Of a stretch of DNA of 64,000 nucleotides, positions 1 to 64,000 are shown one piece after another. The notes below the pieces were generated by a model. It ran no database searches and was not told where the DNA came from. It saw nothing but the letters and a program-made list of their open reading frames with translations. Every line of letters begins with the position of its first letter. Position 1 is the stretch's first letter. The DNA is from Anaeropeptidivorans aminofermentans (GTDB lineage: Bacteria; Bacillota; Clostridia; Lachnospirales; UBA5962), in assembly GCF_940670685.1 (NCBI RefSeq), contig NZ_OW711693.1:3596001-3660000 (forward strand), given 5' to 3'. A program made the translations under genes and the position numbers.

Positions 1-2
1 TG

Positions 3-71
3 TGGAGAGAAAAAATAAGAACCATGGAAAAAAGCCAGCGGCATGCCTATAAGAATAGAAACAAAAGATAA
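3..71 (+). CDS. Possible 3' end of a gene cut by the window edge
   Basis: One frame is open from the window edge to a TAA at 69-71, giving a very basic tail that ends in Lys-Arg. It lies directly before a terminator-like hairpin, which is why I read it as the end of an upstream gene. The fragment is too short to recognise, and two other frames also run for several codons, so this is a weak call. Confidence 0.3.
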   Translation, partial: WREKIRTMEKSQRHAYKNRNKR

Positions 72-76
72 TCAAA

Positions 77-112
77 TCCCCGGTGAAATTATTTTGCCGG
101 GGGTTCTTATTT
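77..112 (+). terminator. Rho-independent terminator
   Basis: A CCCCGG / CCGGGG stem with a 13-nt AT-rich loop is followed by a T-rich stretch. It would end the gene entering from the left edge. Confidence 0.6.
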
Positions 113-977
113 ATATTTGTAAGTACAGCGGAAACATGTTACTATGTTTTATGAATATAAGGGATTAAGCATAAAACTTATGAAAAGCTTTAAAGAAGGT
201 AAAAATCGATTCCATACAATCGCACTTCTTGATAATTTCATTAAAAAGTGAAGTTATCTACAGTAATTTGCTTAAACAATGAAAATATCAGATTGCCGGC
301 TATTGCTGTAATTATGCAAGGCACGCAGACTTAATTAAATAAAGATAAAAATCTATTTTCCATGATTTAAAAAGATGGATTGACTTAGGAAATATAATGG
401 AATTATGTTTTCATAATAAGAAATGCTGTGCGGAAACATGTAAATTCATAGAAAAGCTGTTTTACATAATATTATTTATACGAAGTAAAGATGAAAAGTT
501 GTACAAGGATAGCTTGCAAATAGCCTTTTAAAAGGGCATTTTCTCATTGTTAACAAGCAAGTTCTTATCTTTGTTAATAAGGTTTATATTTTTAGGAATA
601 TATTTATAAATGAAATTATAGTAAATTTCCTATGAAATAATAACCGAATGATGTTGGCATTCGCCCAACAGGCATCATCTTCGAAGGCCGAAACCTGCAA
701 CTATTGTTTCAGTTTAAATTGATTATAAACAAGCATTCATTTTTATCTGAATTATAGTATATAGTAAATTTAAAATTAAATAGTAAGAAAGCCGTATATT
801 TATGCAGACTCAAGAATATACCGTTTCCGAAGGAAACCTGTGTTTTTGAATCTATAGTGAATAGGTTTTGTTGCTTCTTTATGGGAAATTTACTATAACC
901 ATAGCTTCTACCTATATATTTTCCTTTGAGAAATGCAGGAGTAAACAAATCAAAATATTATTTTACGGAAGGGTCAT
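113..977. other. Gene-free AT-rich gap holding one palindromic repeat
   Basis: I see no convincing coding sequence here. A small hairpin (TGTTGG / CCAACA) occurs at about 653-671, and a family 1 repeat occupies 759-898. The ribosome site for the next gene (GGAAGGG) lies at about 967-972. Confidence 0.5.
759..898. repeat. Family 1 palindromic repeat (MITE-like)
   Basis: This is an imperfect inverted repeat of about 140 bp. The outer ends read TATAGTAAATTT / AAATTTACTATA and the centre is GTTTCCGAAGGAAAC, so the whole unit can fold into one long hairpin. Related copies lie near 3.7, 14.8, 22.9, 24.9, 39.5, 43.6 and 45.8 kb. No coding capacity. Confidence 0.7.
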
Positions 978-1841
978 ATGAATAAAAAATATATTAAAGG
1001 GTATTTATTTGTATTCATAGCGGCGGTGCTCTGGAGCTTATCCGGCGTTCTTATAAAAACCGTTCATGCAAGCGCTATCTGGATTTCTCTTATACGGTCT
1101 GTTGTTGCTTCATTTCTGCTGTTTCCGTTTTTCTTGAGAAAAAAAGTTGAGCCTGTTAAATATCTCATCATAACGGGAGTATTGTATTTTATATTTATAA
1201 GCGTCTTTACCATAACCACAAAAATAGGAAGCTCTGCAATGGCAGTAGCCATGCAGTATTCTGCCCCTATATATCTTATGGCCTATGAAGCCATAAAGGA
1301 TAAAAAAATCCAGCCTCGAAAAATCCCTGTATTTATTCTTTTTCTTATAGGCATTATCCTATGTGTTTTAGACGGCTTAAATGCGGCTTCTCCTCTTTCT
1401 ATTTTAACGGGAATCATCGTAGGCATTTCATTTCTGCTATATAGCATTAATTTAAAAAACATAAATAAAGGCAGTGCTTTAGGAATTGTGGGCGGTGTAA
1501 ACCTTGTATCCGTAATATTTTTTCTTTCAGCGCTTCCTTTTGACCTAAACCCCATGCCTAAGGGTATATCCGATATTATGCCTATTGTTTTTGCCGGAAT
1601 ATTTATATCGGCGGTATCCTATGCCGTATATGGAGAAGGCCTTAAAAAAATCCCCGTTGAATCAGCTCTTATAATTGCAATGGCAGAACCTCTGCTGAAT
1701 CCTGTATGGGTGTATTGGGCAACAGAATATATCCCGCCTTTATTTACAATACTGGGCCTTCTATTTATCCTCATAGGGGTATGTGTATCTATTTATCTTC
1801 CTGGGGATAAGACAATCGAAAAGGAAGAAGAAATTATATAA
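978..1841 (+). CDS. EamA-family (DMT superfamily) transporter
   Basis: This 287-residue protein has about ten hydrophobic segments in two repeated halves, the usual size and layout of EamA drug/metabolite exporters. Near the N-terminus it has AAVLWSLSGVLIK, typical of the first EamA repeat, and the tail is charged. The ATG at 978 has GGAAGGG just upstream. It stands alone, followed by its own terminator. EamA proteins move small metabolites such as amino acids across the cytoplasmic membrane; the substrate cannot be read from sequence and there is no informative neighbour. Confidence 0.85.
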   Translation: MNKKYIKGYLFVFIAAVLWSLSGVLIKTVHASAIWISLIRSVVASFLLFPFFLRKKVEPVKYLIITGVLYFIFISVFTITTKIGSSAMAVAMQYSAPIYLMAYEAIKDKKIQPRKIPVFILFLIGIILCVLDGLNAASPLSILTGIIVGISFLLYSINLKNINKGSALGIVGGVNLVSVIFFLSALPFDLNPMPKGISDIMPIVFAGIFISAVSYAVYGEGLKKIPVESALIIAMAEPLLNPVWVYWATEYIPPLFTILGLLFILIGVCVSIYLPGDKTIEKEEEII

Positions 1842-1852
1842 AAACTAAAAAT

Positions 1853-1908
1853 ATAAAAGGCTTTCTTTTATGCTATTTGCAGAGAGAAGGCCTTTTATTT
1901 TTTCATTT
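1853..1908 (+). terminator. Terminator of the EamA gene
   Basis: A hairpin whose arms begin AAAAGGC and end GGCCTTTT is followed by a T-rich run, 12 nt after the stop codon. Confidence 0.7.
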
Positions 1909-2082
1909 TTTATTATGTGGAATACCTTCTGTACCCCTCGTGCAAAGATTAACAGCAAAGCTTCCTTTAAGCCCTTTTTCTGTTATGCTATTACTCTGTG
2001 ACCTCTATGGGAAACAGCGATATTGAGGTAAGGTTTAACCCAATGCTGTCATTTTAATCCACACCTTTTAAAATAACAAAGT

Positions 2083-2487
2083 TTAACTTTTCCCTTCAAA
2101 CTCTGTATTGCATATAGGGCATTTTATCATTACCTTGCCCTTTCCCTTGGGTATACGTACTGTTTTTTTACAGGAGGGGCAGGTGTAGAAGCGATGGGTT
2201 TTTCTTTGGGAAATCCTTATTTTTTTATTAGCAATCCACTTGTCTATTTTCCTTTTCTTGTTTAAATAAAAAATATTTTCCTTAAATCTTTTACTTATAT
2301 CACGGCTGAAAACCCTAAAGTATTCGTATACTATAACAACAAGACCCAAATATGTAAAATAACGGGAGATGAAAATTCCAAGTATCAGCAATATAAAAAC
2401 CAATGCATTTAAAAAGCGATTGAAGTCATCTACCCCATAACGCCCTATCATAAAACGGCTAAACCTTAACCTTAATTTTTCTTTCAA
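2083..2487 (-). CDS. Small membrane protein with C-terminal zinc ribbon
   Basis: This 134-residue protein has two adjacent hydrophobic segments (about residues 28-55), a basic cytoplasmic stretch, and a C-terminal CPSC ... CPIC pair around residues 108-128 that should bind one zinc ion. Proteins of this layout are common in Clostridia and have no assigned function. The listed start is a TTG at 2487; an in-frame ATG at 2451 would shorten the protein by 12 residues, and neither has a strong ribosome site. It is a single-gene unit facing away from the CRISPR array. I do not recognise a specific family. Confidence 0.7.
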   Translation of the reverse strand: MKEKLRLRFSRFMIGRYGVDDFNRFLNALVFILLILGIFISRYFTYLGLVVIVYEYFRVFSRDISKRFKENIFYLNKKRKIDKWIANKKIRISQRKTHRFYTCPSCKKTVRIPKGKGKVMIKCPICNTEFEGKS

Positions 2488-2674
2488 TATCCATCAGTCC
2501 TTCTGTATTGTATTTTATAAGCGTAAATTTATATATTTGAGATTTTAAACTATAGCTGCCAATAAAAGAGACAGCCTTAACGAAAAAATAATAATGCCTG
2601 AAGGCTGGAGCTTTTGACCCACAACTCTCGCGGAGACAACATATAAATACCAACCTCCTTACTTCATATTTTAT

Positions 2675-2973
2675 ATTTTAATCCGCATCCCTCGGCAAGA
2701 GATGACTCATGCTGAAAACGCTGGAGCTGCATCCGCACCTATTTCAATCCGCGTCTCTCTACCAGAGACGACGAGTTCGGGCAACGTTAGGTGGATTCTG
2801 GAATCTATTTCAATCCACATCCCTCTACCAGAGACGACACGGGTGGTACAGGCCCGTGTAATTGCCGTAGCCGAATTTCAATCCACGTCTCTCATAGAGA
2901 GACGACAATACCGCACAGGGACCGCCTGCAAATACGAGACTATTTCAATCCACTTATCCATATCAAAGTCCAA
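2675..2973 (-). CRISPR. Orphan, degenerate type I-C-like CRISPR array
   Basis: Five 32-bp repeat units start at 2675, 2741, 2807, 2875 and 2942, separated by spacers of 34, 34, 36 and 35 bp. On the plus strand each begins ATTTCAATCC and ends near GAGACGAC; the reverse complement has the GTC...GTGGATTGAAAT form of type I-C repeats. The unit at 2875 is the best. Those at 2741 and 2807 carry several changes, the first has further changes, and the last keeps only its first half. No cas gene is in the window. The spacers are GC-richer than the surroundings. Degeneration at both ends suggests a dying array. Confidence 0.8.
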
Positions 2974-3219
2974 TCTTATCTCTGCCGTATATTTAGAATT
3001 TATCATATACTTTTATACTATTAATAATACGTTTTTTGAACCTTATAGTCTAGTCAGTTTTTGCGGCCTATCTCCATATATATCCAAGTATTTCGGTTTC
3101 ATATTTTAAATAGTAATTAGACCATATTACCCTTATAAAATTGATGAGCCTGTTAATCAGATGCCTATGTAATTACAGTACTTTATAGAAATACTTTCTT
3201 TAGCTAAATCTTGCAAAAT

Positions 3220-3588
3220 CTAACTTTTTAAATTTTTGGCAAACCGCTTCCCTTCGTTTTCAAAGTTGCGCTGCATGTTTTTATTATGTTTTTTATAATA
3301 GGCGGCGGCTATGTCCTTTGATGAAATGTTATACTTCAGCAAGGTATCGTTAAAATACATCAGAACATCACACATTTCTTCTATAAGGGAAGCTTTAATC
3401 TCCTCATCGGATACAATAGCCTTTTCTCCGCATTTCTTAATAATATCAATGACCTCACCAACCTCTGCCATCATCCATAGTATTGAATCTCGTGCATATT
3501 CCGGCTCTAAAGGCGACCATGAGTCCTTATTTTTTTCCCAAAGATTGTATTGCATTTTAAGCATTTCCGAAAAGGATAAATCGTCCAT
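3220..3588 (-). CDS. MazG-like / dUTPase-like nucleotide pyrophosphohydrolase
   Basis: This 122-residue all-alpha protein has the metal-binding pattern of the MazG/dimeric dUTPase superfamily: EVGEVIDIIKK (ExxE type) around residue 42 and EEMCDVLMYFND (ExxD type) around residue 72. Family members hydrolyse (d)NTPs to monophosphates and pyrophosphate, cleaning the nucleotide pool. The length fits a single-domain member. It is a lone gene on the minus strand between the CRISPR remnant and a nest of repeats, so context says nothing about the substrate. Confidence 0.75.
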   Translation of the reverse strand: MDDLSFSEMLKMQYNLWEKNKDSWSPLEPEYARDSILWMMAEVGEVIDIIKKCGEKAIVSDEEIKASLIEEMCDVLMYFNDTLLKYNISSKDIAAAYYKKHNKNMQRNFENEGKRFAKNLKS

Positions 3589-3713
3589 TCCCCGTAAACC
3601 TCCTGTTTACCATTAAAGTTTTCTTAAATATCACAAACACAAAGCCCCTACTTGTCTTCAACAATTTTACCATGTATAATTTATCTATTAAATAGAAATC
3701 GTATTTATTTTAT

Positions 3714-4144
3714 AGTAAATTTATTATGAAGAGCAGCAAAAGTCTATTCTCTTAAGGCATATGGTTACCAAACAAAAAACAAGTTTGATAAAGCTAAGAA
3801 AACCCTCACTTAAAAAAGATTTACAGGCTCACGCCTGTACCTTTTTCCAAGTCACTTCGTATAAAAATACCGATTTCCTTCGGAAACACAGTGAAATTGC
3901 CTTTATACTGCAATAGACACGGGCTTTCATATATAATCAAATAAAGGCAGTTAAAAAGCCGTTTATTCTATTTCTTCTAAAACGCATTTTTGAGCCTGGG
4001 TATAGTCAATTTACTTTTATACCTTTATAATCATTTGGCTTTAAGAGACATAAATAAGAGAAAAGCAAATTAACAATGCTGCTACTTCATATGAATTCAA
4101 GTGATATACGGCTGTGCTGCTGTTTAACTTTAAATTTGCTATAA
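3714..4144. repeat. Nested palindromic repeats (family 1 containing families 2 and 3)
   Basis: The outer unit begins TATAGTAAATTTATTATGAA and ends TAAATTTGCTATAA near 4144, matching family 1. Inside it are a family 3 hairpin (about 3797-3855: a CTCACTTAAAAAA arm, a TACAGGC / GCCTGTA core and a TTTTTCCAAGT arm), a smaller inverted pair around AATTGCCTTTATA (about 3895-3957), and a family 2 unit (about 4008-4118) placed within the right arm. Between the two neighbouring genes (3589-4426) I see nothing else except AT-rich sequence. Confidence 0.6.
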
Positions 4145-4426
4145 ACGAAGGCTATTTTTCATAATAAATTATAAAATACAGTATAATTAACAAATTCTGA
4201 GATATACGGTAAAAGATTAATTGAGAAGGAAGCTTGTTTTTACATCTTTTTTAAATTTACAGGGTATAAAATACCCTAAATAAGCTCTATGTGAAGTTTT
4301 TAAAAACTCAACGGCATTTATGCAATGAATTTGCTTCATTCTGCTAATTTTAAGGAAATTAAATATATAACCCTTTCAACTATAAAGCATCGTCTAAAAC
4401 AGAATTTTTAAATATTGGAGGTCTCT

Positions 4427-4921
4427 ATGGATAAAGGAATCACTCTAGGCTTTGACGGAAAAAATTATGAAATGCTGAATCAGGCATTAAAGAGCTTAAT
4501 AGAAGATGAGACAGATGCCTTGGCCAATTTATGCAACAGCGCCGCACTCTTATTCTACAGCATGAAAGATATCAATTGGGCAGGATTTTATCTTTATAAA
4601 GAAAATCAATTAATATTAGGGCCTTTTCAAGGCAAGCCCGCATGTATAAGAATTCCTATGGGAAGAGGGGTTTGCGGTACAGCCGCTCATAAGAAAGAAC
4701 CCGTAATCGTAGAAGACGTCCACCAATTTCCCGGGCATATTGCCTGTGACGGTGCTTCCCAGTCGGAAATCGTCCTGCCTATCATAAAGGACGGTATACT
4801 CTTTGGCGTATTGGATATCGACAGCCCCATAAAATCAAGATTTAACGAAAACGACCAGAAGGGTCTTCAAAGCTTTATCGATATCTTATCTATTTATGTT
4901 AAGTGGGATAGCTTGGTATAG
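4427..4921 (+). CDS. msrC: Free methionine-(R)-sulfoxide reductase (GAF domain)
   Basis: This 164-residue single-GAF-domain protein has the three cysteines expected of fRMsr enzymes, at 73 (KPACIRI), 83 (GVCGTAA) and 107 (HIACDGAS). The family uses one as the catalytic nucleophile and the others to resolve the disulfide, reducing free L-methionine-(R)-S-oxide with thioredoxin. The WAGFYLY motif and the SEIVLPI and GVLDIDS strands also match. I chose the ATG at 4427 because GGAGG lies 5 nt upstream; a TTG at 4415 is in frame but overlaps that site. It stands alone and probably repairs oxidised methionine. Confidence 0.9.
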   Translation: MDKGITLGFDGKNYEMLNQALKSLIEDETDALANLCNSAALLFYSMKDINWAGFYLYKENQLILGPFQGKPACIRIPMGRGVCGTAAHKKEPVIVEDVHQFPGHIACDGASQSEIVLPIIKDGILFGVLDIDSPIKSRFNENDQKGLQSFIDILSIYVKWDSLV

Positions 4922-4974
4922 CATTTATAATTAAGCAATTTGTAAAAGTGAGAAACGCTGTCTATTCGTAATAG

Positions 4975-5012
4975 TTTCAAATACCCATTTCATATGAAAT
5001 GGGTATTTGAAA
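4975..5012. repeat. 38-bp perfect palindrome
   Basis: Two 19-nt arms (TTTCAAATACCCATTTCAT and its exact complement) meet without a loop. It lies 54 nt after the fRMsr stop. No T-run follows on either strand, so it is not a classic terminator; it could be an mRNA end-stabilising hairpin, a poor bidirectional terminator or a protein-binding site. Confidence 0.7.
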
Positions 5013-5049
5013 GTCAAAATAATCGTGCTTTGCACTCTTTTCTTTTATT

Positions 5050-5136
5050 TTATAGTTAATTTGCTTCTATTCCCAAGTAAATATTAGGTTTGAGAGGGCA
5101 TAAAATGAGAGAAAAACAAATTGACTATGTACTGCT
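5050..5136. repeat. Family 2 repeat, partial
   Basis: It matches the family 2 pattern: TATAGTTAATTTGCTTCTATTC at the left, GAGAGGGCATAAAATGAGAG in the middle and AAAACAAATTGAC to the right. The whole 4922-5279 gap holds only this and the palindrome upstream. Confidence 0.5.
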
Positions 5137-5279
5137 TCTTATTTAATCAACTATATGATAAAATTAAAAAGCCTTGCCATAAGCGTTTTATAGCAAGGCC
5201 TCTCATATGTGGAAATAGAAAAAGCATGCAACCTGTCTGTTTACATTTTGCAGAAAATTTATCCCATAAAATAAGTAGA

Positions 5280-5438
5280 TTAATCTATCGGGTTGCCGTG
5301 CTTATCAAGGCCCAGAGAAGTTAAAACTTCTATTGCAGGCTGCCTATATCTTTCTAATATCGTTCCAGCAGAGCCATTAGGCTTGTCGTCTGCCGTTCTT
5401 TTGCCTGCAATTATTAAAGCTACATATAAATCTAACAT
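5280..5438 (-). CDS. Small phage protein, CD1375-like
   Basis: This 52-residue ORF begins MLDLYVALIIAGKRT and ends LGLDKHGNPID. That pattern (short hydrophobic start, basic turn, end of form LGLDxxGNPI) is seen in small proteins at the distal end of Firmicutes tail modules, sometimes called CD1375-like. A GGAAG ribosome site lies about 13 nt before the ATG. It is the last gene of the tail cluster and is co-directional with it. Function unknown; it often sits where XkdX-like or holin genes are found. Confidence 0.65.
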   Translation of the reverse strand: MLDLYVALIIAGKRTADDKPNGSAGTILERYRQPAIEVLTSLGLDKHGNPID

Positions 5439-5496
5439 AATACTATCTACTTCCTTTTTTTAAATATTACTTTTTAAGTCATTATTTATATTAATA

Positions 5497-5826
5497 TCAT
5501 TTTAAAGCCTCTGCATCTAATCTTTCATAAACTTCTGCTATGGCGGAGGCTAAAACTAAAATCATTTCTTTATTTTCCTCGGCGCTGAGGTTAGCGTTTA
5601 TAATTAAATCCTTTAATTGGTCTAAAGTTGCAGGCGGTTCAGCATTATTTTCGGAATCATCAGAGGGAAGAAATGTATCGCTTTCTGCGTCATATAAATA
5701 CCCTTCTTCTATATAATCAGGGGCTTCCTTTAGTATTATATCCGGGGCAAAGAGTGAGGCTTCCTCAAGTGAGGGATAAGGGGTAATCCAATGGACTTTA
5801 TTTCCTAATATTTGAACTGTTTTCAT
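5497..5826 (-). CDS. Phage tail-module protein of unknown function
   Basis: This 109-residue acidic protein has an N-terminal beta-rich segment (residues 1-55), an acidic linker, and a C-terminal helix of form LDQLKDLIINANLSAEEN. Similar short proteins follow the receptor-binding gene in siphophages and are often annotated as phage hypothetical proteins. It lies 16 nt after the glycine-rich protein gene and probably shares its transcript. No catalytic motif is visible. Confidence 0.6.
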   Translation of the reverse strand: MKTVQILGNKVHWITPYPSLEEASLFAPDIILKEAPDYIEEGYLYDAESDTFLPSDDSENNAEPPATLDQLKDLIINANLSAEENKEMILVLASAIAEVYERLDAEALK

Positions 5827-5842
5827 AATATCACCTCTTTTA

Positions 5843-6634
5843 TTAGTACATGACTATGCAGACGCCATCGGCTCCTTTGCCGCCAGCTCCATATCCAGCT
5901 CCGGAACAACTTCCACCGCCTCCAGCTCCATACCCAGTTCCACCTTGTCCTCTTCTTGAGCTGTTTCCGGGAGACGCAACTACGGCAGACGTGCCAAAGC
6001 CGCCTCCGCCTCCGCCACCTGAATACGTAGACAGCCCGGTTTCTCCACCAAGGGAATATCTGTGGTCACTTGACCTCGCCGCAGTACCTCCCATTGCGGC
6101 AATAGAGCCATTTGCTCTTAAACCGTTTGAACCGTCATTTCCTGAGCCTCCGCCTGCATTTTTTTTTGTTGTGGAATCATCTGCCCAGCCTCCAGCGCCG
6201 CCGCTACCCCCTTTGCCGCCAGTTCCTGGTGTGCTTCTATAGCCTCCTTCACCGCCAACTGCTGATAAGTATGCTCCAAAAGAGGTTATACCTCCGGAGT
6301 TGCCATTCTGTCCTGCTCCACCCTCAGGAGAGCCAGCGGCGCCACCTGTACCACCTACGCCGATGGTTATAGGAATTTCTTCTCCCTCATTTACACTCAA
6401 GTAAGCTTCTTGTATGACTCCGCTTCCACCGCCTCCGGCTCCGACGTTCTGAGCAAGGGCACCTCCACCCCCACCTCCTCCGCCGCCAATCATTATTACA
6501 TGAACGACGGACACTCCGCGTGGAACTACGAACGTATCATCAGATGTAAAAATCTTAATTCTGTCGGTTATCAGTTCATTCAATGGCTTATTCAAATCAC
6601 TATTTACCGCTTTCTTAATCTCTGCCCAACTCAT
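5843..6634 (-). CDS. Glycine-rich phage tail-tip (receptor-binding) protein
   Basis: This 263-residue protein has a short N-terminal helix (MSWAEIKKAVNSDLN), then FTVPRGV-like beta sequence leading to VIMIGGGGGGGGG and a body dominated by Gly-rich runs broken by Asn, Ser and Ala. This is the glycine-rich domain found at phage fibre tips; in T-even-like adhesins such runs form polyglycine-II bundles that present receptor-binding loops. The bundle architecture here is an inference. It overlaps the upstream baseplate gene by 4 nt (ATGA), supporting translational coupling. The antisense strand shows long proline-rich ORFs, which are artefacts of the glycine codons. Confidence 0.75.
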   Translation of the reverse strand: MSWAEIKKAVNSDLNKPLNELITDRIKIFTSDDTFVVPRGVSVVHVIMIGGGGGGGGGALAQNVGAGGGGSGVIQEAYLSVNEGEEIPITIGVGGTGGAAGSPEGGAGQNGNSGGITSFGAYLSAVGGEGGYRSTPGTGGKGGSGGAGGWADDSTTKKNAGGGSGNDGSNGLRANGSIAAMGGTAARSSDHRYSLGGETGLSTYSGGGGGGGFGTSAVVASPGNSSRRGQGGTGYGAGGGGSCSGAGYGAGGKGADGVCIVMY

Positions 6635-7602
6635 GAAACCACTTCCTCTCTTATATTTCCGTATGCTTCAAAGACGGTATTCACTGTGCTTTGGTTTTTA
6701 ATAGTTTCTCCGTCTTCCTGATATACTGTAACTGTGGCTGAAATGCTTTCATCTTCATTAAAAACCGTATGCCTTTCGGCAACTAAGATATTGTCAAGCT
6801 TTTTTCTTATAGTCTCTTTAATATTGCCGTCTTCAAGGAACTCTGTCGTTTTATCTACTTGACTTAAAGCCGCCAGATTATCAAAATCATAAGTCTGAAG
6901 CATTGCAATATCTGTCTTTGCAGAGCCGAACCAATAATCAAAATCATTCTTTCGGCTTGTGAGAGTTATTTCAAATTCTTTCCCCTGCGCCTGAAGCTGA
7001 TTTTCAAAGCTTACCTCATAAAAATTCATTTTCTCTAAGAACTTATCCGTAAAGTCCTGATACATTTCCGCTGTATCTGCGGATATGAGGGAATCTATGA
7101 TGCCGCATAAATTAGAATTCAGCCTTTCATCTGTTATATCAGCAGGCCTGATGACTGCGGCTCCGGCGGGAACGCGGATTTGAGCCAAAGAAATTTCATA
7201 GATATTATTGTTCCGGGTAAGCTGCGGAGCTGTAGGACTTAAGGAGGGGCTACCCGTTATAACAGCCGGGATAACCTTCCTTACGGCTATGGTCCTGTCG
7301 AGTCTTAATACTATCCTGTCTATCCTCGGAAGTTCGGGATTTGCAGCCGGGTGGGCTATGGTGTAGTAGCGTCCGCCTTCTATGTCGGATTCGGATTTGA
7401 AGAAATATCCGTTAATATTTGCATAGCCCTCGTCCATCTTGGTGTACATTCCGGCTCCGTCTGCTGTTATTTGAAGGCTGGTGCCGCCGTTTCTTATGCC
7501 GTTTCCCAAAAACATGCTGATATATTTGGCCCAATCCTCTGCCAGAAGCTCTCTGGGGTCTTCTTGTGTTGAGTCAAAATGACCGTACCAGATTTTTGCC
7601 AT
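6631..7602 (-). CDS. Phage baseplate / upper fibre structural protein
   Basis: This 323-residue protein begins MAKIWYGHFDSTQEDPRELL, the start seen in siphophage proteins that link the tail hub to receptor-binding proteins. Around residues 90-135 it has LPRIDRIVLRLD followed by a run predicted to be beta-rich, then a helical segment (about 170-240). It lies between the tail hub gene and the glycine-rich tip gene, as expected for a BppU-like adaptor. The specific fold is inferred from position and the conserved N-terminus. A 148-nt gap separates it from the hub gene. Confidence 0.65.
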   Translation of the reverse strand: MAKIWYGHFDSTQEDPRELLAEDWAKYISMFLGNGIRNGGTSLQITADGAGMYTKMDEGYANINGYFFKSESDIEGGRYYTIAHPAANPELPRIDRIVLRLDRTIAVRKVIPAVITGSPSLSPTAPQLTRNNNIYEISLAQIRVPAGAAVIRPADITDERLNSNLCGIIDSLISADTAEMYQDFTDKFLEKMNFYEVSFENQLQAQGKEFEITLTSRKNDFDYWFGSAKTDIAMLQTYDFDNLAALSQVDKTTEFLEDGNIKETIRKKLDNILVAERHTVFNEDESISATVTVYQEDGETIKNQSTVNTVFEAYGNIREEVVS

Positions 7603-7750
7603 TTAATCACGTCCTTTCTTTTCAATGAAAGAGTTAGAGTAATATAAATTTAAAATTAATTCCTGTGCAATACACTTTTTACTGATTTTATAAAATGTAA
7701 AGCTCAATACTTGTAGCGGTAAAAAGTGATGCACTATATTGGCTTTGTTT

Positions 7751-8857
7751 TTATCTGATTACTGCCTTGGGTTTCAGGGCAGTATAGATATTCGGCAGGT
7801 CATAGCCGAATTTTATTTCATAGCTGTAGCCTGAATCTCTTTCCCATATTTCTTTTACTTCGGTTATTCTCGTATCCTCAGTGCTGTTGATTCTGCCGAT
7901 ATATACGCTTACCTTGTCCCCTAAAAAGAAATCCTCTTCAAAAATAAAAGCCCTTGGAAGGGCATCGGCTTCAATATGCTTTATTTCTTTAAATTCGGAA
8001 AGCTTCTGCTCTCCGTAATGGATAAGCTCCGTGATATCCTTTGCATTGCCGCAGTCAAGAAATTCTTCAAAGCGCCAAGCCCCTTCCGCTTCTCCGCCAA
8101 GGGTATAAATAAGCCTGTTTTCATCCTCCCCGCTTCCGCCGCATATGCCGGTGGTCCTGAAATTGCTGAAATCCTCCGTATAGGAATATTCTCCTATATT
8201 GCTATATTCCAGCTTAAATGTAACAGAGGAATTTTCTGTCTGGGAAAGGGTCCTGTCCGTCCCCTCATCAATATCGTACAGAATCATTTCTCTTTCCGGG
8301 TCAAAATAAGCCTTCCAGCCTATATCGTACATTTCTGCTATTTCTTGAATTACTTCTCCTAGGTTCTGATACCTTGCCTGCCATTTGGCAGTCTGGCCCC
8401 TGCCTGAATCTTCGGCTATTTCTATAAAGGGAATGTTTCTGCCGGAAATTGAGGAATTTGTTAAACTCCTTTTTAAATAGTGCTTTATAACAGTCTCTGC
8501 ATTTCCTGATATTCTGTCCCAGCCGTAGGCTAAAGGATTTTCTGTTTTCGTAGGGGGAATTATGATTCTCTGGTTTGCAAAACCCTTTACAGTATCTCCG
8601 AATACAGAAATACTGGCTCCGTCTCTGCTTTCGTTTAATGTAAAGTATCTTATGATGCCCATTTTTTCCATATTGCCGTTTATGATAATGAAATTTCCCC
8701 TTTGGCAGAGCTTGCCGGCATAATTTTTTTCTGGATGGATATGGATTTCAAAACCGCCTATACCGTAAAAGGAACGGGTAAACTGGATGCTTTCGGCATT
8801 TTTAACCGTACCTACCCAGTTAAAGTCTTTGTCGTATATCCTTATTTCACACGCCAT
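7751..8857 (-). CDS. Tail hub / tail-associated protein (ReqiPepy6 Gp37-like)
   Basis: This 368-residue protein starts MACEIRIYDKDFNWVG and continues with QFTRSFYGIGGFEIHI, the pattern of the siphovirus Gp37-like hub proteins that close the tail tube beneath Dit. The C-terminal half contains FFLGDKVSVYIGRI and ITEVKEIWERDSGYSYEIKFG, typical of this family's last domain. It ends 2 nt from the Dit gene start and is clearly co-transcribed. No lysozyme or peptidase domain is fused to it, so it is a compact Tal protein. Confidence 0.8.
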   Translation of the reverse strand: MACEIRIYDKDFNWVGTVKNAESIQFTRSFYGIGGFEIHIHPEKNYAGKLCQRGNFIIINGNMEKMGIIRYFTLNESRDGASISVFGDTVKGFANQRIIIPPTKTENPLAYGWDRISGNAETVIKHYLKRSLTNSSISGRNIPFIEIAEDSGRGQTAKWQARYQNLGEVIQEIAEMYDIGWKAYFDPEREMILYDIDEGTDRTLSQTENSSVTFKLEYSNIGEYSYTEDFSNFRTTGICGGSGEDENRLIYTLGGEAEGAWRFEEFLDCGNAKDITELIHYGEQKLSEFKEIKHIEADALPRAFIFEEDFFLGDKVSVYIGRINSTEDTRITEVKEIWERDSGYSYEIKFGYDLPNIYTALKPKAVIR

Positions 8858-8859
8858 GA

Positions 8860-9723
8860 TTACACCCCCGAATAAAGCAGCCTGAATACAAGCCTTATTT
8901 TTACCTTTTTATTTTCATCGTCGGAGGTAAATATCAGCTCGTTCATACCGGGCTTAAGGCCGAATAAAGAGGAATCAAAGCTTAAATAGCCATAGGCGTT
9001 TTCCCTTGTTTCGCTGATGCCGTCGTTTCTTATAAGCTCTACTTTGAGGTTTTCAGGGTCCGTATTGATATACAGCTTATCATAGGGATTCATTTTTCTT
9101 TCTACCTTTATAAATTCCCCTGTGCTTACGTTTTTAATCATTGGATTCTGGGCTCCGCCGTCTATATATATTTCCATAGGGGCAGACACATCGCCTTTAT
9201 TGTCTACAAAAGCTCTGTATCCCAATGTTCCGAAAAATCCCGGCGTTACAATGGGAAATTTCAAACCACCCTCCACATATGCAAGGCTTACAACCGTATT
9301 TTCATAATCCTGCCAAAAGGGCGAGGGGCATTCAAAACTTATATTTAAAGTCTGTACTGAATTTATTTTTTCGGCATAGGCTGCGTCCTTACAGAAAGCA
9401 GGAATCGACCATCTGCCATTGTCATTTTCATAAACAAGCCTTCCTATGCCGAAGCTTGGGCTTATGATGTTAAGAAGCCGCTGCCTTTCCGCATACATTT
9501 TTTTTACATCTCCGTAGGAATCTACAACATGGCCCGTAAGGGTTACGACCCTGCTGTCAAAAACAATGGAATGAAGGGTATAGCCGCTCTGCCCTACGGA
9601 CTGGGTAAATACGGGCTCCACCGGAGGCAGGCTTATGCCGTCTATTTTCCAGAATATAAAAGGGTCCTGAGACATAAACTCCACCTCAAAACCCCGGGAA
9701 TTAATAAATTTTAGTTTTTGCAT
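8860..9723 (-). CDS. Distal tail protein (Dit)
   Basis: This 287-residue protein opens MQKLKFINSRGFEVEF and has the N-terminal belt domain pattern of Dit/phage_tail family proteins (VVTLTGHVVDSYGDVKKMY, RQRLLNIISPSFGIGRLVY), followed by a galectin-like C-terminal half. Dit forms the hexameric ring at the end of siphophage tails. The position between tape measure and hub genes is canonical. An AAAGGAG site precedes the ATG. Confidence 0.85.
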   Translation of the reverse strand: MQKLKFINSRGFEVEFMSQDPFIFWKIDGISLPPVEPVFTQSVGQSGYTLHSIVFDSRVVTLTGHVVDSYGDVKKMYAERQRLLNIISPSFGIGRLVYENDNGRWSIPAFCKDAAYAEKINSVQTLNISFECPSPFWQDYENTVVSLAYVEGGLKFPIVTPGFFGTLGYRAFVDNKGDVSAPMEIYIDGGAQNPMIKNVSTGEFIKVERKMNPYDKLYINTDPENLKVELIRNDGISETRENAYGYLSFDSSLFGLKPGMNELIFTSDDENKKVKIRLVFRLLYSGV

Positions 9724-9783
9724 TTTATCACTCCTTTTGAAAGAGGATTACAGCCACAGCTAAAGAAAAGCAAACCAGTTCTT

Positions 9784-12700
9784 CTAAACATATCTTAAAG
9801 CACTTTCAAGAGCCTTTTTAGATTCCCTTGCCACTTTAGAAGGGCTTGCAGTAGGGGAGCTGATGCTTTGATAAAGCTGAATACTGTTATTTGTTGCATT
9901 TGTAGACATCGTGCTTGCCTGAGCCCCTAAAACAGAATACTGCCTGTCGTCTATTTGGGATTCTATGGACTGCACCGATTCTCTGAAGGCTTCCGCATAG
10001 GCGTCTCCTGCGCGTTTTCCCGCTTCTCTGTATTCTTCTACCCGTTCGTAAAGCCTGTTGATGATATTGGTGGAGCTTGAATCCATGAGCGCTTCGGTTT
10101 CTAAATTATTTTCCTGTGTTTTGACTTTTTTCCCGTCTAAAAATGTCTTATATTCCTTTTCCTGATTCTCATAGTTCTTTTTAAGCTCCTCAAGGTTTTG
10201 CTCATTATTGCCTTTAAGCCCTTCAAGTTCTGCTTCAAGCTTTGCCGTATAGCTTTCAAGAGCCTCCTCATGAAAGGCTATTTCAGCATCTCTGTTTTCT
10301 TCAAGCATCAGCTTCTGTTCTGCAAGGTTCTCTTTTACGGCATTGATTTGCTCCTGATACATAGCCTTTTCATCTTCAAGAGATTCTTTTCGCTTTCTCT
10401 TGTCGTTTTCAGCAGTAAGATTGTCTATTTCCTTTTGCATCTCATATTTGTTGCTGTCGTCTGTCTCAAATTCAAGAAGCCCTCTCAGCCTGTTTATTTT
10501 GTCGCTGTATTTATCGTCTTCTTCCTTGCGTTCTTCTTCTTTCAGAAGATTATCTATGGCTTTTATCTTTTCTTCATAAGCTGATATTTCTGCGTTGGCC
10601 GCTTCTTCTGCAAATTTTATTTCTTCACTATATCTTGTTTTTATCTCTTCAATTAATTTTGAGGTTTGTTCTTTTTCCTTTGCGATAATCTGGCGGTTAA
10701 GCTCTTCTAAGGCCTGGAGCTTTATTTTCCTTTGCTCTTCCATATTCCGTTCTTCTTCTTTGATTGCCTCTAGGGAGAGGGCTATATGCCTGTCATTATA
10801 GTCCTGCTGAAGCTGTAAGAGGTCTTCGTACTGCTCTTTTTGCCCATTTGTCATTTTGTCCGTTTTATCCCCATATTGGGAAACAAAATCGTCAATATCC
10901 TTATTGATAGCTTCAAGCCATTCACCTACGAGAATTTTTTCTTCCGCCGGCCCAAATTCATATTCCGTTCCGTCCGGTAAAGTCATTCCGTTAAACTGTT
11001 TCAGGTTGTTAATATATTTATCGTGAAGGCTTACTGCATTATCCAAGGCTTCCATCCCGATTCCGGAAATTTTATCAGCTAAATTCCTCGTATTATCCTC
11101 AATAAGCTTCATAACTTCCTTTTGCTTTTCTCCTATAGTAATCGGAAGTCCCTCATACATCTGGGGTATTTCATCAAACAGCTTTTTATAAGCTTCAATA
11201 ATAGCCGAAAAATCCGTATTGTCTTCCCTGCCTTTATTGAGCTTTTCTATATTGTCCATTTCTTCTTTATAAAGCTTATCGCCAAGCGCCTTTCTAAGAG
11301 GAAAAAGCCGCTTTTCAATTTCAAACGCTTCTTCCTTCGTAAGCTCATATTCCGCTAAAATTGTCCTAAGCCTTTGAATTTCTTCTTCGGCGCTCATTTC
11401 AGAAGTGGCCTTAATATCGTCTATGATTTTAAGCTGCTTTTGAAGCTCTGAATTGGTCTTTTCCACATATCCTGAGCTTATGCCGCCGGAACCTGAAGAT
11501 AACGCCTTTTTGTTTTCTCCTTTGGAAGAGTCTGATCCATATTCCTGCATACTTTTAGATATTTGATCCAGCTTAACTGTCTCTTTAGCAACAGTTTCCT
11601 TTGCGCTTTCTATTTCTATGGTTCTTTGTTTTATGGTTTTATTGATTTCTTCAACATCGTATCCCGTATCTCCCTGGGCCAGCTGTAATGCCAGAAGCAT
11701 TGTAAGCTCAGATTCCATAGCGGCAATTCTGTTTTTAGTTCCCTTTATAACATTTTCAGTTTTCTCCCTTTCGGCATTCAATGTATCCGTAGCCAGCTTT
11801 CTGCTTTCTGCCGCTACGATAGATAGTATTTCTCCGTTTTTAAGGGTTAAATCTCCTGTTGATGCAATATATTCTGCAACCTTCGGATAAAGGTCTATAA
11901 GCTTATTAAGGGTTTCTGCGCTTAAGTCCTGACCTTGGCTGAGGGCTTTTTGAGACTGCTCTAAAAATTCTAAGCGTTCAGCGGTTTCTTTAATGCTTTG
12001 GCTTAATTTCTCCATATCCATCGACTGGGCTAAAATCACTGCCTTATTTTCAGCAACAGCCTTATAATAATTCTGTTCTTTAACCGTTGCTAAACTTCTG
12101 GCACTGTTAAGCTTTGCAAGCATCTCCAGCCGCTGTTCTTCCGCAGATCCTACACCGGAAAGGGTAATGCCGTACTTTTCAACTTCCTTTGCAAAATTTA
12201 AAATTTTACCTTCTGTGTAGGAAAAGTCATCTCCGCCGGCATCCGCAATGCTTTTATTCACCTTCCCAAGGGTATCAAGTCTTTCAACCAAAAGGTCCAA
12301 GCCTTCTCTGCCTTCCTTCAAAGCAGCTATATTTTCTTCATCTACACCAAACTTCATTGCGTTTCTGAAGCCATCGGCGGCGCCTTTAACTTTGTCAAAT
12401 TCCTCATTAAAGCCTATGGTTTTTTCATGGGCATCGGAAACCATACTGATAACTAAGCCTATTGCTCCTGCAACGCCTACAAGGGGGGCTATTGCAGGAT
12501 TTAAACTCAATAGATTTCCTATTGCGCCAATACCCTTAACTGCTGCCTGGGCCTTTCCGATAGCAACGATTACCCCGGCAATCCCTCCTGCCAATGCCGT
12601 AAGCGTCACTACCGTTTCTTTATTCTCTAATATAAATTCTCTTACTAAGTTCAGTATTGAAGTTAAGCTTTGCATAAGCTCTATGGCAACAGGGGCAAGG

Positions 12701-13902
12701 GCCTCTCCAAATGCCGCGGCAACCCCCGTCACAGAGGATTTAAGCTGTTCTTGGCTTCCCGCAAGGGTATCTGCATAGGTCGCGGCGTTCCCCATAAAAG
12801 ATTCCGTTTCCTTCATAAAACCGTTATATGTAGCCTGCGCTTTTTCAGCTTCGGTTAAGCTTTCGGCGGTCTTTCCTAAGCTCAATGCGTACTCTTCATA
12901 CATTTTAGAAAGAGGCTTTGTAACTCCGGAAGCCTCTGCCAATGCAGAATTTCCGTTCTTAATGCCTTCTGTCGTCGCCTTTACCGCTTCGCTTAAAGTA
13001 TATTGAGACTGCCTGTTTTTTACGGCGCTGTCCTTAAGCCTGTCTACCATTTCAGAAGCCTGATAAAGGGTATATCCATATTGAGTCAGATTTTTTATTG
13101 CTTCTTCCGCATCAGAAACAGACAGGAATCCATCAGCAGATTTCTGCTGAACAATATCCATGGCAGCTGATGAGCTGATACCCAATTGAAGCATATTTGC
13201 GCTCAGATTATTCATAACAGTGCTATACTCACTAAAAGTGTCAAGGCCTGTCTTTACCCCGGAAGATACTGCACTGAAAACAGCACCGGCCGCCGGCAGG
13301 GCCGCTTCTAATCTTTCAGAAAATCCTGAGCTTTTTTCTTTAACCGCTTCTATATCTATTGCTACTTCTTTAAGCTGGGCTGAAACTGCCCCTATGCCTA
13401 CAGCGCTTGCCTCTATTTGAATGCTTCTTTCGATATAGCTGATTTTTCGCTTTATATCACTAAGTTCTGAGCTTGCAGTACTGCTTTCGATTTCAACTTC
13501 AATGCTTATTTTCCTTTCAAGTTCTTTTGCCTTTGAACTGATTTCTTCAAGCTTTGATTTAAGCTCATCGCTGCTTGATAAATCCATAGGAATGGAAAGC
13601 ATCGCTTCTATTTTATTTTTTTCATTATTAAGCTCAGAAAGCTTCATTTTCATCTCTGAAATTCTTTCAGAATCCACCGGAAAACTAATTGCCCCTTCAA
13701 GAATCTCTTTTCTTTTTTGAAGTGAAGAAAGCTCTTCTTTTAGTTTATTAAGCTCTCCCTTATGAACCTTCATGTGGAGTTCTTCTTCAAGAAGCTTTTT
13801 CTCTTTTTTCAGGCCTTCAAGGCTTTTCTTGGCGGCTTCCACCCCTTTTTTTACGCCTTCCGCAGAAGCCCTAAGGTGTATTATGATTTCATTGTTATTC
13901 AC
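9784..13902 (-). CDS. Phage tail tape measure protein
   Basis: At 1372 residues this is the longest protein of the window. It has a long N-terminal coiled coil (about 1-190), the conserved tape-measure domain (about 200-420, with many Ala/Ser/Gln residues), a hydrophobic stretch around residues 435-490 that could insert in the membrane, and a second long coiled coil (about 840-1290). Tape measure proteins fix tail length and help DNA passage. The GTG start at 13902 follows GAGGAGGTGACAAA. No frameshift or stop interrupts it, which matters because the rest of the phage is absent. Confidence 0.9.
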   Translation of the reverse strand: MNNNEIIIHLRASAEGVKKGVEAAKKSLEGLKKEKKLLEEELHMKVHKGELNKLKEELSSLQKRKEILEGAISFPVDSERISEMKMKLSELNNEKNKIEAMLSIPMDLSSSDELKSKLEEISSKAKELERKISIEVEIESSTASSELSDIKRKISYIERSIQIEASAVGIGAVSAQLKEVAIDIEAVKEKSSGFSERLEAALPAAGAVFSAVSSGVKTGLDTFSEYSTVMNNLSANMLQLGISSSAAMDIVQQKSADGFLSVSDAEEAIKNLTQYGYTLYQASEMVDRLKDSAVKNRQSQYTLSEAVKATTEGIKNGNSALAEASGVTKPLSKMYEEYALSLGKTAESLTEAEKAQATYNGFMKETESFMGNAATYADTLAGSQEQLKSSVTGVAAAFGEALAPVAIELMQSLTSILNLVREFILENKETVVTLTALAGGIAGVIVAIGKAQAAVKGIGAIGNLLSLNPAIAPLVGVAGAIGLVISMVSDAHEKTIGFNEEFDKVKGAADGFRNAMKFGVDEENIAALKEGREGLDLLVERLDTLGKVNKSIADAGGDDFSYTEGKILNFAKEVEKYGITLSGVGSAEEQRLEMLAKLNSARSLATVKEQNYYKAVAENKAVILAQSMDMEKLSQSIKETAERLEFLEQSQKALSQGQDLSAETLNKLIDLYPKVAEYIASTGDLTLKNGEILSIVAAESRKLATDTLNAEREKTENVIKGTKNRIAAMESELTMLLALQLAQGDTGYDVEEINKTIKQRTIEIESAKETVAKETVKLDQISKSMQEYGSDSSKGENKKALSSGSGGISSGYVEKTNSELQKQLKIIDDIKATSEMSAEEEIQRLRTILAEYELTKEEAFEIEKRLFPLRKALGDKLYKEEMDNIEKLNKGREDNTDFSAIIEAYKKLFDEIPQMYEGLPITIGEKQKEVMKLIEDNTRNLADKISGIGMEALDNAVSLHDKYINNLKQFNGMTLPDGTEYEFGPAEEKILVGEWLEAINKDIDDFVSQYGDKTDKMTNGQKEQYEDLLQLQQDYNDRHIALSLEAIKEEERNMEEQRKIKLQALEELNRQIIAKEKEQTSKLIEEIKTRYSEEIKFAEEAANAEISAYEEKIKAIDNLLKEEERKEEDDKYSDKINRLRGLLEFETDDSNKYEMQKEIDNLTAENDKRKRKESLEDEKAMYQEQINAVKENLAEQKLMLEENRDAEIAFHEEALESYTAKLEAELEGLKGNNEQNLEELKKNYENQEKEYKTFLDGKKVKTQENNLETEALMDSSSTNIINRLYERVEEYREAGKRAGDAYAEAFRESVQSIESQIDDRQYSVLGAQASTMSTNATNNSIQLYQSISSPTASPSKVARESKKALESALRYV

Positions 13903-13920
13903 TTTGTCACCTCCTCTTGC

Positions 13921-14112
13921 TTAAAATCCGAAGAAATCCATCCCTGTAACTTCATTCTTTTCTTCTCTGTCCGGCAGCCTGTGCATTTCGTTATGTTCAT
14001 ATAAAATCTCTCCTATTTCATCAATATAATAGTCGTTTAGGAGCTCTTTTTTTGTTATTCCTATAGAAAGGCAGCAGGCAATCAGTCTTTGAAGCCAGTA
14101 GTCAGGGTCGGA
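13921..14112 (-). CDS. Tail assembly chaperone T extension (likely -1 frameshift product)
   Basis: This reading frame overlaps the end of the chaperone G gene in the -1 frame. It encodes DPDYWLQRLIACCLSIGI followed by ELLNDYYIDEI and ends MDFFGF. It has no ATG, GTG or TTG start near the conserved beginning. In lambda-like and Firmicutes siphophages the equivalent frame is made only as a G-T fusion through programmed -1 frameshifting and binds the tape measure protein. I see no canonical slippery heptamer; possible slip points are A-rich codons at about 14122-14140. The fusion is therefore inferred from family and layout. Confidence 0.65.
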   Translation of the reverse strand, partial: SDPDYWLQRLIACCLSIGITKKELLNDYYIDEIGEILYEHNEMHRLPDREEKNEVTGMDFFGF

Positions 14113-14552
14113 GCTATCTTCATATCCTTTATTTTTCCTTTTATTTCCCCTGCTACTGATATGAACTTTCCCAGCTCATTTACCTCTAGAAACGCAAGGA
14201 TAATATCTCCAAAACCAGAAATACCTATATTTTCGTCATTTAAAAGCCTCTCTTCCGGTATATTGGTAAGCTCCGATACAAAACCCACAATATATGTCGG
14301 AGCCAGTATAAATAAAGAAGTAGCCATCTCCGTAATCTTTCCTGTATCCACCGTATAAAAAATATCCAGAATCTCATCAATGCTCTTTTCCGGAAAACAT
14401 TTTCCCAGAAAGTCAGCAGGAAACTCCTTTATTCTTTCAAGCGCATTTAAATAGCCCCCTATGGGGAGCTTTTTTATCTCGTATCCGCATACCTTTTTTG
14501 ACCTTGGTAAAGATAATCCTGTTTTATCTTCCGGCTTGTTTAATTTAAACAT
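14082..14552 (-). CDS. Phage tail assembly chaperone (gpG-like)
   Basis: This 156-residue protein lies directly upstream of the tape measure gene, after the tail tube gene, where G-type chaperones sit. It begins MFKLNKPEDKTGLSLPRSKK, contains KKLPIGGYLNALERIKEFP and ends TTGFKD. The acidic, helical composition fits chaperones that coat the tape measure before tube polymerisation. Its end overlaps the -1 frame T region. A TCCTCCTTG block (complement of a ribosome site) precedes the ATG. Confidence 0.7.
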   Translation of the reverse strand: MFKLNKPEDKTGLSLPRSKKVCGYEIKKLPIGGYLNALERIKEFPADFLGKCFPEKSIDEILDIFYTVDTGKITEMATSLFILAPTYIVGFVSELTNIPEERLLNDENIGISGFGDIILAFLEVNELGKFISVAGEIKGKIKDMKIAPTLTTGFKD

Positions 14553-14686
14553 GATTTCCTCCTTGTAGTGGTAGTCATTATAAATTTATATGTACTAAAT
14601 CAGTTCCAGAAAATCGTAAGCTGATTTAGTATGTATTTAAAAAACTTATTTAGCTTAACAGTAATTTTGCTATTAAGCTAAATAAA

Positions 14687-14726
14687 TAGGCTGCCCAAAG
14701 TAATTTTTTACTCTGAACAGCCTATT
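14687..14726. terminator. Hairpin within the tail operon
   Basis: Arms AATAGGCTG and CAGCCTATT surround a 22-nt loop. It lies between the tail tube and chaperone genes, next to inserted repeats, and would be expected to attenuate read-through on the minus strand. There is no clear T-run. Confidence 0.4.
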
Positions 14727-14737
14727 GCAGGAGCGTA

Positions 14738-15065
14738 TAGTCAATTTGCTTTCATTCCGCTGCAAGTATTTTATTTGAAGATAAATTTATTAGAAGCAAC
14801 AAAAGCCTATTCCCAACAGGCTCATCGTTACCAATCAAAAACAAGTTTGATAACCATAAGAAGACACCCGCTTAAAAAAGGGATGGATTATACCTGTATC
14901 CTTTTTCAAGTTCACTTAGATAAAAATATAGATTTCCTTTAGAAACGGTACATTTTTAAGCCTGCGTGAATATACGGCTTTGTTACTGTTTAACTTCAAA
15001 TTTATGATAAAGGGGCATAAACAAGGGAAAAGCAAATTGGCAATGCTATATTTCATATTTATTCA
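14738..15065. repeat. Nested repeats splitting the tail operon
   Basis: A family 2 unit starts TAGTCAATTTGCTTTCATTC at 14738 and resumes after 15010 with GGGGCATAAACAAGGGAAAA. Between these halves sits a family 1 unit (about 14782-15010), which itself contains a family 3 hairpin (about 14865-14930). The block lies between two genes that are adjacent in typical tail operons (tube and chaperone), so transcription of the downstream tail genes probably starts afresh here or has been weakened. Confidence 0.6.
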
Positions 15066-15124
15066 AGTATACGCATGCCAGCTATGTAATGGGCGGCCCG
15101 CTCCTGCTTTTCTTCATATTAAAT

Positions 15125-15703
15125 TTAAGGTGTTTCAGGAAGTGTTTCTATGGTATCAAGCCATACTAAGTCGGCGGCCGATTCCGTATCCTTAATCTCA
15201 CCCGGGCTTCCGTCCATTGCTCTTTTTGTAAATGTTCCGACAATCTGATACGCATTTATTTCAGAGCCGTCTCCCTTTGTCTTTACACCTGTTTCATTAA
15301 TCTCGCTTACTGTAAAGGAAAACATCTTGTACATACGGTAGTCTCCGCTTGCAGTTGCGCATCTGAAAGATAACGCATATTCATTATTCTTTCCCTGAGG
15401 ATTCCACTTAAGGGCCTTTGTTTCCGGGTCTATTTCTCCAAATCCAAGCTTAGCCATAAGTTCAAGGTCCATTTCCGCTACGGTAATCGTAACCTTAAGG
15501 CCATTCCAGCTTTTCATATTAAGATAAAGCCTGTCGTCTGCATAAATCTTTGTTTCACTGGCGTCCGTTTCTTTTGTCATTTCCTGAGCCTCAGGAAGAT
15601 CGAAGCCTTCTCCTACCTCATAGCCCTCTGAGCTATTCTTAATCACGGGAAAAAGCTTAAGCCTTGAAAAACCCTGTAATGCAAGCTTCTTATTTGCTGC
15701 CAT
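15125..15703 (-). CDS. Major tail (tube) protein
   Basis: This 192-residue protein, from the ATG at 15703, starts MAANKKLALQGFSRLKLFPV and contains DASETKIYADDRLYLNMKSW, the pattern of the phi13-type siphophage major tail protein family. These subunits stack as hexamers to form the non-contractile tube. An in-frame ATG at 15712 is only 2 nt from GGAAA, so I prefer the later one. It is the first gene of the tail module; upstream there are no head-tail connector or capsid genes, only 284 bp of AT-rich sequence before butyrate kinase. Confidence 0.8.
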   Translation of the reverse strand: MAANKKLALQGFSRLKLFPVIKNSSEGYEVGEGFDLPEAQEMTKETDASETKIYADDRLYLNMKSWNGLKVTITVAEMDLELMAKLGFGEIDPETKALKWNPQGKNNEYALSFRCATASGDYRMYKMFSFTVSEINETGVKTKGDGSEINAYQIVGTFTKRAMDGSPGEIKDTESAADLVWLDTIETLPETP

Positions 15704-15949
15704 ATAAATCATTTCCTTTCTGTTTAAAATATTTTTACCCTTTGGTTCGTTTTACGGCTTATTTTAATAGCCGCAGTCTCCTTAAAGTTATGATTAAGAG
15801 ACTTGGAAAGCTTATTTCTTTATATTAAAGCTTTACCACTATCATAGTAGCATCTGAAAAGTCTCACACAGTATCATCTGCCTCTTTAGCCAATCCCATT
15901 TCAAAATTGCATTGCCTAAGAAAAATATCTTTAAACAGAACATTATTTT

Positions 15950-15982
15950 AAGCCCAGGACATATCCCATACGTCCTGGGCTT
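15950..15982 (-). terminator. Terminator after butyrate kinase
   Basis: Perfect 11-bp arms (AAGCCCAGGAC / GTCCTGGGCTT) flank an 11-nt loop, 15 nt past the buk stop; on the minus strand TTAAAATAAT follows. Confidence 0.7.
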
Positions 15983-15996
15983 AAACGAAAAAGCTT

Positions 15997-17061
15997 CTAA
16001 AAAATATGTACTGTTTCTTCTCCCTTTATTATTCTTAAGGCGCCTGCTGCAAGAGCTTCCAGCTCATATTCTCCGGGTCTTATAACCACCTCTCCTATAA
16101 AGCCTATCATTTCGGCTATTTTATCCGTTATAAATTTAGAACGGGCTATGCCTCCCGTTAATATTACAGCATCACATCTTCCCTTAAGAACCGGTGCAAG
16201 GGAACCGATGGTTTTTCCTATGGTATAGCACATGGCAGTAAGTATAAGCTCTGCTTTTTCATCCTTCTCCAAAGCCATCTTTTCTATTGTTCTCACATCG
16301 GGGGTGCCGAAATAAGCCTTCAGGCCTCCCTGCCCCCTTACCCTCTTTTTCATTTCTTCTTTCGTAAAATTGCCGGAATAGCAAAGCTCTATAAAATCCA
16401 GCAAAGGCACAGACCCAGACCGCTCCGGTGAAAAACAGCCGAAATCATCTCCTACAGTGTCTATGATTTTACCCTTTTGATATACGCTTACAGAAATACC
16501 GCCCCCTAAATGGGCCACTATTAAATTCATTTCTTCATAGGCCTTTCCTAAGGATTTGGCATATTCTATGGCATTAGCCCTGCAGTTAAGCACATGGGAA
16601 AAGCTATTGCGTTTTATTTCGGGAAAGCCTGTAATTTGGGCCACCGGAAGGATATCGGAGGCGGAAACAGCATCGTATATATAGGCCTTCCTGTTTGCTT
16701 TTTCTGCAATATCATAGGCTATGAGGGCTCCGAGATTGGAAGCATGGGGTGAAACCCCCTTTTCATTTACTATCATGTCTATCATTTTTTCATTGATTAA
16801 ATACCCGCCTGTTTTTAAAGGCGGGAGAAGCCCTCCTCTGCCTACGATTGCAGAAAGCATATCAGGGTTTATTGCATGCTTCATAAGAAGCTCTTCTGCT
16901 ATACGGCTTCGCATTTGCCTTTGTGACACTATAGAAGGATATTTTTCAAGCTCCTTATGCTCATGCTCCATAGTCTCTGTAAAAATAGGGGTACTGTCTG
17001 AAAATAAGCCTATTTTAGTCGAGGTAGAGCCGGGGTTCACAGCTAATATTAAATGAGCCAT
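15997..17061 (-). CDS. buk: Butyrate kinase
   Basis: This 354-residue ASKHA-fold kinase has the N-terminal phosphate loop AVNPGSTSTKIGLF, the adenosine motifs VAHLGGGISVSVY and VILTGGIARS, and DDFGCFSPERSGSVP typical of butyrate rather than acetate kinases. It converts butyryl-phosphate and ADP to butyrate and ATP, the energy-yielding last step of butyrate fermentation. An ATG at 17061 preceded by GGGGAGG is the start; the frame is open further upstream but only by overlapping ptb. It is 13 nt downstream of ptb. A branched-chain fatty acid kinase role is possible for this family. Confidence 0.93.
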   Translation of the reverse strand: MAHLILAVNPGSTSTKIGLFSDSTPIFTETMEHEHKELEKYPSIVSQRQMRSRIAEELLMKHAINPDMLSAIVGRGGLLPPLKTGGYLINEKMIDMIVNEKGVSPHASNLGALIAYDIAEKANRKAYIYDAVSASDILPVAQITGFPEIKRNSFSHVLNCRANAIEYAKSLGKAYEEMNLIVAHLGGGISVSVYQKGKIIDTVGDDFGCFSPERSGSVPLLDFIELCYSGNFTKEEMKKRVRGQGGLKAYFGTPDVRTIEKMALEKDEKAELILTAMCYTIGKTIGSLAPVLKGRCDAVILTGGIARSKFITDKIAEMIGFIGEVVIRPGEYELEALAAGALRIIKGEETVHIF

Positions 17062-17074
17062 AGTCCTCCCCTTT

Positions 17075-17968
17075 CTATAAGGATAAACATAAAAGCATGG
17101 ATAATCTTTTTTCTTCCTCGCTTGCGCCCCTTGAAGAAAGCACAATGGGAACCTCTGCCCCAAGAATGCAGCCTGCCATTTTTGCCCCGCCAAGAAAAGT
17201 AAGGGCCTTGCTCATAATGTTTCCGGCGGATATATTCGGCATAACAAGAAAATCCGCCTTTGACCCAATGCGGCTTTTTATGCCCTTTATTGCCGCCGAT
17301 TCAGGGCTTATGGCTAAATCCATGGATAATGGCCCTTCTACGATGCAGCCCTTTATTATCCCTTCTTTATTAAGCCTTGTAAGCTCCTTTGCTTCTAATG
17401 TTTCCGGCATTTTTTCGTTTACGGTTTCCACGGCGGACAGAATAGCAACCTTCGGCTCTGAATATCCTAAAGAATGCATAAATTTGACCCCTTCTTCTAT
17501 AATTGCTCTTTTCTGGTCCAAGGTAGGATAAGGTATCATTCCTCCGTCGGACATAAACAACAGCTTCTCATATCCTCTTGTCTCAATGACAGCCATATGG
17601 CACATAACGCCCCCTGTTGAAATCCCCTTTTCCTTATTAAGGACCGCTTTTAGAAGGACAGCCGTCTGAATATTCCCCTTCATAAGCAAATCCGCCCTTT
17701 TTTCCTTTACTAAGGCAACTGCCTTTGAAGCCGCTTCTTCCTCAGTATCTGCGGGAATAATTTTTTCGTCTGAAATGCTTTTCCCCATATTCTCGCAAAT
17801 TTCAAGCGTCTTCATACGGTCCCCTACAAGCAAATAGTTGATGCCAAATTCCTCTTCCGCGTCAAATACGGCTTTCAGCGTATGTAAATGGTTTGATGCG
17901 GCTACGGCTATAATCTTGCCTCTTGCCCTATCTCTTTTGCTTAAAAGCTCATCGAAATTCTGAATCAT
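17075..17968 (-). CDS. ptb: Phosphate butyryltransferase
   Basis: This 297-residue phosphate acyltransferase moves the butyryl group from CoA to phosphate, feeding butyrate kinase. Motifs include KIIAVAASNHLHTLKAV near the start, MKGNIQTAVLLKAVLNKE mid-protein and the C-terminal segment LVMPNISAGNIMSKAL ... ILGAEVPIVLSSRG. Size and order (ptb then buk, same strand, short gap) are those of the butyrate operons of Clostridia. The ATG is preceded by GGGGAGGG. No upstream regulator is evident. Confidence 0.93.
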   Translation of the reverse strand: MIQNFDELLSKRDRARGKIIAVAASNHLHTLKAVFDAEEEFGINYLLVGDRMKTLEICENMGKSISDEKIIPADTEEEAASKAVALVKEKRADLLMKGNIQTAVLLKAVLNKEKGISTGGVMCHMAVIETRGYEKLLFMSDGGMIPYPTLDQKRAIIEEGVKFMHSLGYSEPKVAILSAVETVNEKMPETLEAKELTRLNKEGIIKGCIVEGPLSMDLAISPESAAIKGIKSRIGSKADFLVMPNISAGNIMSKALTFLGGAKMAGCILGAEVPIVLSSRGASEEEKRLSMLLCLSL

Positions 17969-18107
17969 TTCTGCCCTCCCCTATATTTCTATAACAAGAT
18001 ATATTCTTCTGCCCCTATAAACTATACAAGTTAATTTTATAATCATGATGACTAAATTTCAACCGTTAATTTACTTTGAAGATTATGATACTTATCCATA
18101 TTATAAA

Positions 18108-18143
18108 GAGGACGGCTGTAAAATAAATTTTACAGCCGCCCTC
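18108..18143. terminator. Bidirectional hairpin terminator
   Basis: A 17-bp near-perfect stem (GAGGACGGCTGTAAAAT against its complement with one mismatch) has a 2-nt loop. It lies downstream of the phosphatase gene on the minus strand and could also stop transcripts from the right-hand side. Confidence 0.6.
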
Positions 18144-18229
18144 TCTGGCATTAATCACGCTGAAACATTTCTTAAAGCTTGCTTCAAATGGCAGGTCTTC
18201 AATTATACTGATTTACTTTAAAATACCTC

Positions 18230-19432
18230 CTAAGAATTTAAATCCAGAACCAATACTTCCCCTTCTTTATTTACTTCTAGTATTTTAGGTTTTATGTCAC
18301 TATAAGCAGTCTCATGATTTATATTTTTATGCTTATCTAAAATTTTCCCGCTTGAAAAAACAGTAATAAGCCTGTCTTTAAAAAACTTCTTATATCCCTT
18401 AGTCTCCGCCTGATGGCCTCGTACAAAAATATCAAAGCCTATATGCTTTCTAAATGCTTCAAAATGGTCCTCTGTGAATCTGAACCTTTTTCTGTCTTCT
18501 CTTAAATCGTCTTCTGTAACCGCCGGGTCGCTCCACATCATATTATTTACTATGGTAGCGCCTAAGCAATCTACGATGCTTTCATTTGTAAGATCTGAAA
18601 TGCTTTTTATATATATAAAGGGGTTCTTTTCTTCTTTCAAAGGCCTTGGAATACCTCCGTGGGCAAGCAGTAAAATTATATTCTCATGGCATATAAAAGA
18701 AACATTGCTTAAGCTGTCAAATAACTTTAAGTATTTATGAATCATAGCTTCCGGAAATGTTTTATTTGATTTTGTTAGGTTATAAAGATACGGCAGGAAC
18801 CAGTCTTTATCCGCTTCCCCTTCAGGCATTCTTACGCACAGTTTAATTTCTCCCTTTTCAAAGCTTCCACCGTCGTGATTTCCCCTTTGAATATATATAT
18901 TTTGAGGGAACAGATATTTTAAGGTTAAAATACATTGCAGGGTTTTAAGATGGGCCTTGCCTCTGTCCACATAATCTCCCAGAAATATCAGCTTGATTTT
19001 TTCTTTATTTATGACTCTATGAAAGAAATCCGTCTTTTCTAAAATCCTTTCAATGCTTATGGTATCGGAATGAATATCTCCTATGATATAATAATGGCAT
19101 TTAGGCTCCTTAAATGAATAAATATGACAGCCTCGTCTGCCGTTTTCAAGGTTTTCTTTTGCTGTTTGAATACTGATATTCTCCTTAAACACCGCTTCGT
19201 TTATTTTGCTGTTTTCTTCAGTATGGATATTGCAAACTTCATCTATTAAAAATTCATTTACTTTATACATAAGCGTTAAATCTGTTCTGTCTGAGTTCTT
19301 TAAATTTTTCCAAACTAAATCAAGGGTCTTAAAAAAATCATTTTTAATTTCTTCTTTATTCTTATATTTATTGTTTAAAAGATTTGCTTTTATTTCGTTC
19401 ATTAATTTTACTATGTGTCTGTAATCCTTCAT
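18230..19432 (-). CDS. PPP-family metallophosphoesterase (Ser/Thr phosphatase-like)
   Basis: The 400-residue protein has the PPP signature motifs in order: GDIHSD (about residue 119), GDYVDRG (about 150) and GNHDGG (about 182), then a late H in ICHENIILLLAHGG and RGHQAE (about 345). These bind two metal ions and catalyse phosphoester hydrolysis. The first 110 residues form an extra helical domain not found in minimal phosphatases, and the C-terminal part is beta-rich. It may be a protein phosphatase or a nucleotide phosphodiesterase. It stands alone, with no kinase beside it. Confidence 0.8.
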   Translation of the reverse strand: MKDYRHIVKLMNEIKANLLNNKYKNKEEIKNDFFKTLDLVWKNLKNSDRTDLTLMYKVNEFLIDEVCNIHTEENSKINEAVFKENISIQTAKENLENGRRGCHIYSFKEPKCHYYIIGDIHSDTISIERILEKTDFFHRVINKEKIKLIFLGDYVDRGKAHLKTLQCILTLKYLFPQNIYIQRGNHDGGSFEKGEIKLCVRMPEGEADKDWFLPYLYNLTKSNKTFPEAMIHKYLKLFDSLSNVSFICHENIILLLAHGGIPRPLKEEKNPFIYIKSISDLTNESIVDCLGATIVNNMMWSDPAVTEDDLREDRKRFRFTEDHFEAFRKHIGFDIFVRGHQAETKGYKKFFKDRLITVFSSGKILDKHKNINHETAYSDIKPKILEVNKEGEVLVLDLNS

Positions 19433-19706
19433 TTTATCATCCTTATTCCAGTGTATTGCATCCTAATTAAATCATTAATAGCAGTATAGCATATACCATA
19501 ATATAGGTGTATATAATTTCAGCAATTTAACACTTTCATGAGATAATTCTTTCTGAATATACTTGTTTATTTCATTCTTCCATATAATAATATAAACAAA
19601 ATCAAGAATACACATTTTGTTTATATTATCATTTCTTGAAAAAAACAAGAGCAGAACCCTGCGCTTATGGTATGATAAATATAAATTTTATCTTGGGGGT
19701 ATGCAA

Positions 19707-20129
19707 ATGATTTCAGTGGAGTTTGAAAAAATAGAAGCAGTAGATGACGCTCTTTTGGAATATGCCGTTATTGTAAGCCGATACAATAATAAATGGGTAT
19801 ACTGTAAGCACAAGGACAGAGAAACCTGGGAGATACCCGGTGGCCACAGAGAACCTCAGGAGCTTATAACAGATACCGCTAAAAGAGAACTATATGAAGA
19901 AACCGGCGCCGCAGATTATGTGATTTCGCCTGTTTGCGTATATTGTGTTAACAGAGGAAGTAAAAGCTATGGCTTATTATGCTATGCAGATATTAAAAGC
20001 CTTGGTGCGCTTCCTGCATCTGAAATTGACCATATAAACCTTTTTGACTCTATTCCTGAATCTCTTACATATCCAGAAATACAGCCCTTTTTATTTGATA
20101 AAATAAATCATTGGCTTAAAAACAAATAA
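19707..20129 (+). CDS. Nudix hydrolase
   Basis: This 140-residue protein has a complete Nudix box: GGHREPQELITDTAKRELYE followed by ETGA. WEIPGGHRE just before it recalls the MutT/8-oxo-dGTP diphosphatase branch. It would hydrolyse a nucleoside diphosphate linked to another moiety. The GGGGG site at 19695-19699 is right for the ATG at 19707 but too close to the ATG at 19701, so I chose 19707. It stands alone, divergent from the phosphatase gene. Confidence 0.85.
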   Translation: MISVEFEKIEAVDDALLEYAVIVSRYNNKWVYCKHKDRETWEIPGGHREPQELITDTAKRELYEETGAADYVISPVCVYCVNRGSKSYGLLCYADIKSLGALPASEIDHINLFDSIPESLTYPEIQPFLFDKINHWLKNK

Positions 20130-20326
20130 TGTTCTACGAATGAAGTATCAATAAAAAATTCATACTTAATAATTCCTTCGGTTCGGCCTTTATTCAAAAT
20201 ATTCAGACTGAGTTTTTATTATTTGTATGCCTTCTTCCTCCTGCCGTTTTAATAAGGCTATAATAAGCCGGAATATTTTGAGGTTTAATAAAGTATTTCA
20301 ATCATCATAGGCCTTAGATACAGCCT

Positions 20327-20356
20327 AAAAGCCCCCGTTTAATAGCAAGGGCTTTT
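20327..20356. terminator. Hairpin terminator
   Basis: AAAAGCCC and GGGCTTTT arms flank a 14-nt loop between two convergent genes; either gene could use it. Confidence 0.5.
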
Positions 20357-20391
20357 GATGACAAAATTTTTTATTTATATTATTAATTATA

Positions 20392-20661
20392 CTAATCCTT
20401 TGCAATAGGAATCCCTGTAAGCTTTATATAAATTTCCGTCAGCTGCTGGCTGTGCTGTTCCTCGTCGGATACGTGTTCCCGTATTATGCTTTCAATATTA
20501 TTAAATTCCTTCATGCCAAAGATTTTTATAAGAGTTTCCCTATTGGAGTTCATGTACTTTAACAGATAAGTATATTCCAGTATGGCGTCCTGCTCATCCT
20601 TATTGTTTCTGGCTACCCATTCAACCAATGTCCATAAGTAATGCATACTATGATCATTCAT
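20392..20661 (-). CDS. Small helical protein, possible ferritin-like fragment or relative
   Basis: This 89-residue protein is predicted to be almost wholly helical. It has DAILEYTYLLKYM near residue 25 and IIREHVSDEEQHSQQLTEIY near residue 58. The spacing of E, Y, E and H resembles two helices of a ferritin-like di-metal four-helix bundle, so a dimer could complete a bundle. That reading is an inference from helix pattern only. An AGGAGGG site lies just before the ATG. It stands alone. Confidence 0.55.
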   Translation of the reverse strand: MNDHSMHYLWTLVEWVARNNKDEQDAILEYTYLLKYMNSNRETLIKIFGMKEFNNIESIIREHVSDEEQHSQQLTEIYIKLTGIPIAKD

Positions 20662-20872
20662 ATTTTCCCTCCTCTTTTACTATTTATATGAGAAGCATCT
20701 ATTATTTGCCACACTTGGAAGCCCGATTGCATATAGCACTTTAGTCTAATTAAAAATAAAAAACACTGTCTTTCTCTGCTCTTTTTTACCGGTTTAATTC
20801 TATTATTATAATATTTAATATATGGTATTATTATATTAAATGACTTAAACAGACCTTTTCAAAGAAAGGAAA

Positions 20873-20932
20873 ATGTTTATGAAGAAAATAAGAATTGCTT
20901 TTATTGCTTTATTAAAAAATTCTAGAATATAA
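20873..20932 (+). other. Short ORF with a ribosome site, possible gene remnant or leader
   Basis: Nineteen codons start with ATG behind GAAAGGA and encode a basic-then-hydrophobic start (MKKIRIAFIALL) like the beginning of a signal peptide before stopping. It may be the broken start of a lipoprotein gene, now followed by the S41 lipoprotein. I see nothing else in the 20662-21079 gap apart from AT-rich sequence. Confidence 0.25.
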
Positions 20933-21079
20933 CAGATATCTTTTTTATAGAGTAATAAATATTAAATGGCTTGTGCCTCCTGTATAATTTTTTTAAATAT
21001 GAAAACAGGCTTATCATCTTTCCATACCCATACTTTTATCTCCAGAAAACGTATTCATAAAGAAAGGGAGATAATGTCT

Positions 21080-22840
21080 ATGTGTAAAAATCGACCTTTG
21101 CGTTTTATTGTATACATACTATTTTTCTGCTTTTTCTCCATTTTAATGTTAAACGGCTGCACCATAAAACCCAATAAAAATGAATTCATTACAAAAGAAG
21201 ATTTATCAGAAGAAATTTCAGATATAAAAACCCGTAATCTTCAAAAATTATGCAAGGTTTGGGGCTATACGAAATATACGCACCCTGTATTTTTGCTTGG
21301 TCAAAAGGATTGGGACGAAGAATTGCTTAATTTAATACCGATTATTTCCTCGGCAAATAGCGAAGAAAAAGCGAACGCTATTCTTTATGATTGGTTCATA
21401 AGCCTTGGGGAAATCAATTACGGAACAACTTCCAGATTGGTGGAATGGAAGTACGTAAAAGAAGAAGACATCCTTATTCAGGCTGATACAAGCTGGATTA
21501 AAGACGAAGCCTATTTAGGCAAAGAGCTTTCTTCGGCTTTATCAGCCCTTGGAGAAATCCCTGCCGTCAGCCGGTCAAAGGCGCCCGTATTTTTTGATAG
21601 TTTTCCAGAGGCTGCTCTTTCATTAAGTAATTTTAAAAATGAGAAAAGTTATGAGGATATGGATTACAGTGATACTAATTACCGTCTTTTAGGGCTTTTT
21701 CGGTTTTGGAACGCCGTAGAATACTATTTCCCCTATAAGGATATTATGGATTATGATTGGAACGAACTTTTAATTGACTTTATCCCTGAAATGCTTAAAG
21801 GAACAGATAAGCAAAGCTATGAACTAACCTTGGCTGCAATAGGGGCAAAGCTCAACGATGCCCACGTATACTTTACGGATAACACCTTCCTGCGGAATCA
21901 ATTTGGTTTTTATTCCGCCCCTGTAAGCATAACAAAGGCAGAAGGCCATTTTGCAGTTTTGAATGTTTATAAAGCATATCAAGATCTTTGCCCTCTAAAA
22001 CCGGGAGATATTCTGCTGCAATTAAACGGTATTGACATCAAGGATAAAGCAGAAGAGATTAAAAAATATAAGTCCTATACGGAAGATACCAAGCTGTTGG
22101 CAACAATTGCCCCCTATATCTTAAGGTCTCATGAGAAAACCATGGAAGTTACCGTTCTTCGAGACCGTGAGGAGCTTACCCTTACTGTGGAAGGAACAGA
22201 TATATACCTTCATCCAAGCATGGAGTTTACAAAGTCTTACGAAATTCTTGAAAACAATATCGGCCTAATCAATCCGGCTATCCTTGAAAAAGGAGAAATC
22301 CATCAGATTATGGCGGCCTTAGCGGATACCAATGGGCTGATTGTGGATCTTAGGCAGTATCCGTCGGACTTTCTTACCTATAGCCTTGGGGAATATTTCA
22401 TAGACAGAAGAATGCCCTTTGTCCTCGCGACGCAGCCGTCAAAAGCAGTTCCCGGTACCTTTATATACTCTCTGCCCTTATATTCCGGCAGAGTAGACAG
22501 AAGCTCCGGCTTTTATTATGAAAATAAAGTTGTCCTCTTAATGTCTGAAAATACATGGAGCCAGCCGGAATTCACAATTATGTCTCTTAGAAACGGCCCT
22601 AATGTTACTGTCATGGGAGAAAACTCCATCGGTGCAGACGGCAATGTCACGGATTTGCCCCTTCCCGGCGGAAATCATGTATTATTTACCGGCTTAGGGG
22701 TTTATACCCCCGACGGCGGTCAGACCCAGCGCACCGGCCTTTCCCCAGATATTTATGTAGAACGGACCCTTAAAGGCATTAAAGAAGGCCGAGATGAATT
22801 TATAGAAGCTGCCGTTGAGTATATTTCAAATAATAAATAA
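21080..22840 (+). CDS. S41-family peptidase-like lipoprotein
   Basis: This protein of about 586 residues starts with a basic segment and hydrophobic core ending in the lipobox LNGC (Cys27), so it should be lipid-anchored outside the membrane. It then has a helical region, a PDZ-like segment (PLKPGDILLQLNGIDI) and a C-terminal tail-specific-protease fold (IGLINPAIL, GLIVDLRQYP, VVLLMSENTWSQPEF). The Ser of TWSQPE is the expected nucleophile, although the usual S-x-S-A-A-E form is altered. I chose the ATG at 21080 because GGGAG lies 9 nt before it; the ATG at 21074 is too close. Proteins of this layout are often annotated as S41 peptidases of unknown target. Confidence 0.8.
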   Translation: MCKNRPLRFIVYILFFCFFSILMLNGCTIKPNKNEFITKEDLSEEISDIKTRNLQKLCKVWGYTKYTHPVFLLGQKDWDEELLNLIPIISSANSEEKANAILYDWFISLGEINYGTTSRLVEWKYVKEEDILIQADTSWIKDEAYLGKELSSALSALGEIPAVSRSKAPVFFDSFPEAALSLSNFKNEKSYEDMDYSDTNYRLLGLFRFWNAVEYYFPYKDIMDYDWNELLIDFIPEMLKGTDKQSYELTLAAIGAKLNDAHVYFTDNTFLRNQFGFYSAPVSITKAEGHFAVLNVYKAYQDLCPLKPGDILLQLNGIDIKDKAEEIKKYKSYTEDTKLLATIAPYILRSHEKTMEVTVLRDREELTLTVEGTDIYLHPSMEFTKSYEILENNIGLINPAILEKGEIHQIMAALADTNGLIVDLRQYPSDFLTYSLGEYFIDRRMPFVLATQPSKAVPGTFIYSLPLYSGRVDRSSGFYYENKVVLLMSENTWSQPEFTIMSLRNGPNVTVMGENSIGADGNVTDLPLPGGNHVLFTGLGVYTPDGGQTQRTGLSPDIYVERTLKGIKEGRDEFIEAAVEYISNNK

Positions 22841-22892
22841 AACATCATCACGCACCTCTTAGTAAAACAAATAAACTTTGTTTTTGTTTTGC

Positions 22893-23034
22893 TATATAAT
22901 AATTTTATTATGAAGAAGTAGAAAAAGTCTATTCCCATCAGGCTCAAAAACAGAAATTTTCTTGGAAAACAGTACGTTTTTGAGCCTGCATGAATATGCG
23001 GCTTTACTGCTGTTTAATTTTAAATTTACTATAA
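22893..23034. repeat. Family 1 palindromic repeat
   Basis: A clean copy of about 142 bp. The arms contain ATCAGGCTCAAAAAC and GTTTTTGAGCCTGCAT, and the outer ends are AATTTTATTATGAAG and TTTAAATTTACTATAA. It lies immediately before the ribosome site of the next gene, so it will form part of that leader. Confidence 0.7.
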
Positions 23035-23051
23035 ATAAAAGGAGGGTTCAC

Positions 23052-23636
23052 ATGGTTAAAAGTTTTTTCAAAAAACAGGAAAGGTGTAAAGCCTGTTACG
23101 ATTTTTTATCCGCCGAAACGATGTACTTAGGCTTCTGCAAGAAATGCGCCCCCAAGGAGATTTCAAAGCTTAAAAAGCGAATCATAATTTCAGCCGTTCT
23201 AGGGCTTTTTTTGACTATCCTTGCCTTTTACGGAATCCATTATGCCCGGCTAAATTATTTAATCTCCGAACGAAGCAGAGATACTGTGATAATTCCAACC
23301 TTTTTCGGCTATTGGAGCATGAATATCAGAGCCTTTACCGCCATGACCACCCTTTCTGTTCAGAAGACAATTCTGCTGGCCCTTGGATGCTTTCTAGCCC
23401 CCTTCGGCGCTTATGTCCGTTTGGAGATTAATACCCATCGCCCTCAGGCGGAAGCCGGCCTCTACGACCTGGACCTTGCCGCCGGCAATGCGGCCGTCAG
23501 AGTCGGCCCTCAGAGAATCGATGATATCAGCCTTTTCATCGTATCCTTGATTCTTTCTGCCTTATCCGGTCCGTTTTTCTTTTTTTACCGGCCTTATAAG
23601 CTTAGGCAGTTATTGAGTTATATGAAGAGCCAATAA
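23052..23636 (+). CDS. Membrane protein with N-terminal zinc-ribbon motif
   Basis: This 194-residue protein has CKAC ... CKKC at residues 12-30, likely one zinc site, then three or four hydrophobic segments (about 45-65, 100-125 and 160-185). The ATG at 23052 follows AAAGGAGGG. An upstream in-frame ATG at 22962 would lie inside the palindromic repeat and lacks a ribosome site. I do not recognise the family. Two DUF3841 genes follow on the same strand. Confidence 0.65.
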   Translation: MVKSFFKKQERCKACYDFLSAETMYLGFCKKCAPKEISKLKKRIIISAVLGLFLTILAFYGIHYARLNYLISERSRDTVIIPTFFGYWSMNIRAFTAMTTLSVQKTILLALGCFLAPFGAYVRLEINTHRPQAEAGLYDLDLAAGNAAVRVGPQRIDDISLFIVSLILSALSGPFFFFYRPYKLRQLLSYMKSQ

Positions 23637-23788
23637 TATACCTTTTTATATAAAGAATCCTTGTTTGACTAAATATAGCTGCCGTTATATACTTAGGTTG
23701 ATTGTATCCAGCTATAAAAATATCTGCTCCGTATAAATTGCAAGGACAGAAACTTATATACAATGGCCAATGAAAGGGGGAGAGCCTG

Positions 23789-24346
23789 ATAGATAAAATT
23801 ACCGTCTGGACAAAGCAAAATAGAGCCGTTCTGAAAGAGCTAGAGGAAAAAGGCAGGTATGTGGCTAAAAAGGAATATATTTTTAAAGATTTGGGAGAAC
23901 ACGCCCATTTGGTATTGGAGGTTTATGATTGGCTCGTCAGAAATACGCCTAATGCCGCCCAAAAGCCCAAGGACGCGGAATACCCCGTATGGGTGTCTCT
24001 GGCAAAGGAAGCCACAATGCTTCAAAGCGACGATTCAGTTATCCTTGAGCTTACTTTAGACCCAGCCTTAATTACCATGGTGAACATCGGCAAATGGGGA
24101 ACCATGCTTAATTATTCCTATATTCCCGCAGATGAGAAGGATGCTAAAAGGCACCAGCAGCAGCTTCAGCTATACGGCGTAAGCGATACAAAAGCCTATA
24201 TGTCCCAATTCTATCCCCAGATAAAAAGAGAAATTTTAAACAGCTGGAGCCGTTTATTTGATGATTCTATTTTGCTTGACGGCCATGGCTGCTACGGAAA
24301 CCTATGGGAGGTAAAAAGCCGATGGATAACAAATGTAATACAGTAA
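23789..24346 (+). CDS. DUF3841 protein with a non-standard start
   Basis: The protein of about 185 residues begins IDKITVWTKQNRAVLKELEE and contains YDWLVRNTPNAAQKPKDAEY, PVWVS and NSWSRLFD, the pattern of DUF3841. Upstream of a TGA at 23771 there is no further frame. The strong site AAAGGGGGAG ends at 23782, and the codons at the right distance are CTG (23786) and ATA (23789), not ATG; a GTG at 23861 would remove the conserved N-terminus. The start codon may have mutated from ATG to ATA. DUF3841 has no known function. Confidence 0.65.
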   Translation: MDKITVWTKQNRAVLKELEEKGRYVAKKEYIFKDLGEHAHLVLEVYDWLVRNTPNAAQKPKDAEYPVWVSLAKEATMLQSDDSVILELTLDPALITMVNIGKWGTMLNYSYIPADEKDAKRHQQQLQLYGVSDTKAYMSQFYPQIKREILNSWSRLFDDSILLDGHGCYGNLWEVKSRWITNVIQ

Positions 24347-24909
24347 TGCTTTATTCTTCTCAGTCCCCAATTGTAACAGAGATTTTGTACCGTGACGGCA
24401 TCTGTTTTTCAAAGAAAGAATATGTCCTTAAAAAATATCAGGAAAGCGCCCCTATTTTTATGGCGGCCTATGACTTCTTTGTTTCAGAGGCAGAAAAGTA
24501 TGTTCCCAAGCCGGAAGGGGCCGAATATCCCTACTGGGCCTTTAAAGATTTATACAGCTTGGAATCCTCCGGCGACAGCAGTGTTTTGCAATTATCCGTC
24601 CCCGTAGATGAAGCAATCTTTTTTGACATGTATGATTTTAATAAAATACTTCGTCTGCAATACATCGGCGAAAATGATGAAGACGAAATAAAATTTCAAA
24701 AAATGCTCAAAGATTACGGTATGCGCCATGAAAGCGATATCATTCTTACGAATTTTTATCCTGATTTAAAGCGCCAAGTACAAAACAGCTGGAAAAGATT
24801 ATTCCGCCACCATGAAAAAATAAAGGCCGGCGATACTGAAAGTATCGGAAGCGTTCAGGTAGGATTATGGCAGATAAAAAAAGACTGGCTTGTAGTAAAT
24901 TTCATATAA
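24322..24909 (+). CDS. DUF3841 protein, tandem paralogue
   Basis: The protein of about 195 residues shares the DUF3841 pattern with the preceding gene: LYSSQSPIVTEILYRDG, KPEGAEYPYWAF, PVDEAIFFD and QNSWKRLF. The ATG at 24322 is placed 12 nt after GGAGG and overlaps the end of the previous gene. A later ATG at 24346 overlaps the previous stop codon and matches the usual DUF3841 start, so it is a real alternative. The two genes are a local duplication and probably translationally coupled. Confidence 0.7.
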   Translation: MDNKCNTVMLYSSQSPIVTEILYRDGICFSKKEYVLKKYQESAPIFMAAYDFFVSEAEKYVPKPEGAEYPYWAFKDLYSLESSGDSSVLQLSVPVDEAIFFDMYDFNKILRLQYIGENDEDEIKFQKMLKDYGMRHESDIILTNFYPDLKRQVQNSWKRLFRHHEKIKAGDTESIGSVQVGLWQIKKDWLVVNFI

Positions 24910-25131
24910 AGAAGCAGCAAAAGCCTATTCCCATCAGGCTCAAAAACACGGATTTCCTTCGGAAACATAGTGAAATTGCCTTTATACCATAATAGGCCAT
25001 AAGGCTTTTAATATATAAATCAAATAAAGGCAGTTTCACAAAGGCGATTTACTATATTTCTTTTAAAGCGCATTTTTGAACCTGTGTGCATATACGGCTT
25101 TGCTACTGTTTAACTTTAAATTTACTATATA
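24908..25131. repeat. Family 1 repeat with a nested inverted repeat in its loop
   Basis: The outer arms (AAGCAGCAAAAGCCTATTCC ... GGCTTTGCTACTGTTTAAC) match family 1. The normal loop is enlarged by a second inverted pair, GAAATTGCCTTTATA ... AAATAAAGGCAGTTTC (about 24973-25042). The same insertion occurs in the 3.9-kb copy. The region 24910-25240 contains nothing else. Confidence 0.6.
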
Positions 25132-25239
25132 TCATCATAGCCTTGCTTTACAAAAACGAAATTTGGATTTGTTTCAGAAATTTATGCCGCCACTTGCTAA
25201 GTTTACAGGTTATTTTAAATCACAGTTACTCTGTTCTCT

Positions 25240-25990
25240 AAGTTGGTGACTTTTCATGATAATCATAACTACCGGCTTAGCCGGTAGTTTGCTCTGCCCC
25301 TATAAGGGGCTCTTACTGGCATGCGTCTGAGGACGCATCGAAGCGGTTTGCCAACCGCATTTACTTCCCAATAACCGCTAAAGCGGTTTATTTTTTATTT
25401 CCTTTCACTGGCTCCCCCGTAAACGGGTCAATATATTCTAACAATGAAATTTGATCTGCTACTTTATCTTCTTGTATTTGATTTCTAATGTATTCTTCTA
25501 TTTTTTTCGCATTTTTACCTACTGTATCAACATAATATCCTCTACACCAGAAATGTCTATTCCCATATTTATATTTTAAATTTGCATGTCTATCGAATAT
25601 TATTAAAGAACTCTTTCCTTTCAAATATCCCATTATCTCTGATACACTATATTTAGGTGGTATTCTGACTAACATGTGTATATGGTCACTACAACATTCT
25701 GCTTCTATTATTTCTATACCTTTTCTTTCACATAATTCTCTAAGTATCTTTCCTATATCCGCCTTTAATCTTCCATAAATTATTTGTCTTCGATACTTTG
25801 GAGCAAATACCAGATGATATTTACATTCCCAGGTTGTATGTGATAAACTATTTTTGTCCATCGGACACACCTCCTATGATCTAATAATTGTGGTTGGCAA
25901 ACCCACTTTATTTTATCACAGGGGGTATTTTTCTTGAAGCTAAAGCATTTTCCCTCCACCTGCATAGCAGGTGGTTTATTGTATGAGATA
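25240..25990 (-). mobile_element. IS200-type insertion sequence
   Basis: A Y1 transposase gene lies between hairpin-rich ends. On the right, several stems occur in a row (CTACCGGC / GCCGGTAG at 25271-25289, GCCCC / GGGGC and ATGCGTC / GACGCAT). On the left is CCACCTGC / GCAGGTGG at about 25956-25974. GGTTTGCCAACC near 25349 and its complement GGTTGGCAAACC near 25893 form a subterminal inverted pair. There is no TnpB gene, so it is of the IS200 rather than IS605 arrangement. The exact ends cannot be fixed from sequence alone. Confidence 0.75.
25388..25861 (-). CDS. tnpA: IS200/IS605-family transposase TnpA (Y1 HUH)
   Basis: This 157-residue Y1 transposase has the HUH motif in CCSDHIHMLVRIP and the catalytic Tyr in GYYVDTVGKN. 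The typical start YHLVFAPKYRRQIIYG is present. The enzyme cuts and joins single-stranded DNA at hairpin ends. I chose the ATG at 25861, which follows GGAGG; a GTG at 25870 is in frame. The gene looks intact, so the element may be active. Confidence 0.92.
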   Translation of the reverse strand: MDKNSLSHTTWECKYHLVFAPKYRRQIIYGRLKADIGKILRELCERKGIEIIEAECCSDHIHMLVRIPPKYSVSEIMGYLKGKSSLIIFDRHANLKYKYGNRHFWCRGYYVDTVGKNAKKIEEYIRNQIQEDKVADQISLLEYIDPFTGEPVKGNKK

Positions 25991-25991
25991 C

Positions 25992-26034
25992 AATAAAAAC
26001 CATGCGCGAAATTTCGCACATGGTTTTATTTTAT
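25992..26034 (-). terminator. Hairpin terminator after the DUF401 gene
   Basis: A long imperfect stem built around CCATGCGCGAAATTTCGCACATGG has A-rich and T-rich flanks on both sides. It is 28 nt past the stop of the minus-strand permease gene and borders the IS200 element. Confidence 0.65.
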
Positions 26035-26061
26035 AAATATGCAAAGCCAGAAAGCTCCTTT

Positions 26062-27267
26062 TTAGCTTAACAACAGCAATATATTATAATACCCCATCAT
26101 CAATATACAGAAGGCAAGCACTATAGGAAGGGTTTTTCCAATTAATTCGCCAAGGGTAATATTGAAATAATCGGAAATAATCACAAGGCATACGTGAGTA
26201 GGTGACAAAAGGCTGGCACCGTGGCATATACACATTAAAAGCACCATTAAAGGCATACCTCCGTCAGGTATCGCGGTAAAAGCAAGGGTCGTACCAAGGG
26301 CAATAATACCGCTTGAGCCTGTAATCAAACAGCCGAAAAAGAATAAAAGGGAAAATATCATATACATGGGGATTGGAAGCATTGAAAAGAAGTCCGGCAG
26401 CATATAAATGGTTCCCGTATAGGTTATAAATTCTTTTAAAACCAGCACCAGAAACATATTCCCAAGCATTTTAGGCTCAATGGCCCCTTTAAACAGAGGA
26501 CGAAGCTCCGTCCACTTTAATTTATAAATAAGAATCGAAGCTATGATTACAATGAATACAGATAACAGGGTCGACAGCTTAAAGGCGATGATTAAAAATA
26601 TAACGGTCAAAAGGGACCATAAATGACCGAAGAGCATAAATACGTCTTTCAGCTTGTTAGTGGATTTTTCTTCATTTCCTGTATCTTTAGGTAACTTCCG
26701 TAAATAAATATACCCTAAAATAGCCAAAGTAATCACAGGAATAATCATGCCTACTATAAACTCGGATAATGCAACCCCAGCCAAGGTAGACATGAGAATA
26801 ACCCCAGGATATGTAGGTAAAGTGCTTTCAGGAATATGGCGGTACCAATTGGCAACAAAGGCCTGCTCTTTCGTGTCCAGATATCCTTCTGAGGATTCCT
26901 TTACAATATCACCGCATAAAATCATTGCGGCGGCGGAAGGCAGAAGCCCTATAAAGAAAGGGGCAATGGAAGCATTAATCCGCCTGTTATTGAATATCCG
27001 GTTTAAATCTTTTTGGGCTAATTTTATCTGACTGCGTTTTTCAAGTATCCGCTGTAAAAAGGTTATAAAATAAAACACAAACAGTATGGACATGGATTTC
27101 CAGCTGGTAACAACATCTGCAAAGAGCCTTACCGATTGAAAAGCACTGATTCCAAAAAGAATTATTGATGCTGCAATGCCGGCTAATACAGCCTGATATA
27201 AAGGACGCTTTATCCACAGTATGACGATAATAATTAAAAACACCGCCGCAAGCTTTGCCACTTCCAT
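26062..27267 (-). CDS. DUF401-family membrane protein (TIGR00529 type)
   Basis: This 401-residue protein has about ten hydrophobic segments. FIGLLPSAAAMILCG and YRHIPESTLPTYPGVILMS mid-protein and a late SGIIALGTTLAFTAIPDGG are characteristic of DUF401/TIGR00529 permeases, which resemble gluconate or organic-acid transporters. The ATG at 27267 lies 13 nt past GAGGTGG; a TTG at 27276 is better spaced and may be the real start. The transported compound is unknown. A decayed fragment lies upstream on the same strand. Confidence 0.75.
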   Translation of the reverse strand: MEVAKLAAVFLIIIVILWIKRPLYQAVLAGIAASIILFGISAFQSVRLFADVVTSWKSMSILFVFYFITFLQRILEKRSQIKLAQKDLNRIFNNRRINASIAPFFIGLLPSAAAMILCGDIVKESSEGYLDTKEQAFVANWYRHIPESTLPTYPGVILMSTLAGVALSEFIVGMIIPVITLAILGYIYLRKLPKDTGNEEKSTNKLKDVFMLFGHLWSLLTVIFLIIAFKLSTLLSVFIVIIASILIYKLKWTELRPLFKGAIEPKMLGNMFLVLVLKEFITYTGTIYMLPDFFSMLPIPMYMIFSLLFFFGCLITGSSGIIALGTTLAFTAIPDGGMPLMVLLMCICHGASLLSPTHVCLVIISDYFNITLGELIGKTLPIVLAFCILMMGYYNILLLLS

Positions 27268-27617
27268 AGTTACCAATTTGCCACCTCTCCGGATATAAGA
27301 TTTAGTAAGAATACAATTCCCAAAGAAAAATATAAGCGTAAAACCTGCGCTCATAATTACAATATAAATAATACAGATATTACCTAAAAATCTTTTTATA
27401 GGTAATATAGACCCTCACTTAAAAATCATTTGCAAGCTTATATTCATATTATTTTTTAAGTTCGCTTCATATAAACTTCTGTTCTTCTCAAAGCCTACTG
27501 CTTTCCATAAGACTCAACCTCTCATTTTCTATCTATAAGTTTAAAGCAAAGTATTCGTTTCATCAATAGATTCTGTTTCATAATATCATTATTTCTTATA
27601 ATTTCTGTATTGACAAA

Positions 27618-27651
27618 AAAAGCTACCTTCAATGAATAACAGGTAGCTTTT
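27618..27651. terminator. Bidirectional terminator
   Basis: AAAAGCTACC and GGTAGCTTTT arms, with a 14-nt loop and A- and T-runs on the two sides, lie between the permease and a small gene remnant. Confidence 0.6.
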
Positions 27652-27690
27652 AATACTCTAAAATTGTTTTTAAAATATCTCATGCTGATT

Positions 27691-27843
27691 TTATGCCACG
27701 CCGTAAATTTTAATATCTGAGTCGGGGCTTCTAAGAGGCTTTAAGCTGATAAATACATCCTTTTTAAATAAACCTGATTCAAGGCATGCCTTTGCAGAAT
27801 AAATACTATTAAAGCCGTGGAGTTCCTGAATGTCCTTCTTCAT
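27691..27843 (-). pseudogene. Short fragment, possibly RraA-like N-terminus
   Basis: Fifty codons from an ATG encode SAKACLESGLFKKDVFI and SLKPLRSPDSDIKIYGVA. The order (short helix, I-x-P-L, then K-I-x-G-x-A) recalls the first residues of RraA/oxaloacetate-decarboxylase-like proteins, but the ORF stops there and the rest of the domain is missing. It lies in the 27268-28325 gap, whose other content is family 3 hairpin sequence (about 27405-27475) and AT-rich sequence. The identification is weak. Confidence 0.3.
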
Positions 27844-28325
27844 AAAGAGTTCCCTTAATACTGCTCCTTTACTGCTTTAGGAATGCTTTTACGGTATTTT
27901 ATACAAATGCCTGCTGCTGGGCGGTTATTATCGTCCATTGTCATTAAAATTTCCAAATATGCTTTTGCACTTATAATTATACTTATTCAGCTTGAAAACT
28001 GTCTTGTTGTTTTTAAGTTGAATAAGCTTTTCTTTATCCTATAGTAAATAAACTTGAGCTTTTTTCAAGTTCATTTGCTATATTACCTCTGTATCATTAC
28101 ATTTATAGCTCATAGTAAAACACATTTAATTACAGTAATAAAAATTAAATATTTTGAACAGCTTAATATAGCGCTTTTATATATTTAAACGGTTTATAAA
28201 AAACAAATTTTTGCTGCTGCCTTGCTTTATTTTGCTGTAACCATGACAAGAAGTATATCAAAGCTGCTTGGAAGGGTAAATATATTAGCAAATTTATAAT
28301 TAGCTAATAATTTTAATAGTATGGG

Positions 28326-28706
28326 CTATGTCAATTGATTGCATGTTTTACAGGGGGGAAGCTTTTTATCCAGTCTGTCTTTTGTCTGCTGCCTCGACCA
28401 ATGGCAAATGCTCTGTAAAATAGGCAGTACCGATTTTGCCTTCTCTGTTAAAGAATATTCAACCTTGGGCGGTATTTCATTATACTGCTCACGATTTATT
28501 AACCCGTCTGCCATCAGCTCCTTTAGCATAGAAGCAAGAACGGCATCGGTTATATTGCCAAGCTCCTTGCGGATTGCATTATAGCGTATGACAGAATTAG
28601 CGGAAAGCACACAAAGAATCCTTGATTTCCACTTTCCCCCAAACATATCTAACCCGTATTCAATGGGGCACATAATTTCTTTTTCCATCTTTGGCTCATA
28701 TTTCAT
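28326..28706 (-). CDS. HxlR-family transcriptional regulator
   Basis: This 126-residue winged-helix protein has the HxlR pattern: CPIEYGLDMFGGKWKSRIL near the N-terminus, then ITDAVLASMLKELMADGLI and a wing of form PPKVEYSLTEKAKSVLPIL. It ends with CKTC, and Cys residues in this family often sense oxidants or electrophiles. The ATG at 28706 follows a weak GGTG; a GTG at 28715 is in frame. It faces away from the isomerase gene and has no obvious adjacent target. Confidence 0.88.
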   Translation of the reverse strand: MKYEPKMEKEIMCPIEYGLDMFGGKWKSRILCVLSANSVIRYNAIRKELGNITDAVLASMLKELMADGLINREQYNEIPPKVEYSLTEKAKSVLPILQSICHWSRQQTKDRLDKKLPPCKTCNQLT

Positions 28707-28926
28707 TGTTATCACCTACACTATGTATTTTATAGTAACTATATCAATGAGATGCTGCTGTGTCAATAAGTAGCATCTCAACTCTCCATTAGATTTTTCT
28801 GTCTATTTTTTATTTTAATTTATCCGTATAATTCAAATAATATATTATTTTATTAAATATTATGGTTTACAGGACGTCGGCTTTGTAATATACTGGAGGA
28901 AATAAAGCATTGCAGGAGGTATATTC

Positions 28927-29859
28927 ATGAAAAAGATTTATAGAATTAAGCCGGTTTATTTATCCTTTATCTGGGGGGGCAGAAAGCTCATTGATGCTTT
29001 CAATATTGAAACGGATTTAGATAATATAGGCACCATCTATAATGTCATTGCCCTTCCCGGGCATCTGGATAATGAGGTGGAAGGCACAGGCCAAACCCTC
29101 TCGGAATTCTACAAAAATAACAAGGCCCTTTTTGGCTGCGATGAGGAAATTTTCCCGGTGAGAATGACCATCACCTGCAATGAAGGCATGCAGTCTTATC
29201 ATCTGCATCCTACAGATGCATATGCCCTTACCCATGACGGCACAAAGGGCAAGGTTTCCGGCGCTGTTTCCATTACAGAGTCTGACAGCGTTAAGCGCAG
29301 CCTCTTCGGCAATAAAGCTGTCTCTCTTGACCACTTCAAGGAGCTTGTAGCAAATAAAGACTGGGATAATCTTTTTACTTATGTTGAGGTAAAGGAAGGG
29401 GATTATCTGCATACCCCCGCCGGTGTTATTCATGGGGGTAAAGGGGGCGGCGGAATTAACGTGACCTTCTCCACCAACAGTGATATTACATACCGTTTTT
29501 ATGATTATGACAGGAACGATCCGGAAAGGAAGCTGCATATGCAGGAGGTATATGACTGCGTTAATATTCCTGAGGTGCCTTTTGGCCCCATTCATGCAGA
29601 ACCTATAGAGCAAAACGGCATAAGCCTTTATAAATATTATAATGTTGCCGGCGAATACATTGCCATGCGTATTAAAACCAAAGAAAAAGGAAGCTTCCAA
29701 TACGATAAATTTCTTTTTATGACCTGTGTAGAAGGCTGCGGCGAAATTGACGGTTATTCTATCAAGCCTGGGGAAACAGTGTTTATTCCTGTTCATTATG
29801 GCCCCATATCCTTCAAGGGTAAAATGGATTTAATGGTTTTATCCTATAGAAAATCATAA
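28927..29859 (+). CDS. manA: Class I mannose-6-phosphate isomerase-like protein
   Basis: This 310-residue cupin has the type I phosphomannose isomerase layout: IWGG near the start, YHLHPTDAYALTHDG with the metal-binding His residues, DYLHTPAGVIHGG in the second half of the metal site and a C-terminal jelly roll. It would interconvert mannose-6-phosphate and fructose-6-phosphate, fitting the mannose-family PTS downstream. The ATG follows GGAGG by 7 nt. The PTS genes begin 470 nt later, so it may have its own transcript. A related ketose or aldose phosphate substrate is possible. Confidence 0.85.
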   Translation: MKKIYRIKPVYLSFIWGGRKLIDAFNIETDLDNIGTIYNVIALPGHLDNEVEGTGQTLSEFYKNNKALFGCDEEIFPVRMTITCNEGMQSYHLHPTDAYALTHDGTKGKVSGAVSITESDSVKRSLFGNKAVSLDHFKELVANKDWDNLFTYVEVKEGDYLHTPAGVIHGGKGGGGINVTFSTNSDITYRFYDYDRNDPERKLHMQEVYDCVNIPEVPFGPIHAEPIEQNGISLYKYYNVAGEYIAMRIKTKEKGSFQYDKFLFMTCVEGCGEIDGYSIKPGETVFIPVHYGPISFKGKMDLMVLSYRKS

Positions 29860-30331
29860 CCCAGCCAAGAATCACCAAATTTTAAGCCAAAATACCTGTA
29901 TCTTCTTAAATATACAGCGTTTTATTGAATATGCGAATTATTCATAAATTTTTGAACTAAAATGAAGTATATGCATATTCAACAAATATTCCTTGATTTA
30001 TTCTTTAAATAACTGCAATATTTGGTTTTTATTTATATATTGTGAATAATTTGAATAATTTAGTTTACATTTTCTTTAGGCTGTGCTATATTGAATTTAT
30101 ATTAGGCAAACTTAAAAAGGATAGCAATGCAAGGTTATAAATCATTTTTAAGGGAGCGTCTCCTTATAGTTAAACAAACTCTTTTTATCTTTGTTAACTA
30201 TAATTTAGTGAAATTAGAATAATGCAAGAATAAGCCTCTTTATAAAATTTTAAAACGCTATGAGACATAAGAAGAGGGTAAAATCATAGCTTTCATTCTT
30301 GCATTAATGAAATTTAAAAAGGAGGAGTCCT
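29860..30331. other. Intergenic gap with repeat-like sequence before the PTS operon
   Basis: AT-rich sequence with an extended family 3 hairpin at about 30110-30200 (AACTTAAAAAGGATAGC ... ATCATTTTTAAGGGAG, then TCTCCTTATAGTTAAACAAA). A GGAGGAG site lies directly before the EIIB gene. I see no coding sequence. Confidence 0.45.
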
Positions 30332-30820
30332 ATGGTTATTCACTATCGAGTTGACGAAAGAGTCATTCACGGCCAAACCCAGACCAAAATTACAAAAGAA
30401 ACCCGCTGTGACGGCATACTGGTAATTGATGACGAAATTGCAGCAGACCCCTTTATGATGCAGGTCTATAAAGGAACATTGCCGTCTATGAAGGTACTCT
30501 GTTTTACGGTTGAAACGGCTCTTAAAAAATTACCTGAGGCGGAAAGTTCCTCAAAAAACTATATTGTCATATTTAAAAAACCCGAAGTAGCCGCCCAGAT
30601 GGTAAAAGTCGGCTATCGGTTCAAAGGCACATTAAACATCGGCCCCCAGGCCGTAAGGCCAAATTCAACCTATATTATGCAGATGCTCGGCCTTACACAT
30701 GAGGAAATGGAAGCTCTTGATTTCATCGAGTCCACCGGTACAAATATTATCCTAAACCCCACCTTCACAACACCCAATTATACATGGAAAGAAGCCAAAG
30801 AATCTTTAAAAAGCAAATAG
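30332..30820 (+). CDS. PTS mannose-family EIIB component
   Basis: This 162-residue cytoplasmic protein starts MVIHYRVDERVIHGQTQTKI, the signature of mannose/fructose/sorbose EIIB; the His of IHGQ accepts phosphate from EIIA and passes it to the incoming sugar. DGILVIDDEIAADPFMMQVY and FKGTLNIGPQA also fit. AAAGGAGGAG precedes the ATG. EIIC, EIID and EIIA genes follow on the same strand, so this is the first PTS gene of the operon. Confidence 0.92.
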   Translation: MVIHYRVDERVIHGQTQTKITKETRCDGILVIDDEIAADPFMMQVYKGTLPSMKVLCFTVETALKKLPEAESSSKNYIVIFKKPEVAAQMVKVGYRFKGTLNIGPQAVRPNSTYIMQMLGLTHEEMEALDFIESTGTNIILNPTFTTPNYTWKEAKESLKSK

Positions 30821-31178
30821 AAATGACTGTTGTAAGATTTATTTGATTTTAAATGCACTTCATTCTTTCAGGTGTAAAAATAAATTTATTATATAATATA
30901 GTTCATTTGATTTTATTTCCCCGTAAATATAGAAAATAAACTTCAAAGGAATCAAGTTTATTTTCTATAAGCTGAAAAAAATTTATTAAACCTAAAAACA
31001 AAAAGTCTATTTTTAAGTTTAATAAGTATATTTGACTACAGAAGGCTCAAAACAAAATAAACCTAAATAACAATGCTATGGTTTCATCATTCAAATATAA
31101 GCGCAGTATATTTTGGAGAAGCCCTCAAAATCGCTGCCTGTTATTTTTATGCAAAAAATTAAAGTTAGGAGGAGTAAT

Positions 31179-31991
31179 ATGAATTATCTGCAAGTAGCAC
31201 TCATATCCGTTTTATTCTACATAGCAAGCGCATACAGCTCTATAGGCGGATTCGTAATCAGCAAGTACACTTTGGCAAGGCCTTTAATCGGCGGCTTCCT
31301 TTGCGGCTTAATCCTTGGCGATATACAAAAGGGCCTTGAAATCGGCGTAGCCTTCCAGCTGGCCTATATGGGGACCTTCGCCGTAGGCGGTGCCATCACT
31401 ATGGATATTGGAACCATTTCTTATCCGGTTATGGCAGTAGCAATTATTTCAAATTTGGACGTCGGTGCCGCTCTTGCCATCGCAACCCCTATTTCCATGC
31501 TTGCGGCAAACCGTATTCAGGTTGTTCGTTTCGCTAACACCATATTTTCAAACATTATGAAAAAAGGTATCGACGAATATAATTTTATGAAGATTAAGCT
31601 GGGTCATATCTTTTTGCCCCAATTGTTCTTCTTCGTTCTTTCCTTCGGCCTTTCCTTTGCATTTATCGTTTTAGGTGCGCCGGCTCTTCAAAGCTTAATT
31701 GATATCATGCCCGATAAGCTGATGCAGGCCTTTAATACCTTCTCTAAGGTCCTTCCTGCTGTAGGTATGGCAATGCTTCTAAAATACAATATTTCCAATA
31801 AGTTTATGTTTCTGTTCTTCGTGCTGGGCTTTATGATGTTTTCTTCTATGAAAATGGCCTTTATCCCTATCTCCATTGCAGGGCTTGTCATTGCCTACCT
31901 TTATTACAAAGCAGATTCAAGACCGGCCGCCGCCGCTGCTGCTCAGGCCGACACTGTCCCTGTTTATAGCGACGCAGACGAAGAACTTTAG
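31179..31991 (+). CDS. PTS mannose-family EIIC component
   Basis: This membrane protein of about 270 residues begins MNYLQVALISVLFYIASAYS and has DIQKGLEIGVAFQLAYMG and GGAITMDIGTISYPVMAVA, the core motifs of the mannose-family EIIC permease. About seven to eight hydrophobic segments are followed by a hydrophilic, Ala-rich tail. The ATG at 31179 is preceded by AGGAGGAG; the frame is open upstream but without a ribosome site. EIID follows after 54 nt. Confidence 0.92.
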   Translation: MNYLQVALISVLFYIASAYSSIGGFVISKYTLARPLIGGFLCGLILGDIQKGLEIGVAFQLAYMGTFAVGGAITMDIGTISYPVMAVAIISNLDVGAALAIATPISMLAANRIQVVRFANTIFSNIMKKGIDEYNFMKIKLGHIFLPQLFFFVLSFGLSFAFIVLGAPALQSLIDIMPDKLMQAFNTFSKVLPAVGMAMLLKYNISNKFMFLFFVLGFMMFSSMKMAFIPISIAGLVIAYLYYKADSRPAAAAAAQADTVPVYSDADEEL

Positions 31992-32045
31992 GAAACTGCA
32001 AACGAACTATACTAATTATCTAAAATTTGCAAGGAGGTTAATATA

Positions 32046-32905
32046 ATGGCAGAAAACCCTGATGTAATCAACCAGCAGAACGTTATTTCAAGAGAACCCC
32101 TGACAAAACCGGAACTGAAAAAGCTTTTCTGGGGATACCAGCTGCTTTATTCCTTTTCCATTAACTTTAAAAACTGGCACGGCAATGGCTATGCCTATAA
32201 TATGATTCCCTTATATAAGAAATATTACAATAAACAAGGCCAAGTCGACGGCATGAACCGCCAGCTGGACTTCCATAACAATGAACACACCACCGCAAGC
32301 ATTATCTGGGGCATTATGGTGGGCATGGAAGAACAAATGGCCCTCGGTAAAGAAGTTACAGGCGATATGATAAGAACCACAAAATCCGCTTTGATGGGCC
32401 CTGTAGCCGGCGTAGGCGATTCCCTTGTTCAGGCGACGATTGTACCCTATTAACAACCATCGCCATCTCCTTAACAGGCCTTGGAGATAATTTAAGCCCC
32501 CTTGGCTGTATTCTTTATTTATTGGCAACGCCCATTGCTTTATGGAGCTATGCATGGATTTTATATAATCAAGGCTATAAAGTAGGGCGAAATGCAGTAA
32601 CCCTTTTATCCGGCGAAATCATGCAGAAAGCAAGAACCGCCATTTCTGTTTTCGGCGTTATTGTCATTGGCGCCCTTTCGGCAAGCTATGTAGGGGTTAA
32701 AACCCCATTGCAGTTTACGGCTTCCGCGGAAGCAGATCCGATTGTGCTGCAAAATATTTTTGACGGCATCTTTCCAAACGTTTTGAGCTTGCTGCTTGTT
32801 TTATTCTGTTACTTCTTAGTATCAAAGAAAAACGTTTCCATCGCGAAGCTTATCTTTGGTCTTATGGCCGCCGTCATCGCCCTTACTTACCTGGGCATTA
32901 TGTAA
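32046..32905 (+). pseudogene. PTS mannose-family EIID component, frameshifted
   Basis: The first frame (from 32046) encodes LTKPELKKLFWGYQLLYSFS ... GVGDSLVQATIVPY and stops with TAA at 32451-32453. Shifting by one base there restores LLTTIAISLTGLG and runs in frame to 32905 through VSIAKLIFGLMAAVIALTYLG, the usual EIID ending. One C missing from the run at 32445-32447 (CCC for CCCC) explains it. A repaired protein would have about 286 residues, the normal size. It may be a true inactivating mutation, an unstable run or a sequencing error. Confidence 0.88.
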
Positions 32906-32920
32906 GGAGGGCTTTGAAGA

Positions 32921-33823
32921 ATGAATCTTGTAAACACAAATGATATATATAAAAAGGCCATGGCTAAAGATTATGCCATCGGCGGATTCTGCGGCTATAA
33001 TATGGAAATGATTCAGGCAATTATTGAAGCTGCCGAGTTTGAAAAATCCCCTGTTCTGGTGCAGGCCTCCTGCCGTGTCATAGATTACGCAGGAGCAGAC
33101 ATGATTAAAGCCATCACAGAAATTGCCGCGAAGAAAGCATCGGTTCCCATTGCCCTAAATTTAGACCACGGCGACACTATAGAGCGCTGTATAGAATGTG
33201 TAGACAGCGGTTTTACCTCCGTTATGCTTGATAATACCGGGCTTCCTTTCGATGAGCAGGTAAGACGCACAAAAACCGTCGTAGACTATGCCCATCCAAG
33301 AGGAGTAAGCGTCGAAGGAGAAATCTGCCATAAGGTAGAAGGCCCTGAGCTATATAGAACAAGCGTAGAAGAAGCCGTAAAGTTTGTCGAGCTCACTGGC
33401 TGTGATTCTTTATCCATATGTGTGGGAAATGCCCACGGCCAAGCCCCCGACCATGAAAAGCAATTTGATTTCGAGCTTCTTGAAAATATCCATAAGGCTA
33501 TTCCGGAGATTCCTCTTGTGCTTCACGCCACAAGCATCTTCTCTAAAGCCTTTCTGGATAAGGCAAATAGCTACAATGCAGGCATTGCCTACAGTAAAAA
33601 CTTTTCAGAAGCCGATCTGCATGCTACCATGCCCCACGGTGTTTCTAAAATTAATTCCTGTATGGACTTGAAAATTGCAACCACTACTGCAATCCGCCAA
33701 TATATGCAGGAAAACCCCAGGGAAATGGACCCGAGGAAATATTTCGCCATGACGAGAACTGCTTTGATAGAGCATATCCGCTATAAAATAAGAAACACCT
33801 TTAGAAGCTCCGCTCAGGCTTAA
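32921..33823 (+). CDS. Class II fructose-bisphosphate aldolase family
   Basis: This 300-residue zinc-dependent TIM-barrel aldolase has the ALNLDHGDT zinc and substrate motif, the VEGEICHKVEG segment and LSICVGNAHG. The usual GVSKIN motif is present near the end (HGVSKINSCMDLK), although the residues after IN differ from the common N-I-x-T-D. It would cleave a ketose-1,6-bisphosphate such as fructose or tagatose bisphosphate, or a related phosphorylated sugar, delivered by the adjacent PTS. GGAGGG precedes the ATG, 15 nt after EIID. Confidence 0.88.
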   Translation: MNLVNTNDIYKKAMAKDYAIGGFCGYNMEMIQAIIEAAEFEKSPVLVQASCRVIDYAGADMIKAITEIAAKKASVPIALNLDHGDTIERCIECVDSGFTSVMLDNTGLPFDEQVRRTKTVVDYAHPRGVSVEGEICHKVEGPELYRTSVEEAVKFVELTGCDSLSICVGNAHGQAPDHEKQFDFELLENIHKAIPEIPLVLHATSIFSKAFLDKANSYNAGIAYSKNFSEADLHATMPHGVSKINSCMDLKIATTTAIRQYMQENPREMDPRKYFAMTRTALIEHIRYKIRNTFRSSAQA

Positions 33824-33869
33824 AACATGGCGGTGAAACAGAGAAACTCCCCAGTGCGCTGATGTATAC

Positions 33870-34174
33870 TAGGCAGTGTCTGAAAACGGTCAAACCGACA
33901 AGAATGATAAATAAACTAAAGTTTATTTATCATTTTACAGCAGAAATACATTTTTCAGCTTGTAAGCTAAAAAAGTATTGTTTGTAAGGAAGTGTGAATT
34001 CGAGGAGAAAACCGCAAAGATAGCGGGCATTTACATTTTTGCTTTATGCAAAAATGTTGAGCGTACAGGTTTACTCAAAATAAACCTGTACGGCATATCT
34101 TGAGGATTTATAACAATGAAGCCGCACTTTTATGGCAAAATATCCTAGAGTTTGGAGTTTTCAGACACGCCCTA
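33870..34174. mobile_element. MITE of about 305 bp with terminal inverted repeats
   Basis: The ends are TAGGCAGTGTCTGAAAAC and GTTTTCAGACACGCCCTA, an 18-bp inverted pair with two mismatches, each bordered by TA. Inside are a perfect 15-bp stem (AATGATAAATAAACT at about 33911-33942), GTACAGGTTTA / TAAACCTGTAC (about 34065-34094) and TTTTTGC / GCAAAAA. There is no ORF of note. The layout is that of a non-autonomous DNA transposon moved in trans. Confidence 0.65.
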
Positions 34175-34742
34175 AGCAAACTTAAAAAACCATACAAGTG
34201 CAAGCTTGTAAATCGTTTTTTAAGTAAAGGCCAATTTGAAAAAGGCTTATAAGCTGATGCTTTGTCTTTTTCAAACAGCCGGGTATGGCATAAAGCGCAC
34301 TCCTTTTTGTATCTGCGGTGCTTTGAAACAGGAACTTCTTGCTTAAATTAAGCTTTCTTATGTCAGGAATTTAAGCATGAAATTAAAACTTAAAGTAAAA
34401 CAGCTTCAAGGCAGCAACAAAAATCTATTTTCACAAACGGCATAAATATAGAAGCGCTTATATTAAGTCCTTCAATATGTATATACGGTTTTTCTTACTG
34501 TGATTAAATTATTTTACTATCGCTATGGCTCATAACCTCAAAAATAATTTGCAGGCCTTTTTTTATGCCTCTTTAAGTCTACTGCATATAGACAGCCAAT
34601 TTGCTTTTATTCCACTGCAGGTGTTTGGCTTAGAGGGCAAAAAACAAGAGAAAGTCAAATTAACAATATCGCTCTTCCATATTAATTGAAGTATATTTGA
34701 TAATTTTACAAAAAACATGTAAAATAACAGGAGGTTGTTTTA
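34175..34742. repeat. Cluster of hairpin repeats before EIIA
   Basis: A family 3 hairpin lies at about 34178-34225 (AACTTAAAAAACC ... CAAGCTTGTAAATCGTTTT), a decayed family 1-like stretch at about 34400-34520, and a family 2 unit at about 34593-34695 (TAGACAGCCAATTTGCTTTT ... GAGAAAGTCAAATTAACAA). Between the aldolase and EIIA genes (33824-34742) I see only the MITE and these repeats. Confidence 0.5.
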
Positions 34743-35180
34743 ATGATTGGACTGATATTAGCAGGCCACGGCGGATTTTCCGAAGGCATGGCCTCAACAG
34801 TATCAATGCTCACAGGTCCTCAGGAGCATTTGGAAAAGGTAAGCTTCCTGCCGGAGGATACCTTGGATACCTTAAAAGAAAAATTCATCTTTGCCATAAG
34901 CAAATTGGCAGACTGTACGCAAATTATTGTTTTAAGCGATATATTCGGCGGCTCCCCTTATAAATGCGCTTTAGAGCTCGCCTTAAATGACCCAAGGCTT
35001 CATATTATGGCAGGAACAAATGTCGGCATGGCCTGTGAGGCGGCTATTTCCAGATTTTCTTATGGGGACATACATTCCTTTATTGAAAGTCTCATAGAAG
35101 CAGGCAAGGCTTCCGTTTCCTATACCGATGTGAAAGCCTTTACGGCCCCCCAGAATACCGATCCTGATGAAGACCTATAA
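34743..35180 (+). CDS. PTS mannose-family EIIA component
   Basis: This 145-residue protein starts MIGLILAGHGGFSEGMASTV; the His of GHGG takes phosphate from HPr. IIVLSDIFGGSPYKCALELA is the second family signature. It donates phosphate to the EIIB encoded 4.4 kb upstream. ACAGGAGG precedes the ATG. It is separated from the other PTS genes by 900 bp of transposon and repeat sequence, so the original operon has been stretched by insertions. Confidence 0.92.
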   Translation: MIGLILAGHGGFSEGMASTVSMLTGPQEHLEKVSFLPEDTLDTLKEKFIFAISKLADCTQIIVLSDIFGGSPYKCALELALNDPRLHIMAGTNVGMACEAAISRFSYGDIHSFIESLIEAGKASVSYTDVKAFTAPQNTDPDEDL

Positions 35181-35364
35181 ATATTATAATTCACAAACTT
35201 AAAAACTTATTTGTTGACTTCAAGAAGATGCAAATTTAAAAAATGATTTACAAGATGGCTCTTGTATAATTTTTCAAGTTGGTTTAGTATACATTCTATA
35301 AAGCTTTCTTCTCAGATTCTTTTATTGTGAAGTAAAGCCATGATGAGACAAGAGGTGTTAAATT

Positions 35365-36204
35365 ATGTTTGTAACTAAAATAAAAAGCCTGTATCATACC
35401 TTTACCATTTCTGAAATGAAAATTGCAGACTACTTAATCGACAACAGGAAAAACATTTCTTCCATCACCTCTTCGGAGCTTGCTGAAATATTGGGTATGG
35501 GGCAATCTACCATTATCCGCTTTTCTCAAAAAATCGGATATCGAAGTTATAAACAGTTAATTGCAGATATTGCCAACTCCGACATTGAGGAGTCTCAGGA
35601 GATACAGATTAATGACTCTACTTATGTCATGATGGATAAAATGATTACCAATTACAATAACACCTTTAAAATTATTAAAGATGCCAATAAACCGGAAGAT
35701 ATTGACGGAGCCATTAACATGATAAGCCGTGCCAACCGAGTGCTGTGCTTCGGTTTCCTTGCTACGGGGGCCTTTGCCCAGTATATGCAGGATATTCTTA
35801 TGGGCCTTGGCAAAAATGTATTTTACAGCAGCACAGTAGTTGAAATAAAACAAAACATTATGTTTTTAGAGCCGGGCATCGACTGTATTGTATTGATTTC
35901 AAAAACCGGCGAAACGGAAGAGGTGCTGGAGATTGCCGAATTTGCCAAAAAGAAAGGCATTTCCATTATCGGTATTTCTAACCTTACTAAAAATACCCTG
36001 ATGACCTATTCGGACATTCACTTAAAAGTCCTTGAGACAAGCGTCCGCTCCAGGCTTCAGTCCTTCTATCCAAACGCCGGCATTCTGTACATAGTAGATA
36101 CGCTGGTTCTGGGGTTATTTAAAAAAGATTATACCCACTCCAGAAGCAAATCCAGTGAGTATATGAAGACGGTTCGTCCCAGAAAATATAAAGACGACGA
36201 GTAA
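35365..36204 (+). CDS. RpiR/MurR-family transcriptional regulator
   Basis: This 279-residue regulator has an N-terminal RpiR helix-turn-helix (residues 1-75, with SELAEILGMGQSTIIRFSQK) and a C-terminal SIS sugar-phosphate-binding domain (about 120-255, with LISKTGETEEVLEIAEFAKK). It probably senses a phosphosugar made by the PTS and controls this locus. It lies directly upstream of the HAD gene on the same strand. Confidence 0.9.
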   Translation: MFVTKIKSLYHTFTISEMKIADYLIDNRKNISSITSSELAEILGMGQSTIIRFSQKIGYRSYKQLIADIANSDIEESQEIQINDSTYVMMDKMITNYNNTFKIIKDANKPEDIDGAINMISRANRVLCFGFLATGAFAQYMQDILMGLGKNVFYSSTVVEIKQNIMFLEPGIDCIVLISKTGETEEVLEIAEFAKKKGISIIGISNLTKNTLMTYSDIHLKVLETSVRSRLQSFYPNAGILYIVDTLVLGLFKKDYTHSRSKSSEYMKTVRPRKYKDDE

Positions 36205-36217
36205 AAGGATTGATTTT

Positions 36218-36865
36218 ATGTTTCAATGTGTTATTTTCGATTTAGACGGCGTTCTGGTAGATACGGAACCCCTTTTATACAATGCAAAAAAGGAATACTT
36301 CCTGAAAAACGGCGTTCATTTTACCCATGAGGAGCTTTGTTTATTTACCGGGGCAAAATATTATGACGCTTTGCGGAATAATTTTGACTATCTTTCCGAT
36401 GAATTTAAAGAACAGCTCATAGAAAATTATAAATTTACCATAGATTTAAATTATGATGAAATTAAAAATCCTCACGCCGAAAAACTGTTTCAAGACCTCA
36501 GGGAAAATGGCCTTAAAATCGCCATCGCCTCCAACAGCCCTATGGAAAAAATAGAGGCCGTCATAGAGCAGTGCGGCTTCGGTAATTTCATTGATTATTA
36601 CGCCAGCGGTGTCTCCTGCAAGAAAGCCAAACCCTATCCTGATGTGTATCTTGACGTTATAAATTATTTTGGGCTGAATCCCAAAGAATGCGCTGCCGTA
36701 GAGGATTCGGATTACGGCTTGCAGGCAGCTTATGAATCCGGGGCTTATGTCATCTGCAAAAGGGACCGCCGGTTTAATTACAAGCAGCTCGGAGCCCATG
36801 CCTATGTTGATGATTTAGATGAAATCGGCGATATTTTATGGAAGCAGGCTAAGGATTTTCTGTAA
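36218..36865 (+). CDS. HAD-superfamily hydrolase (beta-phosphoglucomutase-like)
   Basis: This 215-residue protein has the HAD motifs: FDLDGVLVDTEPL at residue 6, IAIASNSP around residue 105, KKAKPYPDVYLD around 135 and VEDSDYGLQAA around 165. The DGVLVDTE form and the helical cap place it in the beta-phosphoglucomutase/phosphatase subfamily. It may dephosphorylate or isomerise a sugar phosphate from the PTS. It starts 13 nt after the rpiR stop, so the two are probably co-transcribed. Confidence 0.88.
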   Translation: MFQCVIFDLDGVLVDTEPLLYNAKKEYFLKNGVHFTHEELCLFTGAKYYDALRNNFDYLSDEFKEQLIENYKFTIDLNYDEIKNPHAEKLFQDLRENGLKIAIASNSPMEKIEAVIEQCGFGNFIDYYASGVSCKKAKPYPDVYLDVINYFGLNPKECAAVEDSDYGLQAAYESGAYVICKRDRRFNYKQLGAHAYVDDLDEIGDILWKQAKDFL

Positions 36866-36911
36866 TATGCTTGGCCTTTTTTAATTTGCCTAAGTAAATA
36901 AACTTATACAT

Positions 36912-36944
36912 AAAAAGACGCTTAAAATCTAAGCGCCTTTTTTA
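36912..36944 (+). terminator. Terminator of the carbohydrate island
   Basis: AAAAAGACGCTTA / TAAGCGCCTTTTTT forms a stem with a 4-nt loop and a strong T-run, 46 nt after the HAD stop. Confidence 0.8.
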
Positions 36945-37079
36945 CTGTATAACCTAAATCAATAGCCCTCAAGCTCCCTAATCAAGTGCTTTTCCGGCAT
37001 GAAACCATCAATAGAAGGTATTTCCGTCTGAAATTATTCATTAGACCTTTATCCTCATCATATAATATGGCTTTCCTTT

Positions 37080-37574
37080 CTATTCCGTTATGTCTTTATA
37101 AATGAGTTCAACTATTTCATTTAAGTTCATTTCTTTATATAACTTTTTTTCATGAATGTTTACTAAATAATCTTTATCTCGCCACCATCGCCTCATTTCA
37201 GCCTCCCCAAACTCATACAGTTTCGGTCTTAGTTTATGACGCTTTAGGGTTTCTTCAAAGGGAAGCAGAAAATAATAAGCAAAAATGTTTTCTGCAAAGA
37301 GCTCCTCAACTTTTCTGAACAAAGCTTCGTAAATATCCGCATAAAGTATGCCTTCAAGAATAACAAATTTACAATTTTGATGCCCATATGAAACAAGGTT
37401 TATAATCAAATCTATTGCTTGATTTTTAGGTTCGTCACTTACCCAAAGCATTTCTCTTCGTATCGTATCTTGCCCGATTAACAAAGTCCCCCGGCCAATC
37501 TTCTTTTGCAAAGCTTTGCCTACTGTAGATTTACCGCTTCCTGAATTGCCTCTTAATATAATGATTTTGGACAT
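37080..37574 (-). CDS. P-loop kinase / AAA_33-type ATP-binding protein
   Basis: This 164-residue protein begins MSKIIILRGNSGSGKSTVGK, a perfect Walker A at residues 9-17, with FVILEGILYADIY as the Walker B-like strand and a lid region rich in Arg (residues 110-135). The size and the RWWRDKDYL segment suggest a small-molecule or nucleoside kinase-like protein of the zeta-toxin/AAA_33 group. There is no antitoxin partner beside it. The substrate is unknown. Confidence 0.75.
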   Translation of the reverse strand: MSKIIILRGNSGSGKSTVGKALQKKIGRGTLLIGQDTIRREMLWVSDEPKNQAIDLIINLVSYGHQNCKFVILEGILYADIYEALFRKVEELFAENIFAYYFLLPFEETLKRHKLRPKLYEFGEAEMRRWWRDKDYLVNIHEKKLYKEMNLNEIVELIYKDITE

Positions 37575-37967
37575 ATCCTAAACCCCACATCAAAATTTTA
37601 TAAATAAACAATACGAATGCGCTCATTATCTGAATACAGTTCATTATAACATGTCAAATTTAATTTTATAACCGTAAAAAATCTATTCGAAAATAAAATG
37701 TTGGCAAACTGAACGCTTAAACTCTAAGGGCATTTTATATAAAAATTTTTAAATCTTATATATTAAGCAGGCAAACGCTTTTATGTGTTTACCTCGTATA
37801 TTAATACTTGAAAATTAAATGAAATATCAGTATCATATATTCTGGAGAAGTATGGTGAATAAGAGGCAATTTTTAAACGAAAAAATAATATAGCAAATAC
37901 ATATTTTGTTCGTGGCCTGCCTTTATGAATTTATTTAGATTTAATAACGATAATTAAGGAGAAACAA
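37575..37967. other. Leader region of the ABC-F gene
   Basis: AT-rich, 393 bp. It contains a 13-codon ORF (described separately) and short complementary segments GCAGGC (37769) and GCCTGC (37915) that could pair over about 140 nt, enclosing the small ORF. I see no classical terminator hairpin before the start codon. Confidence 0.35.
37852..37893 (+). promoter_or_regulatory. Possible leader peptide upstream of ABC-F
   Basis: Thirteen codons (MVNKRQFLNEKII) have GGAG four nt before the ATG. Antibiotic-responsive ABC-F genes are often controlled by stalling on such a leader peptide. The ORF ends 74 nt before the ABC-F start. Its function is inferred only from position. Confidence 0.35.
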
Positions 37968-39524
37968 ATGAGTATACTGACAGTAAGCAATATAAATCAT
38001 GTTTTCGGGGGCAGGGTTATTTTTGAAGATGTTTCCTTCCGCCTTTTAAAAGGAGAGCACGTAGGCCTTATAGGAGCCAACGGCGAAGGCAAATCTTCCT
38101 TTATGAATATTATTACCAGTAAGCTTGTTCCCGACCAGGGAAGCGTTGTATGGGCTAAAAACGTCCGCATAGGATATATGGACCAGCAGAGTGAGCTGGA
38201 AAAGGGATTAACCATCAGAGAGGAGCTTCGGAAGGCCTTCAGCTACCTTTTTGAAATCGAAGAGACCCTTACGAAAAAATATGAGCAGATGGCTGAAGCT
38301 GATGAGGAGCTTTTAAACACCTTAATGGAAGAGACTGCCGAGCTTCAAAATATCCTTGATATCAGCGATTTTTATACAATTGATGTTAAAATAGATGAAA
38401 TTGCTGCGGGCATGGGCCTTTCGGATATTGGATTGGACCGCAGAACCGACGAGCTTTCCGGCGGACAGAGAAATAAGGTATTAATGGCAAAGCTTCTTCT
38501 TAAAAAACCGGATATTCTTTTGCTTGATGAGCCTACCAACTATTTAGACGAAGAGCATATCGCCTGGCTCAAAACCTTCCTGCTAAATTATGAAAACGCC
38601 TTTATTTTAATATCCCACGATATGGAATTTTTAAATGATGTGGTTAATTTAATTTACCATATGGAAGAAGCGAAGCTTACCCGTTATGTAGGAAATTATG
38701 AAGACTTTTTAAGGCTTTATGAGCAGCATAAGCGCCATCAGGACGCCGCCTATGAAAGACAGCAGCAGGAAATCGCAGGCCTTCAGGACTTTATTGCACG
38801 AAATAAGGCAAGGGTTGCCACAGCAGGTATGGCGAGGGCAAGGCAGAAAAAGCTTGATAAAATGGATATTATCGAAAAAACAAGAGAAAAGCCCAAGCCG
38901 GAGTTTAACTTCAGGAATGGAAGAACATCGGACAAGCTTATTTTTGAAGCTAAGGATTTAGTTATCGGCTATGATGAGCCTTTAACAAAGCCTTTGAATC
39001 TTCTTTTAGAGCGCAAGCAGAAGGTCTGCATCATCGGAGCCAACGGTTTAGGAAAAACAACCTTACTCAGAAGCCTTCTGGGAGAAATCCCATCTATAAG
39101 CGGAACCATTGAAAAAGGTCAAAATCAGCTGATAGGTTATTTTGAGCAGGAGCTTAACAGCGACAATACCAATACCTGCATTGAAGATGTATGGGAGGTT
39201 TTCCCCTCCTATACCCAGTATGAAATCCGAAGCGCCCTGGCAAAATGCGGCCTTACTACAGCTCAGCTTGAAAGCAAAATCTATGTATTAAGCGGCGGTG
39301 AACAGGCGAAAGTCCGCCTTTGCAAGCTTATTAACCGTGAAACCAATATCCTTATCCTTGACGAGCCTACAAACCATTTGGACGTTGACGCCAAAAATGA
39401 GCTGAAAAGAGCCCTTAAGGAATATTCCGGCACCATTCTCATGGTTTGCCATGAGCCGGAGTTTTATAATGACATTGTTTCCAGCGTATGGGACTTGGCA
39501 GATTCTACTTTAAAAATCGTATAG
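37968..39524 (+). CDS. ABC-F family ATPase (ribosome-associated)
   Basis: This 518-residue protein has two ABC domains in one chain and no membrane segment. Domain 1 has GANGEGKSS, ELSGGQRNKVLMAK and ILLLDEPTNYLD; domain 2 has GANGLGKTT, VLSGGEQAKVRL and ILILDEPTNHLD. A charged helical linker of about 80 residues (EQHKRHQDAAYERQQQEI) joins them; in ABC-F proteins it enters the ribosomal E site. It could be a translation factor or an antibiotic-resistance protector; the linker cannot be assigned by eye. GGAG lies 8 nt before the ATG. Confidence 0.9.
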   Translation: MSILTVSNINHVFGGRVIFEDVSFRLLKGEHVGLIGANGEGKSSFMNIITSKLVPDQGSVVWAKNVRIGYMDQQSELEKGLTIREELRKAFSYLFEIEETLTKKYEQMAEADEELLNTLMEETAELQNILDISDFYTIDVKIDEIAAGMGLSDIGLDRRTDELSGGQRNKVLMAKLLLKKPDILLLDEPTNYLDEEHIAWLKTFLLNYENAFILISHDMEFLNDVVNLIYHMEEAKLTRYVGNYEDFLRLYEQHKRHQDAAYERQQQEIAGLQDFIARNKARVATAGMARARQKKLDKMDIIEKTREKPKPEFNFRNGRTSDKLIFEAKDLVIGYDEPLTKPLNLLLERKQKVCIIGANGLGKTTLLRSLLGEIPSISGTIEKGQNQLIGYFEQELNSDNTNTCIEDVWEVFPSYTQYEIRSALAKCGLTTAQLESKIYVLSGGEQAKVRLCKLINRETNILILDEPTNHLDVDAKNELKRALKEYSGTILMVCHEPEFYNDIVSSVWDLADSTLKIV

Positions 39525-39534
39525 ATGTCGTAAT

Positions 39535-39664
39535 TATAAGATGAAGCGGGAACAAAACCGTATATTTACGTTGCCATAAAAAAGTACTATTTCCGAAGGA
39601 AATACGTCTTTTAGGGCTATCGCAATAGGTATTTGCTCCTTCTTTATAAGAAGTTTATTATCAT
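39535..39664. repeat. Family 1 palindromic repeat, diverged
   Basis: The central CTATTTCCGAAGGAAATA and the arm AGCGGGAACAAAACCGTATA match family 1, although the outer ends are eroded (GAAGTTTATTAT). Confidence 0.5.
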
Positions 39665-39678
39665 TTTTGATTGTCTCG

Positions 39679-39712
39679 AAAAAACCTCTTTGTTTTATCA
39701 AAGGGGTTTTTT
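39679..39712 (+). terminator. Terminator after ABC-F
   Basis: AAAAAACCTCTTTG / CAAAGGGGTTTTTT forms a stem with a 6-nt loop and T-run. Confidence 0.75.
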
Positions 39713-39948
39713 AAATACAGCGGCGTTGCTAAATTTATGTGAAAGAACATACCCTTCTCCATCCATGCTCTATGTTGCTTTAGTTATCCTGATATAACTT
39801 AAATGAATATCACATGCAAACAAAATGATATTACAGGATTTTAAAAATATATGGCATACTTTTTCAGTATGAGGCACTTAAGGTGCATTATTTTTTTGTT
39901 GTAGGTTGGTTGCGTCTAACACTCATAGAAATACGAAGGAGATTAGAA

Positions 39949-40464
39949 ATGAAAAGAAAATTCAAAGGCCTTTTAGGCATATTTGCGGTTTTATCCATTG
40001 TTATGACAGGCTGCAGTCAAAACTCCTCTGAAAAGCCTTCAAGCCCTTCTCAGGAAATCAAAGAAGAGGCGAAAGAAGAAAGTACGGAAGCATCTTCCGA
40101 AAGCGCTTCCCCAGGTGAAACCCGTGATAAGCTTGTATTTGTTAACTTTAGAGATATAAGGGATTTAAACCCTCATTTATACGCAGGGGAAATGTACGCA
40201 CAGGAAATGCTTTACGAAACCCTTGTGAATATTACAGAATCAGGCTATGAAGGCTGCCTTGCGGAGGATTGGAGCATAAGCGACGACGGCAAGGTATATA
40301 CCTTTAAGATACGCCAGGGCGTAAAATTTTCTGACGGAGAAATTTGCGATGCCAACGCTATTAAAGTCAATTTCGACGCTATTATAGAAAATAAGGACCG
40401 CCATACATGGCTTGAAATGATGCATCTTCTGGAAAGCGTTGAGGCAGCCTTCTTTGCTTATTGA
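39949..40464 (+). pseudogene. Truncated nickel/peptide ABC transporter binding lipoprotein
   Basis: The ATG at 39949 behind AAGGAG starts a lipoprotein signal (MKRKFKGLLGIFAVLSIVMT followed by the lipobox Cys), then an acidic Ser/Glu linker and the N-terminal lobe of an SBP_bac_5 protein: RDIRDLNPHLYAGEMYAQEM, LAEDWSISDDGKVYTFKIRQ, GVKFSDG. The NPHLY segment is typical of NikA/CntA nickel-type binding proteins. The protein stops after about 170 residues at the junction with an unrelated deacylase fragment; a full one is about 500-540 residues. It is a deletion product. Confidence 0.85.
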
Positions 40465-40822
40465 AAGGGGCGGCAAGGGCCAGTGGACGGCAGATGAGGT
40501 TCATGCGTATAAAAAGGATATATACAGACTGCTTGCTCATTTAGGGCTTATAAACTCAGAGAAAGTTTCTGAAAATAAATCCCAGCAGGAAATCACAAAG
40601 GTATTTTATCCCGAAGCAAACATTGACTGATTATGGTATCCTGCCGTATCTGCGGGAGATATGATTAAAAAAGGGGATTTCCTGGGAAAAGTATGCGATT
40701 TTTTCGGTAAGGAGCTGGAAAGCTTCGTATCAGAAGCAGACGGCGTGGTATTCTATCTTGCCTCTACCCTTTCCATAAGAAAAAAGGACCCTGCCGTAGC
40801 CTACGGAGAAATCAGCAAATAA
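40439..40822 (+). pseudogene. C-terminal remnant of an M14 deacylase (AstE/AspA-like)
   Basis: In another frame, beginning at the end of the binding-protein fragment, is PSLLIERGGKGQWTADEV ... KKDIYRLLAHLGLI, then after an in-frame TGA (40628-40630) LWYPAVSAGDMIKKGDFLGK and a normal end at 40822. This is the C-terminal half of the succinylglutamate desuccinylase/aspartoacylase family. The catalytic N-terminal part is missing, deleted together with the rest of the transporter gene, and the TGA is a second defect. Confidence 0.8.
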
Positions 40823-41069
40823 GTTTCCCTAAGCTAAAATTAACAATTGAAAAATACCGCAATTTAAGATATACTAGCCAGTATAGTTAGCTTAGGTTAA
40901 CTGCACTGGCTTATTTATCTGTTTTTTAAGTGCCTCTCTTATATAGCCAACTTGCTTTTATCCCGCCATAAAATATTGGGCTATAGAGGGCTTAAAATAC
41001 AGCAAAAGTAATTAACAGCCTTATTGTTTCATGGCAATCCAAGTATAGTAAATTTAAAGGAGGGATCGT

Positions 41070-41993
41070 ATGGAACTAAAACAGTTAGAGCACTTTATAG
41101 CCGTTGCAGAGACGGGAAGCATTAATCAGGCGGCCCAGGCCCTTTATACTTCACAGCCTAATGTCAGCAAAATTATCTCCGCTTTGGAAAAAGAGCTTGG
41201 CTGCGAGCTCCTTCACCGTACCAATAAAGGCGCTGTGCTTACCCCCATGGGAGAAGAGGTTTATGAATATGCAAAGGATATCATTAAAAATGCCAATATC
41301 CTTGCAAGTATAAGTAAAAGAAATAAAGCCTCTAAATTCAGTATCTCCTGCTATCCCAGCCATATGATTTCACGGGTGTTCTGCGATTTTTATAATAGCT
41401 ACAATACAGAGAATATTGCATTGGAATTTCTTGAAGGAACCATTGAAACTATTACTGAAAATGTACGAAAAGGCCTTTCAGAAATCGGCATCGTATATTT
41501 TTCCAAAAGCAGGCAAAGTAATTTTAAATATCTCTTAGAGCATAAAAACCTTGAGCTTACAATCCTTGCAGAAATGGAGGCCTGTATTTATGCGGGGCCT
41601 AAAAGTCCTTTGTATAATCAAGAAAGTATCAGTTTCTCTCAGCTAAGCGCATTAAAATTTGTGCAGATGAAAAAGGACCTTTTTTCCATGGAACATGATT
41701 TGGACTATATAAGCCTTGGAACTTTCCATATGGAGAAATTCGATAATATCATAAATACCAACAGCGATAATTTATTAATTGATATGCTTATGCATACAGA
41801 TGTCTGCAATCTTGGCATAAAGTTTATGAACCCCTTATATGAACAATATGATATCCATACGGTTGCCATAGAAGAATGCGATAAATGTCTTCTTATGGGC
41901 TATATTAAGCAAAAAGGGCAGGAATTTTCCGGTGAAGCGAACCTTTTTCTTAGAAAGCTTGGAAATGCAGTAAATAAGAGTACCGGCAGATAA
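41070..41993 (+). CDS. LysR-family transcriptional regulator
   Basis: This 307-residue protein begins MELKQLEHFIAVAETGSINQ, followed by AAQALYTSQPNVSKIISALE, the LysR winged helix-turn-helix, and a C-terminal periplasmic-binding-like effector domain. AAAGGAGGG precedes the ATG. The genes upstream, once a transporter and deacylase, are now remnants on the same strand, so its original target may be gone. The upstream gap (40823-41069) holds a GCCAGT / ACTGGC hairpin at about 40878-40911 and a family 2 repeat. Confidence 0.92.
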   Translation: MELKQLEHFIAVAETGSINQAAQALYTSQPNVSKIISALEKELGCELLHRTNKGAVLTPMGEEVYEYAKDIIKNANILASISKRNKASKFSISCYPSHMISRVFCDFYNSYNTENIALEFLEGTIETITENVRKGLSEIGIVYFSKSRQSNFKYLLEHKNLELTILAEMEACIYAGPKSPLYNQESISFSQLSALKFVQMKKDLFSMEHDLDYISLGTFHMEKFDNIINTNSDNLLIDMLMHTDVCNLGIKFMNPLYEQYDIHTVAIEECDKCLLMGYIKQKGQEFSGEANLFLRKLGNAVNKSTGR

Positions 41994-42327
41994 ATATTAA
42001 AAGCTTGTTGGCACAGAGCCTTAAAAAGGCAGTTATCCTTAATACTCACAGTAAATTGTCTTGGGGTCTTTTAAGTTCATTTACTATATACATACCGTAT
42101 TTAAATAAATCATATAAAAGCTTAATGCAAATATTAAAGGCTAATCATCTTAAATAAGATAATCAGCCTTTTTCTATTTCAATTAATTTTTAAATTCTCT
42201 TATTCTATCCAAAATTACCCCTTTATAAAAATCGATATCGTAAATTTCTCATATAGTTCTTATTTATAGGGTCTTATAGCCATTTCTAAATAAAATCAGG
42301 GGTTAAGGATGTTCTGCATATCCTTTA
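41994..42327. other. Convergent gap with terminator
   Basis: AT-rich sequence. The only clear structure is the terminator at 42136-42173, plus degenerate repeat sequence at about 42020-42100. Confidence 0.45.
42136..42173 (+). terminator. Terminator after the LysR gene
   Basis: AAAGGCTAATCATCTTA pairs with TAAGATAATCAGCCTTT (one mismatch) and a T-run follows. Confidence 0.65.
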
Positions 42328-42933
42328 TTAAAATTTGTCCACCAAGGCTTCTGCCCTTTGGATAGCGTCGTTTACAATTGCGTTTTCATCATTTCCCACG
42401 ACGTCAAGACCTTCTGCCGCAATGGTTGTAAAGTCTTGAATACCCATAAAGCCAAGAAGGGTTCTTAAATATCTGTCTCCCATTTCAAAGCTTGAATATG
42501 GCTCTGTGGAATAATTTCCGCCTCTGGCAACAAAATGGATTGCCTTTTTCCCTGAGCATAAGCCTACAGGGCCTTCCTCTGTATATTTAAAGGTAATGCC
42601 GTTTATGGTTATATAGTCAAGGTATGCCTTTAAAATCGCCGGGAAGCCTAAATTCCAGAAGGGAGCGGCTATAATTATTTTATCTGCCTCAAGAAACTGA
42701 TAAGTATATTTTAATATAGGGTGGTTTCTGTCTCTTCCCATATCAGGGCGGAGAATAAGGTCAAGCTCTCCCATAGGCAGAAAATCAATATTTTCTTTAT
42801 AAAGATTAAGGGTCGTTATTTCATCTTCCGGGTGGGCCTTCTTATATTTTTCAACGAAATTATCTGAAACTTTAAACGTTCTGGACTTTCCCTCCGGCTT
42901 TGCGTTTGCTTTAATATATAATACTTTTGACAT
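42328..42933 (-). CDS. azoR: FMN-dependent NADH:quinone/azo reductase
   Basis: This 201-residue flavodoxin-fold enzyme begins MSKVLYIKANAKPEGKSRTF and has APFWNLGFPAILKAYLDYIT and HFVARGGNYST, the FMN-binding and active-site motifs of AzoR. It would use NADH to reduce quinones or azo compounds. It lies downstream of a MarR gene on the same strand with a 113-nt gap, and the pair probably forms a stress-response unit. GGAGC lies before the ATG. Confidence 0.9.
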   Translation of the reverse strand: MSKVLYIKANAKPEGKSRTFKVSDNFVEKYKKAHPEDEITTLNLYKENIDFLPMGELDLILRPDMGRDRNHPILKYTYQFLEADKIIIAAPFWNLGFPAILKAYLDYITINGITFKYTEEGPVGLCSGKKAIHFVARGGNYSTEPYSSFEMGDRYLRTLLGFMGIQDFTTIAAEGLDVVGNDENAIVNDAIQRAEALVDKF

Positions 42934-43046
42934 AATGAATGCTCCTTTAAATAGTATATTTGGGGTTTTAAAATTTATCTTATATCCTATATCTTCTTCA
43001 AAATTAAATAAAATATAAATTTTTATTTGTGTGCTGCCAATTGGTA

Positions 43047-43508
43047 TTATCTGTATAAAGAGATATTTGCATCTCTGATTTTTTTCATAATACGAATTAA
43101 CTGCTCCTTCTCTTCTTGGGATAAGGGCTTAAAATGTTCCTGAAGGTCCTTCATATGGTTGGGAAATATCTCCTTTATATACTCACTTCCCTTTTCCGTA
43201 ATCGATATTAAATAAGACCTTCCGTCCTCTGGATTTATTGAGCGGGTTACAAGAGCCGATTTTATAAGATTATTTATTACAACTGTCATATTGCCTGAGG
43301 TGGAAAGAACCGACTTCGTAAGCTCATTTACTGTCATAGAGCCTTTGTGATAAAGGGCCTCTAAAACGGCAAATTGAGAGGTTGTTAAACCCCCTGATTT
43401 GAATATTTCAGAAGATCTTTTGTGAAGGGCCTGAAGGGTCCTTCCAAAGGCTATCATAAGATTTAAATTTAAGGTGTTATCTTCGCCGTAAATCATTTTT
43501 TTATCCAT
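43047..43508 (-). CDS. MarR-family transcriptional regulator
   Basis: This 153-residue winged-helix regulator has LTTSQFAVLEALYHKGSMTV, NELTKSVLSTSGNMTVVINN and the wing NPEDGRSYLISITEKG. It probably represses the azoreductase gene that follows. A palindrome-like stretch (TTACTAATTAGTAA) at about 43520-43533, just before the ATG, is a good operator candidate and would allow autoregulation. Confidence 0.9.
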   Translation of the reverse strand: MDKKMIYGEDNTLNLNLMIAFGRTLQALHKRSSEIFKSGGLTTSQFAVLEALYHKGSMTVNELTKSVLSTSGNMTVVINNLIKSALVTRSINPEDGRSYLISITEKGSEYIKEIFPNHMKDLQEHFKPLSQEEKEQLIRIMKKIRDANISLYR

Positions 43509-43517
43509 GATTTTATT

Positions 43518-43536
43518 TTACTACTAATTAGTAATA
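43518..43536. promoter_or_regulatory. Candidate MarR operator
   Basis: TTTTACTACTAATTAGTAAT contains the palindrome TTACTAATTAGTAA-like core about 10-25 nt upstream of the marR start. Its position fits an autoregulatory operator; binding has not been shown. Confidence 0.4.
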
Positions 43537-43583
43537 AAATCAAGTTAAATTTTTATCAATCTTTTTCGTATCTGTCTTATGGC

Positions 43584-43721
43584 TATTATAATAAATTTAA
43601 AGGTAATCTGCAGCAAAGCTGTATATCCACACAGGCTCAAAAATGTACTGTTTCCGGAAAATCCGCGTTTTTGAGCCTGCGGGGATAGGCTTTTGCTACT
43701 TCTCCATAATAAATTTGCTAT
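43584..43721. repeat. Family 1 palindromic repeat
   Basis: A well-kept copy: GCAGCAAAGCTGTATATCC, CAGGCTCAAAAATGTAC, centre TTTCCGGAAA, then GTTTTTGAGCCTGCGGGGAT and TTTTGCTACTTCTCCATAAT. Arms AGGCTCAAAAA / TTTTTGAGCCT are perfect. Confidence 0.7.
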
Positions 43722-43737
43722 TCCCTTTCTTTCATAA

Positions 43738-43783
43738 CAAAAAAGACGGAAAAGTATTTAATCATGCTCTTTCCGTCTTTTTA
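43738..43783. terminator. Bidirectional terminator
   Basis: AAAAAAGACGGAAA / TTTCCGTCTTTTT arms enclose an 18-nt loop, downstream of the alcohol dehydrogenase gene on the minus strand. Confidence 0.7.
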
Positions 43784-43814
43784 TTATTTGACTTTTAATT
43801 TATTAATTCATTTC

Positions 43815-44981
43815 TTACAGGCAGAGCTTATAAATATTTTCTACGTCCTGCTGGTTAAGGGGCTTAAATCCAGGAATAACATCGCCGCCGCAGGCTTTCT
43901 TTGCCATAATTTCAAAATATTTATCGTCAATGCCGATTTCTGTTAATGTACTTTGAAGGCCAAGGGTCTTAAAGAAGAATTCCGAAAGCATTTCAATGCT
44001 CTTTTCAGCCGCTTCCATCGGCGGAAGGCTTTTATCTATATCAAATACATTAACCCCGAACTGATACAATCTGGACACCGTATTTTCATCAAGGGTGTAT
44101 TCCAGCCATCTTGGCGTAAGAATAGCAAGACCAAGACCATGGGTAATATCATAATAAGCTGAAAGCTGATGCTCCATAGGGTGGCAGCTCCATGCAAGGC
44201 TTGTTCCCCCCTTGATGAATCCATTTATGGCCCAGGAGGAAGCCCACATAATGTTTGCTCTTGCTTCATAATTATCAGGCTCTTTTATAGCTACGGGCGC
44301 ATATTTAATAACGGTCTTCATTAAGCCTTCCATAAAACAGTCGAGCATGTATAAATTCTTCTCCGTATTAAAATAAACCTCCATTATATGAGAAAGTATG
44401 TCGGCTGCGCCGCAGGCTGTCTGATAAGGGTTTACGGAATAGGTAATCGTAGGGTCGAGGAAGGATACCTTCGGAAGCATTAAAGGATCAGACCTGCCTA
44501 TTTTATCATTGGTTTCCAGATTGCTTATAACGCCCCCTGCGTCCATTTCAGAGCCTGTGGCAGAAAGCGTGAGCACCGTTACAATCGGAAGGCAATTAGG
44601 CACAGGAACCCTTTTATCGAAGAAATCCCAAGGGTCTCCGTCATAATAAGCCGCAGCCCCTATAAATTTAGTGCAATCTATGGTAGAGCCGCCGCCAACT
44701 GCCAAAAGCACATCTATATTTTCCCTTTTGCAAAGGGCGCCGCCTTCTCTTACAGAATCGATACGGGGGTTGGGCTCTATTCCGGAAAGTTCGAATACTG
44801 TAAGGCCAGCCTTTTCAATTTCCTCTATAATCCTATCATATAACCCTGATTTTTTTATAGAGCCGCCGCCATAGGTCAAAAGAACCCTTTTGCCGTATTT
44901 GCGAAGCTCTTCGCCAAGGTGACAAAGCTTATTTTCTCCGAAGTAAACTTTTACGGGAATATCATAAGTAAAGCCGTTCAT
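43815..44981 (-). CDS. Iron-containing alcohol dehydrogenase (butanol dehydrogenase type)
   Basis: This 388-residue type III dehydrogenase starts MNGFTYDIPVKVYFGENKL. It has LLAVGGGSTIDCTKFIGAAA for NAD(P) binding and the metal ligands in CGAADILSHIMEVYF and HPMEHQLSAYYDITHGLGLA. It belongs to the BdhA/YqhD branch that reduces aldehydes such as butyraldehyde to alcohols. With ptb-buk it points to butyrate/butanol-type fermentation. It stands alone. GGGAGG precedes the ATG. Confidence 0.9.
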   Translation of the reverse strand: MNGFTYDIPVKVYFGENKLCHLGEELRKYGKRVLLTYGGGSIKKSGLYDRIIEEIEKAGLTVFELSGIEPNPRIDSVREGGALCKRENIDVLLAVGGGSTIDCTKFIGAAAYYDGDPWDFFDKRVPVPNCLPIVTVLTLSATGSEMDAGGVISNLETNDKIGRSDPLMLPKVSFLDPTITYSVNPYQTACGAADILSHIMEVYFNTEKNLYMLDCFMEGLMKTVIKYAPVAIKEPDNYEARANIMWASSWAINGFIKGGTSLAWSCHPMEHQLSAYYDITHGLGLAILTPRWLEYTLDENTVSRLYQFGVNVFDIDKSLPPMEAAEKSIEMLSEFFFKTLGLQSTLTEIGIDDKYFEIMAKKACGGDVIPGFKPLNQQDVENIYKLCL

Positions 44982-45217
44982 TTTAAATTACCTCCCTCTG
45001 ATTTTAATCCTCTTTAGCGTACAACGTCTATAGCCGTTCAAGGGCCGGTTAAAGAATGCCCCCTTTCATTATAAACCGAACAGGGCATTTATTCCAATAG
45101 TTATTTTAGAAATAATAAGCCAAATATCGAAAGAAATAGACCCCTGCAAATGCATTGCCCATCTTCTTCAGATATGATAAAATTTGCGAGATAAATTCCA
45201 TTTCAGGAGGTCTCATT

Positions 45218-45721
45218 GTGAACTACAGAGTATCCACAGAAAGCGACATAAATAAAATCATGGACATCATTTTACAGGCAAAAGATTTTTTAAAGGCACA
45301 AGGGGTTGACCAGTGGAACGACGGATACCCCGATGCCTGCCACATTAAAGACGATATTAAAGCCGGCGACGGCTATGTATTAATCGACGGCCAAAATATC
45401 GCCGGCTATGCCTGTATTTCCTTTGCAAAAGAGCAGATTTACGACGAATTGCAGGGCCAATGGCTCAGTGATAAGCCCTATGCTGTTATTCACAGAATGG
45501 CCATTGATAGTAATTATAAAGGGGAAAATCTATCCGGCATCCTATTCAATCTTGCAGAAAACTTATGCAGAGAAAGAGGTATCCATAGCATTAAAATTGA
45601 TACGGGAAGCGATAATAAAATCATGCAGCATATTCTTCTTAAAAACGGCTATGCCTTCTGCGGTACCATTCGCTTTAATAATAATGAAAGAATCTCCTTT
45701 GCCTATGAGAAAATATTTTAA
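45218..45721 (+). CDS. GNAT-family N-acetyltransferase
   Basis: This 167-residue protein has the GNAT motifs IAGYACISF (beta 4), VIHRMAIDSNYKGENLSGIL (acetyl-CoA loop) and IKIDTGSDNKIMQHILLKNG (C-terminal part). Its N-terminus (YRVSTESDINKIMDIILQAK) and QGVDQWNDGYPD resemble the plasmid/phage-type GNATs of Firmicutes. I chose the GTG at 45218 because AGGAGG lies 7 nt before it; the ATG at 45155 has no site. Substrate unknown. Confidence 0.85.
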   Translation: MNYRVSTESDINKIMDIILQAKDFLKAQGVDQWNDGYPDACHIKDDIKAGDGYVLIDGQNIAGYACISFAKEQIYDELQGQWLSDKPYAVIHRMAIDSNYKGENLSGILFNLAENLCRERGIHSIKIDTGSDNKIMQHILLKNGYAFCGTIRFNNNERISFAYEKIF

Positions 45722-45970
45722 AGTTAAAATAAATTTATAAATTAAACGGTAGCAAAACCGGATATTTATACTCGAATAAAAGTAAAACAGTAGCTTCGTA
45801 AATTTGCTTTTCCTTGATTTTATGCCTTATTGGAACCTGTTATTTACTGCTGAAGAAAAGCAAACTTACTATATATAAACTCAAAAACGTACAGTTTCAA
45901 GCGGAAACCCCTATTTTAAAATCTCTAGTGAATCGGGTTTGCTACTTCTTTCTGATAAATTTACTGTATT
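45722..45970. repeat. Compound repeat (families 1 and 2)
   Basis: Family 1 ends (ATTAAACGGTAGCAAAACCG near 45740 and GGTTTGCTACTTCTTTCTGA near 45938) enclose an inverted family 2 unit (about 45770-45875: AATAAAAGTAAAACAGTAG ... AAGAAAAGCAAACTTACTAT). It is another nested insertion. Confidence 0.55.
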
Positions 45971-46023
45971 CCGAATTAATCCTTTAAGGCTTTTTTAAAG
46001 AAATTTTTCTATTTTACAGCAGT

Positions 46024-46066
46024 AAAGAACAGCCCTAAACATGAGTTTAGGGCTGTTCTTTTGTTT
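46024..46066. terminator. Terminator shared by convergent genes
   Basis: AAAGAACAGCCCTAAAC / GTTTAGGGCTGTTCTTT is a perfect 17-bp stem with a 3-nt loop and T-rich downstream sequence. Confidence 0.8.
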
Positions 46067-46159
46067 TAAGGGGAGGTTTGGACACTAAATATTTTCCATG
46101 CCAAAATTCATCATAATAATCCAAATTCAAACCTATGTAAAGCTTTACTTTTATTAATA

Positions 46160-47323
46160 CTACCCTGCATTTCTTGAGCTTCTTGCTTTTTTCTTAAGTT
46201 CAATAACCACTTTAGGAGTATAGTTCTTCAAAACCTTTGTTCTAAAGTCTGTAACAATCATCATAAAAAGAAGTAAAAAGCCCACATATCCATTAATAAC
46301 GTATATAACGTTAATTAATCTGTCAAAAGGAATCACCAAGCCTACGAAAATACCGATTACGCCCATAACTACTAATAATACACGGTAACGGCTGCTTTTT
46401 TCGTCCGGGGCAAATCTTTGTATCGGCGCCCAAAGGAGCGGAGCGGCAGTTGTATAAATTTCTGTGAAAACAATGAGTGTGAAGACTACTGCCAATGCAG
46501 GATTAATTTTTTCGGCAAGTATTAATGTAGGTATCTGTGCCCCTGCTACTTCATCTAAATTGGAGGCCAAACCAAACATTAATAATAAAACTGCCAAAGA
46601 GAATAAGAACGCACCAAAAATTGCGCCGGAATAAGCTTCTTTTTTGCTGTTTGCTGTTTTTCCGAGATTTGTCATAAATACTGCGAGCCACATCATACAG
46701 AAGCCTACATAAGAAGCACATGCCATAAACCAATTGCTTCCGGCCTGCATAACAGTGCCGCTTTCAACTAATGGCGCAACCTTATCAGGAAATGCGGAGA
46801 AACCGCCGGGGTTCATCATAATTCCGGCAATACCGAGAAGAATTGCTAAAATAGAAACCACAGGCCCAATGGAACCCATAATATCAACAAGACGGTTAAA
46901 TCCAAAATAAAGCGTAATCAAAGTAGCACCGCCCAGAATAACGCCGCCCATCCAATTAGGAAGTCCGAACTGCTGGTTTAAAGCTGCTCCTGCCCCTGCC
47001 GTCATAACCCAGAAGGACATATAAAGGAAAATAACGGAAAAATAATCGAAAAACGTACCTACTACCTTTCCGCAGTAATATCGATATATATTTTTAGGCT
47101 CTTCAAATTGCTGCTCATATCCCACTGCACTAAAGCTGATGCCGACATAAACAAATAAGCAAAACATTACAATAATACTTGTAATGCCCGCAAATTTATA
47201 CGAAACAAAGTACTGCATGATCTCCTGCCCTGTAGTAAAGCCGGAACCAATCAGCAAGCCTATAAAGGCGCCGCCCATGATAATAACTCTTAAAATATTA
47301 ACCTTATCTTTATTCCCACTCAT
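46160..47323 (-). CDS. YkvI-like membrane transporter (LeuT/APC-type fold)
   Basis: This 387-residue protein has about ten hydrophobic segments. GGAFIGLLIGSGFTTGQEIM near the N-terminus is the broken-helix glycine-rich substrate motif of the YkvI family in the amino acid/Na+ symporter superfamily. The C-terminus is basic. The ATG at 47323 follows AAAGGATGGG. It lies downstream of grdB on the same strand. YkvI-like genes occur near Grd operons, so a likely role is uptake of the Grd substrate. That link is an inference from position. Confidence 0.75.
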   Translation of the reverse strand: MSGNKDKVNILRVIIMGGAFIGLLIGSGFTTGQEIMQYFVSYKFAGITSIIVMFCLFVYVGISFSAVGYEQQFEEPKNIYRYYCGKVVGTFFDYFSVIFLYMSFWVMTAGAGAALNQQFGLPNWMGGVILGGATLITLYFGFNRLVDIMGSIGPVVSILAILLGIAGIMMNPGGFSAFPDKVAPLVESGTVMQAGSNWFMACASYVGFCMMWLAVFMTNLGKTANSKKEAYSGAIFGAFLFSLAVLLLMFGLASNLDEVAGAQIPTLILAEKINPALAVVFTLIVFTEIYTTAAPLLWAPIQRFAPDEKSSRYRVLLVVMGVIGIFVGLVIPFDRLINVIYVINGYVGFLLLFMMIVTDFRTKVLKNYTPKVVIELKKKARSSRNAG

Positions 47324-47491
47324 GATAAACCCATCCTTTCTGATTATATAGTGACAAAAAATTAGTTCCCTTACGCTGATATGCCTTATAATGAAGCCTA
47401 TATCCAACAACCTGTTTTCATTATTTATAGCATAATAAACTTGCAGAAATTTGCGAAAAATTAAATGAATCCTGTGTTATTAAGTTAATGT

Positions 47492-47523
47492 AAGTTCAAC
47501 GGAATTTTAATTCCGTTGAACTT
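47492..47523. repeat. Perfect palindrome with 15-bp arms
   Basis: AAGTTCAACGGAATT and its complement flank TT, 168 nt upstream of the transporter ATG. It could be an operator or a hairpin at the head of the transporter mRNA. Confidence 0.6.
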
Positions 47524-47636
47524 TTAACAATAAATGTAGAAAATCCTTCGGCTTTTCCCTTGCCGGGCAAGGGGGTCGGCTCCGCCGACCTCACGTTAAG
47601 TTAACTATTTTGATATAATCAAGCTGATGTTTAAAG

Positions 47637-47692
47637 ATATTAAGCAGCTGAACTTCGTGTACGAGGCGAAGTAGCTGCCTAATATTTTTTTA
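47637..47692 (+). terminator. Plus-strand terminator-like hairpin without a gene
   Basis: ATATTA-GCAGCT-ACTTCG pairs with CGAAGT-AGCTGC-TAATAT, interrupted by small bulges, and TTTTTTT follows on the plus strand. No plus-strand gene precedes it; a small RNA or an antisense end is possible. Confidence 0.45.
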
Positions 47693-48043
47693 TTATATAA
47701 GAGATGTATTTATACAAGGTGAACTTAAAAAATGATATAAGCCCATGCTTGCAAATAGTTTTTTAAGTGAGCATCTCCTTATAGTGAGTAAACTGAAAGC
47801 TTGTTTGTTCACTATACAATATGCTTTGAAGCCTATGGGTTAGAACCGCTTTAGAAGGTTTAAAGCATATTTCAGGGAGTTTAGCAACTATTTAATATCT
47901 ATACCTACATGGTTCATTTCCTTTATACTCTTGTATCAGTGCATTTGGGTTCAGATACAGGTTTTACGGAAAGCATGCTACCTTTTAAGAAAGATTAAAT
48001 CTGCCGGTTAAACAGCCTGTAGGTATAAATAAATTCTAAGGTT

Positions 48044-49351
48044 TTATGATGCAAAAATAGTCTGCTCGGTAATAGGCGTCTGTAAAGCTTCAAGGGCCTT
48101 GAGAACCAAGTTTTTACGAAGCTTATACTGATTTTCGTCAGATAATTTTGGGTCGCCTAAGGGATGGGGTATACCGATACCGGGAATAATTCTGTTTGCG
48201 CCGATGGTTTTTGATATAGGCGTAACTGTGGCAATGTGTACAACAGGGATTCCTGCTCTTTCAATTTCTTTAACAATCGTTGCGCCGCAACGAGTACAGG
48301 TGCCTCAGGTGGAGGTGAGAATAACTGCGCCAACTTTATCTTCCAAAAGCTTTTTCGCAATATCTTCTCCGAATCTTTTGGCATTGCCTGTTGATGTTCC
48401 GGTTCCTGTTGTGGTCATGAAATAGTCGGCTAATTCACCAATTACATTTTCTTTTTCAAGCTCTCTTAAAGCATCAAGAGGCACTACAAGATTCGGGTCT
48501 TCAAGAACGAATTGCCTGTCATAACCGCCGTGAACGCTTGTAAAATCGTCTTTACTCATGCGCTCCATGCCGGCTATGCTGTATATGCCGTATTTGCTTG
48601 CAGAGGAAGACTCAATATGGTCGGGATTACCCACAGGAACAATACCCCCTGAGGTAACAATGGCAATTTTTGTATGGGCCATATCCGTTACCGGAGAAAC
48701 AGGCTCTACTCTATCTATTTTAGGAAGCGGATATTCCGTCACAGGGTTATTTCCTGCGACCTTTTGAAGAAGCATTTCCACGGCACGTTCGCTGCCGCGT
48801 TTTTCATGGAAATAATTTACCCTGATGCCTCTTTCAAAATAATCTTCTTCCGAAGGGCCTAAGATTTCCTCATTATTTAAAAGCTTCTTTGCAAATTTTA
48901 TCATAGAAGGAACTGCTTTACGCATACCCGTTGCAGAATTATTTGTTTTAAGGATATACATATCCTTTCTAAAGGCATCCACACCGGGATTTTCTTCATA
49001 CATGGCTGTAAAAGCAGGAATGCCTAAATTATCCTGAACGGCCTTTACAATGCTTCCGCAGGCAAATCCATAGCGTCCTGCGTTAAATGCAGGGCCTGCG
49101 ATAAAAATATCCGCGTTTGCTTCTTTTACCCATGAAAGCAGCTGACCTACAGCCTGCTCTGTATTTTCTCCGAAATAGTTGTCTCCGCAGATAAGTGTTG
49201 CAACGATTTCTACGTCGTCACCGAAGGCCGCCTGTAAAGCCATACCGGGGCCTACAACGCCTTCTCTTTTTTCAGGCGGAATATGCGCCATTTCCTCTCC
49301 GCCGATTCCGGCAAAGAAGTTATTTATATAATGTACTACACGTTTTTTCAT
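48044..49351 (-). CDS. grdB: Selenoprotein B of the glycine/sarcosine/betaine reductase family
   Basis: The full product is 435 residues with selenocysteine at position 349. The frame is open from ATG at 49351 to a UGA at 48305-48307 and continues with the family's conserved end (GTCTRCGATIVKEIERAGIP ... GDPKLSDENQYKLRKNL) to TAA at 48044-48046. Reading UGA as stop would remove the catalytic site TSTUGTCTRC. GrdB binds the amino acid substrate together with GrdE, and the selenol attacks it to give carboxymethyl-selenocysteine on protein A. AGGAAGGGGGAG precedes the ATG; grdE lies 15 nt upstream. Whether the substrate is glycine, sarcosine or betaine (GrdB, GrdF or GrdH) cannot be decided here. 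Confidence 0.93.
48278..48307 (-). promoter_or_regulatory. UGA selenocysteine codon and candidate SECIS hairpin
   Basis: The UGA occupies 48305-48307 (minus strand). Twelve nt after it begins a perfect 6-bp stem, CGTTGC-GGC-GCAACG (48278-48292), in the place where bacterial SECIS elements recruit SelB. Confidence 0.7.
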
Positions 49352-49366
49352 AATGACTCCCCCTTC

Positions 49367-50650
49367 CTAATAACCCCGCGCTGCAAGATGATTGAATCCG
49401 TTGGCAATGGTCGATGCAATAATAATCTGAAGTTCTGCGTCTATGCTGCCGTCTTCTTTAAGGCTTCCTGAAAAGCCGCCGATCTGCATTTCTACATAAT
49501 CAAGCATTCCTATTATACGGTCCATAGGCGGAAAATGAACAACAACGTTTCCGTTTCCGCAGGATACGATATGCTCGGCTTCTGGAACGCCGTCGGCAAG
49601 AGAATAGGACTTTCCGTCTCCGCCTGGGAATTCATCGGTTATAAGTACAACTTTTGTTCCTGCCTGAGTCACCTTCTGGCAGTTCATCATCAAGTCGGTA
49701 TCGGGATTTCCGTAGCCTTCCTCACTGATTAAAACGCCGTCAAGACCTAAAAATTCTGTAAGCTTGGCGACCATATCGGAAGAACGAATCTTATCTGCCA
49801 AATAAACATTTTCGTTCGTTAAGATAACGCCGATAAAGTTTAAATCCTTGCCATGCCTTTTATATAAGTCTTCAATAACCGGATTATAAAGATGGTGGTA
49901 AGTTGTAACCTTGTCACAGGGGGCAACACAGTTACCGCTGATGATTGCACCGTCCATGATTTCAGTGGGGTACATAAAGGTAGGCAGGAGCTGCTTTGCA
50001 TCTGTTCCGTAATAATATGTATCATGTAAAAGGCCTTGGCTTTGAAGCATATGGATATATCCAATCTTCGGAAGGTCCGGATACTGCTCTATTTGCTTTA
50101 ATAAAGGCAATGTCTCATATACGATAATTTCGTCCGGCGTAAGGGCACGGGCACATTCGCCTATTTTGGCGGCTACTTTTAATCCTGCAAGTCGGCATGC
50201 TTCTTCATAAGCATGCGTTTCTAAACCTTCCGCAGGCTCCAAAACAACACAGATATTCTGTGTCTTTGAAAAAGGCGTATAGCAGGCTGTAGGGCCGCTC
50301 ATATCAATGATTCCTTCTTGGAATCCTACAATTTTACCAACAGTAACAACGCAGGCGCCTTCAAGGGCGTAAGTACGTCCGCTTCCTACTTTATTGACCT
50401 TTCCGATAACCCCCGGAAACATTTCGCCGCCTTCCACTTTCACTCTCGGCTCAATACAGTCCTTTACGGGTGTTATCCTTATGCTTTCGCCGGGACGAGC
50501 CAATTCTACCTTTACGTCAATAATCCGCTCATCTTCCAACACTGTTTTTCTGATTTCTTCGCTGTCTACATATAGAATTCCATTTTCAACATGTGTTTTT
50601 TCTCCGAATTGCACATCACTTATAAATATTTTCCCTAATTCTAAGCGCAT
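49367..50650 (-). CDS. grdE: Glycine reductase-type component B, precursor of alpha/beta subunits
   Basis: This 427-residue proprotein has the GrdE/GrdG/GrdI layout. IISGNCVAPCDKVTTYHH contains Cys241 (counting from the ATG at 50650), at the place where GrdE is self-cleaved to two chains with a pyruvoyl group. YKRHGKDLNFIGVILTNENV and EEGYGNPDTDLMMNCQKVT are also conserved. It forms the substrate-binding component with GrdB. The ATG at 50650 has AGGAGG 8 nt upstream; the GTG at 50659 overlaps that site. Confidence 0.92.
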   Translation of the reverse strand: MRLELGKIFISDVQFGEKTHVENGILYVDSEEIRKTVLEDERIIDVKVELARPGESIRITPVKDCIEPRVKVEGGEMFPGVIGKVNKVGSGRTYALEGACVVTVGKIVGFQEGIIDMSGPTACYTPFSKTQNICVVLEPAEGLETHAYEEACRLAGLKVAAKIGECARALTPDEIIVYETLPLLKQIEQYPDLPKIGYIHMLQSQGLLHDTYYYGTDAKQLLPTFMYPTEIMDGAIISGNCVAPCDKVTTYHHLYNPVIEDLYKRHGKDLNFIGVILTNENVYLADKIRSSDMVAKLTEFLGLDGVLISEEGYGNPDTDLMMNCQKVTQAGTKVVLITDEFPGGDGKSYSLADGVPEAEHIVSCGNGNVVVHFPPMDRIIGMLDYVEMQIGGFSGSLKEDGSIDAELQIIIASTIANGFNHLAARGY

Positions 50651-50866
50651 AACAGACACCTCCTATTTGTTATTATAATATTTAACGTGAATTCGACTTT
50701 GTTGAACCCCTTTGTTTATCGAGGGAAAGCCCAGAGGACTTTTCACGTTATGAGTAGAGAACTTTAAGTACATCTTTAGATGTACGCATTGCAGTATTTT
50801 TCTGCAAATTTGTACGAATAGTTTCATAAGATTGATGGGATTTTAATTTCATCAATCTTACATTAT

Positions 50867-51283
50867 TTAGAGAATTCTAAACCCTGTTCTTTCAAAAGCG
50901 CCCTGGATCAGTGATACATCAATGGCGCCGAAATCCTTTTTAATTTTTTCCGACCAGTTTGGGGTGGGCCGCTGCTTTTGAAATTTATTATAAGCATCAA
51001 TAGCCCGCTCTATCACCTCCAAGCTGTTAAAATCGCCTTCAAAAGAAGAATGCTCCGCTAAAAGCACTGATTTATACGGCGTTTGATTTGGCTTCATGCT
51101 CCCAGCCATAGGGTGGGTCAAAAGGCAATAGCCCTTATAAATCTTTTCCCGCACCTTCTCCAAAACCTCACCATAGCTCCATTGATTATCAAAAACACCG
51201 ATGCATTTTTTGTCAAAATGCTCTGCACAGGACGGATTATTGGTAATTAACATTGGTTTATATTGATTATTTGGGCTTATCAA
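50867..51283 (-). CDS. grdX: GrdX family protein
   Basis: This 138-residue protein has MLITNNPSCAE near the start and YKGYCLLTHPMAGSMKPNQT, followed by PYKSVLL, the signature of GrdX proteins that head many Grd operons. The biochemical function is unknown. It lies upstream of grdE on the same strand, with a 216-nt gap that contains an AACGTGAATTCGAC segment and short hairpins. Its presence supports the Grd assignment of the next two genes. Confidence 0.85.
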   Translation of the reverse strand: MISPNNQYKPMLITNNPSCAEHFDKKCIGVFDNQWSYGEVLEKVREKIYKGYCLLTHPMAGSMKPNQTPYKSVLLAEHSSFEGDFNSLEVIERAIDAYNKFQKQRPTPNWSEKIKKDFGAIDVSLIQGAFERTGFRIL

Positions 51284-51966
51284 TAACTTATCCCCATTTC
51301 AAATTGTATTTATAAACATTTTCATAAAATTCTTTCTTATTATAAACTTATTTTATATATTTCATATTTAGAAATAAATATTTACAATAATCAACTATAA
51401 ATCAGTATATCACACAATGGTAAAAATACAATCTGTATTGATAAAACACTTCAAAAACGTAAAATTATATATATTATTCTAAAATCCAAACTTACGATAA
51501 AGGTAATACTTATAACAAACCACCTGAATTTATTTAAATTAATGTGGCATTTTACTATAAATTGTTCATTCTTCTATTCAATTTAACAAAAGCAATAAAT
51601 TTTATAAATATGTATTTAAATTCTATTTATTTATGATATACTCATTTTAATTTATATACATTAAATTATTTATATGCATAAAAAATTAATACACAGATAA
51701 AAACTATGTATTAATTGAAAGCTCTCTGTAATTGCATGTATGTGTAAGGCATGTCCTTATTGGGTTATATATCCCTATGCTTAAGAAGAAATAAGCGGCA
51801 TTGAAGTAGAAATAACAGGTTTTTAATAAGTTATTGCTTTTTTTCTTACTCTCCCCTATAGCTTATACCAGTAGCCAATTCCTTAATTTATATGGAAAGT
51901 TTGTTTTAATTTTGATATACTTAAATTACAAAATTTATTAATATCAAATTATAAGGGAATGGCAAA
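51284..51966. other. Very AT-rich divergent promoter region
   Basis: This 683-bp gap separates grdX (minus) and the XRE-cupin regulator (plus). It is extremely AT-rich with no ORF. It should hold promoters for both directions. TTGATATACTTAAATTAC at about 51917 could be a -10-like element for the regulator. I see no riboswitch motif that I can name. Confidence 0.4.
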
Positions 51967-52509
51967 ATGATTTATATTGGAGATTCTTTAAAAGAAATCA
52001 GAAAGAAAAAGCAAATGACTTTAAAGCAATTGGCTGACAGCACGGATTTATCTGCGGCGTACCTGAGTAAGCTTGAAAATAATCTTACGAGCCCTACGCT
52101 TGCCAATTTACAGAAAATATGTGAGGCTCTTCAAATAACAATGGCTGCCTTTTTGCTTGATAAGCAGGAAGAGCTTCCTGTGGTTTTGAAGAAAAAAGAA
52201 CGCCCGGAACTATTTACTACCGGCTCAGGCATTGTATATAACCTAATATTCGACCGTTCCTCTATAGTAAAAATTATTAGTATGACAATTCAGGCAGATA
52301 ATTATAAAGAGGAAATGTCATGGGGCCATCATGATGATGAGCTGGGCATTGTGGCTGAAGGTTCCTTGGTAGTCACAATTGACGAAGAGAATTACGTATT
52401 GCTTCCCGGGGATTTTATATATATCAAGGCTCATTCCGTCCACAAATATAAAAAGGTCGGCGAAGGCGTCTGTACTGTATATTGGATTTATGTACCGGAA
52501 GCAGATTAG
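51967..52509 (+). CDS. XRE-type regulator with cupin domain
   Basis: This 180-residue protein has an N-terminal helix-turn-helix (residues 5-60: LKEIRKKKQMTLKQLADSTD, LSAAYLSKLENN) and a C-terminal cupin (about 105-175: WGHHDDELGIVAEGSLVVTI, PGDFIYIKAHSVHKYKKVG). Such regulators sense a small molecule, often an amino acid or polyamine, via the cupin. It is divergent from grdX and likely controls the Grd operon. That role is an inference. A YbaK gene follows 20 nt after its stop. Confidence 0.9.
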   Translation: MIYIGDSLKEIRKKKQMTLKQLADSTDLSAAYLSKLENNLTSPTLANLQKICEALQITMAAFLLDKQEELPVVLKKKERPELFTTGSGIVYNLIFDRSSIVKIISMTIQADNYKEEMSWGHHDDELGIVAEGSLVVTIDEENYVLLPGDFIYIKAHSVHKYKKVGEGVCTVYWIYVPEAD

Positions 52510-52529
52510 CAAAAGGAGATTTAATTTTT

Positions 52530-53021
52530 GTGGAACAAAAGCAATTGGTATATGATAAGCTCTCAGAAATGAAAGTACCCTATAACGCTATAGAGCATGA
52601 GGCTGTTTTCACAATAGAGGAAATGAAAAAGCTTGATTTTCCTGAAGGCTGCACCGTGGCAAAAAATTTATTCCTCCGGGACGCAAAGGGAAAGCGCCAT
52701 TTTCTATTAGCTACGCACCACGATCGGTCTATTGATTTAAAATCCTTAGGAGAAAAATTCGGAAGCACTAAGCTTTCCTTTGCCTCCGATGAGCGTTTAT
52801 CAAAGTATTTAGGTGTTACAAAGGGTGCTGTAAGCCCTCTTGGATTATTAAACGATTCAGAAAGTGCCGTGGAATTTTATATAGACGAAGCGCTTCGTTC
52901 CTGCAATATGTTAGGCGTACACCCAAATGACAATACAGCAACCGTCTTTATAGATTGCAGCGACTTAATTAAATTAATCCAAAGCACCAACCATAAGGTA
53001 AACTTCTTAAAGCTTTCATAA
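52530..53021 (+). CDS. YbaK/ProX-family aminoacyl-tRNA deacylase
   Basis: This 163-residue protein has the YbaK domain: YNAIEHEAVFTIEEM, GCTVAKNLFLRDAKGKRHF and LGVTKGAVSPLGLLND. It is of the prolyl-tRNA editing (ProX/PrdX) group, which removes alanine from misacylated tRNA-Pro. I take the GTG at 52530, with AAAGGAG about 11 nt upstream; the ATG at 52482 would overlap the regulator and has no ribosome site. It is co-transcribed with the XRE-cupin gene. Its placement beside amino acid fermentation genes recalls PrdX in proline reductase clusters. Confidence 0.88.
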   Translation: MEQKQLVYDKLSEMKVPYNAIEHEAVFTIEEMKKLDFPEGCTVAKNLFLRDAKGKRHFLLATHHDRSIDLKSLGEKFGSTKLSFASDERLSKYLGVTKGAVSPLGLLNDSESAVEFYIDEALRSCNMLGVHPNDNTATVFIDCSDLIKLIQSTNHKVNFLKLS

Positions 53022-53134
53022 TTTAACAGATAATTTTTTGGAGTATGTTTAAGAGCCTATAAATATAGGTTTTAAAGCATGCTCTTATTTTTTAATATAA
53101 AATCTGAAGTTCTTTTGAAAAACAGCTGCCTTAT

Positions 53135-53245
53135 ATAGTGAATTTGCTTTTATTCCGAAGTGAATATTTAGATTTAAACGGCTTAAAATAAAAGAAAAGT
53201 AAATTCACAATACTATAGTTTCATGTTGATTCGAGTATATGTAAA
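53135..53245. repeat. Family 2 repeat
   Basis: A clear copy: TATATAGTGAATTTGCTTTT, TTAAACGGCTTAAAATAAAA, GAAAAGTAAATTCACAATAC and ending ATTCGAGTATATG. GTGAATTTGCTTTT and AAAAGTAAATTCAC are nearly complementary. Confidence 0.6.
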
Positions 53246-53257
53246 GGAGGATCTATT

Positions 53258-54022
53258 TTGGATAAAACACTTGAAAAAACAATAGAAGATATTATTACAG
53301 AACAGCTTCTTATTTTAAACCGACCTGATTTATACCGCAGTCCTCTTGTTTCTTTTTCTTCTGCTGATGATAAGCGGTATAAAGAATTAAAGAATATCAT
53401 CGGTGAGTGGCATTTAACCCCGAAAGAGCTATTGCCGGAGGCTGAAAGCATAATCAGCTATTTTGTACCTTTTACAAAAGACGCGGCATCAGAACCAAAG
53501 AAAATAAGAGAAGGCTCTCCTTTATGGGGAGAAGCCTACCAGGAAATTAATAAGCATTTTAATATTATTAATGATGCCGTATCAAATTATTTAATCGGCC
53601 TGGGATATCAGGCTAAAGCCATAAGGCCTACCCATACTTATGACCCGAAAGATTTAAAATCCTTATGGTCCCATAGAAGCGCCGCATCCATCGCAGGCTT
53701 AGGTAATTTTGCCGCAAACAGGCTGTTAATAACAGAAAAAGGGTCTGCCGGACGGTTCTGCACCGTAATTACCTCCGCCCCTTTAAAAGCGGACAATAAG
53801 CTCACGGAGAATAAATGCTTATATGTGAAAAATAAATCCTGCGGGCTATGCTTTAAAATATGCCCTGTGAAGGCTCTTGCAGGAGACGGCTCCTTTGACA
53901 AATTCGCCTGTCAAAAGGAATTAAATAAAAACGAAGAGGGCTTAAAGAAATCCGTCCCTTTAAAGAGTGCCGATATTTGCGGTAAATGTATCAGCATCTG
54001 TCCCTTTGCATACATAGCGTAA
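53258..54022 (+). CDS. Double 4Fe-4S protein related to epoxyqueuosine reductase
   Basis: This 254-residue protein has ESIISYFVPFTKDA, HRSAASIAGLGNFAANRLL and two iron-sulfur motifs at the C-terminus: CGLCFKICPVKAL and CGKCISICPFAYIA. The layout matches QueG-like proteins but is shorter than true QueG (normally over 300 residues) and lacks its C-terminal repeats. It is probably an oxidoreductase with unassigned substrate. Start: TTG at 53258, 7 nt after AAAGGAGG. Confidence 0.8.
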   Translation: MDKTLEKTIEDIITEQLLILNRPDLYRSPLVSFSSADDKRYKELKNIIGEWHLTPKELLPEAESIISYFVPFTKDAASEPKKIREGSPLWGEAYQEINKHFNIINDAVSNYLIGLGYQAKAIRPTHTYDPKDLKSLWSHRSAASIAGLGNFAANRLLITEKGSAGRFCTVITSAPLKADNKLTENKCLYVKNKSCGLCFKICPVKALAGDGSFDKFACQKELNKNEEGLKKSVPLKSADICGKCISICPFAYIA

Positions 54023-54026
54023 AATT

Positions 54027-54060
54027 AAAGAGCACCCGAATAATTATTCAGGTGCTCTTT
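54027..54060. terminator. Terminator shared by convergent genes
   Basis: AAAGAGCACCCGAATAA pairs with TTATTCAGGTGCTCTTT, with one mismatch and almost no loop. Confidence 0.75.
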
Positions 54061-54098
54061 ATGCTTAATAAACAAATTATCTTTGTTAACTGCGCCGG

Positions 54099-54698
54099 CT
54101 ACTCTATCCCTATTTTTTCCTTAAAATTCTCATAGCTATTGGCCCAGTTAAAGCAAACCCTATCTTTTGTTGCTTCCGATACAGCCTTAAAATGAAGGGT
54201 TCCGCATTTAATTTTAAGCTTTTCAACATCGGTTAAGTCTTTCCACTCTTTTTCAAATTTAGTTTCTGTTATAAAATAAAGCTTCGTATCTCCTTCCCCT
54301 TCTTTATAGACAATTGCCCAGTCAGGAGAATAGTTTCCATAGGGAGTATCAATGACAAAGCCGCCCTTTTTTATTTTCGTAAAAAGTACTACATTGGGGT
54401 CTTCATCTAAGCTCTTTGCAAAATCATATTCCCCTTCAGAGTCCGCTTTGTAATACTGATAAATGCCGCGGCCTTCGGACTCTTTTGTTTCGTATACCTT
54501 TTTCTCTTTTTTAAGCATTTCCTCGTCAATGGTGTCTGCTTCAAAGATTACCTTATCGTCAAACTCATAGCCTTTTATAATCTCATAGGAATAAATCGCC
54601 TCTGCCTTTGCTTCATTAAGCTTATAATGAATGGTACGAGTGGCGATACAGCACTTTTTCAGAAAACCCAGTAAAATCAATGGTTTACGGGTAGTCAA
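54099..54698 (-). pseudogene. C-terminal fragment of a type III restriction (Res) subunit
   Basis: This 199-residue fragment carries the nuclease end of Res proteins: DTPYGNYSPDWAIVY, then YFITETKFEKEWKDLTDVEK and KIKCGTLHFKAVS. The D-x(n)-E-x-K arrangement (PDWAI ... ETKFE) is the PD-(D/E)XK site. A complete Res is about 900-1000 residues with an N-terminal helicase, and that part is absent. The frame runs out where the GC-rich conjugative element starts, so insertion or an associated deletion probably cut the gene. The first 15-20 residues (MTTRKPLILLGF) are likely not original. Confidence 0.8.
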
Positions 54699-54740
54699 TA
54701 GACAATAATTCCCCCAAATAACCTCTCAAAAGGGAGGGTG

Positions 54741-54773
54741 CGCCGTAGGTTTAGAAAATCTACGGCGTTTTTT
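54741..54773 (+). terminator. Terminator at the ICE left edge
   Basis: CGCCGTAG / CTACGGCG stem with an 11-nt loop and TTTTTT. Confidence 0.8.
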
Positions 54774-54807
54774 ATGCCCTTTTTTAGAGAGAAAGGAGGT
54801 TTACGCT

Positions 54808-55698
54808 ATGGCAGTATTCCGGGTAGAGAAAAACAAGGGCTATACCATAATGAGCAACCACCACCTACGCAATCGGGGCTTGACCCTGAAAGCAAAAGGG
54901 CTGTTGTCGCAAATGCTGTCCTTGCCCGAAGCATGGGACTATACCCTTGCTGGCCTATCCCATATTAACCGGGAAAGTATCGACGCTATCCGTACCGCAG
55001 TTTGGGAGCTTGAAAAGGCAGGATATATCACCCGGCAACAAGGCCGGGACGGTAAAGGCAAAATGACCGCCATTGAGTACACCATATACGAGCAGCCACA
55101 GCCGTCGCCGGAATTGGATTATCCGATATTGGAAAATCCAACACCGGGTAATCCGACGACGGAAAACCCGTTGTCGGATTTTCCAACGCAATTAAATAAA
55201 GAACTATCTATTACAGAAAAATCAAATACGGATTTATCAAGTACCCATTCCATTCCTATCCATTCCCCTAACCCCTTGCCTTGTGAGGGCATGGCGGCAG
55301 AGCCGCCGGAACGGAAAGGAATTGAAGCGAACGACGCATACAAGATTTATGAGGAAATCATAAAGGACAATATCGAGTATGACATTTTAGCGCAGGATAA
55401 GCATATCGACGTTGACCGGCTGGACGAAATCGTAACCTTGATACTTGAAACCGTCTGCACGGCGAGAAAGACAATCCGCGTCGCCGGTGACGAGTATCCC
55501 GCCGAGGTTGTGAAAGCGAAGTTTATGAAGCTGGACAGCAGCCACATTCAATTTGTTTTTGATTGCATGAAAGAGAACACAACCAAAATCCACAATATCA
55601 AAAAATACCTGTTGGCGGTGCTGTTCAATGCGCCGTCCACAATGGACAGCTATTACACCGCCCTTGTCGCTCACGATATGGCGCATTGGGGCGAATAG
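54808..55698 (+). CDS. Replication initiator-type protein (RepA N-terminal/DUF6017)
   Basis: This 296-residue protein opens MAVFRVEKNKGYTIMSNHHL, then RNRGLTLKAKGLLSQMLSLP, the winged-helix start of the Tn1549-type replication initiator A. A linker with repeated NP motifs (ENPTPGNPTTENPLSDFP) leads to a C-terminal DUF6017-like helical domain (residues 170-296). It likely binds the element's origin during transfer. AAAGGAGG precedes the ATG. Confidence 0.85.
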   Translation: MAVFRVEKNKGYTIMSNHHLRNRGLTLKAKGLLSQMLSLPEAWDYTLAGLSHINRESIDAIRTAVWELEKAGYITRQQGRDGKGKMTAIEYTIYEQPQPSPELDYPILENPTPGNPTTENPLSDFPTQLNKELSITEKSNTDLSSTHSIPIHSPNPLPCEGMAAEPPERKGIEANDAYKIYEEIIKDNIEYDILAQDKHIDVDRLDEIVTLILETVCTARKTIRVAGDEYPAEVVKAKFMKLDSSHIQFVFDCMKENTTKIHNIKKYLLAVLFNAPSTMDSYYTALVAHDMAHWGE

Positions 55699-55716
55699 CC
55701 GGGAAAGGAGGACGCT

Positions 55717-56205
55717 TTGTTACATGAGGAAGTCAACCGCGAGAGCTTACAGCTTGGGGCAAAAATCGGCAAGCTAACCGCCGAGGAAATCAAAAAAGCC
55801 CTTGATAAGCTGCTTGCACAGCTAACCGAGCTAAAGAAAAACGGCCAGCAGCTACCTACCGTCGTACACGGCAAGCAGAGCCTAAAGGAGTTATCAGCCC
55901 AAAATACCGGGCTTTCCAGTATGGAGCTAAAAGACCCGAACTTGCGGCAGATTAACCGGGAAATGAAAAAAGCCGGTATTGACTTTTCGCCGGTAAAAAC
56001 CGGCAAGGGTGAATACCTTTTGTTTTTCAAAGGCCGCGACGCGGACGCTATGACCCATGCTTTCAACCAGTACACAAAGAAGCTCGTCAAACAAGCCGAA
56101 AAACCGTCTATCCGCAAGGTGCTATCCGACTTCAAGGAAAAGGCGGCGGCCATGAACGCGCAACGCGCCGTTACGAAAAATAAGGATAAGGGGATTGAGC
56201 TATGA
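55717..56205 (+). CDS. PcfB/DUF3801 conjugation protein
   Basis: The protein of about 162 residues starts with TTG at 55717 behind AAAGGAGG. It has LTAEEIKKALDKLLAQLTEL, IDFSPVKTGKGEYLLFFKGR and DADAMTHAFNQYTKKL, the DUF3801 pattern. PcfB-like proteins help relaxosome assembly with the coupling protein. It overlaps virD4 by 4 nt (ATGA). Confidence 0.85.
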   Translation: MLHEEVNRESLQLGAKIGKLTAEEIKKALDKLLAQLTELKKNGQQLPTVVHGKQSLKELSAQNTGLSSMELKDPNLRQINREMKKAGIDFSPVKTGKGEYLLFFKGRDADAMTHAFNQYTKKLVKQAEKPSIRKVLSDFKEKAAAMNAQRAVTKNKDKGIEL

Positions 56206-58341
56206 AGAATATCGACGCAAAAAAGCTGATTATCAAGGCTTTGCCCTTTGTCCTGTTTTTCTATCTGTTCGATAAGGCCGGTCAAGCGTTCCGGCTAGCG
56301 CAAGGCGCAGATTTAAGCGGCAAAATCCTGAATATCGGCGGCGGCTTTTCCGCAGCCTTTGAAATGCCCTTGCCGAGCTTCCATGTTCAGGATATGCTTG
56401 TCGGCATTGTGGGCGCGGCACTTATCGCCCTTGCGCTGCAAGTGAAGCGGTCAAACGCGAAGAAATACCGCAAAGGCGTTGAGTACGGCAGCGCACGTTG
56501 GGGAACGGCGCAGGACTGGAAACCCTTTGCTGACCCGGTTTTTGATAACAATATCCTGCTTACCAAAACAGAATGGCACTCCCTGAACGGCAGACACCCG
56601 AACGCAAAGGACGCAAAGAACAAAAATACCCTTGTTATCGGGGGAAGCGGCACAGGTAAATATACACCTGCTTATCCTTAATATGTGAATGGATTTGCGG
56701 GTTTTGCCGTCTTAACCGAAGCCGACAAGTAGGTTGAGATTATCAGCGCGGCAAAAAACTGGGAGGGTTTCACATTCCTAACCAGAGCGAAAGGCTACCC
56801 GCAAAACGGTATCTACGCGCAACGCATAGGGCTTGAACCTGTTTATCAGAATATAACAGCCCCACGAGGCCGCGCCGCCTGTCGGCCTGTCCTGACGGAT
56901 AGGGCGAAAAGATATGCTATACCGGGTATGAAGTAACATACCGCTGAAAATGGGCGAAAGCCCCGGAGGGACGGATAAAAAGCCGTCCGGCAATCACAAA
57001 TAGAAAACCCGTTTCTATGTTAAGCCAAATCTTATGCAAGCCCATTCGTCCTACGTCTGCACGGACCCAAAAGGCACGGTGCTTTTGGAGTGCGGGAAGC
57101 TCTTGCAGCGCACCCATAAAATAAAAATCCTGAACCTTATCAATTTTTCAAAATCCATGCGATATAATCCGTTTGAGTATATCCGCAAGGAACAGGACAT
57201 TTTGAAGCTCGTCAATACGATAATTGTCAACACCAAAGGCGAGGGCGAGAAGTCCGGCGAGGATTTTTGGGTAAAGGCCGAACGGCTCTACTACTGCGCC
57301 CTTATTGGCTACATCTGGTATGAAGCCCCGGACGAGGAAAAAAACTTTTTGGCGCTTTTGGATATGATAAATGCGTCCGAAGCCCGCGAGGACGACGAGG
57401 ATTTCAAAAATCCTGTTGACCTTATGTTTGACCGGCTGGCAGAAAAAGACCCGGAGCATTTTGCTGTCAAACAGTACGCGAAGTATAAATTAGCCGCAGG
57501 AAAGACGGCAAAATCAATCCTTATCAGTTGCGGAGCGCGGCTTGCACCCTTTGACATACGAGAACTCCGCGACTTGCTGGAATATGATGAATTGGAGCTT
57601 GATACGTTGGGCGACACCAAAACCGCCCTTTTTGTTATCATCAGCGACACCGATGACACATTTAATTTCGTCGCCGCCATGATGTATACGCAGATGTTTA
57701 ACCAGCTTTGCGACAAGGCCGACGACGTATACGGCGGGCGGCTGCCCGTTCATGTTCGGTGCATTTTAGACGAGTTTGCGAATATCGGCAAAATCCCTAA
57801 GTTTGAAAAATTGATTGCTACGATACGAAGCCGTGAAATATCGGCTTCTATTATTTTGCAATCACTTTCACAGTTAAAGGCGATTTACAAGGACGATGCA
57901 GATACCATCATGGATTGCTGTTCGACAACCCTTTTCCTGGGCGGCAAATCTAAAACCACCCTGAAAGAGATTTCGGAACTTTTAGGCAAGGAAACAATCG
58001 ACTTACTGAACACTTCCGAGAACCGGGGACAATCACAGTCCTACGGCCTGAACTACCAAAAAACAGGAAAGGAGTTGATGAGCCTATCAGAAATAGCGGT
58101 CATGCCGGGCGGCAAGTGCATTTTGCAGCTTCAAGGATTGTACCCGTTTTACAGCGACAAGTACGATATAACGAAGCACCCGAAGTACAAACACCTGTCC
58201 GACCATGACAAGAAAAATACCTTTGACCCTGAAAAGTATCTGTCCCGTTTGCGGCGCAGCCCGGCAGTATTCAAGCCGGACGACGTTTTTACCGTCGTGG
58301 ATGTTGGAGCAGATACCCCCACCGGCGCAGTCGTCCAGTAA
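56202..58341 (+). CDS. virD4: VirD4/TraG-type coupling protein, split by a group I intron
   Basis: Two coding exons, 56202-56657 and 57004-58341, join to encode 597 residues. Exon 1 has two membrane segments (about residues 8-30 and 65-85) and ends IGGSGTG; exon 2 begins KTRFYVKPNLMQAHSSYV, so the join rebuilds a Walker A GGSGTGKT. Later motifs include VRCILDEFANIGKIPKFEKL (Walker B) and EISASIILQSLSQLKAIYK. The protein couples the relaxosome to the channel. Unspliced RNA gives a 160-residue truncation (KYTPAYP then TAA at 56679). A short ORF beginning at the ATG at 57034 lacks Walker A and should not be functional. Confidence 0.9.
56658..57003 (+). ncRNA. Group I intron in virD4 Walker A (346 nt)
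   Basis: The insertion lies exactly between GGT and AAA in the Walker A codons; exon 1 ends in U and the intron ends in G. Stems: P3 GCGCGGC (56746-56752) with GCCGCGC (56869-56875); P4 CTGG / CCAG; P7 strand GCATAG (56824) with GCTATA; a stem after P7 GGGCT / AGCCC (56829, 56858); P8 CCTGTCC / GGATAGG; J8/7 AAAAGATAT; a 3' hairpin GGGCGAAAGCCC with a GNRA loop (56952) and GGACGG / CCGTCC (56969, 56983). A possible P1, CAGGT / ACCTG (56653, 56666), would put A rather than the usual G opposite the splice-site U, so P1 is unsettled. No homing endonuclease. Confidence 0.82.
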
Positions 58342-58390
58342 TGGGCGACTGTTTTGCTATAAGGGAGGTGATGAACGAAAATTGAATACC

Positions 58391-58436
58391 CGCGCCCGCC
58401 ATTTAGCAATTCCCCATAAACGGCGGGCGCATTTTT
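58391..58436 (+). terminator. Hairpin after virD4
   Basis: CGCGCCCGCC / GGCGGGCGC with a loop of about 20 nt and ATTTTTTG; it may reduce read-through into the downstream genes. Confidence 0.7.
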
Positions 58437-58492
58437 TGTTTCCGGGGAATGAGATACTCCACTATTACAATTTTGAAAGTGAGGAAAACATA

Positions 58493-58708
58493 ATGGCATT
58501 TTTTAATTCAGCGGTTGACGTATTGCAGACCCTTGTTATCGCTTTGGGGGCCGGTTTAGGGATTTGGGGCATTATTAACCTACTTGAGGGCTATGGTTCC
58601 GATAACCCGGCAAGCAAGTCACAGGGCATGAAGCAGCTCATGGCGGGCGGCGGTGTTGCATTGATTGGCCTGTTGCTTGTGCCGCAGCTTTCCGGCCTGT
58701 TCGGTTAA
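58493..58708 (+). CDS. Maff2-family membrane protein
   Basis: This 71-residue protein, MAFFNSAVDVLQTLVIALGA, has two hydrophobic segments and the loop GYGSDNPASKSQGMKQLMAG, the signature of Maff2 proteins that follow VirD4 in Tn1549-type elements. It is probably a VirB2-like or small channel component. The ATG follows GTGAGG. It ends 10 nt before the VirB6-like gene. Confidence 0.88.
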   Translation: MAFFNSAVDVLQTLVIALGAGLGIWGIINLLEGYGSDNPASKSQGMKQLMAGGGVALIGLLLVPQLSGLFG

Positions 58709-58718
58709 GAGGTAGTCT

Positions 58719-59588
58719 ATGCAGAGCATATTTGACGCAATTACCGAATGGATAAAAGAGCTTCTAATTGGCGCGATTGAGGGTAATCTGTCAAATATGT
58801 TCGGGGACGTAAACGACAAGGTAGGCACGATAGCTGCTGAGGTAGGCGCAACCCCGCAAGCGTGGAACAGTAACATTTTCAGTATGATACAGACCTTATC
58901 TGAAACGGTTATTATCCCGATTGCGGGGCTTATCATTACCTATGTGCTATGCGTGGAGCTTATCGGTATGGTTACGGAGCGAAACAATCTGCACGACGTT
59001 GACACATGGCTATTTTTTAAGTGGTTTTTTAAGGCGTGGGTGGCGGTTTTTATCGTCACTCACACCTTTGATATTACAATGGCGGCGTTTGATATGGGGC
59101 AACACATTGTATCAGGCGCGGCGGGCGTAATAAGCGGCAGCACAAGCATAAATGTTGACGCGACCATTGCAGCCATGCGAAGCGGCCTTGAAGCTATGGA
59201 AATCCCCGAACTGCTACTTTTGACAGTAGAAACTATGTTAATCAGCTTTTGTATGAAAATCATGGCGATATTGATTACCGTCATTGTGTACGGGCGCATG
59301 ATTGAGATTTACCTATATTGTAGCGTTGCCCCCGTCCCCTTTGCCACTATGACAAATCGGGAGTGGGGACAAATCGGAACAGGCTATCTGAAAGGCCTGT
59401 TTGCGCTGGCCTTTCAAGGATTTTTTATACTTGTTTGCGTCGGCATTTATGCCGTACTTGTGAATGACATGATAATTGCGGACGACATACACAGCGCAAT
59501 ATTTTCCATTGCCGCATATACCGTCATTCTCTGTTTCAGCCTGTTCAAAACCGGCTCATTGTCAAAATCTATCTTTGGGGCGCATTAA
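58719..59588 (+). CDS. VirB6/TrbL-like conjugal transfer membrane protein
   Basis: This 289-residue protein has six or so hydrophobic segments and the pattern AWNSNIFSMIQTLSETVIIP, ITYVLCVELIGMVTERNNLH and VAPVPFATMTNREWGQIGTG, typical of the CD0411/VirB6-like proteins of clostridial ICEs. It likely forms part of the inner-membrane channel. It is directly downstream of the Maff2 gene. Confidence 0.85.
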   Translation: MQSIFDAITEWIKELLIGAIEGNLSNMFGDVNDKVGTIAAEVGATPQAWNSNIFSMIQTLSETVIIPIAGLIITYVLCVELIGMVTERNNLHDVDTWLFFKWFFKAWVAVFIVTHTFDITMAAFDMGQHIVSGAAGVISGSTSINVDATIAAMRSGLEAMEIPELLLLTVETMLISFCMKIMAILITVIVYGRMIEIYLYCSVAPVPFATMTNREWGQIGTGYLKGLFALAFQGFFILVCVGIYAVLVNDMIIADDIHSAIFSIAAYTVILCFSLFKTGSLSKSIFGAH

Positions 59589-59601
59589 GGGAGGGCGCAG
59601 T

Positions 59602-59898
59602 ATGGACATAACGAAAGAAACCCGCCGCGAGAGCTACGGCGCAGCGCAGCAGGAAGCAGCCGCACGGCGGCGCGTTATCCTTGAAATCCTGACCGAGCGT
59701 GGGAAGCTTACGGCGCGTGAGGTTGCCGCCGAGCTTCACCAGCGCGGCATTACTCCGACAGACGAGCGCAATTATTCTGCGCCCCGACTTACCGAACTGA
59801 AAGCAGCCGGGCAAATCAAAGTGACCGGCAAAAAGATATGTGACCGTACAGGCCGCAGCGTTGCGGTTTGGGCGGTCAAAAAGGAGGTATCAAAGTAA
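59602..59898 (+). CDS. Winged-helix protein of the ICE
   Basis: This 98-residue protein begins MDITKETRRESYGAAQQEAA and has ILEILTERGKLTAREVAAEL, PRLTELKAAGQIKVTGKKIC and CDRTGRSVAVWAV, a winged helix-turn-helix. It may regulate transfer genes. ATG at 59602 behind GGGAGGG. It ends directly before the PrgI ATG. Confidence 0.8.
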   Translation: MDITKETRRESYGAAQQEAAARRRVILEILTERGKLTAREVAAELHQRGITPTDERNYSAPRLTELKAAGQIKVTGKKICDRTGRSVAVWAVKKEVSK

Positions 59899-60309
59899 AT
59901 GGCCTATGTGCCTATTCCAAAAGACCTTACCAAAGTAAAAACAAAGTTTGCGCTTGGGCTTACCAAACGGCAACTAATATGTTTCGGCGCAGCGGCGGCG
60001 GTAGGCTTGCCGCTGTTTTTCGTTTTACGGGGCGTTATCGCGTCCAGCGCGGCGGCTATGGTTATGGTTATCGTCATGTTGCCGTTTTTCCTGCTTGCCA
60101 TGTACGAAAAGCACGGGCGACCCCTTGAAAAAGTGGTGCAGGATATTATCGAAACAAAATCTGTTCGCCCAAAGGTGCGCCCCTATCAGACAGATAACCT
60201 ATACGCCGCCACAGCGCGGCAAGCAAATCTATACAAGGAGGTAAAAGCGATTGCAACAGGTAAAAAAGCAGCCCGCAGGGGCAACCCGGAAGCTGACCGC
60301 CGCCGATAA
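59899..60309 (+). CDS. PrgI-family conjugation protein
   Basis: This 136-residue protein begins MAYVPIPKDLTKVKTKFALG, has two hydrophobic segments (about residues 28-65) and continues ERPLEKVVQDIIETKSVRPK-like sequence, the PrgI (VirB3-like) pattern. It overlaps the virB4 start by about 59 nt, as usual for this pair. AAGGAGG precedes the ATG. Confidence 0.87.
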   Translation: MAYVPIPKDLTKVKTKFALGLTKRQLICFGAAAAVGLPLFFVLRGVIASSAAAMVMVIVMLPFFLLAMYEKHGRPLEKVVQDIIETKSVRPKVRPYQTDNLYAATARQANLYKEVKAIATGKKAARRGNPEADRRR

Positions 60310-63300
60310 GCGGCAGATTAACAATCTTATCCGCAGGGCAAAGGGCGACGGCAAACCCCGGACGGCGCAACAGTCTATCCCCTACCTTGCCATGTACCCG
60401 GACGGTCTTTGCCGGGTGACGGATAAGGTTTTCAGCAAAAGCATTGAGTTTTCCGACATAAGCTATCAACTTGCCGGAAACGACGATAAGACCGCCACCT
60501 TTGAAAACCTTTGCGACTTCTACAACTACTTTGACAGCAGCATTTCCGCGCAATTCTCTTTCGTCAACCTGTACGGGAACCCGGAGGACTACCGCAAGGT
60601 GATAGACATACCGCCGCAGGGTGATGATCTTGACGACGTTCGCAGCGAGTATGCCGGGATACTTAGGGACAACAGCGAAAAGGGCGCAAACGAGCTTGTC
60701 AAGCGCAAATATCTTTCCTTTTCCATAGAGAACGACAATCCACAAGCGGCGAAAGCCCGCTTGGAGCGTATCGAAACCGACATACACGGGCATTTCAAGA
60801 CGATAGGCTCAAAAGCCGCTACCCTTTCCGGGCATGACCGGCTGAAAAGCCTGTTTGACATTTTCCACCCGGACGGCGCGGAGCGTTTCTCCTTTGATTG
60901 GGGCTGGCTACCTAAAACCGGCCTTTCCACAAAAGACTTTATCGCCCCAACTGCCTTTACCTTTGGCGATAGCCGGATATTCCGCGTGGGAAACAAAATT
61001 GGCGCGGCTTCATTCCTGCAAATCCTTGCCCCAGAACTTAACGACCGGCTCCTTGCGGATTTTCTTGACTTGGAAAGCAGCGTGATTGTGACGCTGCATA
61101 TCCGCAGTATAGACCAGACCGAAGCTATCAAAATGGTAAAGCGCAAGATTACCGACCTTGACAGCGCGAAAATCAATGAGCAGAAAAAGGCCGTGCGTTC
61201 AGGGTATGACATGGACATTCTACCGTCCGACCTTGCCACCTATGGCGGAGAAGCAAAAAACCTGTTGCGCGACTTGCAGAGCAGGAATGAAAGAATGTTT
61301 TTGACGACGTTTCTTGTCATAAACCTTGCCGACACAAAGGAAGTGCTTGAAAACAACGTCTTTGCGGCGGCGGGTATCGCACAGAAACACAACTGCGCCC
61401 TGTATCGGCTGGACAATCAGCAGGAAAAAGCCCTTATGAGCAGCTTGCCGCTTGGCATGAACCAAATCCCCATTGAAAGGGGCTTGACGACTTCCAGCAC
61501 GGCAATTTTCGTCCCGTTCACCACCGGCGAACTTTTCCAGAGCGGCGAAGCCCTGTACTATGGGCGCAATGCCCTGTCTGGCAATATGATTATGGCAGAC
61601 CGCAAATTGCTAAAGAACCCTAACGGGCTTATCTTGGGAACGCCGGGCTGTTTATGTGGTGAAGTACGCGTCCAGCTTGCGGAGGGCGGGACGGCTTCTT
61701 TTGCTGAACTGCTTGAACGCGGTGCGGAGGAAATCGCGGTCAAGGCCTACGACGAAAAAACCGGGCAGATTGTTGACGCAAAGGCCTTTGACGTTCGCAT
61801 TGCCAAAAAAGCCGATGAGATAAAACAAATTGCCTTTGAGGATGGTTCTATACTGCGCTGTACCGGGAGCCATCTTATTATGGACGACAAAGGGGATTTT
61901 GTTCAAGCGTCGGACGTTTGCGAGGGGCAGCGGTTGAGCGGCGGGCATATTGCCGTTAGGGTATCCTTTTTGAAACTGCCTGAAAAAATCAACGTGTACG
62001 ATATGACCGTCCCGAAATACTTTAACTTTGTTCTGGAAAACGGCTTGATTATTCACAACAGCGGCAAGAGCTTTTCAGCGAAACGTGAGATTACAAACGC
62101 CTTTTTGATTACCACGGACGATATTTTAATTTGTGACCCGGAAGCAGAATACGCCCCCCTTGTGGAACGGTTGAAAGGGCAAGTGATACGCATATCGCCG
62201 CAGAGCCGCCAATATGTGAACCCTATGGATATAAACCCCGATTACAGCGACGAGGACAACCCGGTTGCCCTGAAATCTGACTTTATCCTGTCCATTTGTG
62301 AGGTTATCGCCGGAGGGCGGGACGGCTTGCAGCCCATTGAAAAGTCTGTGATTGACAAGGCGGTACGGGACGTTTACCGGGTGTACCTTGCTGACCCCGA
62401 CCCGGCGCGTATGCCCATTTTGGAAGATTTGTATAATGCGCTTCTGGTGCAGGACAGCCCCGACGCGAAGCACGTTGCCGCCGCCCTTGAAATATATGTG
62501 CATGGCAGCTTGAACGTCTTTAACCACAGGACAAATGTAAATGTTGACAACCGGCTTGTGTGCTTTGACATTAAAGAGTTAGGCAAACAGTTGAAAACTT
62601 TGGGCATGTTGGTTATTCAAGACCAGATTTGGAACCGCGTCACTGTCAACCGGGCGCAGAAAAAAGCCACGCGTTACTATTGCGACGAATTTCATCTACT
62701 TCTGAAAGGCGAATTAGGGGCTTGGAGTGTCGAGATTTGGAAGCGTTTCAGAAAATGGGGAGGTAGAAGAATAAGCATTGCTATTTTGCATAAATGTTTA
62801 TTTGTTGCCGTCTTGATTGAAGCCGACAAGTAAAATCAAGATTATAAATGCGAAAGAAAACGGGAAAGGTTTTGCAATCCTAATCCGAGTGGAAGTCTAT
62901 TTGTAAAAGGATAGACACACGCAACGCATAGCGGTTGACCCTTTGCTTGGAATAGCAAAGAATATAATACCGCCACGAGTTCGCATTATCGGTCGGCACA
63001 GCTAAATTAGTTGTGGTAAAAAGATATGCTATGCTGAATGTGAATTGACACATTGATGAAAATGGGCGAAAGCCCCAGAGATACGCATAAAAAGGCGTAT
63101 GTTAATAACAAACAGATACCCACTGGCATAACGCAAAATATCAAAGACCTGTTGGCAAGCGCGGAAATCGAAAATATTTTTGAAAACAGCGATTTTCTAT
63201 ATCTTCTCAATCAGGCAGCGGGCGACCGTGAAATCCTTGCGGAAAAGCTGCACATATCGCCCAAACAGGCAAAGTACATTACCAATTCCGAAGCTGGCGA

Positions 63301-63412
63301 GGGGCTTATTATCTACGGCAGCGTGATACTGCCCTTTATCGACCAATTCCCCGCGAATACAAAGCTATACGAGATTATGACGACCCGCCCGCTGGAAGCG
63401 GCGGGAGCTTGA
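60251..63412 (+). CDS. virB4: VirB4-type conjugation ATPase with intein and group I intron
   Basis: Exon 1 (60251-62764) and exon 2 (63116-63412) join to 936 residues; removing the 137-residue intein leaves about 799, the usual VirB4 length. Walker A reads GTPG, intein, SGKS. Walker B lies in YYCDEFHLLL, and the exon join rebuilds RFRKWGG + IPTGITQN, a conserved stretch with the TQN motif. The N-terminal half includes FSFDWGWLP and GGEAKNLLRDLQSRNERMF. It powers assembly and function of the transfer channel. Start is TTG, 10 nt after AAGGAGG. Unspliced RNA reads RRISIAILHK and stops at 62833, losing the last 98 residues. Confidence 0.9.
61649..62059 (+). other. Mini-intein in the VirB4 Walker A (137 residues)
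   Basis: The domain starts with Cys (CLCGEVRVQLAEGGTASFAE, block A), has block B as GSILRCTGSHLIMDD with the conserved T-x-x-H, and ends VYDMTVPKYFNF ... ENGLIIHN with His-Asn, followed by Ser as +1 residue. Flanking extein NPNGLILGTPG joins SGKSFSAKREI to give a normal P-loop. The endonuclease blocks C-E are absent, so it can splice but not home on its own. It covers VirB4 residues 467-603. Confidence 0.92.
62765..63115 (+). ncRNA. Group I intron in virB4 (351 nt)
   Basis: Exon 1 ends GGAGGT and exon 2 begins ATACCC; the intron ends CAAACAG, again U before and G at the end. Stems: P2-like CTTGATT / AATCAAG (about 62811-62839); P3 AATGCGAA (62847) with TTCGCATT (62980); P6 GTCTAT / ATAGAC; P7 GCATAGC with GCTATGC (62926, 63028); stem after P7 GCGGT / ACCGC (62931, 62969); P8 CACAGCT / AGTTGTG; GGGCGAAAGCCC (63064); ATACGC / GCGTAT (63081, 63095). 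These match the virD4 intron by position with compensatory base changes. I could not find a convincing P1/IGS. No ORF inside. Confidence 0.82.
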
Positions 63413-63449
63413 CCCGTTCCCCTCTCTATGCGATTGGAGGTGATGAAGT

Positions 63450-64000
63450 ATCGACAGAGAGCTAAAACGCCGTGACAAACGGGTGCAGAAAATGACCCGT
63501 GACGGCGCGTTTGAGAAAACCGAACCACCGGCACAGCCGAGCGTATCAGTCAAAGGGACAACGAGCCGGTATTTTCAAAGCCGCAGGACGCGGCGCAGCC
63601 CTTGACCCCGGAGCCGGGTGCGCCACTAAAACCGCCTTTGCCGCTTTCATCAGGCCGGGCGAAGCAGGACACCGGCGCAGCCGACCGCGTATTTGACCGG
63701 CTGGATACCGAACATAGCCGCCAAAAGCAGAAAAAAGCGGTAAAAAAGGCGAATGAGCTTATCCGGCAGCAGAGACAGCAAGGCCGGGAGCCGGAGCAGC
63801 CGGGAGCGCAGCCCCGGCAATCTTCCCGGTTGCAGTTTACCGACGAGGAACGTGCCGACCCTGCATTATCACGGTATATTCGCAAATCCGACAAAGCCGC
63901 TGACCGGCTGGACGTGGCGCGGGATAGGATACCCAAACAGAAAAAGCCTGTATTAGAGCGCACTTTTGACGAGCCGGACGGCAAAGCAAAGGTGCGTTTG
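63450..64000 (+). CDS. ICE protein following VirB4, frameshifted and cut by the window edge
   Basis: After GGAGG, codons from an ATC at 63450 encode DRELKRRDKRVQKMTRDGAF, the usual start of the protein that follows VirB4 in Tn1549-like elements. That frame is lost after about PAQPS; the homologous continuation (ERISQRDNEPVFSKPQ ... SSRLQFTDEERADPALSRYI ... VLERTFDEPDGKAK) lies in the -1 frame from about 63539 and is open to the window end. A change between 63515 and 63600 (one base gained or two lost) explains it. The start codon is also unusual (no ATG, GTG or TTG nearby). The charged C-terminal part is typical of the linker domain of this family. Confidence 0.65.

Follow-up and report, generated by a model that had tools for sequence, protein, structure and literature searches.

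What are the three insertions that interrupt the two conjugation ATPase genes of a single ICE in Anaeropeptidivorans aminofermentans, and does the element depend on them or merely carry them? The two genes, virD4 and virB4, lie in a 64,000-nucleotide stretch of contig NZ_OW711693.1, here called the window, to which all coordinates refer. The first-pass annotation had placed the insertions at 56658-57003, 61649-62059 and 62765-63115, and alignment to relatives reproduced these positions to the nucleotide. We conclude that they are very probably three selfish, self-removing elements residing in the genes for both conjugation ATPases of an ICE of the CD1107/CD1110/CD1115 type.

The interrupted ATPase genes and their host element

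The host element is a CD1107/CD1110/CD1115-type ICE, which we take to correspond to the Tn1549/CTn type. Pfam and tblastn searches found VirD4, TrbL, PrgI, VirB4, a CD1107-like protein, a relaxase and a recombinase together, and Pfam located open ORFs for the relaxase, a topoisomerase, TrbL, PrgI, NlpC/P60 and the recombinase. VirB4 and VirD4 were identified by tblastn matches to records annotated as CD1110 and CD1115, respectively, with additional Pfam support for the second exon of VirD4; VirD4 exon 1 and each of the three VirB4 parts gave no Pfam match.

The virD4 gene spans 56202-58341 on the forward strand, including a 346-nt insertion. Exon 1 (56202..56657), matched to records annotated as VirD4-like of the CD1115 family, ends with the residues GGSGTG at a GGT codon, and exon 2 (57004..58341), beginning KTRFYVKPNLMQ, matches T4SS-DNA_transf (6.8e-50) and TraG-D_C (4.7e-38). 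The virB4 gene, on the same strand, spans 60251-63412 and holds a 137-aa mini-intein and a 351-nt insertion. On the basis of tblastn and aligned relatives, part A (60251..61648) ends with LGTPG of Walker A, part B (62060..62764) runs from the remainder of Walker A through Walker B to a terminal WGG at a GGT codon, and part C (63116..63412) opens with IPTGITQN. For these VirD4 and VirB4 sites we use the motif names Walker A, Walker B and TQN, which presumably apply.

Two group IA introns without an endonuclease ORF

Both RNA insertions are, on sequence evidence, group IA introns that lack an ORF for an endonuclease. Intron 1 (346 nt, 56658..57003, forward strand) is placed within the VirD4 Walker A motif (GTG^KT) by boundary alignment, covariation and a match to model R1, while intron 2 (351 nt, 62765..63115, forward strand) is placed at WGG^IPTG of VirB4 by boundary alignment, covariation and empty alleles. 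The longest closed sense ORFs are 17 aa in intron 1 and 29 aa in intron 2, and reach 92 aa among 17 bounded introns. All 17 are directly preceded by GGT and end in G.

The pairing structure of the introns is above chance. Across 11 intron sequences, 97.0% of the cells of a 74-base-pair structure were paired, against a mean of 81.5% in shuffled and 32-40% in slid controls, and 49 of the 74 pairs were altered on both sides, a number reached in none of 500 shuffles (mean 29.1). RNAalifold analysis of 13 cores returned pairings in the layout of P3, P4, P5, P6, P7.1, P7.2 and P8, and the group I core was found with P3-P9, the P4-P6 and P3-P8 domains and the P7/P3 pseudoknot. The P7 strands of intron 1 are GCATA (56824..56828) and, from the intron structure alignment, TATGC (56913..56917), both on the forward strand; P7 is invariant in 11 of 11 introns partly because the search pattern fixed it, and it hence adds no covariation. 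Extra helices P7.1 and P7.2, which mark subgroup IA, are present between P7 and P3 (helices 7 and 8 of the 74-pair structure), and the introns are assigned to class IA as a whole, no finer among IA1, IA2 and IA3. PMC3984707 also names P7.1 and P7.2 among group I class features.

Pairing analysis located an internal guide GCC in each intron (56706..56708 in intron 1 and 62807..62809 in intron 2, forward strand) as the partner of the exon GGU. This P1 pairing, with a U.G wobble at the 5' splice site, was obtained for 11 of 12 introns compared to 462 of 2400 middle-shuffled controls; the sole intron without it in the minimum-energy fold was that of locus L021. The exon contributes just three base pairs to P1. 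P10 pairing, scored by an eye-rule in ten introns, amounted to 0-2 bases in most of them. An Rfam search gave no group I match for the introns at the gathering score or at E up to 1; Rfam also misses the AR9 gyrA intron, and we therefore read this failure as a gap in the models. All 12 non-redundant introns carry an in-frame stop at or before nt 67, so that an unspliced mRNA would yield a truncated protein. Pattern and model R1 searches found two intron copies in total in the A. aminofermentans genome.

A mini-intein in the Walker A motif of VirB4

The third insertion (61649..62059, forward strand) splits GTPG^SGKS and encodes 137 aa that match Pfam PF14890 above the cut-off (3e-11), beginning with Cys1 and ending in HN before a +1 Ser. 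Pfam matched the splicing domain alone, with no homing endonuclease domain, which together with the length indicates a mini-intein. The model of a HINT fold was predicted with a pLDDT of 94.6 and gave 61 matches in the PDB at E <= 0.001, the top ones being inteins and including NpuDnaB and NpuDnaE. The proposal that the two ATPases carry insertions of two self-splicing kinds found support in covariation for the introns and in PF14890 and the predicted fold for the intein.

An intein occupies the same VirB4 site in three further genomes. Cys1 of block A, TxxH of block B, the terminal HN and Ser+1 are invariant in all four alleles, two of which (G074 and G338) look identical.

Recurrence and empty alleles in relatives

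When a collection covering 84,980 species was scanned with the intron core pattern, 22 matches resulted, 17 of them inside VirB4 or VirD4. The introns of ICEs occupy three sites, VirD4 Walker A, VirB4 WGG and VirB4 IPTG, each after a GGT glycine codon; those measured in VirB4 and VirD4 are 334-358 nt long, and G+C varies between introns from 0.38 to 0.58. For comparison of VirB4 alleles, we took the best-scoring 30 loci, window included, out of matches in 77 of 391 genomes. A VirB4 intron is present in two of these 30 loci and the intein in four. The junction of parts A and B is unbroken in 26 of the 30, the other four being broken by the intein alone, and WGG-I-PTG-I-TQN is unbroken in 27 of the 29 non-window loci, the exceptions being L077, which ends with its contig, and L084, which has an intron. 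The VirD4 Walker A motif of L014 lacks an insertion.

Insertion-free alleles at the same codons were thus found for both introns and the intein. They bear out the earlier claim that removal restores the proteins exactly, as independent alleles are contiguous at the VirB4 sites and L014 at the VirD4 site, and they support the Walker A positions given to the VirD4 intron and the VirB4 intein. The combination had also been thought unique, which holds for the triple only: each of the three is found again in other ICEs, and that of genome G090 combines a VirB4 intein with a VirD4 intron.

An intron-free VirB4 allele (L066) is clean and 93.4% identical over 990 bp to the intron-bearing allele L021. 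Windowed identity between the two is 0.88 and 0.93 beside the site and 0.82-0.98 elsewhere; it is no lower beside the site than elsewhere, and co-conversion therefore gains no support from this pair. A common haplotype flanking the WGG site speaks for co-conversion.

Intron phylogeny and selection on VirB4

Topology tests used 290 alignment columns from introns that differ in G+C, with phage rows cut by position and not at known ends. On this alignment, the AU test gave p values of 0.018 with each site forced as a clade, 0.033 for WGG, 0.051 for VirD4, 0.31 for IPTG and 0.069 with the two introns of the window set as sisters. The SH test, which is more cautious, rejected none of these topologies at 0.05. 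One origin per site is accordingly rejected by AU (p 0.018) and falls short of rejection by SH (0.0509 for all sites). The case that the WGG site was invaded more than once is therefore of moderate strength, and the two introns of the window may be sisters. Site use is apparently not inherited as a set across introns.

In six pairs of VirB4 genes from relatives, with an intron in both members and the window ICE in no pair, dN/dS was estimated at 0.00-0.03. The pairs L011/L013 (198 synonymous and 110 non-synonymous differences) and L016/L018 (139 and 78) were left out since their synonymous sites are saturated, and L018/L024 since L024 is broken. By this estimate, purifying selection acts strongly on VirB4 in relatives whose gene carries an intron, which implies splicing.

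Alternative explanations

The insertions could instead serve as a conditional lock, by which VirD4 and VirB4 become active only after two RNA and one protein splicing events tuned by a signal. Insertions in Walker A would keep both motors inactive for as long as they stay in place, the early in-frame stops would truncate any unspliced product, intron and intein occur together in a second ICE as well, and exapted group I introns exist, with a c-di-GMP case described in PMC8987985. However, the elements are patchy, as seen in the counts for the best-scoring 30 VirB4 loci, their sites are not inherited as a set, an allele 93% identical does without the intron, and Rfam gave no match to a riboswitch family in the region. 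We consider this lock very improbable. The broader proposal, that three splicing reactions in series (those of two ribozymes guided by GGU and of the intein in Walker A) gate conjugation and that ICE lineages recruit such elements repeatedly for gating, is likewise very unlikely.

That the genes are dead, the insertions being unspliced relics in an ICE that no longer transfers, is suggested by the intron-bearing VirD4 of L024, which is broken further by other sequence. We regard this as highly unlikely in view of the dN/dS values of the six intron-bearing pairs, the maintenance of splice sites, P1 and core, and the accessory ORFs of the ICE that are still open. Least probable, to the point of being nearly negligible, are IStrons, in which a group I intron is joined to IS200/IS605 or IS607, or their ORF-less remnants, spread by a transposase. 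According to PMC4227781, IStrons belong to the group I introns (IA2), a number of them occur in Clostridia and some forms are ORF-less, but they use TTGAT or GG-containing sites not ending in U, whereas the target here is GGT^. Even the longest of the closed ORFs reported above is too short for a transposase, and the A. aminofermentans genome holds only its two copies. The GGT^ target and the missing IS200/IS605 or IS607 ORFs led us to discard the IStron reading.

Proposed explanation and significance

In the preferred reading of selfish elements, the guide GCC of each intron would pair with the GGU that closes the upstream exon, and the introns would leave the virD4 and virB4 mRNAs with GG(U) joined to K and to I, respectively. 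The mini-intein would leave the VirB4 precursor and rejoin GTPG-SGKS, and the insertions would be neutral to the ICE. The introns belong to a family present in phage gyrA and other phage genes as well, and in ICEs they are settled at three conserved glycine codons. Spread to empty alleles probably proceeds through homing at the DNA level, an endonuclease being provided in trans; reverse splicing is possible. A search of the A. aminofermentans genome for LAGLIDADG_3 yielded no cognate endonuclease of that type, its single match being below threshold, in a frame of 315 aa that is presumably WhiA; a Pfam scan of 20 ICE-region proteins likewise gave none.

The selfish reading draws support from the phage relatives and from the phylogeny of the introns; no test here speaks for a switch on transfer. 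The suggestion in the first-pass annotation that such elements converge on conserved codons agrees with the 93%-identical empty allele, the phage relatives, the three GGT sites and the rejection by AU, although not by SH, of one origin per site. Comparison with relatives suggests that introns and intein are recurrent stowaways of mobile elements of this kind, targeting a few highly conserved codons.

The literature searched gave no report of such self-splicing elements in conjugation motor ATPases, and two motor genes with three GGT glycine codons thus appear as a habitat for which we found no description there. Such VirB4 and VirD4 genes risk annotation as broken; as Rfam misses the ribozyme as well, working ICEs may be scored as defective. 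The filled and empty VirB4 alleles provide a natural system for the movement of endonuclease-less introns between mobile elements, and the same pair lets one ask whether stacked splicing slows or tunes conjugation.

Comparison with known systems

The gyrA introns of AR9/PBS1, BpSp and phiR1-37 belong to the same family as the ICE introns by blastn, with 69.5-76.5% identity over 55-81% of intron 2, and the introns of AR9, BpSp and phiR1-37 share the GCC guide. The jumbo-phage introns sit in gyrA, by annotation or by location beside gyrA, whereas those of ICEs sit in VirB4 and VirD4; the annotation of AR9 gyrA joins three pieces. Six of 11 gyrA loci showed HPHG or a variant of it (a variant in L034), four of them, bacterial or viral, with GGT at the boundary, and the 3' boundary was matched in L015 only; in L040, HPHG is uninterrupted with GGA and the intron lies elsewhere. 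Relatives in gyrA such as L015 have a LAGLIDADG-type ORF upstream of the core, unlike the ICE introns.

Collaborative homing, as reviewed in PMC3984707, likewise concerns group I introns that lack an ORF and lie at conserved sites; here one site shows a flank haplotype in common, and the trans-acting endonuclease of that system is only proposed for the ICE introns. IStrons such as CdISt1, described in PMC4227781, share the group IA ribozyme and the occurrence in Clostridia and differ in their transposase ORF and target rule. The VirB4 intein has its predicted fold, Cys1 and HN ends in common with the NpuDnaB and NpuDnaE mini-inteins, while its host is a conjugation ATPase and its identity to the 50 PDB structures listed is at most 25%. 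Finally, Ll.LtrB is a group II intron in a relaxase gene that encodes a reverse transcriptase and moves by retrohoming. It is likewise a ribozyme in a conjugation gene, and differs from the ICE introns in its group II class and its reverse transcriptase.

Three insertions in the conjugation ATPases of one ICE

The window occupies positions 3596001-3660000 of one contig of 3.757 Mb. Its right end is an ICE transfer region, in which the two conjugation ATPases carry three insertions. Intron 1 (56658-57003, 346 nt) follows GSGTG of VirD4, an in-frame intein of 137 codons (61649-62059) follows LGTPG of VirB4, and intron 2 (62765-63115, 351 nt) follows RKWGG of the same VirB4. Boundary determination returned the lengths and sites that the first-pass annotation had proposed for a 346-nt insertion in VirD4 and a 351-nt insertion plus mini-intein in VirB4. 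Translation continued from the 5' exon runs into a stop at nt 22 of intron 1 and nt 67 of intron 2, and a stop occurs by nt 67 in all 12 non-redundant ICE introns, a pattern that chance alone would often give. Closed sense-strand ORFs do not exceed 17 aa in intron 1, 29 aa in intron 2 and 92 aa across 17 introns, and none is as long as an endonuclease gene would be.

Within the window, the DUF6017 protein, VirD4, TrbL and PrgI were assigned by Pfam, and the VirB4 parts gave no Pfam match; plasmid relatives carry the annotations VirB4-like CD1110 family and VirD4-like CD1115 family. Past the window end, the ICE encodes NlpC/P60, CD1107-like, topoisomerase, YodL/ArdA/ArdC-domain, MobA-type relaxase, ArsA-type ATPase and serine recombinase proteins, and the neighbours of the ArsA-type ATPase are read as an arsenic operon. 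The left edge possibly lies at an ORF with an RE_endonuc domain (54099-54698, minus strand). Outside the ICE lies a bacterial selenoprotein gene, a reverse-strand ORF (48305-49351) with a SECIS_4 element (48267-48304, minus strand; 58.4 bits against a cut-off of 38) close downstream of its start.

Group IA structure of the introns

Comparative folding places both window insertions in intron subgroup IA. For 13 cores, from ten ICE introns and from AR9, pCd11 and phiR1-37, RNAalifold gave 38 pairs arranged as P3, P4, P5, P6, P7.1, P7.2 and P8, the helix names being our assignment; 27 of the pairs show one or more double changes. A 74-pair structure for 11 full introns, which also includes P2, P7 and the P9 region, had 97.0% of cells paired, a percentage favoured by deriving the structure from the alignment on which it was scored, with double changes in 49 pairs and a covariation score of 0.573; shuffle means were 81.5%, 29.1 and 0.248. 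None of 500 shuffles matched the observed pairing, double-change or covariation values, three of 500 did so for further pair types, and sliding the alignment left 32-40% paired. P7 was invariant in this alignment. In P1, exon GGU pairs with guide GCC, so that the splice site is marked by a U.G pair. Of 12 minimum-energy folds, 11 contain this pairing, and GGU:GCC formed in 462 of 2400 controls with the middle shuffled.

Searching the ICE region against Rfam 15 at E up to 1 gave no group I match, nor did seven further stretches (L003, L059, L064, L060, L105, L119 and L117, comprising AR9 gyrA, both window introns again and four other ICE introns). At that threshold and in those stretches, no model of release 15 detects this family, the AR9 gyrA intron included.

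Empty alleles, selection and the target codon

The first-pass annotation had suggested a search for intron-less alleles at the same codons, and 27 intron-free VirB4 alleles were found. The empty allele of L066 is 93.4% identical to that of its intron-bearing relative L021 across 990 bp of VirB4; the insertion is clean, and dN/dS between the two is 0.028. For pairs of intron-bearing alleles, dN/dS was 0.024 (L021/L031), 0.010 (L014/L028), 0.028 (L013/L022), 0.015 (L020/L029), 0.033 (L020/L011) and 0 (L013/L032; 49 synonymous changes, no others), values that are non-independent as L013 and L020 are each used twice; a seventh pair, L011/L013, was saturated and excluded. The VirD4 pair L016/L030 showed eight synonymous changes and no others. 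Genes under constraint of this kind presumably yield protein, and the introns must therefore come out. This purifying selection, drawn from relatives rather than the window ICE, is the strongest argument for splicing.

A GGT codon precedes all 17 bounded ICE introns, and likewise those at L061 and L019; the boundary search demanded GGT, and its only failures, L012 and L019, are each cut by the locus end. GGT also stands at the HPHG boundary in four gyrA relatives. Among the 27 intron-free alleles it is present in 13 at the WGG site and 10 at the IPTG site; empty sites thus often, but not always, have GGT.

Lineages filled at the WGG site (the window, L021/L031 and L019) have in common GGA GGT^ATA CCC, despite identity of only 66-73% between lineages over the 600 bases upstream. 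None of the 27 empty alleles has this haplotype, L067 having three of the four codons; between L021 and empty L066, ATA is the one codon in common, and GGA, GGT and CCC differ. One possible reading is DNA homing in which intron and exon flanks moved together; another is an endonuclease that requires the sequence. DNA identity between L021 and L066 adjoining the insertion site is not unusually low, which does not favour co-travel of the flanks.

Distribution of the introns

A core-pattern scan identified 22 loci among 84,980 species (one genome per species) and 25 viral loci; the pattern fixes P7, and the scan thus samples one sub-family. VirB4 or VirD4 hosts 17 of the 22, ten at IPTG^ITQN (including L012, whose 5' exon lies beyond the locus), three at WGG^IPTG and four at the VirD4 Walker A. 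By eye, the other five comprise three gyrA-like loci with an upstream ORF, one terminase-like locus and one without gene assignment; the L015 upstream ORF scored 21.8 bits against LAGLIDADG_3, narrowly below the 22.5 cut-off. The 17 genomes with an intron in their ICE have one copy apiece (E up to 1e-4). The covariance model of the family, R1, found two copies in the window's own genome and matches in six of 391 Clostridia-class genomes, own included; in the others the match lay in VirD4 (two) or VirB4 (one) or had no gene assignment (two), and at least two R1-positive genomes are apparently the same as scan-locus genomes. The genome of L027 (G456) has eight covariance-model matches, one adjoining a GIY-YIG-like ORF. 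At L024, the intron-bearing VirD4 is additionally split by other sequence, including a serine-recombinase-like reading frame.

ICE introns form one clade with respect to phage introns (aLRT 86.8, UFBoot 94). Within it, L021/L019 from VirB4 group with L016 from VirD4 (98.2/100), so that introns appear to have crossed between the two genes. A tree in which each site forms its own clade is rejected by the AU test (p 0.018), as is a single clade for the WGG site (0.033); the SH test rejects neither.

The VirB4 intein

The intein matches PF14890 (3e-11), its predicted model has a pLDDT of 94.6, and Cys1, T72, H75, H136, N137 and Ser+1 are invariant across intein alleles. Intein matches occurred in five of 391 genomes, own included: the same 137-aa element interrupts VirB4 at the identical site in G090 (64%), G074 and G338 (41% each), and G272 gave weak matches only. 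Six such weak intein-like matches cluster within about 41 kb (G272:C1:1852456-1893474). None of the 87 plasmid records with a match spans 80% of the intein-spanning query. G090 has a second ICE (locus L138, contig C6) that combines an intron in VirD4 with the intein in VirB4, the two being separated by about 17 kb within a single transfer region. Its Maff2-like gene is interrupted by about 11 kb of other sequence, in which a tet-type GTPase, a relaxase and a serine recombinase are read.

Comparison with known elements

A full-text literature search, mostly outside subscription papers, yielded no paper describing a group I intron or an intein in VirB4 or VirD4 of an ICE. The parts are of known kinds; we found no description of their location or combination, for the combination in agreement with the first-pass annotation, and among the elements examined only the window unites all three insertions. 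Passages of the AR9 literature mention an intron in another gene, without a splicing test for gyrA.

The predicted intein model matches the structure of the NpuDnaB intein (4.4e-9). A distant blastn search with intron 2 retrieved 11 records from phages and two from C. difficile plasmids. Among those inspected, a staphylococcal phage copy lies between tail-protein frames and the plasmid copy 5' of a tape-measure frame. In the jumbo phages the relatives lie in or at gyrA, within the gene in AR9 (annotated as a three-piece join) and directly before, or between, gyrase A frames in PBS1, phiR1-37 and BpSp, whereas the ICE introns interrupt VirB4 and VirD4.
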